From the NCBI RefSeq assembly GCF_017876395.1, contig NZ_JAGINX010000001.1, forward strand, positions 310,001 to 374,000: a stretch of DNA of 64,000 nt. Direction: 5' to 3'. The DNA is from Nesterenkonia lacusekhoensis. GTDB taxonomy: Bacteria > Actinomycetota > Actinomycetes > Actinomycetales > Micrococcaceae. Below the pieces are notes generated by a model. The model made no database searches. It worked only from the letters and a program-made list of their open reading frames with translations, and was not told the origin of the DNA. How positions within the stretch are numbered: position 1 is the first letter of the stretch; every line of letters begins with the position of its first letter. Of the stretch, positions 1-64,000 are shown one piece after another. Both the position numbers and the translations under genes were made by a program.

Positions 1-333
1 CCCGGCGGCTACGCTCTGGACTATGCCCGCGAACAGGGCCTGCGCGGGGTGGCCGAGGCCTTCGCAGATCGCAACTACAACCCCGACGGCACATTGGTCT
101 CCCGCCGCGAGCCCGACGCCGTCCTGCACGAGACCTCCCAGGTGGTGGAGAACATGCTCCGCCTGGCCGAAGAGGGCGTGCTGATCGCTCGCGACGGCAC
201 TCGGATCGAGACCGAGGCCGAGTCCATCTGCACCCACGGGGACACCGCCGGGGCGGTGCAGATGGCCCGCTCCGTGCGGGAGGCCCTGGAGAGGGCCGGC
301 GTCGGGATCCGCAGCTTCGCCGCCGCCGCATGA
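1..333 (+). CDS. pxpA: 5-oxoprolinase subunit A, C-terminal part (LamB/YcsF family)
   Basis: This is the last 110 residues of a PxpA protein; the start lies left of the window. The reading frame is open from base 1 and carries the typical LamB/YcsF ending: AEAFADRNYNPDGTLVSRRE, then a region ending in CTHGDTAGAVQMARSVREAL. PxpA, PxpB and PxpC together hydrolyse 5-oxoproline to glutamate using ATP. The stop codon overlaps the start of the next gene (ATGA at 330-333), so the two are probably translationally coupled. The family call is firm because the C-terminal His/Gly/Asp motif is well preserved; the exact substrate is inferred from the neighbours. Confidence 0.9.
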   Translation, partial: PGGYALDYAREQGLRGVAEAFADRNYNPDGTLVSRREPDAVLHETSQVVENMLRLAEEGVLIARDGTRIETEAESICTHGDTAGAVQMARSVREALERAGVGIRSFAAAA

Positions 334-2159
334 GCTCCCGGAGGATGGCCCCCGGCGCAGCTGCGGCGCCGGAGCAGACCGGCACGCTGATCCGTGGGCT
401 GCGAGAGGCGGGCCCGCGGGCCCTGCTGCTCGAGTTCGCCACCCTCGACGACGTCCTCGCCTGCCATCAGCAGCTCACCACCAGTCCCTTGGAGGGACAG
501 ATCGATGCCGTGGCTGCTGCCCGGACGATCCTCCTGCGCTTCTCCTGCCGGGCATCGGTCCGTGCGGCGCGCGAGGCGCTGGCCGTTCTGCAGATCGGAG
601 CGTTCTCCGCTGGGGATGCCCGGCAGGTGGAGTTGGAGGTGGTCTACGACGGTGAGGACCTGCCCGCGCTCGCTGAGACCCTGGGCATGAGCGTGGAGGC
701 GTTGATCTCCTGGCACACCGGCCAGAGCTGGACCGGCGCCTTCGGCGGTTTCGCGCCTGGCTTCACCTACTGCGTGCCGCAGGGGGAGCGGGCCCAGGCC
801 CTCGCCGTGCCTCGGCGCAGCACTCCGCGCACTGCGGTTCCCGAAAGCTCCGTGGCCCTGGCCGGTGAGTTCTCGGCGGTCTACCCGCGCGTCTCCCCGG
901 GCGGCTGGCAGCTGATCGGCCGCACCCCGCAGGTCATGTGGGACCTCTCCCGCGCCGAGCAGGACGCGACGTCGGCAGGATCTGAGTCCGCAGGTACAGG
1001 CGAGCAGCCGTCGTCGCCCGCTCTGGTCAGCCCCGGAGACGCCGTCCGCTACCGGGCCGTGGCGCCCGAGGCCATCGAGTTGAGTGGGCGAAGACGTGCC
1101 GTCTCAGCGACTTCTTCGCCCTCAGACGGCAAGTCTTCGCCCAAACAAGGGGAGAAGGTAGGGCAGGAGGCTCCGGCGCTGACCGTCCTCAGCCCCGGCC
1201 TGCAGAGCCTCTTCCAGGACTTCGGCCGCGGCGGACTCAGCGATCTGGGCGTCTCCCGGGCCGGCGTCGCCGATGAGGCCGCCGCCCTGCAGGCCAACCG
1301 GCTGGTGGGCAACACCGCCGAGACCCCTGTGCTCGAGGTGCTCCATTCCGGTCTGCAGCTGCGGGCCGAGCGCGACCTGGTCCTCGCCGCCTCGGGTGCT
1401 GAGTCGGAGCTCACCATCACTCCCGACGCTGGCAGCTCAGATTCCGACGGTGCAGCACCAGGTGCCCCCGTACCCGCACGCACTGCGCCCTCCCGCACTG
1501 CACCGCTGCGCGCTCCCTTCCTCCTCGTGGCAGGGGAGACCCTCTCGGTGGGCGCTCCCCGCCGCGGGATGCGCACTGTCCTGGCCGTGCGCGGCGGCTT
1601 CCAGGCCGAGCCCGTGCTGGGCAGCGTCTCCGCGGACACCATGTCCGGACTGGGCCCCGCCCCGCTGCAGGCCGGGCAGTCCCTGCGCGTGGGCCCGGAG
1701 CCTGCCCGTTCCGTGGGTGAGCCGGAGTCGGGCGACTGGGAGCCTGCCGCGGAGATCCCCGACGCCGGCCCGGTCACCCTGCGCTTCACCTATGGTCCGC
1801 GCGAGGACTGGTTCAGCAGCGCCGAGGCCCGTCGGCTCACCGAACAGGACTGGCTGGTCACCCAGGAGTCCAACCGGATCGGCATCCGCCTGGACGTCGA
1901 TCCCGAGGACGCACAGGCCCGCGCTCTGGAGCGCTCCGCCGAGGGTGAGCTTCCCAGCGAAGGCGTGGTCCGCGGCTCGCTGCAGATGCCCCCGGCGGGC
2001 AGGCCGGTGCTCTTCCTCAACGATCACCCGGTGACCGGCGGCTACCCAGTGATCGGCGTCGTGATCGATCAGGACCTGCCCCGTGCGGCCCAGCTGGCAC
2101 CGGGGCAGAGCATCCGCCTGGCCGCCGTCGACCCTGACACACTCGAACCCCTGACCTGA
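330..2159 (+). CDS. pxpBC: PxpB-PxpC fusion (KipI-KipA type carboxyltransferase-like protein)
   Basis: A 609-residue fusion of two subunits that are separate in E. coli. Residues about 20-245 match PxpB/KipI ([10 protein letters not shown] near 131, then the [20 protein letters not shown] motif). Residues about 283-605 match PxpC/KipA, opening with [20 protein letters not shown] and ending with [20 protein letters not shown]. The two halves correspond to the AHS1 and AHS2 domains that make the carboxyltransferase part of urea carboxylase. The junction (residues about 250-275) is low-complexity, uses codons rare in this genome (CGA, AGA, TCA, GTA) and is encoded by a long palindrome. A second loose insert lies near residues 370-392. 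The start overlaps pxpA by 4 bases; the next gene begins 11 bases downstream. Confidence 0.9.
1085..1143. repeat. Palindromic repeat, family A, inside the pxpB-pxpC junction
   Basis: Two 23-base arms (1085-1107 and 1121-1143) pair at 21 of 23 positions around a 13-base loop. The arm core is TGGGCGAAGAC, three variable bases, then CCGTCT. The same core recurs in the palindrome at 63522-63586 after guaB3, so this is a dispersed element and not a chance hairpin. Here it is read in frame as a Ser/Arg/Lys-rich linker with codons unlike those around it. Confidence 0.8.
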
Positions 2160-2170
2160 GAGGCTCCCGC

Positions 2171-3925
2171 ATGAAGCGCATCCTCATCGCCAACCGCGGC
2201 GAGATCGCCGTCCGTGTGATCCGCAGCGCCCGCGAATCCGGCTACTCCACTGTGGCCGTCTACGCGGACCAGGACGCCGCGGCCCTGCATGTGCAGCTGG
2301 CCGACACCGCCGTGCCGCTGGACGGGTCCACCGGCGCCGAGACCTACCTGGACGGGGAGAAGATCCTCGAAGCCGCCCGGACCACCGGCGCTGATGCCAT
2401 CCACCCCGGCTACGGCTTCCTCTCCGAGAACGCCGACTTCGCCCGCGCGGTGATCGATGCCGGGCTGGTGTGGATCGGCCCCAAGCCGGAGACCATCGAG
2501 CAGCTGGGCAACAAGGTCACCGCCCGCGAGCTCGCCGTGAAGGTGGGCGCCCCGCTGGTGCCCGGCAGCGACGGCCCGGTCTCCAGCAGCGAAGAGGTCC
2601 GTGCCTTCGCCGCCGAACACGGCCTGCCCGTGGCCATCAAGGCCGCCCACGGAGGCGGCGGCCGCGGCATGCGGATCGTGCGCACCGAGGCTGAGATCGA
2701 GGAGGCCTACGCCTCCGCCGTCCGCGAGGCCGAGACCGCCTTCGGTCGCGGCGAGTGCTTTGTGGAGCGCTTCCTGGACCGCCCGCGCCACGTGGAGGCC
2801 CAGGTCATCGCCGATGCCCACGGGAACGTGGTCGTGGCCGGCACCCGCGACTGCTCCCTGCAGCGCCGCAACCAGAAGCTGGTCGAAGAGGCGCCGGCAC
2901 CCTTCCTGGACGAGGAGACCCGGAACCGGATCCATGAATCCGCCCGCGCCATCTGTGCTGAGGCCGGATACCTGGGGGCGGGGACCGTGGAATACCTGCT
3001 CAGCCCTGACGGCGTCCTGTCCTTCCTGGAGGTCAACACGCGTCTGCAGGTGGAGCACCCGGTCACCGAGGAGACTTCCGGGCTGGATCTGGTGGCCGAA
3101 CAGCTGCGCATCGCCGAAGGCGAGCGGCTCTCGATCACGGAGGACCCGACGTCGGCCGGTCACGCCCTGGAGTTCCGGCTCAATGCCGAGGAGCCCGCCC
3201 ACGGATTCCTGCCCACCCCGGGTCCGGTGGAGCTCTTCCAGCCGCCTACGGGCCCGGGCATCCGTGTGGACACCGGCGTGCGCACCGGCGACGAGGTCTC
3301 AGGAGCCTTCGACTCCATGATCGCCAAGCTGATCGTCACCGGCCCGGACCGGGAGACCACGCTGCGCCGGGCCCAGATGGCCTTGGACGAGATGAGGATC
3401 GAGGGGCTGCCCACCGTCCTTCCCTTCCACCGTGCGGTCCTGGGGGCCGCCGACTTCCGTGCAGAACAGGGCCCGGAGAGCTTCGCCGTGCACACCCGGT
3501 GGATTGAGAGCGAATTCGGCGAACACCTGGCCGCCTCTGAGCACCTCGCCGCCGCGGTCCGCCACCGCGAACACGGGATGGAACGGGTCACCGTGGAGCT
3601 CGACGGCCGCGCGGTCACCCTGGGTCTGCCGGCTGCGCTGCGCCGACTGCTGGGTTCCGGAGCCGCCGACGCCGATGCCCACGCCGCAGGGTCCGGTCCT
3701 GCGGCGGCCCGGGACGGTGCCGTCACCGCGCAGATGGCCGGAAGCCTGGTCAGCTGGTCCGTCGGCGACGGAGCCGAGGTGGGAGAAGGCGAGGCGCTCG
3801 CCGTCGTGGAGGCCATGAAGATGGAGTCCACGCTGACTGCGCCCGTCTCCGGGACCTTCAGCCGTGAGGCGCTGGAGCCCGGAGCCTCGCTGCGCGCCGG
3901 AGATGTGCTGGGCCGCATCAGCTGA
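2171..3925 (+). CDS. Biotin carboxylase fused to biotin carboxyl carrier domain
   Basis: A 584-residue protein of the acetyl/propionyl/3-methylcrotonyl-CoA carboxylase alpha type. Residues 1-445 form biotin carboxylase: [20 protein letters not shown] at the N terminus, the glycine-rich ATP-grasp loop near residue 160 and [16 protein letters not shown] near 283. The C terminus (about 515-584) is a biotinyl domain with EAMKMES; the modified lysine is Lys550. It would carboxylate its own biotin from bicarbonate and ATP and pass CO2 to a carboxyltransferase. No acyl-CoA carboxyltransferase gene is present nearby. The gene instead follows a PxpB-PxpC protein that resembles the carboxyltransferase domain of urea carboxylase, so a partner role there is likely, though it could also serve an acyl-CoA carboxylase encoded elsewhere. 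Confidence 0.9.
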
Positions 3926-4029
3926 GTCGCGTTGGTCTGGCCTGATGACCAGCCCGGCCGGGCGGCGTCGGGACCTGCTGGGTCGGTTTCGCCGCGACCG
4001 CGGGGGCTTTTCCCCGATAGATTGGTGGG

Positions 4030-4737
4030 ATGAGTCACGACGTCGTCTGGAGCGAGCTGTCCGTCGAAGGGATCAGCGAGCACGCCTACGGGCCTGATCG
4101 TGTGGCCGAGGCCCTGCGTGAGAGGATCTCGGACGGGCTGATCCGGCCCGGCACCAAGCTGCCCGAGGTTCGGCTGACCCAGCAGCTGCACGTCTCCCGG
4201 CACACGCTGCGCAGCGCGTTTCAGATCCTCGCCGGGGAAGGGCTGGTCGAGCGGCTGCCCAATCGCGGTGTCTTCGTGCATTCGCCGACCCCGGAGGACA
4301 TCCAGGAGATCTACCGCGTCCGGCGGATCCTCGAGACCGGAGCGGTCCGGGCCTCCGTCTTCACCCCAGGAGCTATCCAGGCGCTGCAGGCGATCGTGGC
4401 TCAGGCGCGGCAGGCCAAGGACGCCGGGGACGTGGACGGGATGGGCCAGGCCAACCAGCAGTTCCACCGCACCCTGATCGCCCAGGCGCAGAGCAGCACG
4501 CTGGAGCGTCTGATGGAGCAGGTGCTGGCACGGATGCGGCTGGTCTTCCACGCCAAGCGAGGCGAGCTCTCCTTCCACCACGCCTATGTGGAGCGCAACG
4601 GCACGCTGGCTGAGATGCTGGCCACCGATCAGCGCCAACAGGCGGAGGAGTACCTGCTCGACTACCTCAACGCCGCGGAGCAGGAGCTCCTGGAGCATCT
4701 GTTCCGTCCAGGAGAGGGTCGTTCCCCGCGGCGCTGA
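4030..4737 (+). CDS. GntR-family regulator (FadR/FCD subfamily)
   Basis: A 235-residue repressor-type protein. Residues about 17-85 are the GntR winged helix (VAEALRERISDGLIRPGTKL, then LHVSRHTLRSAFQILAGEGL); residues about 92-220 are the all-helical FCD ligand domain (IYRVRRILETGAVR, QFHRTLIAQA). It sits between the carboxylase genes and the transporter. Two operator-like sites of the FCD consensus TTGT-N3-ACAA lie over the transporter promoter (4840-4876), so it most likely controls the right half of the locus in response to 5-oxoproline or a related compound. A TAGATT box at 4018-4023 ends six bases before the ATG, suggesting a leaderless transcript. Confidence 0.9.
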   Translation: MSHDVVWSELSVEGISEHAYGPDRVAEALRERISDGLIRPGTKLPEVRLTQQLHVSRHTLRSAFQILAGEGLVERLPNRGVFVHSPTPEDIQEIYRVRRILETGAVRASVFTPGAIQALQAIVAQARQAKDAGDVDGMGQANQQFHRTLIAQAQSSTLERLMEQVLARMRLVFHAKRGELSFHHAYVERNGTLAEMLATDQRQQAEEYLLDYLNAAEQELLEHLFRPGEGRSPRR

Positions 4738-4759
4738 GCGTTGCGGCAGGGTAGCGGGG

Positions 4760-4810
4760 CGGCAGACTGCGGCGCCACGGCAGACTGCGGCGTCGCGGCA
4801 GGCCGCGGGG
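4760..4810. repeat. Three 15-base direct repeats, 18-base period
   Basis: CGGCAGACTGCGGCG occurs at 4760-4774 and again at 4778-4792; a third, degenerate copy lies at 4796-4810. The repeats fill the space between the GntR gene and the operator/promoter of the transporter. Function is unknown. Confidence 0.7.
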
Positions 4811-4839
4811 CAATGTTAAATCCGCGTAAAAAGAGCAGC

Positions 4840-4885
4840 ATTGTCCAACAATCCGTTGCCCAGATTGTTGGACAACCATTAGTGT
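4840..4885 (+). promoter_or_regulatory. Two GntR operators overlapping the transporter promoter
   Basis: ATTGT-CCA-ACAAT at 4840-4852 and ATTGT-TGG-ACAAC at 4864-4876 are each 13-base pseudo-palindromes of the FCD-GntR type, 24 bases apart centre to centre. The two sites are also inverted copies of one another. A promoter can be drawn as TTGCCC (4856-4861), an 18-base spacer and TAGTGT (4880-4885), ending seven bases before the ATG at 4893. The second operator would lie between the -35 and -10 boxes, an arrangement that implies repression. Confidence 0.65.
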
Positions 4886-4892
4886 GATCTCC

Positions 4893-6152
4893 ATGACAGA
4901 CTCCACTGCGAAGAAGGGGCCTACCTTCGCTGCCACCCGGCGTACAGCGATGCTCGGGGCCATGTTCCTCATGGCCGTCAGTGCCGTAGGCCCTGGGTTC
5001 ATCACCCAGACCTCCGAATTCACGATGCAGTTCGGCGCGGCCTTCGCCTGCGCCATCCTCATCTCGGTGGTCGTTGACATCGCCATCCAGATGAACGTCT
5101 GGCGCACCCTCGGCGTCTCCGGACTCTACGCCCAGGAGCTGGGGAACCGGCTGCTGCCCGGTCTCGGGTGGGCGCTGGCCGCGCTGATCTTCTTCGGCGG
5201 CATCGTCTTCAACGTCGGCAACATCGCCGGCGCAGGCCTGGGCATGAACGCCATGCTGGGCGTCAACGCTGAGCTCGGCGGCGTGATCTCAGTGGCCATC
5301 GCCCTGGTCATCTTCCTCTCCAAGAAGGCAGGAGTGGCACTGGATCGGATCGTGGTCCTCTGCGGTGCCGTGCTGATCCTGTTGATGGGCTACATGGCCA
5401 TCACCACGAACCCTCCGGTCGGCCAGGCGCTGACCGAGACGGTCGCCCCGGTGCTGCCCGAGGGCGAGAACATCAACACCTTCTTCTTCGCAGTGACCAC
5501 GCTGATCGGTGGCACAGTGGGCGGCTACATCACCTACGCCGGCGCGCACCGGCTCATCGCCTCAGGCCACACCGGCCGCGAGAACGCCCAGCAGATCGGC
5601 CGCACCTCGGTGATGGGGATCATCGTGGCCAGCGTGATCCGCTACCTGCTGTTCCTGGCCATCCTGGGCGCGATCACCGCCTACGGCACCCTGCAGTCCA
5701 CCGACTATGACAACGTCGCCGCCTCCGCCTTCCTCACCGTGCTGGGCGAATGGGGCCTGCGTGTCTTCGGCATCGCCTTCTGGGTCGCTGCCATCACCTC
5801 CATCCTGGGGGCGACCTACACCTCGGTCTCATTCATCACCACGCAGAAGACCTCTCCGCGGGTCCGGGCGTGGATGTTCGCCGGCTTCCTGGTGCTGACC
5901 TGCGGCGTCTACCTCTCCCTGGGCCAGGCTCCGCAGACCCTGCTGATCATGGCCGGGGCCTTCAACGGCGTGGTGCTGCCGCTGGGCTTCGCGGTGATCC
6001 TGATCGCCGCCTGGTTCAAGCAGAAGTCCCTGCTGGGCGGCTACCGCTACCCCAAGTGGCTGCTGATCTCCGGCACGGCGGTCTGGCTGCTGACCATCTA
6101 CATGGGCGCGAACTCGCTGACCGGTCTGGCTGAGCTCTGGCAGGCAGGATGA
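4893..6152 (+). CDS. NRAMP-like transporter (YcsG type)
   Basis: A 419-residue integral membrane protein with about 11 hydrophobic segments, similar to Bacillus YcsG, which also sits beside ycsF, ycsI and kipIA. The metal-site motif DPGN of true NRAMP proteins is replaced by GPGF (residues 33-36), and the TM6 MPH motif is replaced near [11 protein letters not shown]. It is therefore unlikely to be a metal importer; uptake of 5-oxoproline or another small organic substrate is a reasonable inference from context. The ATG at 4893 is preferred to a GTG nine bases upstream because the TAGTGT box is correctly spaced for a leaderless start. The stop overlaps the next start (ATGA at 6149-6152). Confidence 0.85.
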
Positions 6153-7000
6153 GCATGAGCGACGTCGGCACTTTCCACACCGGACCGAGGGATCGTGGGC
6201 AGACGAGCCCTGCGGAGCTGGACCCCGGTCAGCTCTCGCCCGCTCAGTCCCGCGCCCTGTTCCGAGCGGGACTGCGCCGGCCCACCAGCGGCTTCAGTCC
6301 CGGATATGCTCAAGCCAACCTGTTGGCGGTGCCGCGCGAGTTGGCCTTCGACATGCTGCTCTTCGCCCAGCGCAACCCGAAGTCCTGCCCGGTGCTCGGC
6401 GTGCTGGAAGCCGGCCAGGTGAATTCGGAGCCGCTGGAGGGCGGGGACATCCGTACGGACCTGCCCGCTTATCGCGTCTACCGTGACGGGGAGCTGGTCG
6501 CCGAGCCGAACGAGGTCATCGAGCAGTGGCGCCCGGACCTGGTGGCCTTCCTCATCGGCTGCAGCTTCACCTTCGAGGCACCGCTGCTGGCCGCCGGAAT
6601 CCCGATCGCTCATATGGAGCAGGGCGTGAATGTCCCGATGTACAAGACCTCCGTCCGGTGCCGTCCCGCCGGTGCGCTGTCTGGACCTCTGGTGGTCTCC
6701 ATGCGGCCGCTTCCGGCAGACAGGATCGCCGACGCCGTCCGGATCACCTCGCGCTATCCGGGCGTCCACGGCGCTCCGGTGCACATCGGCTCCCCGCGGG
6801 AGATCGGGATCCGGGATCTCTCGGCCCCGGACTTCGGCGACGCCGTCGAGGTCCCCGAGGGTTGGACCCCGGTGTTCTGGGCCTGCGGGGTGACTCCGCA
6901 GGCCGCGGTCATGGAATCAGCGCCCGAGCTGGCCATCAGCCATGCCCCGGGACACATGCTGATCACTGATCTTCCCGACGCCGAGCTTCAGGTTCCGTGA
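6149..7000 (+). CDS. Putative hydro-lyase, YcsI/DUF1445 family
   Basis: A 283-residue member of the DUF1445 family, whose eukaryotic relative DGLUCY interconverts D-glutamate and 5-oxo-D-proline. Recognisable family blocks are [34 protein letters not shown], a segment beginning [20 protein letters not shown], and [13 protein letters not shown] near the C terminus. It overlaps the transporter gene by four bases, so the two are expressed together. In this locus it could supply 5-oxoproline from D-glutamate or handle the D-isomer. The family call is secure; the reaction is inferred from the homologue and the neighbours. Confidence 0.88.
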
Positions 7001-7034
7001 CGTCGCGGTCCGCAGGCTCGCTAGGCTGAGGTGC

Positions 7035-7913
7035 ATGAACACCTACGCCCAGCCTGCTGCATACCAGTCGCTGCCCGGAGGTCCGCTGGACGCGGACCGC
7101 TCCTTCTATGACCGTCTGGCCGCTGCGGGCCGGACGCTCACCCAGGAGTTCGAGATCCCGGTGCGCTCCGGACAGGCCTGGGAGGTGCCGGCCGGCTCGG
7201 TGGTGAGGATCAGCTCGGTGGAGGGCCCGCAGGTCGGTGACCTGAACATGTGGAGTCGGCACAACCCGCGCGAACGATTCTGGGCCTCCCGGACACGTCA
7301 GCTGCAGCGGGCGTCGATGACCACCTACGACCGCTTCTGGTCCACGCTGCCCTACCTGCGGCCGATGGCCACGGTGATCGCCGACTCCTTGGCGGAACAC
7401 CCCGACGCCGAGGTCATCCACGACCTGTTGGGCACCCGCTGCGACCCGTATGTGAACCGAATGCTGGCCGGCTACGACTTCGACCACCACTGCCACTCGA
7501 ACCTGACCCGGGCCGTGCAGCCGTACGGGCTGACCGAGTTCGACGTCCACGATGTGCTCAACGTCTTCCAGTTCGCCGGGCTCAACGAGAACCGGGAGTA
7601 CTTCATGGACTCCTGCCCGGCCCGACCCGCCTCCGCTGGGCACCCGGCGGATCACTTCGAATTCTTCGCCGAGATCGATCTGCTCTGCGCCCTGTCCACC
7701 TGTCCCGGAGGGGACCTCTCAGTGCACATGTGGGGCCCGGAGGCCGCCAGCACCGAAGAGCAGCTGGAACACTGCCACCCGCTGCGCGTGGAGGTCTTCA
7801 CGCTCGAGGAGGAGGTCCTGCAGGGCTGGGAGTCACCGGCGACGGCGGCCTATCAGGGCAAGGACGGACGCAACGGCCTGCGCCCGGTCCCGCACGCCCA
7901 CGCGTCCCCCTGA
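7035..7913 (+). CDS. DUF1989 protein (urea carboxylase-associated family)
   Basis: A 292-residue protein of the DUF1989 family, known mostly from urea carboxylase/allophanate gene clusters. Visible motifs are GQAWEVPAGSVVRISSVEGP, QVGDLNMWSRHNPRERFWAS, GTRCDPYVNRMLAGYDFDHH, a cysteine in YFMDSC and the CPGGDLSVHMWG block. Conserved Cys and His residues suggest metal binding, but no reaction is established. A TAGGCT box (7022-7027) ends seven bases before the ATG, so it may have its own leaderless promoter despite lying 34 bases after the hydro-lyase. Its presence beside PxpABC and a biotin carboxylase strengthens the parallel with urea carboxylase systems. Confidence 0.85.
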   Translation: MNTYAQPAAYQSLPGGPLDADRSFYDRLAAAGRTLTQEFEIPVRSGQAWEVPAGSVVRISSVEGPQVGDLNMWSRHNPRERFWASRTRQLQRASMTTYDRFWSTLPYLRPMATVIADSLAEHPDAEVIHDLLGTRCDPYVNRMLAGYDFDHHCHSNLTRAVQPYGLTEFDVHDVLNVFQFAGLNENREYFMDSCPARPASAGHPADHFEFFAEIDLLCALSTCPGGDLSVHMWGPEAASTEEQLEHCHPLRVEVFTLEEEVLQGWESPATAAYQGKDGRNGLRPVPHAHASP

Positions 7914-7955
7914 ACCCCGCGCGGACCTGACCGCGCCGGCGTCGGGACTCATCAT

Positions 7956-8012
7956 CCATTGGCACGGATGAGTCGTCAGAACGGCCCGGACCCCACTCAG
8001 GCGTGCCAATCG
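7956..8012. repeat. Palindromic repeat, family B, copy 1
   Basis: Arms 7956-7973 and 7995-8012 pair at 15 of 18 positions; the core is ATTGGCACG. The same core, as CGATTGGCA followed by CTGAGT, is found in the better-preserved palindrome at 19934-20000. It lies between the DUF1989 gene and the DUF368 gene. The loop is C-rich and there is no T-run, so this does not look like a simple terminator. Confidence 0.7.
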
Positions 8013-8097
8013 ACGAGGAAGCCACCCCTCATCGGACTCCCAGGCCGGGCGTTTATCCTGAAGTGTCCCCATCGCCGTCGCGAAAGTGCCGCCACCT

Positions 8098-9015
8098 ATG
8101 ACTTCTCCGGCTGAAACCGCTGAGCAGGAACCCCGCGAACGCAAGACCTCCCTGCCCGGGAACCTCATCCGCGGCGGCCTGATCGGCATCGTGGAGACGG
8201 TGCCCGGCGTCTCCGGCGGCACAGTGGCGCTGGTGGTCGGGATCTACGAGCAGCTGATCGCCTCGGCCTCCCATATGGTCTCGGCGCTGCGTACGCTGAT
8301 CACGGGCCCCGACCGCGTCAGCGGTGCCACAGCGCACCTGGCCGAGGTCCGCTGGCGGGTCATCGTGCCGGTGGTGATCGGCATGGCGCTGGCGGTCTTC
8401 ACCATCGCCGGCCCCATCTCCACCGCCGTGGAGAACCATCCCGAGCTGACCCGCGCGGCCTTCTTCGGCATGGTCCTGGCCTCCCTGGCTGTTCCGCTGC
8501 GCATGGCCGGCAAGGTTGGGGGGAAGCACATCCTGGCCGGCATCGTGGCCGCCGTGCTCACCTTCTGGCTGGTCTCGCTGCCGCCCACCGATGTGGAGGC
8601 CAGCGCGCTGACCATCATCCCGGCGGCCGCCGTCGCCGTCTCCGCGCTGATGCTGCCGGGACTCTCCGGTTCCTTCCTGCTGCTGACCTTCGGTCTCTAC
8701 GAGCCCACGATGAACGCCGTCTCCGAGCGCGACTTCGGCTATCTGGGCCTCTTCGCGGTGGGCATGCTGATCGGCGGCATCGTGATCGTGAAGGCCCTGC
8801 GCTGGTTGCTGGCCCATCACCACACGTTCACCCTGATCGTGCTGGCCGGCGTCATGGTCGGTGCCCTGCGCGTGCTCTGGCCCTGGCAGGCTGAGGACCG
8901 CACCCTGGAGGCCGTCGGATCGCAGTGGCCCACGGCCCTGGGGCTCGGCGTGGCCGGATTCGTGGTGGTCGCCGCTCTGGTGATCGTGGATGCCCGCCTG
9001 GTGAAGAAGCAGTAG
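8098..9015 (+). CDS. DUF368 polytopic membrane protein (candidate undecaprenyl phosphate translocase)
   Basis: A 305-residue protein with about eight membrane segments and the DUF368 signature LIRGGLIGIVETVPGVSGGT near the N terminus, repeated in weaker form as LMLPGLSGSFLLLTFGLYEP. Members of this family (PopT) have been implicated in returning undecaprenyl phosphate across the membrane for wall synthesis. The ATG at 8098 is chosen over a GTG four codons upstream. A TATCCT box at 8053-8058 could be its -10 element. A DedA protein, another candidate for the same job, is encoded at 23803-24429. The 3' end is followed after 23 bases by a hydrolase gene. Confidence 0.85.
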   Translation: MTSPAETAEQEPRERKTSLPGNLIRGGLIGIVETVPGVSGGTVALVVGIYEQLIASASHMVSALRTLITGPDRVSGATAHLAEVRWRVIVPVVIGMALAVFTIAGPISTAVENHPELTRAAFFGMVLASLAVPLRMAGKVGGKHILAGIVAAVLTFWLVSLPPTDVEASALTIIPAAAVAVSALMLPGLSGSFLLLTFGLYEPTMNAVSERDFGYLGLFAVGMLIGGIVIVKALRWLLAHHHTFTLIVLAGVMVGALRVLWPWQAEDRTLEAVGSQWPTALGLGVAGFVVVAALVIVDARLVKKQ

Positions 9016-9038
9016 CGCGACGCCGACGCCGCCCACTG

Positions 9039-9938
9039 ATGGTCACGCTCCCGCAGCGCGCCGTTCCGGCGATCCTGAAGCTCACCGGGCGCAACAAGGT
9101 CTTCTGGGACCGCGAGGCCGCCGAGCAGCGCGTGGAGGACCGAGTGCTGCGCCCACGCTCCTTCGCCCCGCCCAAGCGGCTTCGCGCCGAGGTCAGCATC
9201 ACCCGCGAGGAGATCCGCGGCTGGCCCGTCTACACGATCACGCCCCGGGCCGCCGAGGGCGAACCGCAGGGCAACACCGTCTTCGTCCACGGCGGCGGCT
9301 GGGTCAGTGAGATCGCGGCGCAGCATTGGCGGCTGGCCGCTGGCATCGCCGCGGAGAGCGCCACCACGGTCACCGTGCCGATCTACCCGTTGGTTCCGCT
9401 GGGGACCGCGGAGCAGGTGGTCCCCGGCGTTGCGTCCCTGGTCCGGGACAGCGTCGACCGCGGAGTGGAGACGCGGCTCTTCGGCGATTCCGCCGGCGGG
9501 CAGATCGCACTGTCGGCCGCTCTGCAGCTGCGCGACGCCGGCGTCGTGCTGCCCCGGACCGTGCTGCTCTCCCCAGCGCTGGACCTGACCTGGAGCAATC
9601 CGGGCATCGACCTGGTCCAGCCCAGTGACCCGTGGCTGGCGCGGCCGGGCGGCAGGCACTTCAGCGAGCTCTGGCGCGACGCCCTCGAGGTCACCGATCC
9701 CAGAGTGAGCCCGCTCCACGGAGACTTCGCCGGGTTGGGCCCGCTCTCGGTGTTCATCGGCACCCGGGACATCCTCAACCCGGATACGCAGCTGCTGCTC
9801 CAGGCTGCCGAGACCGCGGGCGTGGAGGTGGACTTCTATGAGCGCGAGGGCGAGGTGCACGTCTACGCGCTGCTGCCCACAGCTTGGGGCAGGCAGGACC
9901 GGCAGCGGATCATCGAGGCGCTGCGCTCTTCAGCCTAG
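9039..9938 (+). CDS. Alpha/beta hydrolase (HSL-like esterase/lipase)
   Basis: A 299-residue alpha/beta hydrolase. The oxyanion-hole motif HGGGW and the nucleophile elbow GDSAGG are both present; the acid is likely in the segment GTRDILNPDTQLL and the histidine in EGEVHVYALLP. This arrangement is typical of the hormone-sensitive-lipase family of carboxylesterases. The ATG at 9039 is preferred because upstream codons overlap the DUF368 gene. No signal peptide is seen, so the enzyme is probably cytoplasmic. The natural ester substrate cannot be read from the sequence. Confidence 0.85.
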   Translation: MVTLPQRAVPAILKLTGRNKVFWDREAAEQRVEDRVLRPRSFAPPKRLRAEVSITREEIRGWPVYTITPRAAEGEPQGNTVFVHGGGWVSEIAAQHWRLAAGIAAESATTVTVPIYPLVPLGTAEQVVPGVASLVRDSVDRGVETRLFGDSAGGQIALSAALQLRDAGVVLPRTVLLSPALDLTWSNPGIDLVQPSDPWLARPGGRHFSELWRDALEVTDPRVSPLHGDFAGLGPLSVFIGTRDILNPDTQLLLQAAETAGVEVDFYEREGEVHVYALLPTAWGRQDRQRIIEALRSSA

Positions 9939-9961
9939 CCGGCCCAGCGCGCTGAGGCAGC

Positions 9962-11443
9962 TCAGACCTGTGTGACCTCCGCGGCCGGGTCGCTCCACTT
10001 CCCGGACTTCACGCCTCGGTGGTAGATCATGCCTGCGCTCAGTGAGATCACGAACAGTACGGCCATGGGGATCAGGATCCATAGGACGCTGCCGGTGGCG
10101 AACATGACCGGGATCGAGATCGCGGTGATCAGGCCGCCGCCGAAGAACGGCTCGAAGAACAGCTGCTTATAGCCGAAGGCCTCCAGCGCCGGAGACTTAT
10201 CGTCCGGGTCGGCAACACGCAGCAGCGCCAGGCCGGTGGCGGTCACACCCATGGACTGGCCGAAGTCGGCGATGCCGCGCTCCAGCCAGTAGGCCGGGAT
10301 GATCCGCGGGGTGAAGTAGAGCAGCATGAACGTGCAGAAGGCGACACCGGCGATGGAGAGGATGAGGAAGGTCTGCCAGTAGTCGGCGATCACCGTCAGG
10401 GAGATGGTGGCCAGAGCGGCGACGATCAGGATGTCCAGAGCCAGGCCCTGGATGCGCTTCATCGTCTCGTGGTCCAGTAGGCGCGAGTTGCCGGTCCGGT
10501 CCAGGATCACCTGGATGAGGACACCGCCGATCATCGCCAGCGGGAACAGCGGGACATAGCCCAGCAGAGTCAGGCCCTCACCGTCGGCGCCGGGCCACAG
10601 GGAATCGGGCTGGCCCCACAGCTGGTCCTCCACCCAGACCAGGCCCTCCAGGATGAGCCAGCCCAGGATGATGGCCAGGCCCACCACGGCCACGTGCAGA
10701 GTCAGCGGCTCGATGGAGGCCGGCCGGGCGGTCATCCGACCGGTGTGGACGGTCTCGTCGTCGGAGTAGAGGCCGCGCAGCTCGGAGTCGGACTGCTCGG
10801 TGACGTTCTTGATGACCTTGGTCCGGCCGGTGCGCACGCCCCAGTTGATGACGGCGATACCGATGAGGATCGCCGCGACCAGGCCCACTGTGGCCATGGC
10901 CAGCGCCAGGTCGGTGGCCTCCGGGATGCCCATCTCCTCGAAGGCCGGCTGCATGCCGGCGGCGGTGCCGTGCCCGCCCTCGAAGGCGATCTCGATCAGC
11001 GCGCCGAAGAGCGGATCCACGCCGAACAGCGGAGCCAGCACCAGCAGAGCCAACAGGATGCCCACCACGTATTGGCCGGAGCCGTAGGCCACACCCACCG
11101 AGAGCTGGGGGCCCACGAGCTTGGCCGCGCGCTTGGGGGAGGGGATGCGCGCGCCCAGGAAGAGGGTCGCGAAGACCACGGAGATCAGCAGTCCGGGCAG
11201 CATGCCCCAGACCTCGTAGATCTCCTCGGTGAACAGACCGCCGTTCTCCAGCCATCCCCAGCCCAACGGCTCGCCCAGCTTCCCCAGCACCTGCGGTCCG
11301 AGGATCAGACCCAGGAAGCCGGCCACGATGGCACTGGGCAGCAGCAGCTTCTGGAGGGCGGGCACCTTCACGCGCAGGTACTTGCCGAGCAGCATCACAG
11401 CCGCCAGCAGCACGACGGCGAAACCGACTGATTCGGGACTCAT
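9962..11443 (-). CDS. gltS: Sodium/glutamate symporter family protein (GltS-like)
   Basis: A 493-residue transporter with about 12 hydrophobic segments. The GltS-family pattern is clear: GGHGTAAGMQPAFEEMG near residues 156-172 and the related second-half segment ATGLALLRVADPDDKSP. GltS proteins import glutamate with sodium; at 493 residues this one is longer than the roughly 400 of E. coli GltS, with an extended central loop (about 205-240). A GAGAGAAGG Shine-Dalgarno stretch precedes the ATG, and a TAGACT box on the minus strand near 11510 is a possible -10 element. Substrate identity (glutamate or another dicarboxylate) is inferred from the family. Confidence 0.85.
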   Translation of the reverse strand: MSPESVGFAVVLLAAVMLLGKYLRVKVPALQKLLLPSAIVAGFLGLILGPQVLGKLGEPLGWGWLENGGLFTEEIYEVWGMLPGLLISVVFATLFLGARIPSPKRAAKLVGPQLSVGVAYGSGQYVVGILLALLVLAPLFGVDPLFGALIEIAFEGGHGTAAGMQPAFEEMGIPEATDLALAMATVGLVAAILIGIAVINWGVRTGRTKVIKNVTEQSDSELRGLYSDDETVHTGRMTARPASIEPLTLHVAVVGLAIILGWLILEGLVWVEDQLWGQPDSLWPGADGEGLTLLGYVPLFPLAMIGGVLIQVILDRTGNSRLLDHETMKRIQGLALDILIVAALATISLTVIADYWQTFLILSIAGVAFCTFMLLYFTPRIIPAYWLERGIADFGQSMGVTATGLALLRVADPDDKSPALEAFGYKQLFFEPFFGGGLITAISIPVMFATGSVLWILIPMAVLFVISLSAGMIYHRGVKSGKWSDPAAEVTQV

Positions 11444-11756
11444 ACAGGAACCTTCTCTCCCGGGTCACGGGCCATTCTTCGCAGGCGCCCCGGGCGGGGG
11501 CAGGGGGACAGTCTAGAGGGTGAAACCTGGATCACAGCACACTCGCCCCAGACTCTGTTCAGCAGAGGCTCAGGTGGACCTTCCGGACGCGGCAGGGTTC
11601 AGCCCGACCTCCTCGCGGGCCCCTCCGGCAGGATGTCCTCTTCGACGGGGTCCATCATCGCGGCGCTGAGACGCTGCGCCCCGGTTCCAGTCCTAGGGCC
11701 CCGGAGGCAGGCGTCATGTCTGCGTAACCGGAGCACGCGTAGACTGGCGATAGGCG
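11444..11756. other. Intergenic region between gltS and the glycine riboswitch
   Basis: About 310 bases without a convincing gene. It should hold the divergent promoters of gltS (TAGACT on the minus strand near 11510) and of gcvP (a TTGACA at 11757-11762 just beyond, with no well-spaced -10). I see no other repeat, tRNA or conserved structure in it. Confidence 0.5.
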
Positions 11757-11792
11757 TTGACACACCCACAACTGCATACGCCACGCCCCCTG

Positions 11793-12010
11793 TGCGGGAG
11801 AGCTCGGCGGGCCCCGCGCTCGCCGGCGCCGAAGGAGCAATCTCCTCCCCGGGAATCTCTCAGGCACCAGTACCGTGCAGGGGTGGCAACTCTGGAAAGC
11901 AGCAGAGGTCCGCACCGCGCGGCCTCTGTTCACCCAAGGTGCAAACCGGCGCCCCGTCTGAGCAGGCGGGCTTCGGTGAAACTCTCAGGTCTTCTACAGA
12001 GCGGGGGAGG
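11793..12010 (+). ncRNA. Tandem glycine riboswitch upstream of gcvP
   Basis: Two glycine aptamers in series. The first carries GGGAGAG (about 11796), GCGCCGAAGGAGCAA (about 11834) and ATCTCTCAGGCACC (about 11861). The second carries ACTCTGGAAAGCAGC, a CACCCAAGGTGCAAACC segment, GGTGAAACTCTCAGGTC and ACAGAGCGGGG. The structure ends about 40 bases before the gcvP ATG. Glycine binding is expected to switch on the glycine cleavage genes. Confidence 0.9.
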
Positions 12011-12047
12011 GACACCCAGCAACGGATACGTTCCCGGAAGGTTCCCC

Positions 12048-14972
<2,925 letters not shown>

Positions 14973-15035
14973 GGAGGTCTCGCTCGGACCTCCCACCCAC
15001 CTACCGCCCACTGACCTGCCCACCCACCCACGCTT

Positions 15036-15097
15036 TACCAAGGGGTTTTCGGTTTACCTACCCGTATACGTGGAGGTAAATCGAAAACCCCTTGGTA
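15036..15097. repeat. Long palindrome between gcvP and gcvT
   Basis: Arms of 24 bases (15036-15059 and 15074-15097) pair at 23 positions; the core is ACCAAGGGGTTTTCG. The 14-base loop contains the self-complementary CGTATACG. The right arm ends about 16 bases before the gcvT start, leaving the GAAGGAAT ribosome-binding site just outside the stem. It may set the relative yield of gcvT or mark an inserted repeat. Confidence 0.8.
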
Positions 15098-15113
15098 CGA
15101 CGAAGGAATTGTG

Positions 15114-16334
15114 ATGACTGAACCCGCAGAACAGACCACGAGCCAGTCCCCGGATCCGGCCCTGAGAGAGACCGCCCTCGCCGGCGAGCATGAGGAGCTG
15201 GGCGCCAGCTTCACCGACTTCGGCGGGTGGAGGATGCCGCTGAAGTACAGCTCTGAGCTGGAGGAACACCATGCGGTGCGCACTGCGGCCGGGCTCTTCG
15301 ACCTCTCCCATATGGGGGAGATCCGAGTGGTCGGGCCCGAGGCCGGCACCTTCCTCAACACCGCCCTGGTGGGCAACCTGGCCGCCCTCGCTGTGGGCAA
15401 GGCACGATACTCCCTGATCTGCCGGGAGGACGGAGGCATCCTCGATGACCTCATCGCCTACCGGATCACCGAACAGGAGTACCTGGTGGTGCCCAATGCG
15501 GCCAACCGCGAGCTGGTGGCCGCCGCTCTGGAGGAACGCGTCTGGGCCTTCAACGCCGCGCACGGCAGCGAGACCGAGGTCTGGGATGAGTCGGACGGGA
15601 TCAGCCTGATCGCCGTGCAGGGGCCGAGGTCCCAAGAGATCATCTCCTCGGTGGTCCGGCTCGATGAGACCTTCATCGTCGAGGAGCTGGGCTACTACGC
15701 CTCCACCACGGTGACCATCGGCGGTCAGGAGGTGCTGCTGGCCCGCACCGGCTACACCGGTGAGGACGGCTTTGAGCTCTTCCTGCCCCATGACAAGGCC
15801 GGTGCCCTGTGGCGGGCGCTGCGCGAGGCCGGTTCTGACGCCGGCCTGACTCCCTGCGGCCTGGCCTGCCGGGACTCGCTGCGTCTGGAGGCCGGCATGC
15901 CGCTCTATGGCAACGAGCTCTCCACCGAGCGGACCAGTTTTGAGGCCGGTCTGCCCGTGGTCTCGTTCTCCAAGGAGGAAGACTTTGTGGGCCGAGCCGC
16001 CCTGGAGGCCGCCAAAGCCGAGGGCCGCGGCCGGACCAGCGGGCAACGTCTGGTCGGCCTGAAGGGCCTGGGTCGGCGGGCAGGCCGGTCCGGCTACTCC
16101 GTGGTGCTGCCGGAGGAGGCCCCCGACGCCGGTGCGGCGGCCGATGCCGAGGGGCCTGGTCGTGTGGTCGGCGTCGTGACCTCCGGGCAGCCCAGCCCGA
16201 CGCTGGGATATCCGATCGCCATGGCTTATGTGGACGTGGAGCACCTCGAGCCCGGTACGCGGCTGGACATCGACCTGCGCGGCAAGCCCCAGCCCTTCGA
16301 GGTCGTGGAGCTGCCGTTCTACGTGCGGACATAG
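15114..16334 (+). CDS. gcvT: Glycine cleavage system aminomethyltransferase, T protein
   Basis: A 406-residue T protein, which releases ammonia from the aminomethylated H protein and forms methylene-tetrahydrofolate. Family motifs are GLFDLSHMGEIRVVGPEA near residue 60, the AGTFLNTALVGNLAAL region, LLARTGYTGEDGFELFLP near 205 and GLACRDSLRLEAGMPLYG near 250. The N-terminal 20 residues are a weakly conserved extension. The ATG at 15114 follows GAAGGAAT; a GTG three bases upstream is possible. Expression is probably from the riboswitch promoter through gcvP, with the strong palindrome at 15036-15097 between the two genes. A terminator follows at 16407. Confidence 0.96.
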   Translation: MTEPAEQTTSQSPDPALRETALAGEHEELGASFTDFGGWRMPLKYSSELEEHHAVRTAAGLFDLSHMGEIRVVGPEAGTFLNTALVGNLAALAVGKARYSLICREDGGILDDLIAYRITEQEYLVVPNAANRELVAAALEERVWAFNAAHGSETEVWDESDGISLIAVQGPRSQEIISSVVRLDETFIVEELGYYASTTVTIGGQEVLLARTGYTGEDGFELFLPHDKAGALWRALREAGSDAGLTPCGLACRDSLRLEAGMPLYGNELSTERTSFEAGLPVVSFSKEEDFVGRAALEAAKAEGRGRTSGQRLVGLKGLGRRAGRSGYSVVLPEEAPDAGAAADAEGPGRVVGVVTSGQPSPTLGYPIAMAYVDVEHLEPGTRLDIDLRGKPQPFEVVELPFYVRT

Positions 16335-16406
16335 AGCCCGGGTGCCTGCCGTGGGCCCTTCACCGGGCTGACTGCCGAGGCTCAGCAGACTCCAGGGGCA
16401 TGAGAG

Positions 16407-16439
16407 AGCCCGGGCGGCGCCGTTTCCGCCGCCCGGGCT
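16407..16439 (+). terminator. Terminator after gcvT
   Basis: A perfect 13-base stem (AGCCCGGGCGGCG at 16407-16419 with its complement at 16427-16439) with a seven-base loop, followed by GTTTC. It would end the gcvP-gcvT transcript. Confidence 0.75.
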
Positions 16440-16600
16440 GTTTCGCATCGGTTGAGACTGTCTCCGGCCGGAACGTTGCACCGAAACCCGGCGGATCTCG
16501 AAACCGACACTGTGTGGAGCGTGCACCGATTCTGCACGTCTCCTCCATTGTCTCGAGCAGGTTCGAGGTGCCACCAGTCGACTTTCGTCTAGGTTTTGGC

Positions 16601-16634
16601 CTGATGACCGCAGACGTGGCCGATTGGTCATCAG
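16601..16634. other. Short inverted repeat in the gcvT-kinase gap
   Basis: CTGATGACC (16601-16609) and GGTCATCAG (16626-16634) are perfect inverted copies 16 bases apart. The 331-base gap between gcvT and the kinase gene otherwise shows only the gcvT terminator. It could be an operator or a weak hairpin at the end of the kinase transcript. Confidence 0.4.
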
Positions 16635-16665
16635 GGCCTGTGGAGGTCAGCTCGGACAGGGAGCA

Positions 16666-17853
16666 TCAGGCCTTCTTCACCCCTTGCACAGTGACCGTCC
16701 ACTGACCGTGGCGGTCGAATCCTGCACGCGTAGTGCCGCCGAAGGCCTGCGCCCGGTCTCGGATGCCGACCAGGCCCGCACCGGAGCTGGACCATCCGGT
16801 CATCGTGCGGCGGCGGGACGCGACGGTGTTGCTCACACTCATACTCACGTCGTCCTCCCCGATTCCGAGGCTGATCCAGCACCGCTGACCGGCCCCGGCG
16901 TATTTGGCCACGTTCGTGGTGCACTCCTGCAGGATGCGGTACAGCGCAGCATGGACTGATCGGGACAGGCCGCGGACGTCGCCGTCGATGGTCAGTTCGG
17001 TCTGGATCCCCAGCTGCTGCAGCTGGTCGGTGAACGACGCCGCCCCGGTGGCGAAGTCGAGTTCTGTGGCAGAGGTGGGGTGGGGATCCAGGTCCTGGTC
17101 CTCCTCCTGCAGCAGGGCCAGCATGCGCCGCAGGTCCTTCAGCGCGGCACGGGAGGAATCGCCGATGGTGTCCACTGCCACCCGATAAGCGTCCTCAGTG
17201 CCAGCCATCCGCGCGGCTCGGGACTGCATGGCGATGATGGTGATGTCGTGGGCGACGATGTCGTGCAGGTCCCGGGCGATGGATTGCCGCTCGGAGGCCA
17301 CAGACGCCCGGTGCTTCTCCTCGGCGGCCTCCAGCTCCCGCTGGGACTGCAGGCGCGCATTGGTCAGGCGCCGGAAGGCGCTGCCCGCGGCATAGACCAG
17401 CAGCAGAAGGAGCGTGCCTGCCGGCGCCAACACCGCACCGCGGGCCAGGTCGGGCAGCAGTGCGGACATGATCATCAACCAGATCACGACGGCGGCCAGG
17501 AACGTCCGGCGGAAGACCTTGGTGGCGGCCATGGCGGCGAGGGCGGTCAGCAACAGGCTCAGCACCAGTGAATAGACGAAGCCGCCGTCCACGGTCAGGC
17601 TCAGTCCCAGCATGGCCAGCCCGACGGCGCATGCCCAGGTCACCGAGACCCACAGCAGCACCACGCAGCTGATGCTCAGCGCACCCATCACAGTGAGCAG
17701 GACCGGATAGACCTGATCGTCGATGGATTCGAGGATGATGTCTGCGCCCACTGCGACGCCGAAGAGCAGGGTAGCGATCACCAGGGGCCATTTGTTCAGG
17801 TCGCGACAGGACCAGAAGCCGCCGGATTCGAACTCTTCGGCGATAGACGGCAT
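16666..17853 (-). CDS. Two-component sensor histidine kinase (HisKA_3, NarL-type partner)
   Basis: A 395-residue membrane kinase. Residues about 22-155 contain four to five membrane segments; a coiled linker follows, and the phosphoacceptor block is SIARDLHDIVAHDITIIAMQ with His197. The C-terminal ATPase domain shows an N box near LYRILQECTTNVAKYA and a G box near GWSSSGAGLVGIRDRAQAFG. The stimulus is unknown; there is no extracellular sensor domain, as is common for kinases that watch the membrane. The response regulator gene is divergent, with only 36 bases between the two start codons. A TAGGAT box ends six bases before this ATG (17860-17865, minus strand), so the mRNA is probably leaderless. 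Confidence 0.9.
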   Translation of the reverse strand: MPSIAEEFESGGFWSCRDLNKWPLVIATLLFGVAVGADIILESIDDQVYPVLLTVMGALSISCVVLLWVSVTWACAVGLAMLGLSLTVDGGFVYSLVLSLLLTALAAMAATKVFRRTFLAAVVIWLMIMSALLPDLARGAVLAPAGTLLLLLVYAAGSAFRRLTNARLQSQRELEAAEEKHRASVASERQSIARDLHDIVAHDITIIAMQSRAARMAGTEDAYRVAVDTIGDSSRAALKDLRRMLALLQEEDQDLDPHPTSATELDFATGAASFTDQLQQLGIQTELTIDGDVRGLSRSVHAALYRILQECTTNVAKYAGAGQRCWISLGIGEDDVSMSVSNTVASRRRTMTGWSSSGAGLVGIRDRAQAFGGTTRAGFDRHGQWTVTVQGVKKA

Positions 17854-17859
17854 ATGCCC

Positions 17860-17883
17860 ATCCTAGGGTCCCGTCATTAGGAT
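17860..17883. promoter_or_regulatory. Back-to-back leaderless promoters of the two-component genes
   Basis: On the minus strand TAGGAT (17865-17860) is six bases before the kinase ATG; on the plus strand TAGGAT (17878-17883) is six bases before the regulator ATG. Only twelve bases separate the boxes, so the -35 region of each promoter must overlap the -10 of the other. Confidence 0.6.
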
Positions 17884-17889
17884 GCTCTC

Positions 17890-18615
17890 ATGTGCTGCCC
17901 TGTGGATTCTTCGGCTCCCCCTTCCGAAGGGCAGGACGACCTGCCGGAGATCCGGGTGCTCATCGCCGATGACCATCCGGTTATGAGTCGGGCCCTGCGG
18001 ACCTATGTGGACTCCACTCCTGGGATGCGCTGTGTGGGGGAGGTGCGTGAGGGGGCCGGCGCCGTCGAATCTGTGGGCCGGCTGATGCCCGATGTGGTGG
18101 TCATGGATATGCATATGCCCGGTGTGGGCGGCATCGAGGCGACGTGGCAGATCCGCCGGATGTCTGAGTCCGTGGCGGTGCTCGCAGTGACCACCTTCTC
18201 CACGGAGCGCTATGTGATTCCCGCGCTGCGGGCCGGTGCCGGCGGCTATATCGTCAAAGATGCCGAGCCGGAGGAGATCATCGACGCGATCCGGCAGGTC
18301 GATGACGGGATGGCGCCGTTCTCTCCCTCTGTGGCCCACCAGCTGATGGTCTCGGTGAAGAACGATCCGTCCCAGGTGACCTCGCTGCTGCAGCGCTATC
18401 CGGAGATGCCGCGGCTGCCGGAGCGGGAGCTGGAAGGACTGCGACTGCTGGCCACCGGCTGCTCCAACGCGGAGATCGCAGAGCAGATGATGGTCTCGGA
18501 GGCCACCGTGAAGGCCTATATGGGACGTCTTATGCAGCGCTTGGGTGTTCGCGACCGCGTGCAGCTGCTGATCCGTGCGGTGGAGCTGGGTGTGGTGGAG
18601 CCCTCGCTGGAGTGA
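17890..18615 (+). CDS. NarL/FixJ-family response regulator
   Basis: A 241-residue regulator. The receiver domain covers about residues 22-140, with the acidic pair in LIADDHPV and the phosphorylated aspartate Asp73 in VVVMDMHMPGVGG; the conserved lysine is in GGYIVKDAEPEEI. The C-terminal LuxR helix-turn-helix is at about 170-235 (LLATGCSNAEIAEQMMVSEA, then the recognition helix TVKAYMGRLMQRLGV). It pairs with the divergent kinase. The ATG at 17890 is supported by a TAGGAT box six bases upstream; the first 20 residues are not part of the fold. Targets are unknown; its own promoter region is the obvious first candidate. Confidence 0.9.
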   Translation: MCCPVDSSAPPSEGQDDLPEIRVLIADDHPVMSRALRTYVDSTPGMRCVGEVREGAGAVESVGRLMPDVVVMDMHMPGVGGIEATWQIRRMSESVAVLAVTTFSTERYVIPALRAGAGGYIVKDAEPEEIIDAIRQVDDGMAPFSPSVAHQLMVSVKNDPSQVTSLLQRYPEMPRLPERELEGLRLLATGCSNAEIAEQMMVSEATVKAYMGRLMQRLGVRDRVQLLIRAVELGVVEPSLE

Positions 18616-18643
18616 GTGCTTCCGCCGGACCTGGGTGGCACTG

Positions 18644-18672
18644 GTGACGGCGACGTGACTCATGGGTAACAT
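18644..18672 (+). promoter_or_regulatory. Candidate promoter of the acyl-CoA dehydrogenase gene
   Basis: GTGACG (18644-18649), a 17-base spacer and TAACAT (18667-18672). The expected transcription start is the A of the ATG at 18680, which would make the message leaderless and decides between three in-frame ATG codons (18662, 18671, 18680). Confidence 0.5.
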
Positions 18673-18679
18673 GTGTCTC

Positions 18680-19921
18680 ATGACACACTCTGCTCCAGAT
18701 TCCTCTGTTGATCCGACCTATGACGTCTCCACGCCGCTGGACCTCGACTACTACGGGGTCTTCGCCGACGTCCCCGACGAGGACAGGCGCTGGTGGCAGG
18801 GGGCCCGGGACTACGCCGAAGGCCTCGAGCCGCGGATGAACCAGCACTGGGAGTGCGGCGAGTATCCACTGGATCTGGTGGCTGAGGCCGGCCGCCGCGG
18901 TCTGCTCACCGACGGTGTCGAGGTGGACGACGTCGGGCTGGAGACCATGTCGCCGCTGGCGGCCGGGCTGGTGAACATGGAGATGTCACGGATCGACGGC
19001 TCTTTGGCCACGGCGCTGGCGGTCCAAGGCGGGCTGGCGCTGCGGACGCTGGCCTATTTCGGCTCGGAGGAGCAGAAGGCTCAGCATCTGAAGAAGATGG
19101 CCACTGCAGAGACTCTGGGGTCCTTCGCCCTGACCGAACCCACCCATGGCTCGGACTCGGTCTCCCTGGAGACCACAGCCCGGCTGGTCGGTGATGAGGA
19201 CTCTGGACACTATGTGATCAACGGTGCCAAGAAGTGGATCGGCAACGGGGCCTCCGGTGGTCTGACCTTCACCTGGGCGCGGGTCAGCGGCGGGGTCCAC
19301 GACGGCCAGGTGCGCTGCTTCATGGTGGACCAGCAGACCCGCGGCTACCGTGCGCAGGTGATCGAGGGCAAGTACTCCCTGAGGGCCATCCACCAGGCGC
19401 TGATCCAGTACGAAGATGTGGAGGTGCCGGCGACGGCCGTGCTGCCCGGGGCCACCAGCTTCAAGGACACCTCCAAGGTTCTGTTCGCCACCCGGCTGGG
19501 CGTGGCCTGGTCCGCCGTCGGGCATGCCTGCGCCGTCGTGGAGTCAGCGCTGAACTACGCCACGCAGCGCGAGCAGTTCGGCAAGAAGCTGGGGCAGTTC
19601 CAACAGGTTCAGGAGCGACTGACCTGGATGGTCTCTGAGCTGACGTCGATGCAGCTGCATGTCCGCCAGGCCGCGGAACGGGATATGGCGGGGCTGCTGA
19701 CCGGTCCGCAGGCGTCGATGGCCAAGTATCACAACACCCGTAAGGCCCGGGCCATCGCTCAGACGGCGCGGGACATGCTCGGCGGCAACGGGATTCTTCT
19801 CCAGAACAAGGTGGCTCGGCATATGGCCGACATCGAGGCGGTCCACACCTACGAGGGCACCGAGAGCGTGCAGTCGCTGATCATCGGCCGCGACCTCACC
19901 GGGTTCTCCGCCTTCGCCTGA
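18680..19921 (+). CDS. Acyl-CoA dehydrogenase (glutaryl-CoA dehydrogenase-like)
   Basis: A 413-residue flavoprotein of the acyl-CoA dehydrogenase superfamily. Motifs include GSFALTEPTHGSDSVSLETT (FAD and substrate site), NGAKKWIGNG, and the C-terminal block RDMLGGNGILLQNKVARHMA followed by EAVHTYEGTESVQSLIIGRD. The glutamate in TYEGTE is the expected catalytic base, placed as in the glutaryl-CoA dehydrogenase branch, and the ending GRDLTGFSAFA also resembles that branch. It would oxidise an acyl-CoA with FAD and pass electrons to ETF. No other beta-oxidation gene is adjacent, so the substrate stays open. The start at 18680 is chosen by the promoter spacing; two ATGs lie 9 and 18 bases upstream. 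Confidence 0.88.
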   Translation: MTHSAPDSSVDPTYDVSTPLDLDYYGVFADVPDEDRRWWQGARDYAEGLEPRMNQHWECGEYPLDLVAEAGRRGLLTDGVEVDDVGLETMSPLAAGLVNMEMSRIDGSLATALAVQGGLALRTLAYFGSEEQKAQHLKKMATAETLGSFALTEPTHGSDSVSLETTARLVGDEDSGHYVINGAKKWIGNGASGGLTFTWARVSGGVHDGQVRCFMVDQQTRGYRAQVIEGKYSLRAIHQALIQYEDVEVPATAVLPGATSFKDTSKVLFATRLGVAWSAVGHACAVVESALNYATQREQFGKKLGQFQQVQERLTWMVSELTSMQLHVRQAAERDMAGLLTGPQASMAKYHNTRKARAIAQTARDMLGGNGILLQNKVARHMADIEAVHTYEGTESVQSLIIGRDLTGFSAFA

Positions 19922-19933
19922 TCTGCGCACATC

Positions 19934-20000
19934 CGCATCGATTGGCATGTCTGAGTGTCCAGACCGCCGGTCTGACGACTCAGATATGCCAATCGATGCG
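19934..20000. repeat. Palindromic repeat, family B, copy 2
   Basis: Arms of 23 bases (19934-19956 and 19978-20000) pair at 22 positions, with a core CGATTGGCATGTCTGAGT. An inner stem (AGACCG with CGGTCT) lies in the loop. The core is shared with the palindrome at 7956-8012. It sits 12 bases after the acyl-CoA dehydrogenase stop and could serve as a terminator, but there is no T-run. Confidence 0.8.
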
Positions 20001-20062
20001 TGTCAGGGCCCTGTGGGGACTGACCCTCGGGCCAACGATACTGACCCCTCATAGAACAGAAA

Positions 20063-20128
20063 ACTCCACCCAGTTGGCGACATCTCTGCCCCTCTGTGAC
20101 GGGCGAAATGTCGCGAACTGGGTGGAGT
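20063..20128. repeat. Palindromic repeat, family C, at the pdxK 3' end
   Basis: Arms of 21 bases (20063-20083 and 20108-20128) pair at 20 positions; the core is ACTCCACCCAGTT and GCGACAT. It lies 16 bases beyond the pdxK stop codon, in the same convergent gap as the family B palindrome, so two unrelated elements fill one 223-base space. Confidence 0.8.
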
Positions 20129-20144
20129 ACTGAGTGAAGATGCC

Positions 20145-20966
20145 TCAGCCGCGCAGGCCGCCCTGCCAGAGTGCGTCGAACGGGGTGTTCCCCGCCACGC
20201 GCTGGCGGATGCCCTCGGTGACGAACTCCTTGGCCCGGCGTGCGGCCTCCAGGGGAGCCGCACCCTTGGACAGCTCAGCGGCCACCGCGGCGGCCAGGGA
20301 GCAGCCGGCGCCGGAGACGGCGTGCTCGCCGATCTTCGGTGCGGAGAGGACCTCCAGGCCGTTCTCGTCCACGAAGACGTCCACGGCCTCGGAGCCCTCC
20401 AGGCGCACGCCGCCCTTGGCCAGCACGGCTGCACCGGAGATGCGGTGGATCTCCTGGGCGGCAGCCTTGAGGTCCTCCAGAGACTCGATGGTCATGCCGG
20501 AGAGCTGTTCAGCCTCGAAGTGGTTGGGCGTCACGAAGGTCGCCTTCGGCAGTAGCTCCGCCTTCAGTGCGTTGTCGGTGTCCAGAGCGTGGCCAGGCTC
20601 CTGCCCCTTGCAGATGAGCACAGGGTCCAGCACGACGTTCCGGGGCTGACGCTGTGCCAGGGCCTCGGAGACGGTGGAGATGGTGGCGGGGGAGCCCATC
20701 ATGCCCAGCTTGACCGTAGCCAGGGACTCGGCGTCGTAGTCGGCGAAGATGGCTTCGATCTGGTCCGCGATGGTCTGGGCCTCCACCGGCACGAAGCGGT
20801 GGTTCCAGCTGTTCTTCGGATCGAAGGAGACGATGCAGGTCAGCGCGATGATCCCGAAAGTCCCCAGTTCCTGGAACGTCTTCAGGTCAGCCTGGGCACC
20901 CGCCCCGCCGGTGGCTTCGGAGCCGGCGATCGTCAGGGTCATCGCGGGCGTGGGTGCATCAGTCAT
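20145..20966 (-). CDS. pdxK: Pyridoxal/pyridoxine kinase of the ThiD-like PdxK type
   Basis: A 273-residue ribokinase-fold enzyme. The opening LTIAGSEATGGAGAQADLKT, the block QELGTFGIIALTCIVSFDPK and VLDPVLICKGQE match the PdxK branch found in Gram-positive bacteria rather than classic ThiD. The GAGC anion-hole motif (VSGAGCSLAAAVAAEL) is intact near residue 225. It phosphorylates B6 vitamers at the 5' hydroxyl; some members also accept hydroxymethylpyrimidine. The start overlaps the stop of the upstream membrane-protein gene by eight bases, implying coupled translation. PLP made here would serve P protein and other B6 enzymes, but no direct link is encoded. Confidence 0.85.
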   Translation of the reverse strand: MTDAPTPAMTLTIAGSEATGGAGAQADLKTFQELGTFGIIALTCIVSFDPKNSWNHRFVPVEAQTIADQIEAIFADYDAESLATVKLGMMGSPATISTVSEALAQRQPRNVVLDPVLICKGQEPGHALDTDNALKAELLPKATFVTPNHFEAEQLSGMTIESLEDLKAAAQEIHRISGAAVLAKGGVRLEGSEAVDVFVDENGLEVLSAPKIGEHAVSGAGCSLAAAVAAELSKGAAPLEAARRAKEFVTEGIRQRVAGNTPFDALWQGGLRG

Positions 20967-21501
20967 TCTGGGTCTCCTCAGCAGTGGGCTCTTCGGCGGC
21001 GTCGTCGCCGACGGATTCGTTCTCAGCGGCCTGTGTGGCAGGGTCCTCGACAGTGGCCAGCGGCTGGGCGATCCAGCGACCGGCTCCCAGCAGCAGGCCG
21101 GAGGGGAAGCCGACCAGCGGGATGAGCATCGGCATCAGGCCCCCCGTGCCGGCGAAGAGCATCACCGGTCCGTAGAGCAGGCCCACCACGACGTAGCCCA
21201 GCACATGCAGGACCACATTGAGATGGTGCCGGTACAGCCAGTTCACCAGCAGAGTGCCGGGGATCCCGACGCCGACGGCCGCACCTGCGATCAGCGGGAT
21301 CAGCGGAGTCAGGAAGCCCTCGTCGTCCAGGCCCGGGACGAAGGTGAGCCCCAGCAGCAGGGCTCCCATCGCTGCGGTGGGGCCGAGCCAGGAGATGACC
21401 CAGCCGGTCAGTCCCAGCCGGACCCGGGGCCGTGGGCCGGTGTCCTCGGTGCGCGCGGCGCGGCGTCGCGCAGTGGTCTTCTCCGGAGCGGGCGTCGTCA
21501 T
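20959..21501 (-). CDS. Small membrane protein of unknown function
   Basis: A 180-residue protein with an arginine-rich cytoplasmic start (ARRRAARTEDTGPRPRVRLG), four hydrophobic segments at about 32-52, 65-88, 95-120 and 122-142, and an acidic C-terminal tail (residues 150-180). No family is recognised. It is the first gene of a two-gene operon with pdxK, overlapping it by eight bases. A perfect palindrome at 21511-21527 covers its -10 region, so it is probably controlled by a dedicated repressor. Confidence 0.75.
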   Translation of the reverse strand: MTTPAPEKTTARRRAARTEDTGPRPRVRLGLTGWVISWLGPTAAMGALLLGLTFVPGLDDEGFLTPLIPLIAGAAVGVGIPGTLLVNWLYRHHLNVVLHVLGYVVVGLLYGPVMLFAGTGGLMPMLIPLVGFPSGLLLGAGRWIAQPLATVEDPATQAAENESVGDDAAEEPTAEETQND

Positions 21502-21510
21502 AGACGTTGA

Positions 21511-21527
21511 TTCTACCGCTGGTAGAA
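21511..21527 (-). promoter_or_regulatory. Operator-like palindrome over the promoter of the membrane protein-pdxK operon
   Basis: TTCTACC-GCT-GGTAGAA is a perfect 17-base palindrome. On the minus strand its end forms a TAGAAT -10 box (21515-21510) eight bases before the ATG. A repressor bound here would block the promoter. The cognate regulator is not identifiable in this window. Confidence 0.55.
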
Positions 21528-21567
21528 CCCAGCGCCGAAGCGGGTTCTGACCTGTACGGACAGGACC

Positions 21568-22107
21568 TCAGCTCACGTGGCCCATATGGGCCAGCGCCTG
21601 GCGGACCAGCTGCTCACGGCCGCCGACGAACTCGGCCTGGATCTCGGGGGAGAGCACCTGTTCCGGGGTGACCCAGCTGAGCTCGAGGGCGTCCTCGCGC
21701 GGGGAACATTCCCCGGAGACCGGCACCACGTAGGCCAGGGAGACCGCATGCTGGCGGTTGTCCACCAGTCCGGTCTCGCTGGGGTAGGGGAAATACTCAG
21801 CCACGGTGAAGGGAACCGGCGACGGCGGCAGCTGCGGCAGGGCCAGGGAGCCCAGATCCTTCTCGATGTGGCGAAGCAGGGCCGCCCGGATGGTCTCGCG
21901 GTACATGACCCGGCCGGAGACCACGCTGCGGGAGAACCGTCCGTCCTCGTCAGCGGTGTAGAGCAGGCCCAGTTCGGTCACGTAGCCCAGGGCGTCCTGG
22001 CGGACCGGGATGGCCTCCACATAGACCATCGGCAGGCGGCGACGGGCCTCGTAGAGGTCATCCTCATTGAGCCATCCGGGGTTCGGATCAGGGGTGCGCA
22101 CTGACAT
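21568..22107 (-). CDS. NUDIX-like protein, DUF4916 family
   Basis: A 179-residue protein matching the DUF4916 group, a NUDIX-fold family found in actinobacteria. It starts PNPGWLNEDDLYEARRRLPM and contains VSGRVMYRETIRAALLRHIE, where the glutamate-containing helix occupies the place of the NUDIX box but without the full GX5EX7REUXEEXGU pattern. The C-terminal part (DALELSWVTPEQVLSPEI) resembles the usual NUDIX ending. Catalytic activity is uncertain because the box is degenerate. A TAGCAT box ends six bases before the ATG, so the mRNA is likely leaderless. Confidence 0.8.
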   Translation of the reverse strand: MSVRTPDPNPGWLNEDDLYEARRRLPMVYVEAIPVRQDALGYVTELGLLYTADEDGRFSRSVVSGRVMYRETIRAALLRHIEKDLGSLALPQLPPSPVPFTVAEYFPYPSETGLVDNRQHAVSLAYVVPVSGECSPREDALELSWVTPEQVLSPEIQAEFVGGREQLVRQALAHMGHVS

Positions 22108-22128
22108 GGCACCATGCTATCCCTCTGC

Positions 22129-22449
22129 TCAGCTCTGTGCGCGGGTGGTCGCGGTGGAGATCGCCTGGTCCTTGTCGCCGGGGACGACAGCCTCGAACTG
22201 TCGGGAGGGGACCACGACGCGCCAGTGCCCGCCCTGGGCCGGGGCGATGAACGCAGAGCCGTAGTCGGTATGGCGCAGCGTCTCCGCTTTGAAGGAGCGG
22301 GCGCGGGCCTTGCCGATCACTCCGGCGGGGGCCTGGGTCCACCCCGGGAACCAGCTCAGCGGCCGCTGGCCGGCGATGCTCAGCGCCCCGGAGGTCAGAG
22401 CATAGATGCCCACGGCCAGGACGACCTTCACGGTGATGAGCCAGAGCAT
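22129..22449 (-). CDS. Small membrane-anchored protein of unknown function
   Basis: A 106-residue protein with one N-terminal hydrophobic segment (residues 2-25) and a soluble remainder that includes HTDYGSAFIAPAQGGHWRVV. I do not recognise a family. It has its own TAGACT box seven bases upstream of the ATG and follows the large membrane protein gene on the same strand by 33 bases. Confidence 0.7.
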   Translation of the reverse strand: MLWLITVKVVLAVGIYALTSGALSIAGQRPLSWFPGWTQAPAGVIGKARARSFKAETLRHTDYGSAFIAPAQGGHWRVVVPSRQFEAVVPGDKDQAISTATTRAQS

Positions 22450-22482
22450 GCCAGTCAGTCTAGTGATCCGTGGGGGAGCGGA

Positions 22483-23799
22483 TCAGATGATGTCTTCGAC
22501 CGGGCGTCCCATGGCCGCGCGGCGCTCGGCGTGATTGATCCGGTGACGGCGGGACTCGGTGGCCAGGATGACGATGAAGGCACCCATGGCGGCGCCGATG
22601 GCCACGCCCACGGAGGTCAGGTCGGAGAGCAGGCGCGGGAAGATCAGCCAGAACATGCCCCAGCCCAGACCCAGGGCGATGGTGATCCGGCCGCGTTCGG
22701 TCATCGCGTAGAACGCGCCCACCCAGATGCACAGCAGCAGGCCGATCAGAGCCCACAGCAGGGCGGGGATGCCGGGGATGCGGATCCCCAGGGCGGTCAG
22801 CCACACCGAGAAGGAGGACATGGCCAGCACCAGAGCCCAGCCGGCGAAGAGACCGGCGGTGGCGTCGGTGAGGCGACGCTCGGTGCTGCTGCGCGCCGTG
22901 TGGAAGTTGAACTGCCGCACCGCGTCCATCAGCGCCAGGGCCATGGCCAGCGCGGCCAGCACCGCCACGGTCAGCAGATCCAGGTAGACCGCAGCGGTCC
23001 AGGCGAGCATCAGCAGGGAGGCCAGACCGATGCGCCATCCCGAGCGCTGCTGGCGCGGGGTGGACTTCTGCGAGCTCTGCCACTGGAAGACGGTGTGGGC
23101 GATGATGGCGCTGACCACCACCGGCCACAGCCAGAAGAAGCTCGCGTCCGGAGCCAGCAGCGCCTGTTCGCCGGAGTACCAGCCGTCCACCAGCACATCC
23201 AGGGCACCTCCGCCCAAGATGGCCTGCTGACCGAAGGCGCCGAACATCCAGAGCATGGCGGCGAAGGAGGCGGCCGCTCCGACGGTCACAAAGATCTGCC
23301 GGTGCAGGTCGCTCTTCTGGGCCGGCGGATCCGGGTCCCGGGAGGGCAGGTTATAGGGCGGGATGTAGGTGTAGAGGTCATCCTCGTCGTCGCTGGCCTC
23401 GTCCGGGGAGGGCGCGGGCGAGACAGTCGTGGCCGCCTCGATGGCGGAGGCCTTCTCCAGGATGATCTCGCGGCGCCGGTCGGCGTCTGCATCCGGGCGG
23501 ACACGCCCGGCACGCGGGGCGTCGGGGTCCCAGGGCAGCGGGCGCGCATCCCGGGCGCTGCGCTCACGCGGCGCAGGAGGCGGCGGCGGGGGAGAGGGCA
23601 GGGACGGTTCGTCCGCGCTCTCGTCGTCATCTGCTTCGTCGATCGGAGGCAGGATCTGAGTGGACTCTGCCTCGGTCTCCTCCGGTGCGGAGCTCTCCCG
23701 CGGATCGGGGGCCTCGGCGGCAGTGTTGTCTGTGGAGGTCTCCTCCGCAGGGGCAGACTCGTCAGCCGACGATGACGTCTCGGTCGGCTTCTCGCTCAA
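22483..23799 (-). CDS. Polytopic membrane protein with a long acidic/proline-rich N-terminal region
   Basis: A 438-residue protein. The first 165 residues are predicted disordered: rich in Glu, Asp, Ser and Pro, with a seven-proline run near residues 68-75 and basic patches after it. The remainder has about eight hydrophobic segments (near 170-190, 218-238, 257-275, 276-291, 313-333, 345-366, 373-391, 396-413). No family is recognised. The TTG start at 23799 begins three bases after the DedA stop codon, so the two genes are co-transcribed. The last 25 residues are basic (TESRRHRINHAERRAAMGRP). Confidence 0.75.
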   Translation of the reverse strand: MSEKPTETSSSADESAPAEETSTDNTAAEAPDPRESSAPEETEAESTQILPPIDEADDDESADEPSLPSPPPPPPAPRERSARDARPLPWDPDAPRAGRVRPDADADRRREIILEKASAIEAATTVSPAPSPDEASDDEDDLYTYIPPYNLPSRDPDPPAQKSDLHRQIFVTVGAAASFAAMLWMFGAFGQQAILGGGALDVLVDGWYSGEQALLAPDASFFWLWPVVVSAIIAHTVFQWQSSQKSTPRQQRSGWRIGLASLLMLAWTAAVYLDLLTVAVLAALAMALALMDAVRQFNFHTARSSTERRLTDATAGLFAGWALVLAMSSFSVWLTALGIRIPGIPALLWALIGLLLCIWVGAFYAMTERGRITIALGLGWGMFWLIFPRLLSDLTSVGVAIGAAMGAFIVILATESRRHRINHAERRAAMGRPVEDII

Positions 23800-23802
23800 G
23801 TG

Positions 23803-24429
23803 CTACGCTCCCTCTGCGGATCGGTGGGGTGGTCGCCTGCGCCGTGCACGGGCGACGATCATCGCGATGATCAACCCAACCAGGGTACCCACAACGACTG
23901 CCGCGGCTGTGCTGGCCCACGGGGGCAGCCCGGTAGTTGTTCCCGTAATGTAACCTAATCCGACCAGCCACAGGGTCCAGGTCGCGGCACCTGCCAACGC
24001 CAGCGGAATCAGCCCGCCCCGACGCAGACGCATCATACCGGCGGTGGCCATGGAGGCTGAGCGGCCGCCGGGGATCCCGCGGATCAGCAGCAGCCCCACC
24101 CAGGTGGAGGCGCCTCCGGCGCGGATGGAGACACGCAGCATCTTGCGGTGCAGCAGCCGTCCCCATCTCCAGCGGTAGAGCACCCGGATGAACTGGTAGC
24201 GGAAGAGGGCGTAGACGCCCAGATCCCCGAGCAGGCACCCCAGGAAGGTCACGGTCAGCGCCATGCTCAGCGGCATGATCCCATCGGCGGCCATCGTGCC
24301 CGAGGCGATGACCATGACCTCGGAGGGGAAGGGCGGCACGAAGGCGGTCAGCGCCACGGCCACCGCCTGGACCAGGAAGTACCAGAAGCCCCAGGTCTCG
24401 TAGAGGGAGGCATCGCCCAGCTCATGCAT
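23803..24429 (-). CDS. DedA-family membrane protein
   Basis: A 208-residue DedA (SNARE-associated) protein with about five hydrophobic segments. The family pattern is visible in PPFPSEVMVIASGTMAADG near residue 36 and in the charged segment LLLIRGIPGGRSASMATAGM near residue 115, which carries the conserved arginine and glycines. DedA proteins such as UptA return undecaprenyl phosphate to the inner leaflet of the membrane. The start overlaps the pseudouridine synthase gene by eight bases and the next gene begins three bases after its stop, giving a tight three-gene operon. The C-terminal 15 residues are basic. Confidence 0.88.
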   Translation of the reverse strand: MHELGDASLYETWGFWYFLVQAVAVALTAFVPPFPSEVMVIASGTMAADGIMPLSMALTVTFLGCLLGDLGVYALFRYQFIRVLYRWRWGRLLHRKMLRVSIRAGGASTWVGLLLIRGIPGGRSASMATAGMMRLRRGGLIPLALAGAATWTLWLVGLGYITGTTTGLPPWASTAAAVVVGTLVGLIIAMIVARARRRRPPHRSAEGA

Positions 24430-25462
24430 CGGGGGCCTCCTGCAGGCGTCGGCGGGAGGTGAAGGTGCGGTGCTCCCCGGTGATCGGGTCGGTGAAGCTC
24501 AGCGTCTTGGCCAGCAGCTGCAGCGGTGCATCGAAGTCATCAGGGGCGTCGTCGAGCAGCTCGGGGTAGAAGCGGTCGTACAGGATGCCGAGGCCCAGCA
24601 GTGCCATGTGGATCCGCAGCTGGTGGGTCTTGCCGGTGTGCGGGGTCAGCCGGAAGTGCCCGACGTCGAGGACTCCGGTGTCCGGCCCGCGGGGCGCCGG
24701 ACCGGTGGCCAGCAGCTCCACAGCGGAGGAGGAGTTGGCTCCGGGGACGGGCGTGGTCCGGCGTCGGCCCTTCTTGGGCGCGCGGCGGTCCTGGGGTCGC
24801 CGTCCAGAGTCGGCGACGTCGTAGGCGACCCTCTCGGAGACGACCACGCCTTTGGTCTTGTGGATGCGGCTGCGCACGCTCAGCGGGAAGCGCGCGGCCA
24901 GAGCCTGCGGATCCGTGCCGCGTGGCAGGGCGCTGACGCACTCGTAGGTCTTGGAGACGGCTCGGTTCTCGAAGAGCAGTTGGTAGGCCCCGCGCGTGCT
25001 GGGCTCCTTGGAGAGCAGCACGACGCCGGCGGTGCCCCGGTCCAGGCGATGGATGGGGATGAGGTCCGGCTGGTCCAGACGGTTGCGCAGCCGGACCAGC
25101 AGGGATTCCTGGACGTATCTCCCGGCCGGGGTGGTGGGCAGGAAATGGGGTTTGTCCACGGCGATGAGGTGCTCATCCTCGAAGAGGATCTCTTCGGTGA
25201 CCGGCAGGGGAGTCTCGACGCCGGCGGAGCGGTAGTACCAGAGGAACTCGGCCGCACCGAGGGGAGTGTGGGTGCTCAGCGGGGAGCCCTCGGCGTCGAC
25301 GACTTCGCCCTGCTGGAAGCGCTCGGTGATGCCGCCGTGGTCGATATGCCCGAACTTCTCCAGGACGTAGTCGTGGATGGTCTCCCAGGGGCCGCTGAGG
25401 GGCAGGCGCAGGCGCGTGGCGTTGACGCCGTTGCGCACGGGGAGAGGGGAGCGTTGAGACAT
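24422..25462 (-). CDS. RluA-family pseudouridine synthase
   Basis: A 346-residue RluA/RsuA-type enzyme. The catalytic motif is IHRLDRGTAGVVLLSKEPST, with the essential aspartate in RLDRG; FEDEHLIAVDKPHFLPTTPA and the late block LTPHTGKTHQLRIHMALLGL are also typical. It isomerises uridine in rRNA or tRNA; the exact site cannot be told. An unusual basic, low-similarity insert (residues about 220-255, RPQDRRAPKKGRRRT) separates two parts of the fold. No S4 domain is obvious. TAGGCT ends seven bases before the ATG, so it is probably leaderless. It overlaps dedA by eight bases. Confidence 0.88.
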   Translation of the reverse strand: MSQRSPLPVRNGVNATRLRLPLSGPWETIHDYVLEKFGHIDHGGITERFQQGEVVDAEGSPLSTHTPLGAAEFLWYYRSAGVETPLPVTEEILFEDEHLIAVDKPHFLPTTPAGRYVQESLLVRLRNRLDQPDLIPIHRLDRGTAGVVLLSKEPSTRGAYQLLFENRAVSKTYECVSALPRGTDPQALAARFPLSVRSRIHKTKGVVVSERVAYDVADSGRRPQDRRAPKKGRRRTTPVPGANSSSAVELLATGPAPRGPDTGVLDVGHFRLTPHTGKTHQLRIHMALLGLGILYDRFYPELLDDAPDDFDAPLQLLAKTLSFTDPITGEHRTFTSRRRLQEAPDA

Positions 25463-25559
25463 CAGCCTCAGCCTATCGGGCGGTGGGCCTGGTCAGGATC
25501 ACTCCTGAGGAGGAGGTTGACCGGGCAGAAGATCTCGCGGGCGAAGCCGGCGGCGAGTC

Positions 25560-26342
25560 TCAGCCCCACTCGGGGGCTTTGGCCTGCGCGGTCTCCTCAG
25601 GGGTTCCCAGCGGGTGGTTGACCTGCCAGGAGAAGCCGAAGCGGTCGGTGACCCAGGCGTAGTTCTGGGCGAACTCATAGCTGCCCGGCTCCATCAGGTA
25701 GTGGCCGCCCTCGGCCAGCTTGCCCACGATGTGGTCGAACTCGGAGGCCGAATCCACCACCACCGCGATCGAGGTGGAGGGGGTGAAGCTGAACGCGTGC
25801 CTGACCAGGCTGTCCTGGATCATCAGCACCTGGTTGCCGATCTTCAGCTGTGCCGTAGCCACCAGCACCGGCGGCTCTTCAGCGGTCTGCTCGGCGTCGT
25901 CCTGCGCGGTCTCCGCCTCCGCTTCCTCCGCGGAGTCCTCCTCACCAGAGTCCTGCTCAGCGGAGCTCTCGTCGGAATCCTCGCCAGCCGAGTCCTCCTC
26001 AGCGGAGCCCTCCGGCGTCTCCGCCGAGTCCTCAGCAGCAGAGTCCGTCGCATCCTCGGACCCGGCCGCATCGTCAGAGTCTTCGTCCACAGAACCCTCG
26101 TCCACAGAGTCCGCCTCAGCGTCCTCTTCGGTGCTCTCCGTGTCCTCGCCGGACTCTTCCTCACGGTCCCGTGCGATCTCCTGCTCCTCTTCCTCCTGCT
26201 CGGTGGCAGGGTCGAAGATCTCAGTTCCCTCGAGGTGGTGCTGGATCGCGACGAGCTCTGCGTCCGGGAAGGTCTCCAGGTAGTGATCGATCGCTTCCTG
26301 GGCACGGCCCTGGAACATCAGGAACGGAAAGCTAAGAGTCAT
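25560..26342 (-). CDS. PhnB-like VOC-fold protein with a 110-residue acidic insertion
   Basis: A 260-residue protein. Residues 1-45 (SFPFLMFQGRAQEAIDHYLE, FPDAELVAIQHH) and 158-248 (ATAQLKIGNQVLMIQDS, FTPSTSIAVVVDSASEFDHI, TDRFGFSWQVNHP) form a PhnB/3-demethylubiquinone methyltransferase-like VOC domain of normal length. Between them lies an insert of about 110 residues made almost only of Glu, Asp, Ser and Ala. The reading frame is intact across it. Leaderless start: TACGCT at 26349-26354 (minus) ends six bases before the ATG. The ligand is unknown; the insert would be a highly charged loop projecting from the VOC dimer. Confidence 0.8.
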   Translation of the reverse strand: MTLSFPFLMFQGRAQEAIDHYLETFPDAELVAIQHHLEGTEIFDPATEQEEEEQEIARDREEESGEDTESTEEDAEADSVDEGSVDEDSDDAAGSEDATDSAAEDSAETPEGSAEEDSAGEDSDESSAEQDSGEEDSAEEAEAETAQDDAEQTAEEPPVLVATAQLKIGNQVLMIQDSLVRHAFSFTPSTSIAVVVDSASEFDHIVGKLAEGGHYLMEPGSYEFAQNYAWVTDRFGFSWQVNHPLGTPEETAQAKAPEWG

Positions 26343-26403
26343 GGGATCAGCGTAGCCGACGCGGCCGGGGAACTCTTGAATCTGACCTGGAGCAACGCTG
26401 CGC

Positions 26404-29400
26404 TCAGCCGGCGAACCGCAACCCTGACGGGGAGGAATGGAACCCAGCTGCCCGCAGGGACTTCGCAAACCGATGCTCGAGGATCCGCTGCCCGTTGACC
26501 CGTTCCACCGCGATCCGCCCGACCTTCGCCGCCCGCAGCCGCGCGGTCAGCGCCACCGCTGCGGCGTCCAGGAGCTCCTCGTCCTCGGTGAACAGCAGCA
26601 GCGTCCGTCCGCCGCGCTCCATATAGATCACCAGCTCGCCGCGGCACAGCACGACGACGGCGCCCGCCTTCCGGCCCGGCCGCGCGGAGACCCCTGAGCC
26701 CGGCTCCTCGGCGCCCGGCACCGCCGGCCAGTCCAGCGCCGCACCGTAGGCGTTGGCCGGATCCGTGGCTGCCAGAGCGATCGGCGCCGCAGACTCCTCC
26801 TGCCCCCGAGTCCGCGCGCCACGGGAACCGTTTCCAGCTGACCGCTGCTCACCGGAGGCGTCCTCCAGGCGCTCGGAGATCGCGCGCAGCTGATCGATGG
26901 TGGCCGAACTGGTGAATTGAGCGGCGCCCAGCTGTTCGATGAAATGGCCCCGCCGGATCTGTCCGGCCTCCTCCGCCGCGGCCAGGACCTTATAGACCGC
27001 GGCGAAACCACCGGCCAGCGGCCCCTCGCCAGCGGCTTCCTTGGGGCTGCGGCCGGTCCGCTGCTCACTGATCACCGAGCCGCGGGTGACCACTCCGTAG
27101 CGGTCCAGCAGGATCTCCGCCTGGGTATGGGACGCCACTGTGGGAGCCGTCTCCGCAGCAGGCGGCAGCGACCAGCGGCCTCCGACGCCGACTTCGGCGC
27201 CTGTGCTCGAGGCCTCAGCGCCGAGCCGTCCCCGGTGGGCCTGCACCGACTGCCGCAGCGCCATCCGACGTGAGGCATGCCGGCTGCGCGACGGCCTGGG
27301 CTTCTGCCGGTGCGCCGTGCTGCCGGAGGCCAGGAAGCTGCGCACCGGGGCGAAGCTGTCCGGGATGACCCGGCCCTCCCAGAACAGCTCCCACAGAGCA
27401 TCAGCAGTCTGCTGAGCTGAGGTGCTCACACCGTCGCGGACCAGCTGGTCATGCAGAGCGTCGGCGAACCAGGCACCTCCGCGCCCCAACGTCTCCACGA
27501 CGGCCTGGCGCAGCGAACCCTCCTCCTCGCCCTGGGCGGGAGCAGGTCTCAGCAGCGTCTCCGCATCCTCCCGCGGGGCGAAGGCCACCCAGCCGTCATG
27601 GCCGGTGAGCGCACCACGGCCCAAAGCCACCACCTCACCGGAGGCCAACAGCTCATCCAACATGCCGGGCCGATAGTCGGGAAGCCGTGCCGGAAGGATG
27701 AAGGACTCCCAGGCACTGGCCGGTGCCGCCGCCCCGGAGAGCTGGGAGAGCACCGCACTCAGATCGGCCGCACGCAGATCAGCGGAACCGGCGTCGTCGT
27801 CTGCTTCAGCCACTCCCTGCCACTGCAGCAGGAACTGGGCGTAGGCCCGCACCGGGACCGGCTCCACCTCGGCTCGCAGGGCGGCCAGCGAGCGACGCCG
27901 GATCCGACGCAGCATCTCCACCTCGCACCATTCGGTCTCCTCGCCCGCCGGCAGACCCTCAGGGCGGAAGAGGCCCTCCACCACCCGGTGCTCCTCGGTC
28001 AGGCGGCGCAGCGCATCGGCCACCACGGCCCGGCCCAGCCCCAGGGCGCGGGCGGCAGCCCCTATGGTGAAAGGCCCGTGGGTGCGGGCGAAGCGGCCCA
28101 CCAGATCGCCCAGCGGATCGGCCACCGGGTCCAGGAAGGTCTGCGGGATCCCGGGAGGAAGCGGCACGCCGAGCCCATCGCGGAGACGAGCTGCATCCTC
28201 CACCGCGGCATAGGCCGGCTGTCCCTGCCAGGAGACTCGGAACGCGCGCTGGGAGGAGACCAGCTGCTCGGCCCAGGCCTCCGCCTCCGGCACAGACGCA
28301 TGGGCTGCTGCCTCAGCGTCAGCGGCCTGGCCGTCGGCCTCTTGGCTGCCCGCCTCCCCGCCGTCGATCTCCTCGGCCTCGGCCTCGTGAGCAGGACTGT
28401 GCGGAGACTCCAGACGCTGTGCCAGCTGTTCAGATGTCAGTGGGCCCAGCAGCCGCAGCAGATCCGCCACCGATTCTGCGGCGCGGTCCTCCCCACGAGC
28501 CCCGGGGGAGGTGGGAAGCCGCCGGGCGGGGCTCAGCCGCTGGACGTGAGCCTCGGCCTCGTCGATGATCTGCTGGTCCAGGAACTCGCGCAGCTCCACT
28601 CGGCCCAAAAGCTCGCCCAGCAGCTCCGGGTCCACCGACAGGGCGGCGGCCCGGCGCTCGGCCAACGGAGAATCGCCCTCGTAGAGGTACTGGGCGATGT
28701 AGCCGAAGAGGATGGACTGGGCGAAGGGGGAGGGCCGGTGCGTGGTCGCCTCCACCAGGGTGATCTGCCGCTGAGAGATCCCGCGGGTCAGCTCCAGCAG
28801 CGCGTCCATGTCATAGACGTCCTGGAGGACCTCGCGCATAGCCTCCATGATCATGGGGAAGTCGGGGTAGCCCGCGGCGACCTCCAACAGCTGGGAGGAC
28901 CGCTGACGCTGCTGCCACAGCGGAGTGCGCTGGCCAGGGTTCTGCCGCGGCAGCAGCAGGGCCCGCGCCGAGGCCTCGCGGAATCGTCCGGAGAAGAGCG
29001 CGCTGGCGCTGACCTGTGAGGTCACCAGCTCCTCCAGCTCCTCCGGCTCAAAGCGGAACAGCTCGGCCCCGGGCGGCTCCTCATCCATCATGGGGACCCG
29101 CAGCACGATCCCGTCGTCGCTGGCCATGGCAGCCCCGTCGAGCCCATAGCGCTCATGCAGGCGTTCACCCACGGCCAGTGCCCAGGGCGCGTGGACCTGC
29201 AGACCGTAGGGGGAGTGCAGGATGATCCGCCAGTCGCCCAGCTCATCGCGGGTCCGCTCCACGACCAGACGGCGGTCCGTGGGCAGCGCCCCGGTGGCCT
29301 CCTGCTGATCGGCCAGGTACCGGACCAGGTTCTCCCGGGCCCACTGGTCCATGCCCAGGCGCTGCAGCCGCTGCTGGACGGCCTCCTCCTGCCCGCCGGC

Positions 29401-31389
29401 GTGGACTTCGCGGACAAAGGCGCCCAGGGCACGGCCCAGTTCGGCGGGACGGCCCAGCCCGTCGCCGCGCCAGAACGGCAGGCTGGCCGGCTGACCGAAG
29501 GCAGGGGAGACCAGCACACGATCGAAGGTGATCTCCTCGATCCGCCAGCTGCTGGTGCCCAGCGCGAAGACATCGCCCACCCGGGACTCGTAGACCATCT
29601 CCTCATCCAGCTCGCCCACACGGCGGCCTCCGGTGCGGGCAGAGCCTGACACGGCCCCGGTGCCTTCCCCGCTCTCCTCTGAGCCCACCAGGTAGACCCC
29701 GAAGAGCCCTCGGTCCGGGATGGTCCCTCCGGAGGTGACGGCCAGGCGCTGGGCCCCGGGGCGTCCGCTCAGGGTGCCGGCGTCGCGGTCCCAGATGATC
29801 CGGGGCCGCAGATCGGCGAAACGGTCGGAGGGGTACTTCCCGGCCAGCAGGTCCAAGACCGACTCATAGGCTGAGCGCGGCAGCGAGGCGAAGGGGGCCG
29901 AACGGCGCAGCGTCTCGAACCACTCCTCGACGTCCAGACACTCCAGAGCCGAGGCGGCGATGGTCTGCTGGGCCAGGATGTCCAACGGGTTCTTGGGGAT
30001 GTGCAGGGCTTCGATGTGCCCGGAGAGCATGCGTTCCACCACGACGGCGGTGCTCACCAGATCCCCGCGGTGCTTGGGGAAGAACCAGCCCACGGAGACC
30101 TCGCCCACCTGGTGCCCGGCGCGGCCGATCCTCTGCAGGCCCGCCGAGACGGCGTGTGGGGCCTCCACCTGGACGACGAGGTCCACCGCGCCCATGTCGA
30201 TGCCCAGCTCCAGCGAGGAGGTGGCGACCACGCATCTCAGCCGCCCTGACTTGAGATCCTCTTCGATCAGCGCGCGCTGCTCCTTGGACACGGAGCCGTG
30301 ATGGGCGCGGGCGAGCTCAGCGGGCTCTGCAGGATCGGCCTCCCCGGCGTGGGCGGCGTCGGGCTCAGCAGCACTGCCGGTCTTCTCCGCCCAGATCTCG
30401 TTGAGCCGGCCGGTGAGCTTCTCCGCCAGGCGTCGGGAGTTCACAAACACGATCGTGGAGCGCCGCTGGGCCACCAGATCCACCACTTTGTGCTCCACAT
30501 GGGGCCAGATCGAGGGCTGGACACCTTCGGTGTCCGGCCCTTCAATCGCCTCGGGAGACCTCTGCGCAAGCTCCGGGTCTCCGCTCGGCTCAATCGGTCC
30601 CGCAACGGCTGTCGGGGAGGCGAGGTCCTCCACCGGGACGGAGACGGTGATGTCCCATTCCTTCTGGGACTCCGGCGCGACGACCTCCACCGGCTGTCGT
30701 CCGCCCAGGAACCTGGCCACCTCGTCCCGGGGCTCCACCGTGGCCGAGAGCCCGATCCGTTGAGCCGTGGGGTTCCCGGCGTCGCGCAGCATGGAGTCCA
30801 GCCGTTCCAGGGAGACTGCCAGATGCGCGCCGCGTTTGGTGCCGGCCAGGGCATGGACCTCATCGACGATCACCGTCTCCACCTCAGCCAGAGTCTCCCG
30901 GGCCTGAGAGGTCAGCATCAGATACAGCGACTCCGGCGTGGTGATCAGGATATGGGGCGGTGTCCGCACCAGGTCGCGCCGCTGCTTGGCGCTGGTGTCT
31001 CCGGTGCGCACCCCTACGCTGATATGCGGGGGCTCAGGGAGCGAGCCGGCGTCGTCGGTGTGCCCGCGCTCGCCGGCAAACCGCCGAACCGTGTGCCCGA
31101 TGCCGACCAGAGGGCTGCGCAGATTGCGCTCGATGTCCACACCCAGGGCCTTCAGCGGGGAGATGTAGAGGACTGTGGTCTTTGCGGCCTCCGGAGGGCA
31201 GGAGAAGAGCCGGTCGATGGACCAGAGGAAGGCCGAGAGCGTCTTGCCGGAGCCGGTGGGAGCGATCACCAGGGCGTTCTTCCCCTGGGCGACGGCATGC
31301 CAGGCGCCCTCCTGAGCGTCGGTGGGGGAGCCGAAGGAGGCCCGGAACCACTCGCGCGTCGCCTCAGAGAACTGGTCGAGTCCGGTCAC
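26404..31389 (-). CDS. lhr: Lhr-type large ATP-dependent helicase
   Basis: A 1661-residue superfamily 2 helicase of the Lhr group. Motif I is APTGSGKT (43-50), motif II is DEVH in VETVIVDEVHALAGTKRGAH, motif VI is the block LQRIGRAGHQVGEVSVGWFF. Residues beyond about 880 form the Lhr-specific C-terminal region with winged-helix repeats resembling AlkZ-type DNA-repair proteins. Lhr unwinds DNA:RNA and DNA duplexes in repair. The protein is longer than the roughly 1500 residues of mycobacterial Lhr, partly because of an Ala/Glu-rich acidic linker near residues 1000-1035. The start is GTG, with TAGAGT ending six bases upstream (leaderless). Confidence 0.93.
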   Translation of the reverse strand: MTGLDQFSEATREWFRASFGSPTDAQEGAWHAVAQGKNALVIAPTGSGKTLSAFLWSIDRLFSCPPEAAKTTVLYISPLKALGVDIERNLRSPLVGIGHTVRRFAGERGHTDDAGSLPEPPHISVGVRTGDTSAKQRRDLVRTPPHILITTPESLYLMLTSQARETLAEVETVIVDEVHALAGTKRGAHLAVSLERLDSMLRDAGNPTAQRIGLSATVEPRDEVARFLGGRQPVEVVAPESQKEWDITVSVPVEDLASPTAVAGPIEPSGDPELAQRSPEAIEGPDTEGVQPSIWPHVEHKVVDLVAQRRSTIVFVNSRRLAEKLTGRLNEIWAEKTGSAAEPDAAHAGEADPAEPAELARAHHGSVSKEQRALIEEDLKSGRLRCVVATSSLELGIDMGAVDLVVQVEAPHAVSAGLQRIGRAGHQVGEVSVGWFFPKHRGDLVSTAVVVERMLSGHIEALHIPKNPLDILAQQTIAASALECLDVEEWFETLRRSAPFASLPRSAYESVLDLLAGKYPSDRFADLRPRIIWDRDAGTLSGRPGAQRLAVTSGGTIPDRGLFGVYLVGSEESGEGTGAVSGSARTGGRRVGELDEEMVYESRVGDVFALGTSSWRIEEITFDRVLVSPAFGQPASLPFWRGDGLGRPAELGRALGAFVREVHAGGQEEAVQQRLQRLGMDQWARENLVRYLADQQEATGALPTDRRLVVERTRDELGDWRIILHSPYGLQVHAPWALAVGERLHERYGLDGAAMASDDGIVLRVPMMDEEPPGAELFRFEPEELEELVTSQVSASALFSGRFREASARALLLPRQNPGQRTPLWQQRQRSSQLLEVAAGYPDFPMIMEAMREVLQDVYDMDALLELTRGISQRQITLVEATTHRPSPFAQSILFGYIAQYLYEGDSPLAERRAAALSVDPELLGELLGRVELREFLDQQIIDEAEAHVQRLSPARRLPTSPGARGEDRAAESVADLLRLLGPLTSEQLAQRLESPHSPAHEAEAEEIDGGEAGSQEADGQAADAEAAAHASVPEAEAWAEQLVSSQRAFRVSWQGQPAYAAVEDAARLRDGLGVPLPPGIPQTFLDPVADPLGDLVGRFARTHGPFTIGAAARALGLGRAVVADALRRLTEEHRVVEGLFRPEGLPAGEETEWCEVEMLRRIRRRSLAALRAEVEPVPVRAYAQFLLQWQGVAEADDDAGSADLRAADLSAVLSQLSGAAAPASAWESFILPARLPDYRPGMLDELLASGEVVALGRGALTGHDGWVAFAPREDAETLLRPAPAQGEEEGSLRQAVVETLGRGGAWFADALHDQLVRDGVSTSAQQTADALWELFWEGRVIPDSFAPVRSFLASGSTAHRQKPRPSRSRHASRRMALRQSVQAHRGRLGAEASSTGAEVGVGGRWSLPPAAETAPTVASHTQAEILLDRYGVVTRGSVISEQRTGRSPKEAAGEGPLAGGFAAVYKVLAAAEEAGQIRRGHFIEQLGAAQFTSSATIDQLRAISERLEDASGEQRSAGNGSRGARTRGQEESAAPIALAATDPANAYGAALDWPAVPGAEEPGSGVSARPGRKAGAVVVLCRGELVIYMERGGRTLLLFTEDEELLDAAAVALTARLRAAKVGRIAVERVNGQRILEHRFAKSLRAAGFHSSPSGLRFAG

Positions 31390-31482
31390 ATTCCCACTCT
31401 AGTCGGCTGTCCGGACACGCTCCTGTGACCGCACGACCCACGCTCCGGTGACAGCACAGCCGCCGGGTTCAGCGGGCGGAGC

Positions 31483-32178
31483 TCAGCGGGCGTAGGGCAG
31501 CAGGTCCTCACGCCGCAGCGGCCGATTGAACAGCGGGCCGTCAGGCTCCATCACCCGTCCGGCGGCCAACGGCCCCAGCGAGACCGGGTCGAAGCCCATG
31601 CGCACCAGCAGCCCCATGACCAGCCCGCGGGCCTGGTCGTCATCGGCCGCCACTGCCAGGGCTCGGCGCTGTGTCATGGGCAGGTCCCGGCCGGCGGCGT
31701 CGTCGAGGTCCGAGTGGGCGATGTGGTTCAGCGCCTTCACCGTCCGGGCCGGGCTGAAGTGCCCGGCGATGGCCATGGAGCTGGGCAGCTGTTCGGTGAC
31801 CGCCGCCTCCAGCCAGCCCGGCAGCGGCTCGCGCTCGCCGGAGTAGGTCCAGGTGTTGGTGGCATCGATCAGAATGGACTCGCCGATCCACGCCGGATCC
31901 ACCTCGTCCAGCTCCTCCTGCGGCACCGCGAGGATCACGATCCCGGGACCGTTGCGCCGGGTGCGCTCTGCGATCTGCTCCGGCGCCACCGGCTCGGCCC
32001 CCGGGGCGTAGATCTTCAGGTGGTGCTGCAGCGCCTTCGGCGGGCGGGTGGAACAGATGTCGACGCCGACGTCGGCGGCCAGCAGAGTGCGGGCGAAGGC
32101 GGTGCCTGCCCGGCCGGCCCCGAGGATCCCGACGACGGGCGGGGAGGCGGTGCGCGGTGCGGTGTTCTGCTCAGACAT
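31483..32178 (-). CDS. NAD(P)-binding Rossmann protein (F420-dependent NADP reductase-like)
   Basis: A 231-residue protein with an N-terminal dinucleotide-binding motif VVGILGAGRAGTAFARTLLA (residues about 15-34) and the related segments VILAVPQEELDEVD and SILIDATNTWTYSGE. This is the NADPH-dependent F420 reductase (coenzyme F420H2:NADP oxidoreductase) fold; many relatives in actinobacteria act on other substrates, so no specific activity is claimed. It overlaps the rlmH stop by eight bases and is transcribed after it. No membrane segment or signal peptide is seen. Confidence 0.78.
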   Translation of the reverse strand: MSEQNTAPRTASPPVVGILGAGRAGTAFARTLLAADVGVDICSTRPPKALQHHLKIYAPGAEPVAPEQIAERTRRNGPGIVILAVPQEELDEVDPAWIGESILIDATNTWTYSGEREPLPGWLEAAVTEQLPSSMAIAGHFSPARTVKALNHIAHSDLDDAAGRDLPMTQRRALAVAADDDQARGLVMGLLVRMGFDPVSLGPLAAGRVMEPDGPLFNRPLRREDLLPYAR

Positions 32179-32629
32179 GGTGGTAGGGCCTTCCTGCGCT
32201 GATCTCCTGGGCTCGGTAGACCTGTTCGGCCAGGATCATCCGCACCAACTGATGCGGGAAGACCAGCTGGGAGAGCGACCAGGTGAAGTCCGCCCGGGCG
32301 TGCATCTCGGCGTTGACACCGTAGGCTCCGCCGATCACCACGGTCACGGAGCGGCCCGAGTCGAACTGGCCCTGCAGGTGCGTGGCCAGGGCGGGGGAGC
32401 TGATGTTCTTCCCACGCTCATCCAGCAGCACCACATGCTCATCAGCCTTGACGGCGCCCAGGATGCGTCCGGACTCCTCGTCACGGGCGGCCTCGCCTTC
32501 GCGGGAAGAGTGGGGGAGGAGCTTCCACTGCAGGTCATAGGGCTTGCGCAGGCGCTGGGTGTAGCGGTCGATGCCGTCCACGGCCCATTTCTCGTGCTTC
32601 TTGCCGATGGCCAGGACGGTGATGCTCAT
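32171..32629 (-). CDS. rlmH: 23S rRNA (pseudouridine1915-N3)-methyltransferase
   Basis: A 152-residue SPOUT methyltransferase, the usual size of RlmH. It begins MSITVLAIGKKHEKW, has the substrate and SAM-binding block VVLLDERGKNISSPALATHL and the knot-loop segment VTVVIGGAYGVNAEMHARAD, and ends in the characteristic aromatic/histidine tail (QEISAGRPYHHV). RlmH methylates the pseudouridine at 1915 of 23S rRNA on the assembled 70S ribosome. The ATG at 32629 is chosen over a 12-codon N-terminal extension on family length. It overlaps the Rossmann-protein gene by eight bases. Confidence 0.95.
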   Translation of the reverse strand: MSITVLAIGKKHEKWAVDGIDRYTQRLRKPYDLQWKLLPHSSREGEAARDEESGRILGAVKADEHVVLLDERGKNISSPALATHLQGQFDSGRSVTVVIGGAYGVNAEMHARADFTWSLSQLVFPHQLVRMILAEQVYRAQEISAGRPYHHV

Positions 32630-32667
32630 GGGGACGACTCTACCGGGGCCGGGGCCGGGGTCCATGA

Positions 32668-34077
<1,410 letters not shown>

Positions 34078-34103
34078 GCCCCACCGGTCCTTCTGGAGAT
34101 ATT

Positions 34104-34195
34104 AAGAGCCCCACGTGCACCTGCCAGAGCCCACCTACCCTTGCTACCTTCCGGTCCTGGGGGAGTTCAGCAGGATGACACCACACGTGGGGCCG
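34104..34195 (-). ncRNA. ffs: Small signal recognition particle RNA (4.5S type)
   Basis: The minus strand reads CCCCCAGGACCGGAAGGTAG near 34164-34145, the SRP domain IV loop bound by Ffh. Terminal arms GCCCCACGTG (34108-34117) and CACGTGGGGC (34184-34193) pair perfectly and close the hairpin; the whole is about 90 nt, the short actinobacterial form. A TACGAT box on the minus strand (34207-34202) places the transcription start near 34195. It converges on gdhA. Confidence 0.93.
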
Positions 34196-34220
34196 CAGAC
34201 CATCGTATCGTGTGCCCCGG

Positions 34221-35060
34221 TCAGAAGGCGAACTGGTCGCCCAGCCCCATGGTGCCGGGGCTCAGCACCGTGGCGAACAGCCCGAAGGAGGGTTCTCCGC
34301 GCTCATTGAGCGGTCGCTCCGCGGCCAGCGTCCGCAGCAGATCGCCGTCGCGCCGGCCGGTCACCGGATCGATGTCGATCACTGCACACCGCGGCACCGG
34401 GGCGCCCAGCAGAAGCCGAGCCGTCCCGACGTCGACCTCCCGCCCCTGCCAGGACTCCTCGGCGAACGCAGAGGCGGAGTCAGCGCCCGCGCCGAGCACT
34501 GCCGTGGGGCGGAACCGGTGCCACAGGTGATCCTCCTGCGGCAGTTCAGAAGCTGCCTGGAGAGCCTGGAGGGAGGCTTCATGCAGCAGGGTGACCTGCC
34601 CGCCGTAGACCACCTCGCCCCGCGGGGCGCGGGCCAGCAGGACCTCGCGGCCCAGGTGCTCGGAGAACAGCTCCGAGACCTGACCGGGCAGGGTCCGGAC
34701 AGTGACCTCCCGGCCCCAGTAGTCCACCCTCATGTGGGGCTCGGCGGCGGTGTGGGCCGCCGCGCCGGCGTCGGGAGCGGGGTCAGCAGCGATGGCCTGC
34801 GCCCCGCAGGGGGCTGTCACCCGCAGCCCGACCGGCGTGAGCTCTGCGGCGATCTCCAGCAGCTGCGGGTGCTGCACCGTGCGCAGGACACGGCCGGTCT
34901 GCGGGTCCACCAGGCAGAATTGCCGATCGCCCACCGGACCCCGGGCGTCTACGGTGACGCGCTCATGGGGCAGGTGCCGAGTGCCTTTCATCGGAGAGAG
35001 CCCCAGGCGGGTCACGCACAGGTCCGCCGTCGGGCCGTCGTCCGTCAGGTGCGTGCTCAT
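34221..35060 (-). CDS. MOSC-domain protein (molybdenum cofactor sulfurase-related)
   Basis: A 279-residue protein with an N-terminal MOSC_N barrel (CVTRLGLSPMKGTRHLPHER at residues 14-33) and a C-terminal MOSC domain ending with FGLFATVLSPGTMGLGDQFA. The cysteine in PRCAVIDIDPVTGRRDGDLL is the conserved MOSC cysteine that carries sulfur or binds molybdenum in mARC-type proteins. The family is linked to molybdenum cofactor enzymes and detoxifying reductases, but no molybdenum gene is nearby. Its start overlaps the bioN stop by four bases, so it is the last gene of the biotin operon. The link between biotin uptake and a MOSC protein is unexplained. Confidence 0.85.
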   Translation of the reverse strand: MSTHLTDDGPTADLCVTRLGLSPMKGTRHLPHERVTVDARGPVGDRQFCLVDPQTGRVLRTVQHPQLLEIAAELTPVGLRVTAPCGAQAIAADPAPDAGAAAHTAAEPHMRVDYWGREVTVRTLPGQVSELFSEHLGREVLLARAPRGEVVYGGQVTLLHEASLQALQAASELPQEDHLWHRFRPTAVLGAGADSASAFAEESWQGREVDVGTARLLLGAPVPRCAVIDIDPVTGRRDGDLLRTLAAERPLNERGEPSFGLFATVLSPGTMGLGDQFAF

Positions 35061-35704
35061 CGCCGGACCTCATCGATGCCTCGGGCGGCCAATGCTCGTC
35101 CGGTGTCCCGGGCGTAGTCCACAGAGCCGGTCAGCAGGGGGACGGTCCGGGCGCGGATGCTGCGCTCCAGCCCTCGGGCCTGCGTCTGACGGTGGGCCAG
35201 ATGCGCCAGATCTGCCAGATAGGGGATCGCTCGCAGCATGACCAGTCCGGCCAGCGCGATGCGCCCCGGGGACAGACCCACCCAGCGCAGCGGCAGCACC
35301 AGCGTCCGGAAGACTCCGAGCAGGTCGTGCGGGCGGGTGGTCAGGATCAGCAGCTGGGCTCCCAGCAGGCAGGCGATGATCCGGCTGAGCACCTCCCCGG
35401 CGCCGGCCAGATCGTTGAAGACCAGCTGGGCGGCCAGTACGGCGGCCAGCAGCAGCCAGATCCTGCGCAGCAGCCGCAGCATGCGGGAGGCGGGGACGCC
35501 CGCGGTCGCGCCCAGGGCCAGCACCCCGACGGCGACGCCGAGGCTCACCGTGGGCGAGCGTAGGAACAGCACCGTCACCGTCACCGCCGCCAGCACAGCC
35601 ACCTTCGCCCAAGCCGGGGTGCGATGGAGGAATCCGTCGCCGACGGCGGTGCGGCCGAAGACCTGGTCCCGGGGGCGCAGCGGCCGGGGGCGGCGTCGGC
35701 TCAT
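35057..35704 (-). CDS. bioN: Energy-coupling factor transporter transmembrane protein (BioN/EcfT)
   Basis: A 215-residue T-component of an ECF transporter. After an arginine-rich start it has about five hydrophobic segments; the coupling-helix signature is ARGLERSIRARTVPLLTGSV near residue 170 with the Ala-Arg-Gly core that contacts the ATPase. It links the ATPase BioM to the biotin-binding S-component BioY. It overlaps bioM and the MOSC gene by four bases on either side, giving a compact bioY-bioM-bioN-MOSC transcript. Confidence 0.9.
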   Translation of the reverse strand: MSRRRPRPLRPRDQVFGRTAVGDGFLHRTPAWAKVAVLAAVTVTVLFLRSPTVSLGVAVGVLALGATAGVPASRMLRLLRRIWLLLAAVLAAQLVFNDLAGAGEVLSRIIACLLGAQLLILTTRPHDLLGVFRTLVLPLRWVGLSPGRIALAGLVMLRAIPYLADLAHLAHRQTQARGLERSIRARTVPLLTGSVDYARDTGRALAARGIDEVRR

Positions 35705-36420
35705 CCGGCGGCTCGCTCTCGGGCCATGCTGCGATAGGTCTCGATCACCGACTGTGGGGCGCCGTCGGTCCGGAGTCCGCCGTCGTCGATGAGCAGGCAG
35801 CGGTCAGCTTGGGCGGCCAGCTGAAGATCATGGGTCGCCGTGATGATCTGCAGGCCCTTCTGAGTGGCCAGCTGGTCCAGGATCCCGGTGAAGCGCTGGG
35901 CGTTGACCAGGTCCAACAGTGTGGTGGGCTCGTCCAGCACCACGATCGCCGGCTCCAGCACCAGCACAGTGGCCAGGGCCACCAGCTGCTGCTGACCTCC
36001 GGAGAGCTCGTGGGAGCTGCGGTCGGCCAGCTCCCCGATCCCCAGCTCTGCCAAGCAGGAGGCGGCCAGTCGGCGTCGTCGTGCCCGATCGCGGACGGTG
36101 CGCTGCAGAGAGAGCTCCACATCCTCCTGCGGAGTGGGCATGACCAGCTGGGCGGCCGGATTGGAGAAGACGAAGCCCACCTGCCGCCGCACCTCGCGGC
36201 CCTGCTCGATGGTGTCCATGCCGCCGACGGTCACCCAGCCTTCGGTGGGTTCGACCAGCCCGTTGAACAGCTGCAGCAGGGTGGACTTGCCGCCGCCGTT
36301 GGGGCCGATGACGCTGATCCGGCGCTCCGGGAGCTCCAGGGCGGGGACCGTCAGCAGCTCGCGCTCCCCGGCGCGGACGCGCACCGACTCGAGCTGGATC
36401 CCTGGGGCGGGGCGTGTCAC
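35701..36420 (-). CDS. bioM: Biotin ECF transporter ATPase
   Basis: A 239-residue ABC ATPase. Walker A is GPNGGGKST, the signature is LSGGQQQ (SHELSGGQQQLVALATVL) and Walker B is VVLDEPTTLLDL, with the H-loop at ITATHDLQ. The gene starts at GTG 36420, which overlaps the bioY stop (36417) by four bases; a longer frame upstream is only the antiparallel reading of bioY. It powers biotin uptake with BioN and BioY. Confidence 0.92.
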   Translation of the reverse strand: MTRPAPGIQLESVRVRAGERELLTVPALELPERRISVIGPNGGGKSTLLQLFNGLVEPTEGWVTVGGMDTIEQGREVRRQVGFVFSNPAAQLVMPTPQEDVELSLQRTVRDRARRRRLAASCLAELGIGELADRSSHELSGGQQQLVALATVLVLEPAIVVLDEPTTLLDLVNAQRFTGILDQLATQKGLQIITATHDLQLAAQADRCLLIDDGGLRTDGAPQSVIETYRSMARERAAG

Positions 36421-37019
36421 CGGCGTGCCAGCAGAGTGGGGTAGGTGCGATGGAGCAGGGCGGCCGCTCCGGCGCCTGCCAAGGATTTGGCCAGATCGCC
36501 GGGCCAGAACACGATGTCCATGAGGAAGGCCTCCTGCAGGCTGACGTCCAAGGTGAAGCTCATGCCCAGGATGCCCAGCGGGTGGGTGGCGAAGACGCTG
36601 CCCGCGGCCGCTGCGCAGAACAGCAGCGGGATCCACCAGCGGGGCGGGGATCGGCGCAGAACGGCACGAGCCAGCAGCCCGGTGATCAGTGCGGTCAGCG
36701 GGAAGGAGAGCAGGTAGCCGGCTGAGGGGCCGGCCAATACGCCGAGGCCCCCGGAGAAGCCGGCGAAGATCGGCAGGCCCAGCAGGCCCAGGGAGACGTA
36801 GAGCCCGGCTGCCGCCATTCCGCGCCAGGGGCCCAGGGCCAGGCCGGCCAGTGCCACGCCGAGAGTCTGCAGGGTGATCGGCACTCCCGCCCCTCCCACT
36901 GGGATGGGCGGAGCGAAGGCCAGCACGGCGATCAGCGCGGCGAAGACTCCGGTCAGGGCGATGTCTACAGTCCGGTGCGCGCTCTGAGCGTTGTGGCGGC
37001 GCAGGGTAGAGGCGGTCAT
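36417..37019 (-). CDS. bioY: Biotin transporter S-component
   Basis: A 200-residue BioY. Family features are IPVGGAGVPITLQTLGVALA at residues about 40-60, the block GLPIFAGFSGGLGVLAGPSAGYLLSF (its first part GLPIFAGFSGGLG is the biotin-site loop) and six hydrophobic segments. It binds biotin outside and works alone or with BioM and BioN. The ATG at 37019 is chosen; a TTG 36 bases upstream would lie inside the operator at 37042-37054 and is unlikely. In this window two enzymes depend on biotin chemistry, the BC-BCCP protein of the 5-oxoproline locus being the clear one. Confidence 0.92.
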   Translation of the reverse strand: MTASTLRRHNAQSAHRTVDIALTGVFAALIAVLAFAPPIPVGGAGVPITLQTLGVALAGLALGPWRGMAAAGLYVSLGLLGLPIFAGFSGGLGVLAGPSAGYLLSFPLTALITGLLARAVLRRSPPRWWIPLLFCAAAAGSVFATHPLGILGMSFTLDVSLQEAFLMDIVFWPGDLAKSLAGAGAAALLHRTYPTLLARR

Positions 37020-37041
37020 AAAGGGTATCCAACCGGATTTT

Positions 37042-37054
37042 TGAACAGTGTTCA
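37042..37054 (-). promoter_or_regulatory. BioQ-type biotin operator upstream of bioY
   Basis: TGAAC-AGT-GTTCA is a perfect inverted repeat and matches the BioQ (TetR-family) operator described in corynebacteria and mycobacteria. It is 22 bases upstream of the bioY ATG, well placed to repress bioYMN when biotin is sufficient. No bioQ gene is in the window. Confidence 0.8.
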
Positions 37055-37168
37055 AACTACTCGCGGGTATGGGTATGGGTGTGCGGTCGCGGGGCAGCTG
37101 CTGGCCGGCTGGCGCGATTCTCGGCGGCGGCGCGGCTCTGTGTCTGTGGCCCTCGATAGGCTGGTCCG

Positions 37169-37810
37169 GTGAGCAGCAGATACTTCGATCGGAACCTCCA
37201 GCGGCATGTCCGGCGGGCGGCTCGTCGCGGCATCCGGCGCAATCAGCGCGCAGTCGGAGGGCGAGGCCGTCGTCGGCAGTCCAGCCAGGGAATATTCGGC
37301 TGGCTGGGCATCGTGCTCCTCGTGGTGCTGGCAGGTGCGGTGGTCAGCTGGTTCCAACAGGGCGGCGCAGCCCCCGACGGCGACGGGGAAGCCGCCACGC
37401 TGGTCCGAGTGATCGACGGCGACACCCTGCTGGTGGACCTGGACGGCGAGGAGGAGCGGGTCCGGCTGCTCAACATCGACACTCCGGAGACGGTGCATCC
37501 GCAGGAGCCGGTTCAGTGTATGGGGCCCGAGTCCACGGAGCGGATGGAGGAGCTGGTCAGTCCGGGCGATCAGCTGGTCTTGGAGTTCGATGAAGAACGC
37601 ACCGACCATTACGACCGGCTGCTGGCCGGGGTCTTCCTCGACGAGGTCTTCATCAACGAACAGATGGCCCGCGATGGTTTCGGGGCGCCGGTCTACTACG
37701 CGCCGAATGACCGCTTCCTCGACCAGATCGAGGAGGCCTGGAACCAGGCAGAGGCCGAGGGCGTGGGTGTCTTCGCCGATGACCTGGACTGCGAGCCGGA
37801 GCTGCCGTAG
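37169..37810 (+). CDS. Membrane-anchored thermonuclease (staphylococcal nuclease homologue)
   Basis: A 213-residue protein: an arginine-rich cytoplasmic start (residues 1-40), one membrane segment (43-62) and an SNase domain (about 75-205). SNase motifs are LVRVIDGDTLLVDLDGEEER, VRLLNIDTPETVHPQEPVQC and DEERTDHYDRLLAGVFLDEV, so the two catalytic arginines and the glutamate of the fold can be located. It probably cleaves nucleic acids outside the cell. The GTG start is supported by TAGGCT ending six bases upstream, a leaderless arrangement. The bioY promoter is divergent. Confidence 0.88.
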   Translation: MSSRYFDRNLQRHVRRAARRGIRRNQRAVGGRGRRRQSSQGIFGWLGIVLLVVLAGAVVSWFQQGGAAPDGDGEAATLVRVIDGDTLLVDLDGEEERVRLLNIDTPETVHPQEPVQCMGPESTERMEELVSPGDQLVLEFDEERTDHYDRLLAGVFLDEVFINEQMARDGFGAPVYYAPNDRFLDQIEEAWNQAEAEGVGVFADDLDCEPELP

Positions 37811-37843
37811 GTGGCGTCCGCGCTGACCTTCTAGAATCTCCTC

Positions 37844-38362
37844 ATGACCGAACGCAGCACCCGCCGGGAACGTCTCCTGATCACTGTGGGGACCGCCGGC
37901 GCGCTGGCGGCGGTGACCCTGGGCAGCTGGCTGATGGTCTCCGGGGCCATCGACACCAGCTCGCTCACCGGTGCCTCCGGCGTGCCGGAGGGGGACTGCC
38001 CCTCCGGAATCCAGCAGCCGGTGGTGGCTGAGCGGGTGGAGGTCAGCGTCTATAACACCACCAATGAACCGGGCTTAGCGGGCGACGTCGCTGCAGATCT
38101 CGAGGAGCGCAGCTTCCGGGTGGACGAGGTGGACAACGACTACCTCGCCGACACGGACTTCGAAGGCATCATCCGTGTGGGGGAGCGGGGCCTGCGTCAG
38201 GCCTACACCCTGCAGCAGCATCTGCCGAGCACGCTGGTCGACATCGACGGCCGCGATGACTTCAGCGTCGATCTGGTCCTCGGCGCAGACTATGACGGCC
38301 TGGAGGATCCCCACGAGGTGGAGATCGCTCCAGGCCGCATCAGCTGCTCAGCCGGGCAGTGA
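37844..38362 (+). CDS. LytR C-terminal domain protein
   Basis: A 172-residue protein with an N-terminal membrane segment (residues 13-35) and an extracellular LytR_C domain (about 60-155) containing VSVYNTTNEPGLAGDVAADL, FRVDEVDNDYLADTDFEGII and DFSVDLVLGADYDGL. LytR_C domains accompany wall polymer ligases, but the catalytic LCP domain is absent here. TAGAAT ends six bases before the ATG, pointing to a leaderless message separate from the nuclease gene 33 bases upstream. Confidence 0.82.
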   Translation: MTERSTRRERLLITVGTAGALAAVTLGSWLMVSGAIDTSSLTGASGVPEGDCPSGIQQPVVAERVEVSVYNTTNEPGLAGDVAADLEERSFRVDEVDNDYLADTDFEGIIRVGERGLRQAYTLQQHLPSTLVDIDGRDDFSVDLVLGADYDGLEDPHEVEIAPGRISCSAGQ

Positions 38363-38364
38363 GC

Positions 38365-38775
38365 TCAGGCGGAACCTGAGTCCTTCCAGCGCTTGGCCGC
38401 GATGAAGGAGCGCACGCCCAGCACGATGTAGACCACCAGCACGATCGCGGTCACCAGGGCCGAGACGACGGCGGCGGGCCGCTCTGCCTCACCGGCGAAG
38501 AGTTCGCCCAGTCCGCTGAGCGGCATCCCCATGGACAGTGCGCCCAGCAGGGCGATGACCATGCCGATGTGGACGCCCAGCTTGGTGTTCTTCAGCGCGA
38601 TGAAGCCGCTGATCAGCAGCAGGACGCCCAGAGCCCCCGGGATGAGGGCGGTGAAGTGCTGGGTGTCGTTGGCCATGGACACCACGTAGCCGATGATGCC
38701 AACGGCTACGAGGATTCCGCCGACTCCCAGGGTCAGCTTCGGCATCGGGCTGGCAGGTGCGGGTGTGTTCGACAT
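38365..38775 (-). CDS. Small four-helix membrane protein
   Basis: A 136-residue protein with four hydrophobic segments (about 14-34, 43-61, 70-90, 101-126) and a basic end (RSFIAAKRWKDSGSA). The start is ATG 38775 (MSNTPAPASPMPKLTLG) after a GAAGGAG-like stretch; codons further upstream run into an inverted repeat. No family recognised. It ends two bases from the convergent LytR_C gene. The palindrome at 38803-38841 sits in its leader. Confidence 0.75.
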   Translation of the reverse strand: MSNTPAPASPMPKLTLGVGGILVAVGIIGYVVSMANDTQHFTALIPGALGVLLLISGFIALKNTKLGVHIGMVIALLGALSMGMPLSGLGELFAGEAERPAAVVSALVTAIVLVVYIVLGVRSFIAAKRWKDSGSA

Positions 38776-38802
38776 AGGGCTTCTCCTGAAGGGGGCGACG
38801 AC

Positions 38803-38841
38803 GGGTGGGTTTCTTCTACACAGTGTAGAAGAAACCCACCC
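38803..38841. repeat. Perfect 39-base palindrome upstream of the small membrane protein gene
   Basis: Arms of 19 bases (38803-38821 and 38823-38841) are perfect complements around one central A. The core is GGGTTTCTTCTACAC. No T-run follows on either strand. The position, 28 bases upstream of the gene start, allows an operator role, or it is another member of the palindrome set found in this window. Confidence 0.8.
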
Positions 38842-38890
38842 CTTGTCGATATGGGTGTGTGCCGCCGGAGGGCGGATCAGGCAGCGGTGG

Positions 38891-40081
38891 TCATTCCACA
38901 AGCTCCCACTCGCCGCAGCCCTCGCTGATCACGTAGGTGTCGCGGGGGCCGCCGATGCCCAGGTCCATCTCGCCGCCCCACACATCGTCGTCCTCGAGGT
39001 AGAACTCGTAGACCTCGTAGTCGCCGAACTCGGTGAAGCTGGTGTAGATGGCGAAGTGGCAGGTTTCTGCGTCCTCATCCCAACTCAGCTCATAGGTACC
39101 CTCTTCGACATGCTGGCCGATCTCGTGGACGCCGTCGCCGAAGGTGTCTGCGGGGCTGTCCGGATAGCTGTCCTGGATGGGCTCCCACTCGCCGCAGTCG
39201 CGGGAGCTCATGAGGAAGCCGTCCTCCAGCTCGACCACGCCGCCGGGGACGCGCTCGAAGAGGAGGATGTCATCCTCGTTCTCGTAGACGGAGTAGGAGC
39301 AGCCGAAGTCGGGGTCCTCTTCGCCCTCGACCTGGCGGTAGACGCCGGGCTCGATGTCCTCGCCCACGACCATGTCCTCACCGTCGCCGAAGCCCTCGCC
39401 GGCCTCAGGGAGCTCTCCGCTGTCCTCGTCCTGACGGGCCTCCTCTTCGGCGTCGGTGTCGGCGTCCTCGGTGACGGTCTCGTCCTGCGCGCTGGTCTCG
39501 GTCTGCTGGTCCTCATCCTCTCCATCACCCATGGTGAGCAGGACGATCACGAGTGCGACCAGTGCGGCGAAGAGCACGCCGAGCAGCACGAGAGCCCACC
39601 AGAAGCGTGCGAAGAAGCCCTTCTCCTGCGGGTCGTCGCCGCCGGGACTCTGCGGTCCGCCGGGGTGACCGGGGCCGCCCGGGCCCTGTGGTCCGCCGGG
39701 GTAGCCGGGTCCGCCGGGGTGGCCGGGCCCCTCAGGATGGAAGCTGGGACCGCCGGGCTGCTGAGGTGCTCCGGGGTGGCCGGGACCGCCGTGCGGGGTG
39801 CCGGGATAGCTGGGGCTGCCGGGCTGCGGCGCAGTGCCGAAGGTGGGGACGCTGTGGCCGGGCTCGTGGGCCGAGCCTGCGCTGAAGGGCGCGTCCTGCG
39901 GTGAGCCCGGTCCTTGGGGCGGAAGCGCCTGAGTGGGCTGAGCGCCGACGTCGTGCTGTGGGGGCATCGCCTGGGTGGGCTGCTCGCCGACGGGCAGCTG
40001 CTGTTCCGGCTGCCCGTCAGGGGAGGGCATGTCCCCGGAGTTCGTGGGACTGTCCTCGTTCTCAGGCGGGTGCTGGGTCAC
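38891..40081 (-). CDS. Membrane protein with Pro/Gly-rich cytoplasmic region and two exported repeats
   Basis: A 396-residue protein. Residues 1-150 are low complexity, with PTQA(M/L)PPQ repeats near 35-57 and collagen-like GGPGxPG repeats at about 95-148. A single membrane segment spans 157-184. After an acidic linker come two related extracellular modules, 231-300 and 314-393. Both begin FGDG, contain a G-x-x-(I/V)-x-x-G-x-Y motif and end CGEWE, and each has two cysteines (261 and 296; 341 and 389) that could form a disulfide. The start is GTG with an AAAGGGA site. The role is unknown; it is type II in topology. The aceA gene is divergent. Confidence 0.8.
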
Positions 40082-40169
40082 CGTCGGTCCCTTTCAGGTA
40101 AGTATCCGTCGCTCTCTGGTGAACATTCAACACTACGTGGTATCGCGAGATCAGCTGATGCATCCGGGG

Positions 40170-40191
40170 TTTCTTCGAAAAAGCGAAGAAA
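40170..40191. promoter_or_regulatory. Candidate operator upstream of aceA
   Basis: TTTCTTCG (40170-40177) and CGAAGAAA (40184-40191) form a perfect inverted repeat with a six-base A-rich spacer. It lies about 100 bases upstream of the aceA start in the divergent region. A RamB-like regulator encoded nearby is a plausible binder, but the sequence is not a close match to the corynebacterial RamB motif. Confidence 0.45.
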
Positions 40192-40289
40192 TGCAGATCT
40201 TTCTTTGGATTGATGTGGATCAGGGGTTGAAGAGGGCGCAAAACTGGAAGAGCGCCAACCGCACGGTCCACGATTCGAAGGAGATTCTC

Positions 40290-41645
40290 ATGACCGAGAC
40301 GATCGCCCGCCCCGCCGCTGAACAGAACGGCACCGCTCCCCAGCCGGAGCCTCAGTCGGAGTTCCGCAGGAAGGTGGATGCTCTCCAGAAGGACTGGGAG
40401 ACCAGCCCCCGCTGGAAGAACATCACCCGCGACTACTCCGCTGCCGAGGTCATCAAGCTGCGCGGCACGGTGCAGGAGGAGAAGACCCTGGCCAAGCGCG
40501 GTGCGCAGAAGCTGTGGAAGCAGCTGACCGAGGAGCACGCCGCAGGGCGCTACACCAACTCGCTGGGCGCACTCTCCGGCAACCAGGCCGTGAACTACGT
40601 CAAAGGTGGCCTGCGTGCCATCTACCTCTCGGGCTGGCAGGTCGCCGGCGACGCGAACAACTCCGGCCACACCTACCCGGATCAGTCGCTGTATCCGGCC
40701 AACTCGGTGCCCACCGTGGTCCGGCGCATCAACAACGCCCTGATGCGTGCTGATCAGATCGAATACCTCGAAGGCATCCGCTCCGTGGATGACTATGTGG
40801 TCCCGATCGTCGCCGACGCCGAGGCCGGCTTCGGCGGTCCTCTCAACGCCTACGAGCTCATGAAGGCCATGATCGACGCCGGCGCCGCCGGGGTGCACTG
40901 GGAGGACCAGCTGGCCTCAGAGAAGAAGTGCGGGCATCTGGGCGGCAAGGTGCTCATCCCCACCAGTCAGCACATCCGCACGCTGCAGGCAGCACGTCTG
41001 GCCGCCGACGTCCACGACGTCGAGAGCCTGATCATCGCCCGCACCGATGCCGAGGCCGCCACGCTGATCACCTCAGACGTGGATGAGCGCGATCGGCCCT
41101 TCATCACCGGTGAGCGCACCGCTGAGGGCTTCTACAAGGTCACCAACGGCATCGAGCCCTGCATCGAGCGCGCCAAGGCCTACGCTCCGTACTCGGATCT
41201 GATCTGGATGGAGACCGGCACCCCGGACCTGGAGGCGGCACGTCAGTTCGCCGAGGCGGTGAAGGCCGAGTACCCGGACCAGATGTTGGCCTACAACTGC
41301 TCGCCCTCCTTCAACTGGAAGAAGCACCTCGACGACGAGACCATCGCCAAGTTCCAGAACGAGCTGGGCAAGATGGGCTTCACCTTCCAGTTCATCACCT
41401 TGGCAGGCTTCCACAGCCTCAACTACTCCGCCTTCAACCTGGCCAAGGGTTACAAGGAGGAGCAGATGAAGGCCTATGTGGAGCTGCAGGAGGCCGAGTT
41501 CGCCGCCGAGTCCGACGGCTACACCTCCACCAAGCACCAGCGTGAGGTCGGCACCGGCTACTTCGACGCCATCTCCACCACGCTGAACCCCGAGTCCTCC
41601 ACCACTGCGCTGAAGGGCTCCACCGAAGAAGGACAGTTCCACTGA
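40290..41645 (+). CDS. aceA: Isocitrate lyase
   Basis: A 451-residue isocitrate lyase. It begins [20 protein letters not shown], has the family block [20 protein letters not shown] and the catalytic [20 protein letters not shown], with the active cysteine in KKCGH. It splits isocitrate to glyoxylate and succinate, the first step of the glyoxylate shunt. The ATG follows GAAGGAG (40276-40282). The next gene in the operon, 44 bases on, looks like a shortened malate synthase and would not complete the shunt as it stands. Confidence 0.97.
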
Positions 41646-41689
41646 GTCGATGACTCAGGTGGACGGAATCTGACAAAGGAGTCGGAGAG

Positions 41690-42292
41690 ATGAACACCCC
41701 CAGCTCGATCACCATCAACGGCATCACACTGACCGGACCGCAGGCCCCGCGCCAGAACGAGGTCCTCACCGCAGATGTGCTGAGCTTCCTGGCCACGCTG
41801 CACCGTGAGTTCGGACCCCGGATCGAGGCGCTCGACGCCGTCGACGGTGCCTCCGACGAGGCGCTGGGAGAAGCTGAAGAGGTGGCCGCCTCCTGGTACG
41901 CGCTGATCGATAAGCAGCTGTCCGAGCCGCCGTGCACCTTCATCACCCCGCGCGGCCTGGCTCGGCCGGAAGGCCGCATCCTCTGTGAAGGTCAGCCGCT
42001 CTCGGCCGGCGTGGTGGACTTCGGTCTGCACATCTTCCGCAACGCGCGCACCCTGATAGCAGATGGCAGGGCGCCGTTCATCTCCCTGCTGGGCCTGGAG
42101 TCGGAGGAGGAGCTGCAGCTCTGGCAGGACCTCTTCATCCGGGCTGAGGAGCTGGCGGGTCTTCCCGACGGCACGATCCGGGCCATCCATCTGGGCCCGG
42201 GGGAGCCGGATCAGGACGATGACGAGGACGGCGATGCCAGCAGCGCAGCGGTGCTGACCGGAGCCAGTCGCCGCATGAGTGCCGCTGCCTGA
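41690..42292 (+). CDS. Malate synthase-like protein, truncated and lacking catalytic residues
   Basis: A 200-residue open frame after aceA, with an intact start (ATG after AAGGAG). Residues 17-50 (VLTADVLSFLATLHREFGPR) match the malate synthase A N terminus. Residues 82-165 (RGLARPEG, LCEGQPLSAGVVDFGLHIFR, LIADGRAPFISLLGLESEEE, LPDGTIRA) match the region following the active site in AceB. The part between, with the DFED metal-site region, is absent; the arginine that precedes RGL in AceB is threonine here (ITPRGL); and everything after residue 170, including the catalytic Asp, is missing. Normal AceB is about 530 residues. It is either a relic or a conserved non-catalytic derivative. Confidence 0.75.
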   Translation: MNTPSSITINGITLTGPQAPRQNEVLTADVLSFLATLHREFGPRIEALDAVDGASDEALGEAEEVAASWYALIDKQLSEPPCTFITPRGLARPEGRILCEGQPLSAGVVDFGLHIFRNARTLIADGRAPFISLLGLESEEELQLWQDLFIRAEELAGLPDGTIRAIHLGPGEPDQDDDEDGDASSAAVLTGASRRMSAAA

Positions 42293-42313
42293 CCCGGATT
42301 CACTCCGCAGACC

Positions 42314-42350
42314 ACCGCCGCCCAGGGTTCGAGGTCCCCTGGGCGGCGGT
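42314..42350. terminator. Bidirectional terminator between the aceA operon and the RamB-like gene
   Basis: A perfect 13-base stem, ACCGCCGCCCAGG (42314-42326) with its complement at 42338-42350, and an 11-base loop. CTTCT follows on the plus strand. It lies between two convergent genes and can serve both. Confidence 0.8.
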
Positions 42351-42387
42351 CTTCTGCGTTCCGCACTCATCCACGGGGAGGAGGCGT

Positions 42388-43857
42388 TCAGCCGGAGTGG
42401 CGTTGGAGGAACTCGTAGACCTCGCGGGTGTCCACACCGGGGAATGCTCCCTGGGGCATGGCGGCCAGAAGGTGCGTGTTGGCCCGCGCGGCCGGCCAGG
42501 CGTTGCCGTCCCAGGCTGAGGCCAGCTCGGGCGGGGGCTGCCGGCAGCAGGTGGGATCCTCCGGGCAGCCCGACTTCGACCGCGCGGGCGTGTCCCGCCC
42601 GCGGAACCACTTCACATGGTCAAAGGGCACCCCGATGCTCAGCGAATAGATCCCTGAGGAGTGCGCCTCCGTCCGCGCCGTGCACCAGAAGGTCCCGACG
42701 GCGGTGTCGGTGTATTGGTGGAAGGAACGGAACTTGTCCTCCACATCGAACACCTGCCGAGAGGTCCACTCCCGGCAGATGGTCTGACCCTCGATGGCCC
42801 CGGAATGATCAGCCGGGAAGTTTACGCCGTCGTTCTCATAGGCCTTATGGATGATCCCGGACTCGTGCACCTTCTGGAAGTGGCAGGTGATGCCCAGGTG
42901 TTCAGTGGCCAGATTCGTGAACCGATGGGCAGCCGACTCGTAGGAGACGGCGAAGGCATCGCGCAGGTCCTCGATGGCCAGCTCCTTGCGCTGCTTGGCC
43001 TGGCGGAGGAACTCCACCGTGGTGCGCTCGGGCATCAGCAGCGAGGCGGCGAAGTAGTTGGAGGAGACCCGTTGGCGCAGGAACGCGGAGTAGTCCTCCG
43101 GCTCGGTGTGGCCCAGGACCTCGTGGCCCAGGGCCTGGAGCAGAACGGAGCGTGCGTCCCAGTCTCGGGAGCGCCCTTGGGTCAGGTAGATGATTCTGTT
43201 GCGCTGATCGGTCACCGATCGGGTGGAGTTGGGCAGGTTCGGCACGAACCGCAGTGAGTACCCCAGATGTTCGGCGATATCGGCGGCCACATGGTGGGAG
43301 AGCGGTCCGGAGGTGTGCCCGACGGCGTCGAGCAGCTCCTGGGCGGCCGCCTCGATCTCCGGATAGTAGTTGTTCTTCTGACGCATCTCCTCGCGCAGCT
43401 CCGTGTTGGCCCGCCGGGCCTCCTCCGGAGTGGCCGCCTGCTCCTCGAGGCGGCGGCGCAGCTCCCGCTGCAGCGAGACCAGAGATTCCAAGACGTCCAT
43501 GGGCAGGCGGTTGCTGATGCGCACAGCGGGCAGCCCCAGGGCGGCGTAGAGGGGACCGCGCTGGGCCTTCTCCAGCTCGATCTCCAGGGCGGCCCGCCTG
43601 GACGGAGGCTCTGCGCCGAAGAGATCGTCCAAGGTGACGCCGAAGGTCTTCGCCAGCTGATTGAGCTGAGAGAGCTTGGGTTCGCGCTTGCCGTTCTCCA
43701 GCAGGGACAGCTGGGAGGGGGCGGTCTCCAGGGCGGCGGCCAGGTCGTCCAGTGTCATGCCGGCGCGCTTGCGCAGGTGTCTGACCCTGCGGCCCAGAGC
43801 GATGAGGTCGATCTCGTCCTCAGAGTCCTCCGCCGGGAGCGCCTGTGCCGTCCGCAT
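42388..43857 (-). CDS. ramB: RamB/ScfR-family regulator (XRE helix-turn-helix with IrrE-like domain)
   Basis: A 489-residue protein. Residues about 20-75 are an XRE helix-turn-helix (RHLRKRAGMTLDDLAAALET, then LSLLENGKREPKLSQLNQLA). The middle contains an ImmA/IrrE-like region with LGHEVLGH near residue 240. The C-terminal half matches the short-chain fatty acyl regulator domain (HFQKVHESGIIHKAYENDGV) and has a cysteine cluster (CPEDPTCC) near 430. RamB represses isocitrate lyase and acetate genes in corynebacteria; here it lies convergent to aceA. The ATG is five bases after GGAGG. The divergent citrate transporter may also be a target. Confidence 0.85.
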   Translation of the reverse strand: MRTAQALPAEDSEDEIDLIALGRRVRHLRKRAGMTLDDLAAALETAPSQLSLLENGKREPKLSQLNQLAKTFGVTLDDLFGAEPPSRRAALEIELEKAQRGPLYAALGLPAVRISNRLPMDVLESLVSLQRELRRRLEEQAATPEEARRANTELREEMRQKNNYYPEIEAAAQELLDAVGHTSGPLSHHVAADIAEHLGYSLRFVPNLPNSTRSVTDQRNRIIYLTQGRSRDWDARSVLLQALGHEVLGHTEPEDYSAFLRQRVSSNYFAASLLMPERTTVEFLRQAKQRKELAIEDLRDAFAVSYESAAHRFTNLATEHLGITCHFQKVHESGIIHKAYENDGVNFPADHSGAIEGQTICREWTSRQVFDVEDKFRSFHQYTDTAVGTFWCTARTEAHSSGIYSLSIGVPFDHVKWFRGRDTPARSKSGCPEDPTCCRQPPPELASAWDGNAWPAARANTHLLAAMPQGAFPGVDTREVYEFLQRHSG

Positions 43858-44034
43858 AGTCCTCCATTCTAGGACAGTCCGCCCGCCCTGTGACGCCCCT
43901 CATATGATGATCGAAATGTGCACGAATGTGATCCAGTATATAAGGTGTGATGCGGCTCGCAGGCCGGAGTGTCCCGTCACCCCGTGCTGATGAGCCGCAC
44001 GATCTGGCAAATGGACGTAAGGGAGCGCCCGCTC

Positions 44035-45408
44035 ATGGACGAGCCGTCAACACTGCTGACCCTCGGTGGTCTGGGAATCATCGCCGTCACCGTCGGCCTG
44101 CTGATGTGGAACAAAGTCTCCCCGGTGGTGGCCATGGTGGTCACCCCCATCGTGGGAGCGCTGCTGGTCGGCTTCGGCCTGAGCGAGATCACGGAGTTCT
44201 TCGACGCCGGCGTCTCCCAGGTGATGAACGTCGTCGTGATGTTCATCTTTGCGATCCTCTTCTTCGGGATCCTCACCGACGCCGGGCTCTTCGACCCTGT
44301 GGTCCGGGCGCTGATCCTGGCCACACGCGGAAAAGTCGTGCTGGTGACCGTGGGCACTGCGCTGATCGGCGTGGTGGCGCATGTCGACGGTGCCGGAGCG
44401 ACCACCTTCCTGCTCACCGTGCCGGCTCTGCTGCCGCTGTATCAGGCGCTGCACATGAGCCGGTACCTGCTGCTCCTGCTGTTGGCCATCTCTGCCGGCA
44501 TCGTGAACATGATCCCCTGGGGCGGGCCGCTGGGCCGCGCCGCCTCCGTGCAGGGCATCGATCCGGTGGAGCTGTACCGTCCGCTGATCCCGCTGCAGAT
44601 CGTGGGCATCGTGCTGATCCTGATATTCGCGGTGCTGCTGGGTCTGCGTGAGACCCGGCGCATCAACCGGCGGGTCGCCGCCGGCGAGATCGAGGTTCCC
44701 GAGGACGTGGACGTCCGCGGCATCGCCGATGACTTCAGCCGCCGTCAGCGCGAGGAGCGGGCCGACATCGTCGAGAAGATGAACTCGGCGCGGTGGGTCT
44801 ACTGGGCCAACGTGGTGCTGGCACTGGGTGTCATCGCGCTCATGCTTGCTGACATCCTGCCGCCGCAGTTCGCCTTCATGCTCGGTGTGGCCATCGCCCT
44901 TCCGCTGAACTTCAAGGGATCGAACCTGCAGATGGAGCGCATCCGCGCCCATGCTCCCAATGCTCTGATGATGGGCGCCGTCATCCTGGCCGCCGCGGTC
45001 TTCCTGGGCGTGCTCAATGAGTCCGAGATGCTCGAATCGGTCGCTCTGTCCACCCTGGCCGTGCTGCCCGAGGGGCTGGGCCCCAACCTGCATCTGGCCA
45101 TGGGAGTCCTGGGTGTTCCGATGGACCTGCTCACCTCCACCGATGCGTACTACTTCTCCGTGCTGCCCCTGGTGGACGCCACGGCCGGTCAGTTCGGCAC
45201 CGGCCCCATGGAGATCGCCCACGGCATGCTGGTCGGCAACATCATCGGCACCTTCGTCAGCCCGTTCTCGCCGGCGCTGTGGCTGGCTCTGGGGCTCTCC
45301 GGAGCAAACCTGGGCTCTCATCTGCGCTACTCGTTCTTCATCATCTGGGGCTTCTCGATCCTGATGATGCTCGCCGCTCTGGCTCTGGGGATCTTCTCCA
45401 TCCATTAG
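44035..45408 (+). CDS. CitMHS-family citrate/divalent cation symporter
   Basis: A 457-residue transporter with about 12 hydrophobic segments. CitMHS motifs are HVDGAGATTFLLTVPALLPL in the first half, NMIPWGGPLGRAASVQGIDP after it, and LTSTDAYYFSVLPLVDATAG in the second half. Family members take up citrate as a complex with Mg2+ or Ca2+. The ATG at 44035 is chosen because AAGGGAG (44018-44024) precedes it. The divergent RamB-like gene is 177 bases upstream, so a common regulatory region is likely. An insertion sequence begins 14 bases after the stop. Confidence 0.88.
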   Translation: MDEPSTLLTLGGLGIIAVTVGLLMWNKVSPVVAMVVTPIVGALLVGFGLSEITEFFDAGVSQVMNVVVMFIFAILFFGILTDAGLFDPVVRALILATRGKVVLVTVGTALIGVVAHVDGAGATTFLLTVPALLPLYQALHMSRYLLLLLLAISAGIVNMIPWGGPLGRAASVQGIDPVELYRPLIPLQIVGIVLILIFAVLLGLRETRRINRRVAAGEIEVPEDVDVRGIADDFSRRQREERADIVEKMNSARWVYWANVVLALGVIALMLADILPPQFAFMLGVAIALPLNFKGSNLQMERIRAHAPNALMMGAVILAAAVFLGVLNESEMLESVALSTLAVLPEGLGPNLHLAMGVLGVPMDLLTSTDAYYFSVLPLVDATAGQFGTGPMEIAHGMLVGNIIGTFVSPFSPALWLALGLSGANLGSHLRYSFFIIWGFSILMMLAALALGIFSIH

Positions 45409-45480
45409 TTCCGCCTGGTCAGTGTCGCGCGTCAGACTTAGTGGCAGGGCCGTTATGTAGGTCCTGAAGGAGAGTCAGTC

Positions 45481-45798
45481 ATGGGTAGACCACCCTCGAT
45501 TCCGGCGGAGAAGAAGACCCGGATAGTGCTGAGCGTGCTGGCCGGCGAGATGTCCATCGCCGAAGCGGCACGCAAGGAGAAAGTCAGTGAGCAGTCCATC
45601 GGACGGTGGAAGGCCGAGTTCCTGGAAGCCGGCAAGACCGCCCTGGTGGCCGGCAGGTCCGGACCATCCTCCCGAGAGGAACAGCTGGAGGCCGAGGTCG
45701 CCGAGCTGACCCAGGCCTTGGGCGAGGCACACCTGGAAGCCAGGGTGTGGAAGAAGTCCGCGGAGGGCCGGCTGGGCCCTTCGAGGACCTCGAGGTGA
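45481..45798 (+). CDS. IS3-like OrfA, helix-turn-helix protein
   Basis: A 105-residue protein of the insertion sequence. The N-terminal part is a helix-turn-helix (IVLSVLAGEMSIAEAARKEK, then VSEQSIGRWKAEFLEAG), followed by a leucine-rich coiled region (EEQLEAEVAELTQALGEAHL). OrfA binds the element ends and cooperates with OrfB. The stop overlaps the OrfB start by GTGA, and OrfB is in the -1 frame. I see no A6G-type slippery heptamer, so coupling by overlap is the simpler reading. Confidence 0.88.
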   Translation: MGRPPSIPAEKKTRIVLSVLAGEMSIAEAARKEKVSEQSIGRWKAEFLEAGKTALVAGRSGPSSREEQLEAEVAELTQALGEAHLEARVWKKSAEGRLGPSRTSR

Positions 45799-46745
45799 TC
45801 CGCGTGGAAGCGGGCATGTCGACCGCGAGGTTCTGCCAGCTCTTCGACATGCCCGAGCGGACCTGGCGCCGCTGGCAGGCCAAGGCCCGCACCGGGACGG
45901 CGGTGAAGGGACCGTGGCCGCAACCGGGACGGCAGGCCGCCAGGGAACTGGTGGTCAAGCACGCGCTGGCCCATCCGGCGTGGGGGCATCGGAAGATCTG
46001 GGCAATGGTCCGCCACGACGGGCATGTGGTTTCCGAGGCGACCGTGCTGCGAATCCTGCGCGACGAGGGGCTGATTCTGCCCGCGCAGTACCAACGGGAG
46101 CGACGGAAGCTGGCCGAGCGGCGCAAGGCCGCGTTCGCCACCGAGCCCTCAGGCCCGAACCAAGTCTGGCAGCTGGACTTCAGCGAGTTCGAGACCACCA
46201 CCGGAGGGACCTGGCGGCTGGCCGGGTGCCGGGACTACTGGTCCAAGTACGAGCACCCCTTCCACGTTTCGCCCACCGGGAACCAGCACGACGCGATCGA
46301 CGCGATCGAGTTGGCCCTGGCCGACTACGAGGCCATGTTCGGTCACCCGCTGGTCGAGGCCTGCCCGGTCGATCCCGAGACCGGTGAGCTGTTGCCCGTG
46401 GTGACCATCGTGACGGACAACGGCGGGCCGTTCCGGTCCTTCCGCTTCGAGTCCTTCATCGCCGCCCACCCCGAGCTACACCACGTGCGCACCCGAGTGA
46501 AGACCCCGGGGCAGAACGGGTCCCGTGAACGCGGCTTCGGCACGCTGAAGTACGAACGGCTCTACCTGGACGAGATCGACGACGCGATCGTGCTCGCCGA
46601 GCGGGCCGAGGACTACCGGATCGAGTACAACGAGCTCCGGCCCCACGAGGCCATCTCATGGAACCGGCCCAAGGAGGTGCACCTGGGCCTGGCCGACCCC
46701 ACCACCCCGACATTCAAAACCAAGGAAATCCTGCCAACTACTTGA
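45795..46745 (+). CDS. IS3-like OrfB, DDE transposase
   Basis: A 316-residue transposase with an N-terminal HTH-21-like region (HPAWGHRKIWAMVRHDGHVV) and an rve/DDE core. The first catalytic aspartate is in VWQLDFSEFET, the second in IVTDNGGPF and the glutamate in GSRERGFGTLKYERLYLDE. The ORF stays open upstream to 45606, so a fused OrfAB by frameshifting is possible; the start used here is GTG 45795, which overlaps the OrfA stop. The TGA stop lies inside the right terminal repeat. Confidence 0.9.
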   Translation: MIRVEAGMSTARFCQLFDMPERTWRRWQAKARTGTAVKGPWPQPGRQAARELVVKHALAHPAWGHRKIWAMVRHDGHVVSEATVLRILRDEGLILPAQYQRERRKLAERRKAAFATEPSGPNQVWQLDFSEFETTTGGTWRLAGCRDYWSKYEHPFHVSPTGNQHDAIDAIELALADYEAMFGHPLVEACPVDPETGELLPVVTIVTDNGGPFRSFRFESFIAAHPELHHVRTRVKTPGQNGSRERGFGTLKYERLYLDEIDDAIVLAERAEDYRIEYNELRPHEAISWNRPKEVHLGLADPTTPTFKTKEILPTT

Positions 46746-46756
46746 CGCGGGACATC

Positions 46757-46804
46757 AGCACGCACAGAGGCCCCGCAGGAGATCCTGGGGCCTCTGTGCG
46801 TGCT
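46757..46804 (+). terminator. Strong terminator, separated from the citrate transporter gene by the IS
   Basis: A perfect 18-base stem, AGCACGCACAGAGGCCCC (46757-46774) with its complement at 46787-46804. Before the insertion it would have started about 15 bases after the transporter stop. Two bases of its left arm now belong to the target duplication. Confidence 0.8.
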
Positions 46805-46989
46805 GAGGGCTCATCTCTGCGCGGTGGGAGCGTGGATCCGTGCGGCTCTCTGTGTGACTTCTGGTGCGTCGTCGCAGGTCAGAGCGCGACAGCGGCATCA
46901 CACGCATTTATTGTTACTAGCATGTAAAACGATGATTCCCAGGTTTTGGTAAGGTCACTAGAGTTCTCAGCCTCGACGAAGGAAATGAC

Positions 46990-47841
46990 GTGACCTCCAG
47001 CACCGCCGAACCGGCAGTGAGTGTTCGGAATGTGTATAAGGCCTTCGGAAAGCGGCCTCAGGAGATCGTGCGCCAGGTGAAGGAGGGTGCTGAGCGCTCT
47101 GACCTCACCCACCTCGGCACGGCAGCGGTGATCGACGCCAGCTTCGACATTCCACCCGGACAGATCTACGTGGTGATGGGCCTCTCCGGCTCCGGCAAGT
47201 CCACGCTCATCCGTACGCTCAACGGGCTCCAGCCGCCCACCGACGGCGTCGTGGAGATCATGGGCCAGGACATCACCGCGGCCTCCCCGGCTGAGCTGCG
47301 CGCCATCCGACGCGAACACCTTGCGATGGTCTTCCAGCACTTCGCACTGCTTCCGCACCGCACAGTCGCCCAGAACGCCGCCTACGCCCTGGAGGTCCGG
47401 GGCGAGTCCAAAGAGGCGCAGCGGCAGCGAGCCGAGGAGGCTCTGGCCATGGTCGGCCTGGACGGGTGGGGCGACCACCGTCCCGATGAGCTCTCCGGCG
47501 GCATGCGCCAGCGCGTGGGACTCGCCCGTGCCTTGGCCGCCGACACCGACATCATGCTCATGGATGAGGCCTTCTCCGCCTTGGATCCGCTGATCCGTCG
47601 CGATATGCAGACCCAGCTGTTGGAGCTGCAGAAGGACTTGGGAAAGACCATCGTCTTCATCACCCACGACCTCAATGAGGCCATCCGTCTGGGGGACAGG
47701 ATCGCGATGATGAAGGACGGGCGGATCGTTCAGCAGGGCACCGCCTACGAGCTGGTGACCCAGCCGGCCGATGACTACGTGGCACGGTTCGTCGAGGAGA
47801 TCGATCCGGCGAGCATTCCGGCTCCGGGAGGTGCGGCATGA
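46990..47841 (+). CDS. Glycine betaine/proline ABC transporter ATPase (OpuAA/ProV type)
   Basis: A 283-residue ATPase. Walker A is GLSGSGKST, the signature LSGGMRQR and Walker B IMLMDEAFSALDPLIRRDMQ, as in ProV/OpuAA. The N-terminal KAFGKRPQEI and the LIRTLNGLQPPTDGVV segment are typical. No CBS domains follow, so it lacks the osmosensing module of OpuAA and resembles the shorter form. The start is GTG after GAAGGAAA. The next gene overlaps by four bases. Confidence 0.9.
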   Translation: MTSSTAEPAVSVRNVYKAFGKRPQEIVRQVKEGAERSDLTHLGTAAVIDASFDIPPGQIYVVMGLSGSGKSTLIRTLNGLQPPTDGVVEIMGQDITAASPAELRAIRREHLAMVFQHFALLPHRTVAQNAAYALEVRGESKEAQRQRAEEALAMVGLDGWGDHRPDELSGGMRQRVGLARALAADTDIMLMDEAFSALDPLIRRDMQTQLLELQKDLGKTIVFITHDLNEAIRLGDRIAMMKDGRIVQQGTAYELVTQPADDYVARFVEEIDPASIPAPGGAA

Positions 47842-48773
47842 ATGAGGGCGTGATCCTGGCCGAGGAGACCGAGGGCACCGGAGTCCCGCGGATCCCATAC
47901 GACACCTGGTTGGAGGACGGCTTCAACTGGCTCACCGGCACGTTCAGTGCAGTGGTCGATGGTGCCGACGCCGCCCTCAGCACGGTCTCCGGCAGCCTGG
48001 CCGACCTGTTGGCCGGACCTGATGCGCTGGTGCTGGCACTGATCTTCGTACTGGTCGGCTGGCTCCTGCGCGACTGGAAGATGGCCCTGCTGACCGCCCC
48101 GCTGATGTTCTTCATCATCAGTGCGGACCAGTGGGAGAACACCATGGAGACCCTGGCGCTGGTGGCGGTGGCCGCCGTCGTCGCGCTGATCATAGGCATC
48201 CCTCTGGGCGTGCTCGCGGCGAAGAACAGCGTGGTCTCCAACGCCGTCAGACCGGTGATGGACCTGATGCAGACTATGCCCGCTCTGGTCTGGCTGATCC
48301 CGGCCATGGCCATGTTCGGCCTCGGCATGGCAGCCGGCATCTTCGCCACGGTCATCTTCGCGCTGCCTCCGGGGGTGCGCCTCACCGAATTGGCGATCCG
48401 CCAAGTGGACCAGGAAGTCGTGGAGGCCGGCCATGCCTTCGGCTCCACACCCTGGCAGATCCTGATGCGCATCCAGCTTCCCCTGGCCACCAAGACCATC
48501 ATGGCTGGAGTCAACCAGGTGATCATGCTCGCCCTGTCCATGGCGGTCTTCGGCGGGTTCGTCGGCGCCGGCGGGCTGGGCAATGAGGTCAGCCGAGCGA
48601 TCAACACCCTGGACCTCGGCCTCGGGCTGGAAGCCGGCCTCTGCGTGGTCATGCTGGCCATCTATCTCGACCGCGTCACCGCCTCCATCGGCTCCGGGGG
48701 AAGCCTGGCGGGACGCCTTCTCCGCACCAAGGGCATGGGCTTCCGCAAGGCCGCCGGGCCGGCCTCCGTCTAG
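47838..48773 (+). CDS. Glycine betaine/proline ABC transporter permease (OpuAB/ProW type)
   Basis: A 311-residue permease with about six to seven membrane segments. The ABC permease loop is visible as VVEAGHAFGSTPWQILMRIQLPL (the EAA region) and the block RPVMDLMQTMPALVWLIPAM is characteristic of ProW. The N-terminal 50 residues are periplasmic/amphipathic. It overlaps the ATPase gene by four bases and the substrate-binding gene follows after 66 bases. Confidence 0.9.
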   Translation: MNEGVILAEETEGTGVPRIPYDTWLEDGFNWLTGTFSAVVDGADAALSTVSGSLADLLAGPDALVLALIFVLVGWLLRDWKMALLTAPLMFFIISADQWENTMETLALVAVAAVVALIIGIPLGVLAAKNSVVSNAVRPVMDLMQTMPALVWLIPAMAMFGLGMAAGIFATVIFALPPGVRLTELAIRQVDQEVVEAGHAFGSTPWQILMRIQLPLATKTIMAGVNQVIMLALSMAVFGGFVGAGGLGNEVSRAINTLDLGLGLEAGLCVVMLAIYLDRVTASIGSGGSLAGRLLRTKGMGFRKAAGPASV

Positions 48774-48839
48774 ACCTATAGGCACCACACAGACCTACAG
48801 GCAGTACACAACGCACCAGAGGAGAGAAGGAACAGAACA

Positions 48840-49751
48840 ATGGCAGTACGCAACGGAAGGCTCACCACCCTCACCGGACTCTCGGCCGCCGCCATCTTGG
48901 CGCTGAGCGCCTGCGGCGACGGCGGGGACGACGGCAACGGTGACGACAACGGCGGAAACGGTGACGGCGGCACCATCACCCTCGGCTACATCGACGGATG
49001 GACCGACGGTTCCTCGACCACGTTCCTGTGGCAGCACATCCTGGAGGAGCAGGGCTACGACGTCGAGATCGAGGCGCTCGGCGACGCCGCCCCGGTCTAC
49101 CAGGGTCTGGCCGACGGAGATATCGACGTCTACCCCTCGGCGTGGCTGCCCGGAACCCACGCCGAGTACATGGACTCCCACGGAGACGACCTCGAGGACC
49201 TCGGCGCCTACTACGAGGGTGCTGTGCTGACGCTGGCGGTGCCGGAGTACACCGAGATCGACTCCATCGAGGAGCTCAGCGAGAACGCCGCCGACTTCGA
49301 CAGCCAGATCGTGGGTATCGAGGCCGGCGCCGGTCACATGGCCACTACGGAGAATGACGTCATGCCGGGCTATGGTCTGGACGACTTCGATCTGGTGGAG
49401 TCCTCCACCGCGGCCATGCTCTCTGAGCTGGACAACGCGATCGAGGCCGAAGAGGACATCGTGGTCACCCTGTGGCGTCCTTTCTGGGCCTACGGTTCCT
49501 GGGACCTGAAGGATCTCGAGGATCCGGAGGGCCTCTACGGCGAGGAGGAGACGCTGAACCTCGTGGCCAGCGCGGACTTCTCGGAGGAGTTCCCGGATGT
49601 CGCCGAGTGGATGAGTGCTCTCGAGCTCAGCGATGATGAGTACGCTGAGCTGGAGCGTCTGGTCGTGGAGGAGCACGACGGTGACGCCGAGGGTGCCGTG
49701 GAGTGGGCCGAGGCTCACCCTGAGATCATCGAGGAGCTGACCGGCGAGTGA
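48840..49751 (+). CDS. Glycine betaine-binding lipoprotein (OpuAC/ProX type)
   Basis: A 303-residue binding protein with an N-terminal signal and lipobox (ILALSACGDGG), so it is a lipoprotein anchored by Cys25. The mature protein starts with an acidic Gly/Asp/Asn linker and carries ITLGYIDGWTDGSSTTFLWQ, VYPSAWLPGTHAEYM and VVTLWRPFWAYGSWDLKDLE; the tryptophans and tyrosines are the usual aromatic box for quaternary amines. It is markedly acidic, a feature often linked to salt adaptation. The operon would import betaine-type compatible solutes. Confidence 0.92.
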   Translation: MAVRNGRLTTLTGLSAAAILALSACGDGGDDGNGDDNGGNGDGGTITLGYIDGWTDGSSTTFLWQHILEEQGYDVEIEALGDAAPVYQGLADGDIDVYPSAWLPGTHAEYMDSHGDDLEDLGAYYEGAVLTLAVPEYTEIDSIEELSENAADFDSQIVGIEAGAGHMATTENDVMPGYGLDDFDLVESSTAAMLSELDNAIEAEEDIVVTLWRPFWAYGSWDLKDLEDPEGLYGEEETLNLVASADFSEEFPDVAEWMSALELSDDEYAELERLVVEEHDGDAEGAVEWAEAHPEIIEELTGE

Positions 49752-49781
49752 TCTGAGCGGCAGGCTCAGTCTCAGTCGACA

Positions 49782-49817
49782 CAGGAGGCCCCGCAGGAGA
49801 TCCTGCGGGGCCTCCTG
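49782..49817 (+). terminator. Terminator after the betaine transporter operon
   Basis: A 17-base stem, CAGGAGGCCCCGCAGGA (49782-49798) with its complement at 49801-49817, and a two-base loop. It is followed by CTGTC and can act on both strands before the convergent tetR gene. Confidence 0.8.
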
Positions 49818-49872
49818 CTGTCCGCGCGAGTCTCGGAGGGTGAAGTCGGATCCTGTCTGCGTCGAGCTTGCC

Positions 49873-50442
49873 TCAGGCGCGCAGGATGCCCTCTGCGATC
49901 TCGCGGGCCTCGGTCAGAAGCTGTCCGCCGTAGATGCGGTGGTGGGTGAAGGCGCCTTCCAATAGGAGAAAGAGGTGGTCGGCGGTGCGCTGGGGATCGG
50001 AGATCTGCGGGCAGTCCTCCTCGATCAGCTCGCGCAGCCGCTGGCAGATCGCGTGCTTATGCTCGTGGATGATCGGGTAGGCGGGGTGGTCCTCGCTCAG
50101 CTCTGCGGCCGCATTCAGATAGGCGCAGCCACGCGTGATCGTCTTCGCGTCCTCCGTATAGACGTCGAAGAACGAGAGCGCCCGCGGCGCCTCCGCTGCC
50201 TCGACGGCGGCCTCCAGCGTGGGCCACCAGCTGTGGTGCCGCTGGGTCAGATAGGCCTGGACCAGGCCGTCCTTATTGCCGAAGTTCTTGTACAGGATCG
50301 GCTTGGTCACCTCCGCCTCGGCGGCGATGGTGTCGACGCCCACCGAGTGGATTCCCTGTTCGTAGAACAGCCGCGAGGCCACGTCCAGGATGCGGTGGGC
50401 TCCTGGGGTCAGGTTCTCGATCGGGGCGGTCTCGATGGCCAC
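49873..50442 (-). CDS. TetR-family regulator
   Basis: A 189-residue repressor-type protein. The N-terminal helix-turn-helix is AHRILDVASRLFYEQGIHSV, VGVDTIAAEAEVTKPILYKNFGNKDGL (recognition helix near KPILYKNF). The C-terminal ligand domain is not specific. The start GTG 50442 follows AAGGAG. The MFS gene is divergent, and two copies of TCTGTATACCT lie between them, so this regulator very likely controls the MFS gene and itself. Confidence 0.88.
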   Translation of the reverse strand: MAIETAPIENLTPGAHRILDVASRLFYEQGIHSVGVDTIAAEAEVTKPILYKNFGNKDGLVQAYLTQRHHSWWPTLEAAVEAAEAPRALSFFDVYTEDAKTITRGCAYLNAAAELSEDHPAYPIIHEHKHAICQRLRELIEEDCPQISDPQRTADHLFLLLEGAFTHHRIYGGQLLTEAREIAEGILRA

Positions 50443-50464
50443 GTGGACTCCTTGACTTAACAGG

Positions 50465-50512
50465 TCTGTATACCTAGTCTGACAGGGCTTGCGGTTACCG
50501 ATCTGTATACCT
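50465..50512. promoter_or_regulatory. Two operator-like repeats between tetR and the MFS gene
   Basis: TCTGTATACCT occurs at 50465-50475 and 50502-50512, 37 bases apart, around a GTATAC centre. They are in the 109-base region between the divergent genes, where a TetR dimer would bind. Confidence 0.6.
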
Positions 50513-50551
50513 CTGGCGCTGTCCTTTCCCACCCAGTCTAGGAGGCCCGCC

Positions 50552-51772
50552 GTGACGACCCCTGCCCTGCTCCAGACCACCGCCGCGCCGCTCGGTCCGC
50601 GGCAGACCGCACAGCTGGCAGCCTCCGGGCTGGTGCTGATCGCAGTGGCCTACGGGCTGGCGCGCTTCGCCTACGGGCTGTTCGTGCCGGCCTTTCGCGC
50701 TGAGTTCGGCCTGGACCCCGGCGTGGTCGGTCTGATCGGCTCATCCAGCTACGTGGCCTACTGTCTGGCCATCTATCCGGCCATGATGCTCACTCCGCGG
50801 CTGGGCAGCCGCACCATGGTCGTCATCACCGGCACGCTGGCCACACTCGGCACGGCCCTGGTGGGCCTGGCTCCCCATGCGGCAGTGCTCGCTGTGGGTG
50901 TGGTGCTGGGTGGGATGAGCACCGGACTGGCCTCTCCACCGCTGGCGCACGCCGTGTCCGCACGGGTCGCATGGCCCCACCGGGACCGGGTGCAGACCAT
51001 CATCAACGCCGGCACCGGACTGGGTGTGGCCGTCTCCGGTCCGGTGGCCCTTGTGACCCTGGCCCACTGGCGCAGCGCCTGGCTGATCTTCGCCGCCGTC
51101 GCGCTGCTGGCCACGCTCTGGGCGGCTCAGAGCGTGCCCCATGCTCGGCTCGCCCGCCCTGGTGCGGAGCGGCAGGGCACGGGCGAGCGCCTGCGTTCTC
51201 TGCTGCCGGATCCGCTGCTTCCCGACGGCGCGCTGCGGCTCCACGCCACCGCCGTGCTGATGGGCGCAGCCACCGCCGCCGTGTGGGTGTTCGGCCAGGA
51301 CGTCCTCACCGGCAGCGGCGGTCAGAGTCAGTTCACCGCCACGGTGGCCTGGTCGGGGCTGGGACTCTGCGGGCTGCTCGGAGCGGCCGTGGGGGACATC
51401 GCCCATCGTGTCGGAATGCGCGTGGCCTGGGGCGGCAGTGCGGTGCTCATCGCCCTGGCTACTGCGGTGATCGGTCTGCTGCCCGGCCAGGTGGGGCTCA
51501 CCGCAGCGGCCTGCGGAGCCTTCGGCGCGGTCTATATCGCGATGAGCGGTCTGATCCTGATCTCCGCGGCGGCCACCTACTGCGAGCAGCCGGCGGCCGG
51601 CGTCGGGGTGGCCTTCCTGATGCTGGCGCTGGGGCAGAGCATCGGAGGCTCTTTGGTGGGTGGGCTTCTAGAAGGGCTCGGCGCTGCGCCGGCCTTCACT
51701 GCGGCCGCCGGCGTCGCGCTGATCTCCGCGGTGCTGGCGCCGAGGCATCTGGCGTCCTCACAGGTCCGCTGA
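50552..51772 (+). CDS. Major facilitator superfamily transporter (YbfB/YjiJ-like)
   Basis: A 406-residue transporter with about 12 membrane segments and the opening LIAVAYGLARFAYGLFVPAF seen in YbfB/YjiJ-type MFS proteins. The GTG at 50552 is preceded by TAGGAGG (50540-50545) and is preferred to an upstream in-frame codon that would lie in the operator region. It is divergent to a TetR gene, typical of inducible efflux; the substrate cannot be inferred. Confidence 0.8.
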   Translation: MTTPALLQTTAAPLGPRQTAQLAASGLVLIAVAYGLARFAYGLFVPAFRAEFGLDPGVVGLIGSSSYVAYCLAIYPAMMLTPRLGSRTMVVITGTLATLGTALVGLAPHAAVLAVGVVLGGMSTGLASPPLAHAVSARVAWPHRDRVQTIINAGTGLGVAVSGPVALVTLAHWRSAWLIFAAVALLATLWAAQSVPHARLARPGAERQGTGERLRSLLPDPLLPDGALRLHATAVLMGAATAAVWVFGQDVLTGSGGQSQFTATVAWSGLGLCGLLGAAVGDIAHRVGMRVAWGGSAVLIALATAVIGLLPGQVGLTAAACGAFGAVYIAMSGLILISAAATYCEQPAAGVGVAFLMLALGQSIGGSLVGGLLEGLGAAPAFTAAAGVALISAVLAPRHLASSQVR

Positions 51773-51835
51773 ACTGCCCGCTGAGGTTCGGCCTGGCAGG
51801 GCCGCCCGTCCCAGGTCTCCTCGGGCATCGAGCGG

Positions 51836-51910
51836 CTTCACCGGTTTTGCCGAGGGTTCACCGCGGTCCCGCATCAGGGCCTCCTCCTGTTCACCTCGGA
51901 TCGGTTCAGT
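51836..51910 (+). promoter_or_regulatory. GTTCACC cluster upstream of phnDCE (candidate PHO boxes)
   Basis: GTTCACC occurs at 51856-51862 and 51889-51895, 33 bases apart, with one-mismatch forms CTTCACC at 51836-51842 and GTTCAGT at 51904-51910. Actinobacterial PhoP recognises direct repeats of GTTCACC at 11-base steps; 33 is three such steps. The site is about 70-140 bases upstream of phnD. Confidence 0.4.
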
Positions 51911-51979
51911 GGCCGAATGTGCGCAGTTCTGCTGTGCCCAGATCCGAATCACTCACATTCGAGCAGGAGGAGCCGACGT

Positions 51980-52975
51980 ATGTCAGCTGAGACCACCGAG
52001 ACCGTCCGAAGGACCCCTTTTGCGCGGTTGGCCACCGTCGGGATCGCCGGCATCTTCGCCCTGACCGCCTGCGGCGAATCCGCCGCCGATGAGAACGACG
52101 GGGCGGAGAACGGCGACGCCGAGGCCTCGGAGACCAGCGACGACGTCATCACCCTCACCGGTGTGCCCGCCGAGGACTCCACCCATCTCGAGGCCGGCTT
52201 CGAGCTGTTCATGGAGGTCCTCGAGGAGGAGACCGGTCGTGAGGTCGAGTTCAGCAGCGTCACCGACTACAACGCCGTCATCGAGTCGCTGATCGCAGGT
52301 CAGGCCGACATGGCCATCGGATCCCCCTTCACCTATGTCCGCTCCGGTGACCAGGGCGCCGAGGTCGAGGTCCTCGGCGGCCGCGTCGAGGAGGAGGGCG
52401 AGGAGGCCGGCTACGTCTCCTACGCACTGGTCCCCGAAGGCTCGGACATCGAGTCGCTGGAGGACGCCGAGGGACGCAGCGTCTGCTACGTGGAGCAGGG
52501 CTCCACCTCCGGCTACCTCTACCCCTCGGCCGGCATGATGGAGGCCGGTCTGGACCCGATGGAGGACGTGGACGCTCAGCTTCCGGGCTCCCACGACGGT
52601 TCGGTGCTGGCCATGCTGGACGGGCAGTGCGATATGGCCTTCGCCTATGACTCCATGGTCACCACGCTGCTTCCTGAGCGCGGTGAGCTCGAGGAGGACG
52701 ACTACGAGATCGTCTGGGAGTCTCCGATGATCCCGGCCTCCCCGATCTTTATGAACACTGAGACGCTCGATGAGGAGACCCAGGAGACGCTGCGCGGCCT
52801 GTTCGAGGACGAGCTGATCAACGTGGACAACCTGGTGGAGGCCGGCTACTGCGACTCCGCTGAGGAGTGCTCCCTGCCGGAGGAGTCCTACGAGTACACC
52901 CCGGTGGACGACGAGCTCTACGACGGCATCCGCGAAGTCTGCGAGATCACCGAAGCCGAAGCCTGCGACAGCTGA
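51980..52975 (+). CDS. phnD: Phosphonate/phosphate-type ABC transporter binding lipoprotein (PhnD family)
   Basis: A 331-residue PhnD-family protein. The signal ends with a lipobox (IFALTACGES), so the protein is a lipoprotein; the mature part has an acidic linker. Family blocks are TLTGVPAEDSTHLEAGFELF, VTDYNAVIESLIAGQADMAI, PFTYVRSGDQGAEVEVLGG and VCYVEQGSTSGYLYPSAGMM. It would capture phosphonate, phosphite or phosphate esters. The start is ATG 51980 after GAGGAG. phnC follows in the same operon. Confidence 0.88.
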   Translation: MSAETTETVRRTPFARLATVGIAGIFALTACGESAADENDGAENGDAEASETSDDVITLTGVPAEDSTHLEAGFELFMEVLEEETGREVEFSSVTDYNAVIESLIAGQADMAIGSPFTYVRSGDQGAEVEVLGGRVEEEGEEAGYVSYALVPEGSDIESLEDAEGRSVCYVEQGSTSGYLYPSAGMMEAGLDPMEDVDAQLPGSHDGSVLAMLDGQCDMAFAYDSMVTTLLPERGELEEDDYEIVWESPMIPASPIFMNTETLDEETQETLRGLFEDELINVDNLVEAGYCDSAEECSLPEESYEYTPVDDELYDGIREVCEITEAEACDS

Positions 52976-53008
52976 CGCCGCCCCTCGCCGCCCCTTCAAG
53001 GAGACCCA

Positions 53009-53809
53009 TTGTCTGTGCCGAACGACTATGACCTGAGCCTGAGAGGCGTCACGAAGCTCTTCGCGCCCTCCACCACCGCGGTGCAGGACGTGAGCTTCGA
53101 TGTCAGCCCGGGGACCTTCACCATCCTCCTGGGACTCTCAGGCTCAGGGAAGTCGACCCTGCTGCGCCTGCTCAACGGACTGCACCTCCCCACCGAGGGG
53201 GAGGTGCGTGTGCTGGGCACCGACGTCGCCCAGGCCGGCAGGTCTGAGCTGCGCCGGCTCCGCAGGGACATCGGAATGGTCTTCCAGCAGTTCCACCTGG
53301 TGGGCTCCATGTCCACTCTGGAGAACGTATGCACCGGGGCGCTGGGGAGCCTGCGCGGGCCGCGCGTCGGGCTCTTCAGCTATCCGAAGGACGTGCGTGA
53401 GCGCGCCCTGGAGCAGCTGGAGCGCGTGGGGCTGGCCGATCAGCGCTTCCAGCGCGCCGACACCCTCTCCGGCGGCCAGCAGCAGCGTGTGGCCGTAGCC
53501 CGCGCCCTGGTGCAGCAGCCCAAGATCCTGCTGGCCGATGAGCCGGTGGCGTCCCTGGATCCGGAGTCCAGCAACCAGGTGATGTCGCTGATCGCGCGTA
53601 TCGCCCGGGAGGACAGCCTGACCGTGGTGTGCAGTCTGCATCAGGTGGAGCTGGCTCTGCAGTGGGGCGAACGCGTCTTCGGCCTGCGGCACGGGGAACT
53701 GGTCCTCGACGACAGCTCGGCCAACATCACCCACGAACGGGCGATGTCCATCTATGGGAACTCCGCCGTGCTGCCCGCGGTCCCCGCATCGAGCGGAGCC
53801 CCAGTCTGA
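53009..53809 (+). CDS. phnC: Phosphonate ABC transporter ATPase (PhnC family)
   Basis: A 266-residue ATPase. Walker A is GLSGSGKST (residues about 42-50), the signature LSGGQQQRVA, and Walker B ILLADEPVASLDPESSNQVM, as in PhnC. The FQQFHLVGSMSTLENVCTGA segment is typical. The TTG start at 53009 is preceded by AAGGAG; a GTG two codons on is possible. It is followed by the permease after three bases. Confidence 0.9.
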   Translation: MSVPNDYDLSLRGVTKLFAPSTTAVQDVSFDVSPGTFTILLGLSGSGKSTLLRLLNGLHLPTEGEVRVLGTDVAQAGRSELRRLRRDIGMVFQQFHLVGSMSTLENVCTGALGSLRGPRVGLFSYPKDVRERALEQLERVGLADQRFQRADTLSGGQQQRVAVARALVQQPKILLADEPVASLDPESSNQVMSLIARIAREDSLTVVCSLHQVELALQWGERVFGLRHGELVLDDSSANITHERAMSIYGNSAVLPAVPASSGAPV

Positions 53810-53811
53810 TC

Positions 53812-55638
53812 ATGGCCGTCCCGACAGACGAACGTCCACGGACAGTCCCAGCGCCCGACGCCGACGCCGGCTCCGGCACCCCTGCGCCCCCGAGCGACCG
53901 CCGGACTCTGCCCAGCCCCTCGCCCCGCGGCATCACCGTCGCGGTGGTGATGGGTCTGTTCCTGGCAGGGGGCATCTGGTCGGTCATCGATCTGCGGATC
54001 AACCTGGCCTCCCTGCTGGACTCCTGGTCCAACACTCAGAACTTCATGCAGCGTGCCCTGCCGCTGGACTTCCCGGCGGCGGGAGAGCTGCTGCAGGGGA
54101 CACTGACCACTCTGAGCATCGTGCTGCTGGCCACGCTGCTGGCAGTGCTGCTCTCCATCCCGTGTGCCCTGTTGGCCGCGCGGAGCACCTGCCGTTCGGC
54201 GGCGCTGCGGACCTCATCCCGTGTGTTCATCGTGATCATGCGAGCCATCCCCGAGCTCATCCTCGCGCTGTTCTTCCTGCGCGTCTATGGATTCGGCGCC
54301 GGTGCCATCGCCGGGATCCTTGCCTTGGGTCTGCACTCGGTCGGCATGCTCGGCAAGATGTACGCCGATGCCATCGAGGACCACGACGATGGCCCCCGCC
54401 AAGCGCAGGAGACCGCCGGGGCCAAGCGGGTCCAGCAGATCTTCGGCTCGGTCCTGCCGGGCATCATGCCGGCGATCATCGCTCACGCTCTGCACCGGTT
54501 CGACATCAACCTGCGTGCCTCGGTGCTCCTCGGCTGGGTCGGTGTGGCCGGTCTGGGTGCCGACCTGCGTGCCGCCCAGGGCGTGGGCAACTATCCGCGG
54601 CTGCTGGCCCTGGGCCTGGTCGTCCTGCTGCTGTGCATCCTGGTGGAGATCATCTCTGGGCGCCTGCGCATGAAGCTGCTCGGACGGGCTGAACCCAGCC
54701 GATTCGGCGTGCTGTGGGCCTGGCAGAAGCTGCGGGGCCGCTGGTCGGGGGAGCGGCTGGAATCTCGGCCCGTGCTGGGCAGCCGGACCATCCCGCCCTG
54801 GGACGGCGCGCGGATCGCCCGATTCAGCTACATCGGACTGACCGTGGCGCTGATCCTGGCCTCGATCATCTACATCGAGTGGAGCGCCCTGCTGGCCTTC
54901 GCCGCCTCCTGGACCGACGCCGATGTCAGCTCCTGGGAGGTGCTGACCGGGGAGTTCCACATCTCTGCCTTCTTCGCCGGGTTCGCGGAGATGCCGGAGG
55001 AGAGTCAGCGGTGGTTCCCACCCCAAGACGGTGACATCCCATCCACGATCTTCGCTCAGATCCTGGTGACCATCCAGATCGCCTTGGCCGCCACCTTCCT
55101 GGGTGCGCTGCTGGCCCTGCCGGTGGGCGCGCTGGCGGCGCGGAACGTTGCTCCGCGCCCGGGTGTGGCCCAGTTCTTCCGCATGATCATCGTGGTGACC
55201 CGTGGCATCCCGGAGCTGATCCTGGCGCTGCTGCTGATCATCATCATGGGTCTCGGAGCGGTGGCCGGCACGCTGGCTCTGGCCTTGGGCGCTATGGGCC
55301 TGCTCTCCAAACTCGTGGCCGACTCGATCGAGGAGACTGACGTACGCGTCCAGGACGCCCTGGTCACCGGCGGGGCTGGACGGGCACAGGTCTTCTTTGC
55401 CGCGACGATGCGCCAATCCGCCCCCGCTGTGGTCTCCCACGTGCTCTACCAGCTGGATGTGAACTTCCGCTCGGCCACCCTGCTGGGGATCGTCGGAGCC
55501 GGAGGCATCGGTTATCAGCTGGAGATGGCCCGGCGGACCCTGCAGTGGGAGGTGGTGACCTACATCCTGATCACCGTGGTCGCCATCGTGCTGCTGATCG
55601 AGGGGCTCTCGGTGTTCGTGCGTCGGCTGATGCGCTGA
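53812..55638 (+). CDS. phnE: Double-length phosphonate ABC transporter permease (PhnE-PhnE fusion)
   Basis: A 608-residue protein with two PhnE-type permease domains, where most bacteria use a pair of separate genes. Domain 1 (about 35-275) contains TSSRVFIVIMRAIPELILAL and VLLGWVGVAGLGADLRAAQG. Domain 2 (about 335-605) repeats the pattern as RMIIVVTRGIPELILALLLI and ATLLGIVGAGGIGYQLEMAR. An N-terminal tail of about 35 residues is proline-rich. The ATG at 53812 is three bases after the phnC stop. One copy per transporter would supply the whole membrane channel. The MFS gene converges with it, with no gap between stop codons. Confidence 0.88.
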   Translation: MAVPTDERPRTVPAPDADAGSGTPAPPSDRRTLPSPSPRGITVAVVMGLFLAGGIWSVIDLRINLASLLDSWSNTQNFMQRALPLDFPAAGELLQGTLTTLSIVLLATLLAVLLSIPCALLAARSTCRSAALRTSSRVFIVIMRAIPELILALFFLRVYGFGAGAIAGILALGLHSVGMLGKMYADAIEDHDDGPRQAQETAGAKRVQQIFGSVLPGIMPAIIAHALHRFDINLRASVLLGWVGVAGLGADLRAAQGVGNYPRLLALGLVVLLLCILVEIISGRLRMKLLGRAEPSRFGVLWAWQKLRGRWSGERLESRPVLGSRTIPPWDGARIARFSYIGLTVALILASIIYIEWSALLAFAASWTDADVSSWEVLTGEFHISAFFAGFAEMPEESQRWFPPQDGDIPSTIFAQILVTIQIALAATFLGALLALPVGALAARNVAPRPGVAQFFRMIIVVTRGIPELILALLLIIIMGLGAVAGTLALALGAMGLLSKLVADSIEETDVRVQDALVTGGAGRAQVFFAATMRQSAPAVVSHVLYQLDVNFRSATLLGIVGAGGIGYQLEMARRTLQWEVVTYILITVVAIVLLIEGLSVFVRRLMR

Positions 55639-56856
55639 CTACTCCGGCGAGCGGCCTGGGCGGGGCCTCCGGGCCTCGCCCTGCTTCACGTCATAGCGGC
55701 CGTGGACGAACCAGTAGAGCAGCAGGGAGACGGCGACGACGCCGGCGCAGCTGGCGTACATGGTGCGGTAGCTGCCAAGCTCCACCAGCTGGCCCAGCAC
55801 CAGCGGTCCCAGGCCGAAACCCATATCCATCATCAGGAAGAAGGTGGATATGCCGATGCTGGTCCGGTGGGCCGGCAGGGCCGAGGCGATGATCGCCTGC
55901 AGCACCGGCAGGATGGAGCCGAAACCGAACCCGGCCAGCGCTCCGGCGGTCAGCAGCACCGCCTGGTTGGGGGTCCAGGCCAGCAGGACCAGTGAGGCCG
56001 CATAGGCCAGGATGGCCGGGTAGACGGCCACATTGTCGCCGAACCGATCCTGGATCTTGCCCATGAACAGGCGGGAGGCGAGCACGGCGGAGGCGTAGAC
56101 CACGAAGAAGATGGAGGCGGAGTCGACCATCCCCTCGCTGTGGGCGAATCCGTTGAGGAAGGTCATCACCGAGGCGAAGCCCAGGCCCAGCAGGGCGGCC
56201 ACCAGGGCGATGGCGAAGGCTCCGGGCTCGATGATGTCCTGCGGGCGCAGCATCAGCCGGTCGCGCAGCCTGGCCTGCCGCGTCTTCTGCTCGGGAAGGC
56301 GGATGAGCAGCGCGGCGGCCAGAGCCACGGCTGAGAGCACTGTGGTGGCCACGAACATCGCCCAGAAGCCGTAGTGGGCGGTCAGCTGGATGGCACCCAG
56401 CGGACCCAGTGCGGGCGGCAGCGCATTGGCCAGCAGATAGTAGCCGGCACCTTCGCCGCGGCGCGACTTGGGGATGAGCTCGAAGACGGCGGCGTTCAGC
56501 GCGGTCTGCCCGAAGGCGAAGGCCGCGCCGTGAGCTAGGCGCAGCAGGATCAGCGTGGTGTAGGAGTCCACCACCAGATAGGCCAGTCCGGCGATCACAT
56601 AGGCCACCAGGCAGGCCAGGATGGTCCGACGCCGGCCCAGGAAGTTCACATACTTGCCGGCGAAGACCCGGGCGCACAGGGCTCCGACCACGAATGCGGA
56701 GGCGGCGAAGCCGGCGGCCGTCTCTCCGGCGGCGAACTCTTCGGTCGCATAGACGGCCATGCCGGTGACCAGCAGGAAGAAGACGATGGCCAGGAAGAGA
56801 TTGATGATGATCGCGAGGAAGAAGTCCTTGGTGAAGAGCCTCGCATCATCAGTCAC
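55639..56856 (-). CDS. Major facilitator superfamily transporter
   Basis: A 405-residue transporter with about 12 hydrophobic segments and the MFS loop motif KYVNFLGRRRTILACLVAYV after TM2. It begins LFTKDFFLAIIINLFLAIVF, ends in a basic tail (RYDVKQGEARRPRPGRSPE), and starts with GTG. It abuts phnE tail to tail. The substrate is unknown; the general type resembles drug or sugar efflux proteins of the YfcJ/SetA-like groups. Confidence 0.82.
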   Translation of the reverse strand: MTDDARLFTKDFFLAIIINLFLAIVFFLLVTGMAVYATEEFAAGETAAGFAASAFVVGALCARVFAGKYVNFLGRRRTILACLVAYVIAGLAYLVVDSYTTLILLRLAHGAAFAFGQTALNAAVFELIPKSRRGEGAGYYLLANALPPALGPLGAIQLTAHYGFWAMFVATTVLSAVALAAALLIRLPEQKTRQARLRDRLMLRPQDIIEPGAFAIALVAALLGLGFASVMTFLNGFAHSEGMVDSASIFFVVYASAVLASRLFMGKIQDRFGDNVAVYPAILAYAASLVLLAWTPNQAVLLTAGALAGFGFGSILPVLQAIIASALPAHRTSIGISTFFLMMDMGFGLGPLVLGQLVELGSYRTMYASCAGVVAVSLLLYWFVHGRYDVKQGEARRPRPGRSPE

Positions 56857-56916
56857 GCCACGATTCTTTCATAGTTCGCAGATACAACAAGCTGGTGATC
56901 GGCTGAACGGGGGCGC

Positions 56917-57498
56917 TCAGGCAGAGGGCGAGTTCCGCATCCTCAGCTGCTCCAACTGGGCGGCCACGCGGCTGGCGTCGGGCGCTGAGACGTAATACCA
57001 CTCAGCCAGGCGGGGACTTCCGCCGATGCTGATCTCGCCGCTGCGGACCGCCTGGCGGAACTCCGGCCGGATCTTCACCAGCAGCGTCTCAGAGCCGGCC
57101 AGGTAGCCGATGCGGCCTCCGCCCATGAGTTTCCAGCCCACGTCGAAGCTGCCGCCGCGCGGTGCCTCCTCGATGGAGGCGATGGCCTCCCAGGGGAGGT
57201 TCCGGGTGACCACATGTCCCATGGACATGGTGAGCCCACTCTGGGCAGAGGCCTCCACATGGACCACGCAGGCCTTCACCAGCACAGTGCACAGCAGGGC
57301 AGTGGTGCCGATCACGCTGAAGGTCAGCACCAGGTCGGCCAGGCCCGACTCCTCCGGGACCAGCAGGAAGACCGTCAGCACGATGAGCGCGGTGAAGCCG
57401 AGCAGGCCATAGATGAGCACATAGGCCGGGCGTTCGGGCTGGCTGAGCGTGCTGACGGCGTCAGGGTCGGCGGCAGGGGAGTGGGGCGAGCGATCCAT
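56917..57498 (-). CDS. Membrane protein with PH-like domain, unknown function
   Basis: A 193-residue protein. Two hydrophobic segments (about 27-47 and 56-78) are followed by a cytoplasmic beta-rich domain (about 80-185: SMGHVVTRNLPWEAIASIEE, GWKLMGGGRIGYLAGSETLL, EISIGGSPRLAEWYYVSAPD) that resembles bacterial PH-like domains of small membrane proteins. No specific family is claimed. GGAGG lies just upstream of the ATG. It is the gene after groEL on the same strand, separated by a terminator. Confidence 0.72.
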   Translation of the reverse strand: MDRSPHSPAADPDAVSTLSQPERPAYVLIYGLLGFTALIVLTVFLLVPEESGLADLVLTFSVIGTTALLCTVLVKACVVHVEASAQSGLTMSMGHVVTRNLPWEAIASIEEAPRGGSFDVGWKLMGGGRIGYLAGSETLLVKIRPEFRQAVRSGEISIGGSPRLAEWYYVSAPDASRVAAQLEQLRMRNSPSA

Positions 57499-57543
57499 GC
57501 CTCCATTCCATCAGACGCGCGGAAAGTCCTCCCGAGCACGAAA

Positions 57544-57578
57544 AAGGCCGGCCCGGGAGCGTATCCCGGACCGGCCTT
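57544..57578 (-). terminator. Terminator of the groES-groEL operon
   Basis: A 15-base stem (57544-57558 with 57564-57578; 14 of 15 pair) with a five-base loop, followed on the minus strand by TTTTTCG. A canonical rho-independent terminator about 30 bases past the groEL stop. Confidence 0.85.
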
Positions 57579-57611
57579 CTCGCAGCCTGAAGAAGCTTCA
57601 GAGGGAGAGGA

Positions 57612-59521
<1,910 letters not shown>

Positions 59522-59635
59522 GTCAGTTCTCTCCTTTGCAGATGGTGAATCGGTACAGGTTGCGCGCCGTGGGAGTGACCAACCGTCGTCGCGGGTACCG
59601 GAGGCGTGCCTCCGCCGGTTAGCGCCCCTTTGGCA

Positions 59636-59662
59636 TTAGCACCCGGTGACGGCGAGTGCTAG
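59636..59662 (-). promoter_or_regulatory. CIRCE element 1 (HrcA operator)
   Basis: TTAGCACCC (59636-59644), nine bases, GAGTGCTAG (59654-59662). It matches TTAGCACTC-N9-GAGTGCTAA with two mismatches and has the exact N9 spacing. Confidence 0.8.
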
Positions 59663-59681
59663 GACAAACTATATGACTCCC

Positions 59682-59708
59682 TTAGCACTCGATCAAGGAG
59701 AGTGCCAA
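59682..59708 (-). promoter_or_regulatory. CIRCE element 2 (HrcA operator)
   Basis: TTAGCACTC (59682-59690), nine bases, GAGTGCCAA (59700-59708). One mismatch to the consensus, which is nearly perfect. The two elements lie 46 bases apart and imply double HrcA control. Confidence 0.88.
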
Positions 59709-59820
59709 GGGAGTCGTAGCGGCGATATCCGGTTGGGCGCGTCGGGTGTCGGTCCCGACGCCGGAGCGTCAGCGGCTCCTCAACGGTTCAGCGATTCCTC
59801 AACGGTTCAACGAGTGCGGC

Positions 59821-60627
59821 TCACAGGTGGGTCTCGACGTCGGCGTCCTCGCGCAGCTCCTCGATATGAGACATCAGGGCCTCATTCTCGTTCTGCTGGG
59901 CGGCCTGCTCCTCGAGCTCATCGCGGACCTCATCGAAGGGAGGCATCTCCTGCTGCTCGGCGCCGGGGGCGCCCTCGCCGCCGCCTTCGCCGCCCTGAGC
60001 CTCAGCCATCATCTCCTGCTGCTGCTCCTGCTGGTCATAGAGCTCCTGGAGCTCCTCCTCCGAGGGCTCCTCAATGTCCAGGCTCTCGGTGACCTGGTTG
60101 ATCAGGGCCTGATCGGAGGCATCCTCACGCAGCTCCTCCTCGGAGTTGCCCTGCTCCTCATAGGCCTCGATGAGTTCGTCGGCCGACTCCATGCCGCCCT
60201 GTTCGGCGGCGTCCTCCAGAGCGGCGTCGATGTCCTCCTCCGAGGCCTCGAAGCCCTGCTGCTCAGCGTCCTGGAGGAGCAGCTCAGTGCCGATGGCAGT
60301 GTCCAGGACCTGTTCCTGGATGGTGGCCTCGTCCGGCTCCTCGCCAGACATCTGGGCCTGCATGGCCATCTGCTGGAACTGCTGCTCATAGAGCGGGATG
60401 AACTCCTCGCTGGAGAGCTCCTCGCCGTTGACAGTGGCGACGACATCAGGGATGTCCTCGGTGTCCGGCTCAGGCATCTCCATGTCTTCCTGGCCCATGG
60501 GGGCCTCCTGGCCCTCTTCCTCGGCTCCTCCGGAGGCTTCGGCGTCGGGCTCGGCGTTCTGGTCGCAGGCGGCCAATCCCAGGAGCAGGGTGGTGGCGGC
60601 CGCACCGGTCAGCAGTTTCTTATGCAC
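59821..60627 (-). CDS. SurA-N-like acidic lipoprotein
   Basis: A 268-residue protein with a signal and lipobox (LLLGLAACDQNAEPD), then an acidic linker and a SurA N-terminal-like domain (about 62-200: VVATVNGEELSSEEFIPLYE, TAIGTELLLQDAEQQGFEAS). The peptidyl-prolyl isomerase domain of full SurA is absent, and Glu/Gln-rich acidic runs occupy the C-terminal part. It may chaperone secreted proteins on the outer face of the membrane. The GTG start follows GAGGAGAA. It sits between groES and guaB. Confidence 0.8.
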   Translation of the reverse strand: MHKKLLTGAAATTLLLGLAACDQNAEPDAEASGGAEEEGQEAPMGQEDMEMPEPDTEDIPDVVATVNGEELSSEEFIPLYEQQFQQMAMQAQMSGEEPDEATIQEQVLDTAIGTELLLQDAEQQGFEASEEDIDAALEDAAEQGGMESADELIEAYEEQGNSEEELREDASDQALINQVTESLDIEEPSEEELQELYDQQEQQQEMMAEAQGGEGGGEGAPGAEQQEMPPFDEVRDELEEQAAQQNENEALMSHIEELREDADVETHL

Positions 60628-60705
60628 AGCGTTCTCCTCACACGTGGACAAGTCTGCACCGTAGGGCCTGCAGCACAACGGATGCTCCATGCCGGCTGGT
60701 GGTGA

Positions 60706-62322
<1,617 letters not shown>

Positions 62323-62334
62323 GGACACCACCTC

Positions 62335-63489
62335 TTGAGCAACGAACTCCCCATCGGCCTGGCCAAGAACGCGCGCCGGGCCTGGGCACTGGACGATGTC
62401 GCCGTCGTGCCCAGCCGCCGGACCCGCAGCCCGCAGGACGTCAGCCTGGAGTGGCAGATCGACGCCTATAAGTTCGACATGCCGGTCATCGGTGCGCCGA
62501 TGGACTCGGTCATGTCCCCGGCGACGGCCATCGCCCTGGGCAAGCTGGGCGGCCTGGGCGTGCTGAACCTGGAGGGTCTGTGGACCCGGTATGAGAACCC
62601 CGAGCCCATCCTCGAGGAGATCGCCGCGCTGGAGGCCAGCGACGTCTCTCCGGAGAACACTCAGCGGCTGCAGGAGCTCTACGCCGAGCCGATCAAGGCG
62701 GAGCTGATCACTGCGCGGCTGGCAGAGATCCGTGAGGCCGGCGTCGTGGTCTCCGGGTCCCTGACTCCGCAGCGGACCCAGGAGTTCTACCAGACAGTGG
62801 TCGACGCCGGCGTCGACATGTTCGTCATCCGCGGGACCACTGTCTCGGCCGAGCACGTCACGGACAACGGTGCGGACGGCACTGAGCCGCTGAACCTGAA
62901 GAAGTTCATCTACGAGCTTGATGTTCCGGTGATCGTCGGCGGTGCGGCCGGGTACACCCCGGCGCTGCACCTGATGCGCACCGGTGCCGCCGGTGTCCTG
63001 GTGGGCTTCGGCGGCGGCTCGTCCACCACCACTCGCCGGGCACTGGGCATCCGCGTGCCGATGGCCACGGCCATCAGCGACATCGCAGCCGCGCGCCGGG
63101 ACTACCTGGATGAGTCCGGCGGGCGCTACGTGCATGTGATCGCCGACGGCGGCCTGGGCACCTCCGGCGACATCGTCAAAGCTCTGGCCATGGGCGCCGA
63201 CGCCGTGATGCTCGGGGCCACTCTGGCCCGGGCGGAGGAGGCCCCCGGCCGGGGCTGGCACTGGGGCCTGGAAGCCGTCCATGAGGAGTTCCCGCGCGGC
63301 CACCGCACCCACGTGGGCACCGTCGGGCCGCTGGAGGAGGTCCTCTGGGGCCCCAGCCACCACACCGACGGGACCTCCAACCTGATGGGCGGGCTCAAGC
63401 GGGCCATGGCCACCACCGGCTACGTGGACGTGAAGTCGTTCCAGCGGGTCGACGCCATCGTCTCCCCGCTGAGCCAGCAGGACCGCTGA
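62335..63489 (+). CDS. guaB3: GuaB3-family IMP dehydrogenase-like protein
   Basis: A 384-residue paralogue of IMP dehydrogenase without CBS domains, of the GuaB3 type of actinobacteria (Rv3410c). It begins LPIGLAKNARRAWALDDVAV and keeps the TIM-barrel phosphate loops (IADGGLGTSGDIVKALAMGA). In the catalytic loop the cysteine is replaced: GGGSSTTTR (residues 226-234) has threonine (Thr231) where IMP dehydrogenase has Cys. Classical oxidation of IMP is therefore not expected. The start is TTG, and it is translated from the guaB transcript. Confidence 0.9.
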   Translation: MSNELPIGLAKNARRAWALDDVAVVPSRRTRSPQDVSLEWQIDAYKFDMPVIGAPMDSVMSPATAIALGKLGGLGVLNLEGLWTRYENPEPILEEIAALEASDVSPENTQRLQELYAEPIKAELITARLAEIREAGVVVSGSLTPQRTQEFYQTVVDAGVDMFVIRGTTVSAEHVTDNGADGTEPLNLKKFIYELDVPVIVGGAAGYTPALHLMRTGAAGVLVGFGGGSSTTTRRALGIRVPMATAISDIAAARRDYLDESGGRYVHVIADGGLGTSGDIVKALAMGADAVMLGATLARAEEAPGRGWHWGLEAVHEEFPRGHRTHVGTVGPLEEVLWGPSHHTDGTSNLMGGLKRAMATTGYVDVKSFQRVDAIVSPLSQQDR

Positions 63490-63521
63490 GCAGCCCTCAC
63501 CGTTGATCGTCTCCCACAGTT

Positions 63522-63586
63522 GATTGGGCGAAGAACCGCCGTCTGAGCAGCAGATCTGCTCTGGGACGGTGGTTCTTCGCCCAATC
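63522..63586. repeat. Palindromic repeat, family A, after guaB3
   Basis: Arms of 22 bases (63522-63543 and 63565-63586) pair at 21 positions; the core is TGGGCGAAGAACC and CCGTC, shared with the element at 1085-1143. The loop holds a smaller palindrome AGCAGATCTGCT. TTTTC follows on the plus strand, so it could end the guaB operon and the facing gene. Confidence 0.8.
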
Positions 63587-63596
63587 TTTTCTTCGG

Positions 63597-64000
63597 TCAG
63601 GGCTGGCCCAGGCGGGAACGGTAGGCCAGCAGAGTCCCGACGCCGAGCAGCCCGGCCGCGATCGCGGCGATCCAGAAGTTCTGGGCACCGGTCAGCGCCA
63701 GGTCTCCCTCGCTGGAGGCAGCTGTGGGGGAGGTGTCGTCGGGAGCAGCGTTCGAGCCTGCGGCTCCCAGATCCGTTCCGGCCTCGGCGTCCGCACGTTC
63801 GTCGCCTGCTTCGGAGCCGGCTGGCGCTTCTGCGGCTGAGGATTCGTCGTCGACCGGTTCCTCCCCAGCCGACGGTCCGTCTTCAGACACCCCGTCCTCA
63901 CCGGAGCCTGTGCCGGCCCCCTGATCTGCATCGTCTTCCTGGCCTGCGTCGTCCTCCTCAGTGGCGCCCTCCTCCTCGGCGCCGCCGTCGGTCTCCTCAC
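63597..64000 (-). CDS. Sortase-anchored acidic surface protein, C-terminal part
   Basis: The frame is open to the right edge and the start lies outside the window. The visible 134 residues are a Glu/Asp/Ala/Ser-rich stalk (about 100 residues) followed by a sorting signal: LALTG, a hydrophobic stretch (AAIAAGLLGVGTLLAY) and a basic end (RSRLGQP). LALTG fits the LAXTG motif of class E sortases of high-GC actinobacteria rather than LPXTG. The protein is probably linked to peptidoglycan and projects an acidic stalk. No sortase gene is in the window. Confidence 0.8.
   Translation of the reverse strand, partial: EETDGGAEEEGATEEDDAGQEDDADQGAGTGSGEDGVSEDGPSAGEEPVDDESSAAEAPAGSEAGDERADAEAGTDLGAAGSNAAPDDTSPTAASSEGDLALTGAQNFWIAAIAAGLLGVGTLLAYRSRLGQP

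Follow-up and report, generated by a model that had tools for sequence, protein, structure and literature searches.

A shortened malate synthase homologue kept with isocitrate lyase in most Nesterenkonia genomes examined suggests a non-enzymatic role in acetate metabolism

Why would a bacterium keep one third of an enzyme next to the gene of another enzyme of the same pathway? The question is raised by a locus of Nesterenkonia lacusekhoensis, where the isocitrate lyase gene aceA (40290..41645, forward strand; NF011645, 765.6 bits against a cut-off of 562) is followed after 44 nt by a gene for a protein of 200 residues that is derived from malate synthase and lacks its catalytic residues according to Pfam and NCBIfam profiles, alignment and structure models. 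We call this gene mini-aceB (41690..42292, forward strand). It lies in a window of 64,000 nucleotides, the whole stretch of DNA that was analysed, from a genome of 2.74 Mb. A preliminary description had left it as a “pseudoenzyme or relic”, and had pointed out that its start, Shine-Dalgarno site and frame are intact and its codon use normal. These observations hold: the frame runs from an ATG to a TGA behind an AAAGGAG at 41675..41681 on the forward strand, and its GC content by codon position (0.715/0.49/0.835) shows an ordinary coding bias. The same AAAGGAG precedes the start in 18 of the 26 copies of the short form described below.

In its make-up, mini-AceB joins the first 50 or so residues of malate synthase A to a barrel segment of about 85 residues, much as the preliminary description had it when it spoke of an N-terminal segment joined to the RGL...TIRA region. 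The Pfam domain MS_N covers residues 12-45 (28.9 bits, cut-off 23.5), MS_TIM-barrel covers residues 84-165 (58.3 bits, cut-off 26.4), which correspond to profile positions 3-84 of 248, and a tail takes up residues 170-200. A complete TIM barrel is thus absent, with 82 of 248 barrel positions present and few strands in the models, and the NCBIfam profile for malate synthase A (TIGR01344) gives 80.4 bits, below the whole-protein equivalog cut-off of 594.5. At E <= 0.001, MS_TIM-barrel and TIGR01344 match all 26 short forms and MS_N matches 25 of them. Judged by these profiles, mini-AceB is of common descent with malate synthase A.

The missing parts include the catalytic centre. The stretch between the anchors L48 and P87 measures 30-47 residues (median 39) in the short forms and 123-125 in the full-length enzymes linked to aceA, so that some 85 residues net have been lost internally. 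The arginine of the V-R-P-R-G motif, which we take to be the catalytic arginine, aligns with Thr86 of mini-AceB. The threonine had been noted before, yet across the 26 short forms this position holds T in 13, S in nine, C in one and still R in three (G002, G008 and G013b). Past ...TIRA the alignment has no recognisable counterpart of the full-length enzymes, as expected from the earlier remark that the C-terminal half is gone. The metal ligands and the catalytic aspartate, which presumably sit in the later barrel and C-terminal part of malate synthase, likewise have no recognisable counterpart in the aligned short forms.

What remains still resembles the enzyme. Two single-chain AlphaFold2 models of short forms (pLDDT 78.6 and 83.2) agree with each other and predict, in order, an N-terminal hairpin, a long helix, short helices, a strand, a hairpin, a helix, a strand, a helix, a strand and a poorly predicted tail. 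The only PDB fold matches at E <= 0.001, for both models, are malate synthase A structures (3cux, 3cuz and two chains of 3cv2), with TM-scores of 0.58-0.69 by query length and an rmsd of 7-11 Å, so that the arrangement of the parts differs somewhat from that in the enzyme. The residues themselves were compared between the 26 short forms and 35 malate synthases, in the numbering of the short form. Positions R86, W90, H91, Y132, K135 and T166 are invariant or nearly so in the malate synthases and are replaced in most or all of the short forms; F33, L37, H38, W69, P87, D110, P129, E141, W145, F149 and A165 are retained. The short forms have also acquired a pattern of their own, with R21, L90, A128, E139 and I166 fixed in all 26 and R92 in 24, at positions where most malate synthases differ. 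The tail carries a DDDEDG motif in 11 of the 26 copies, in mini-AceB within residues 172-189, where the structure model is unsure; a DxDxDG pattern resembles a calcium loop.

The preliminary description had proposed looking for the 200-residue form in relatives, and it is found widely in the genus. Among 58 genomes, 30 belong to Nesterenkonia (G000-G029, where G000 is the source genome), and 24 of these 30 hold an intact short form, 26 copies in total. The copy nearest to mini-AceB (93%) is that of G019. N. massiliensis (G013; L034, L035 and L036) has three copies; two aceA genes are each followed by a diverged mini-aceB, and the third mini-aceB lies elsewhere. In G016 the short gene is broken, which may be an assembly error, since aceA is split in the same assembly. 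In G024 and G028 the place behind aceA is taken by a full-length-type aceB, G007 and G025 (65% and 82% complete) have neither the short form nor an aceA match, and G003 has no short form; among the genomes at least 90% complete it alone lacks both the short form and an aceA-linked full-length aceB2.

Outside the genus, scans of the family (245 genomes) and of the order (297 genomes) had no open frame under 300 aa among the matches listed, the smallest being 337. A scan of 84,980 species genomes returned 71 loci, 48 with long frames and 23 with frames under 300 aa; it used patterns derived from the short form, so a malate synthase shortened independently elsewhere could be missed. Of the 23 short frames, 22 are from Nesterenkonia/Garicola, including the broken N. 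pannonica copy of G016 (L092). The remaining one, from Arthrobacter sp. Hiyo8 (L136), was rejected as a true short form, being a full-length enzyme spread over three frames.

Is this wide presence due to selection? An estimate of dN/dS, also proposed beforehand, gave 0.040-0.259 (NG86) for mini-aceB in 19 of 19 pairs, which were chosen out of 325 possible ones. In the 17 of these pairs for which both genes were at hand, aceA gave 0.006-0.118; mini-aceB thus evolves faster than aceA, yet far under neutrality. By segment (11 pairs), dN/dS is 0.21 for residues 1-50, 0.26 for 51-80, 0.10 for 81-168 and 0.27 for 169-200, so that the constraint outside residues 81-168 is moderate. The low values argue for selection at the protein level, as opposed to a purely RNA or leader role. 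The openness of the frame was not relied on as a test of selection, as it is a weak one in GC-rich DNA: in neutral simulations with 0.28 changes per site the frame stayed open in 727 or 1803 of 5000 runs, depending on the base composition used.

These results also settle most of what had been left between two terms. The marks of a pseudogene would be broken frames, dN/dS near 1 and patchy survival; what we see is one broken copy (G016) against 26 intact ones. Two marks of a pseudoenzyme, homology to an enzyme without its catalytic residues and upkeep as a protein by selection, are seen in mini-AceB, by alignment and by the dN/dS of all 19 chosen pairs; its non-catalytic function is putative. 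The “pseudoenzyme” half of the earlier wording is therefore supported, with the catalytic centre lost in one clade, and the “relic” half is not. The outcome that the preliminary description had named as speaking against its reading, no homologues together with neutral decay, is the opposite of what was found, namely intact copies of one origin under purifying selection; its own view that the intact features argue against simple decay is borne out.

The origin of the short form was followed in trees. A midpoint-rooted tree of malate synthases was built from shared columns with 61 rows (26 short forms, seven aceA-linked full-length AceB2 and 28 AceB1-type sequences; neither the broken G016 rows nor the AceB1 of G015 were included). 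In this tree a single branch, supported at 100/100, divides the short forms from all other rows. The aceA tree joins G024 to the species that have a short form (100/97) and places it outside them by a weak branch (86/31); G028, G030 and G032 are outside the short-form group. G024 is thus the nearest lineage, and it has a full-length-type aceB in the very position of mini-aceB. mini-AceB arose by shortening of an aceA-linked type of malate synthase that is still encoded after aceA in related lineages, and the simplest account of the trees is one shortening event near the split of G024. When the malate synthase tree is rooted at its midpoint, the three copies that keep the arginine sit on side branches that split off early within the short clade, suggesting that the shortening came first and the catalytic arginine was lost later. 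The G024 gene (L059:3991-5621) has a frame change near its C-terminus, with the C-terminal part in another frame, and a genome search of G024 found no AceB1.

Who then makes malate? The preliminary description had asked for an intact malate synthase in the same genome, and there is one: a complete AceB1 that scores 715.5 bits against the malate synthase A cut-off of 594.5, with its barrel domain match at G000:C1:9517-10257 and its gene adjoining an IclR-type regulator gene. Of the 24 genomes that hold a short form, 23 also have AceB1, and the remaining one, G005, is 79% complete. As far as gene content tells, the enzyme role is covered by this second, full-length enzyme, and a loss of the glyoxylate shunt is not supported.

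The most telling evidence on the function of mini-AceB comes from the DNA in front of these genes. Upstream of aceA, with its end 87 nt before the aceA start, lies a putative operator, TTCTTCG-N5-GCGAAGAA-N-TGCA-N-ATCTTT (40171..40202, forward strand), which agrees with the consensus at 25 of 25 positions and is the only site in the source genome at three mismatches or fewer. We infer that it is a working operator. A hand-made first motif, GCAAAACT, led nowhere. A 32-nt matrix was built from 23 aceA sites, leaving out of the training the aceA of G028, G030 and G032 and of the four genomes that have only a separated copy of mini-aceB. The aceA sites of those four genomes score 41.2-50.9. The aceA genes of G028, which is of the same genus and has a full-length aceB2, and of the outgroups G030 and G032 have no site (best scores 0.4, 5.3 and -13.1, respectively), and the site is thus not a general feature of aceA.

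mini-aceB directly follows aceA in 21 of the 26 copies, and is separated from it in five (G001, G012, G014, G029 and G013c). All five separated genes have the site, which scores 30.8-36.3 and begins 120-182 nt before the start; the best score outside the control regions of aceA and mini-aceB is 9.5 among 1,291,204 positions scanned (the window, L001-L070 and L142-L171, both strands, some overlapping). All 26 copies therefore belong to an aceA operon or have an aceA-type site of their own in front. A genome-wide pattern at three mismatches or fewer found 27 sites in 25 of the 30 genus genomes, assigned by coordinates to aceA (25 sites upstream) and to separated mini-aceB genes (two), with none elsewhere, and the reversed control pattern found 0 in the same scan. 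As the pattern was derived from the same sites, and misses three of the five separated mini-aceB sites, this is a test of specificity and not of discovery.

The separated copies also tell how they came about. Four of the five, which form one clade in the malate synthase tree, carry the leader AATCAAAGGAGATTC found before the aceA of G001, G029, G014 and G013a, and begin with MTIT..ET, a start that two of these aceA genes (G029 and G014) share and the other two (G001 and G013a) do not. For this reason, and as MTIT also opens some AceB1, the first codons alone are not decisive; together with leader and operator, they make it most likely that these four copies arose when mini-aceB was fused in frame to the start of aceA. 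The fifth, in G012, has a leader of the linked type behind the operator. mini-aceB has thus parted from aceA at least twice and kept the aceA-type site each time, a point that goes beyond the preliminary description. Matches to remnants of a short gene next to the aceA genes left behind were weak (E 0.01 or more) and were taken as chance. In three species the separated copy lies among phenylacetate-degradation genes (L079:997-8015, L088:2702-11360 and L091:2-12415), identified by domains as PaaZ-like, PaaA/PaaC and PaaE-like, and this neighbourhood may mark merely one relocation. In N. sedimenti it lies between GMC oxidoreductase and amidase genes.

The AceB1 loci fetched from the genus have no site above 8, with the exception of G003 (one locus, L169, comprises no upstream DNA). 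In G003, the genome without a short form, AceB1 and aceA diverge across the operator.

On the other side of mini-aceB, a strong GC-rich hairpin of 14 pairs (42314..42350, forward strand) follows the gene, and 42293-42365 folds at -45 kcal/mol (z = -6.4). A textbook terminator was rejected, there being no T run, and a pattern scan gave no terminator-like match on the forward strand; it is possible that the hairpin marks the end of the aceA-mini-aceB transcript. Beyond it, a convergent regulator gene (42388..43857, reverse strand) with HTH_3 and Peptidase_M78/ImmA-IrrE domains is RamB-like, and homologues occur within the few kb fetched in many, though not all, of the loci of relatives. The aceA-type site is perhaps the binding site of this RamB-like regulator. 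Compared with the published RamB motif AA/GAACTTTGCAAA, as given in the accessible part of PMC4448153, the site is at best similar. A CitMHS-type transporter gene (43969-45408) lies near the aceA operon, with relatives in five other fetched short-form loci, and a transposase-like frame (45606-46745; HTH_21 and rve_3 integrase core) stands between it and ABC transporter genes.

We regard it as practically certain that mini-AceB is a conserved, shortened protein of one origin, with no catalytic centre, kept by purifying selection, tied to an aceA-type site and leaving catalysis to AceB1. As to what it does, we favour, with modest confidence, a role without catalysis, as a partner or regulator of isocitrate lyase, malate synthase or both, with its expression tied to that of aceA. 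The strongest hint is the retention of the aceA-type site through the separations, and a second strong one, although a single case, is the AceB1 of G003 that sits at the aceA operator. The mechanism itself, a non-catalytic partner of the glyoxylate shunt, is more tentative and its chances fall a little short of even: mini-AceB would be made in step with isocitrate lyase, would bind AceA and/or AceB1 through the retained clasp helix and the surface of the barrel segment, and would tune, stabilise or tether them, so that AceB1, which is controlled separately, could be matched to the output of AceA. Co-regulation with aceA does not prove a physical partnership. A more specific version, in which mini-AceB keeps an ancestral contact surface between malate synthase and isocitrate lyase, couples AceB1 through it, and was lost where AceB1 came under the aceA operator, is doubtful. 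A review (PMC7764121) reports that in Nesterenkonia sp. AN1 the transcripts of isocitrate lyase and malate synthase are up at 5 °C; its accessible part leaves the malate synthase gene unspecified.

The site pattern, found at three mismatches or fewer only upstream of aceA and mini-aceB across 30 genomes, would also fit a regulator of expression or a sensor of small molecules that, by binding the RamB-like regulator or a metabolite of the shunt, acts back on the aceA operator. We consider this unlikely. Most of the known malate synthase active site lies in the later barrel and C-terminal part, which are missing, and Pfam finds no DNA-binding domain, while in its favour the RamB-like gene adjoins the operon and the Paracoccus RamB binds CoA esters, according to the accessible part of PMC10370305. 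It is rather improbable that mini-AceB took up an unrelated function, for instance by forming half-barrel homodimers that carry a new active site, or by binding metal through the acidic tail. The exchange of residues invariant in malate synthases for other fixed residues, the DDDEDG tails and the three copies in G013 would agree with such a change, but the tail is neither universal nor confidently modelled, and an unrelated role sits poorly with the fact that all 26 copies share either the operon of aceA or its type of control site.

That the gene is a relic in decay, or a product of faulty assembly, is very improbable indeed. About two thirds of the enzyme is missing, the copy in G016 is broken, G003 has lost the short form, and an open frame is weak evidence in such GC-rich DNA; against this, dN/dS is low, the intact copies form one clade, and the gene was kept when it parted from aceA together with the operator, while the break in G016, where aceA is split too, is itself possibly an error of assembly. 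That mini-AceB is one subunit of a split malate synthase, with the C-terminal half supplied by another gene, can practically be dismissed, since the N-terminal part of the fold is kept but about 85 internal residues are lost as well, and the only other barrel match in the genome is the complete AceB1 (a C-terminal half free of barrel would escape this search).

mini-AceB is a case, of a single origin, of an enzyme cut down to a stand-alone fragment and then retained, apparently for a non-enzymatic role; its long retention in most Nesterenkonia genomes examined, under control shared with isocitrate lyase, suggests a new job of this kind in acetate metabolism. A series for comparison is at hand, from the full-length relative in G024 and the outgroups, through early forms that keep the arginine, to later forms without it and the separations from aceA. 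Should mini-AceB prove to bind AceA or AceB1, this would reveal how cells bring isocitrate lyase and malate synthase into proportion, and whether these two come into physical contact; mini-AceB would then also be a naturally selected part of a TIM barrel, perhaps one able to fold by itself. For annotation, a Nesterenkonia gene in the aceA operon that looks like a short “malate synthase” should not be read as coding for the enzyme.

We did not find mini-AceB described in the literature on Nesterenkonia, truncated malate synthases, pseudoenzymes and half-barrels that was searched, a coverage to which most subscription papers do not belong, and within it we found no precedent for a TIM-barrel enzyme whose remaining third is retained by most of a genus and linked to the control site of a partner enzyme. 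Dead paralogues that act as regulators are a known kind. Among them are HisZ and the AdoMet decarboxylase prozyme, catalytically dead regulatory paralogues of enzymes that keep most of the enzyme fold. Like these, mini-AceB is a conserved enzyme homologue without catalytic residues, controlled together with its pathway; unlike them, it keeps a helix region and few strands of an eight-stranded barrel, and its partner is putative. To malate synthase A (AceB; TIGR01344, PF01274 and PF20656; 3cux, 3cuz and 3cv2) the short forms are clearly homologous, but the four full-length proteins scanned have 533-576 residues and the enzyme has a full barrel, in contrast to 200 residues, 82 of 248 barrel positions and no catalytic centre in mini-AceB. 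Fragments of TIM barrels are treated in a review (PMC8250049), whose accessible part covers engineered half-barrels, a domain swap, and splice variants in humans that presumably assemble with partners. mini-AceB resembles these in being an isolated piece of a (beta-alpha)8 barrel, and differs from the cases in that part of the review in being a separate bacterial gene under selection.
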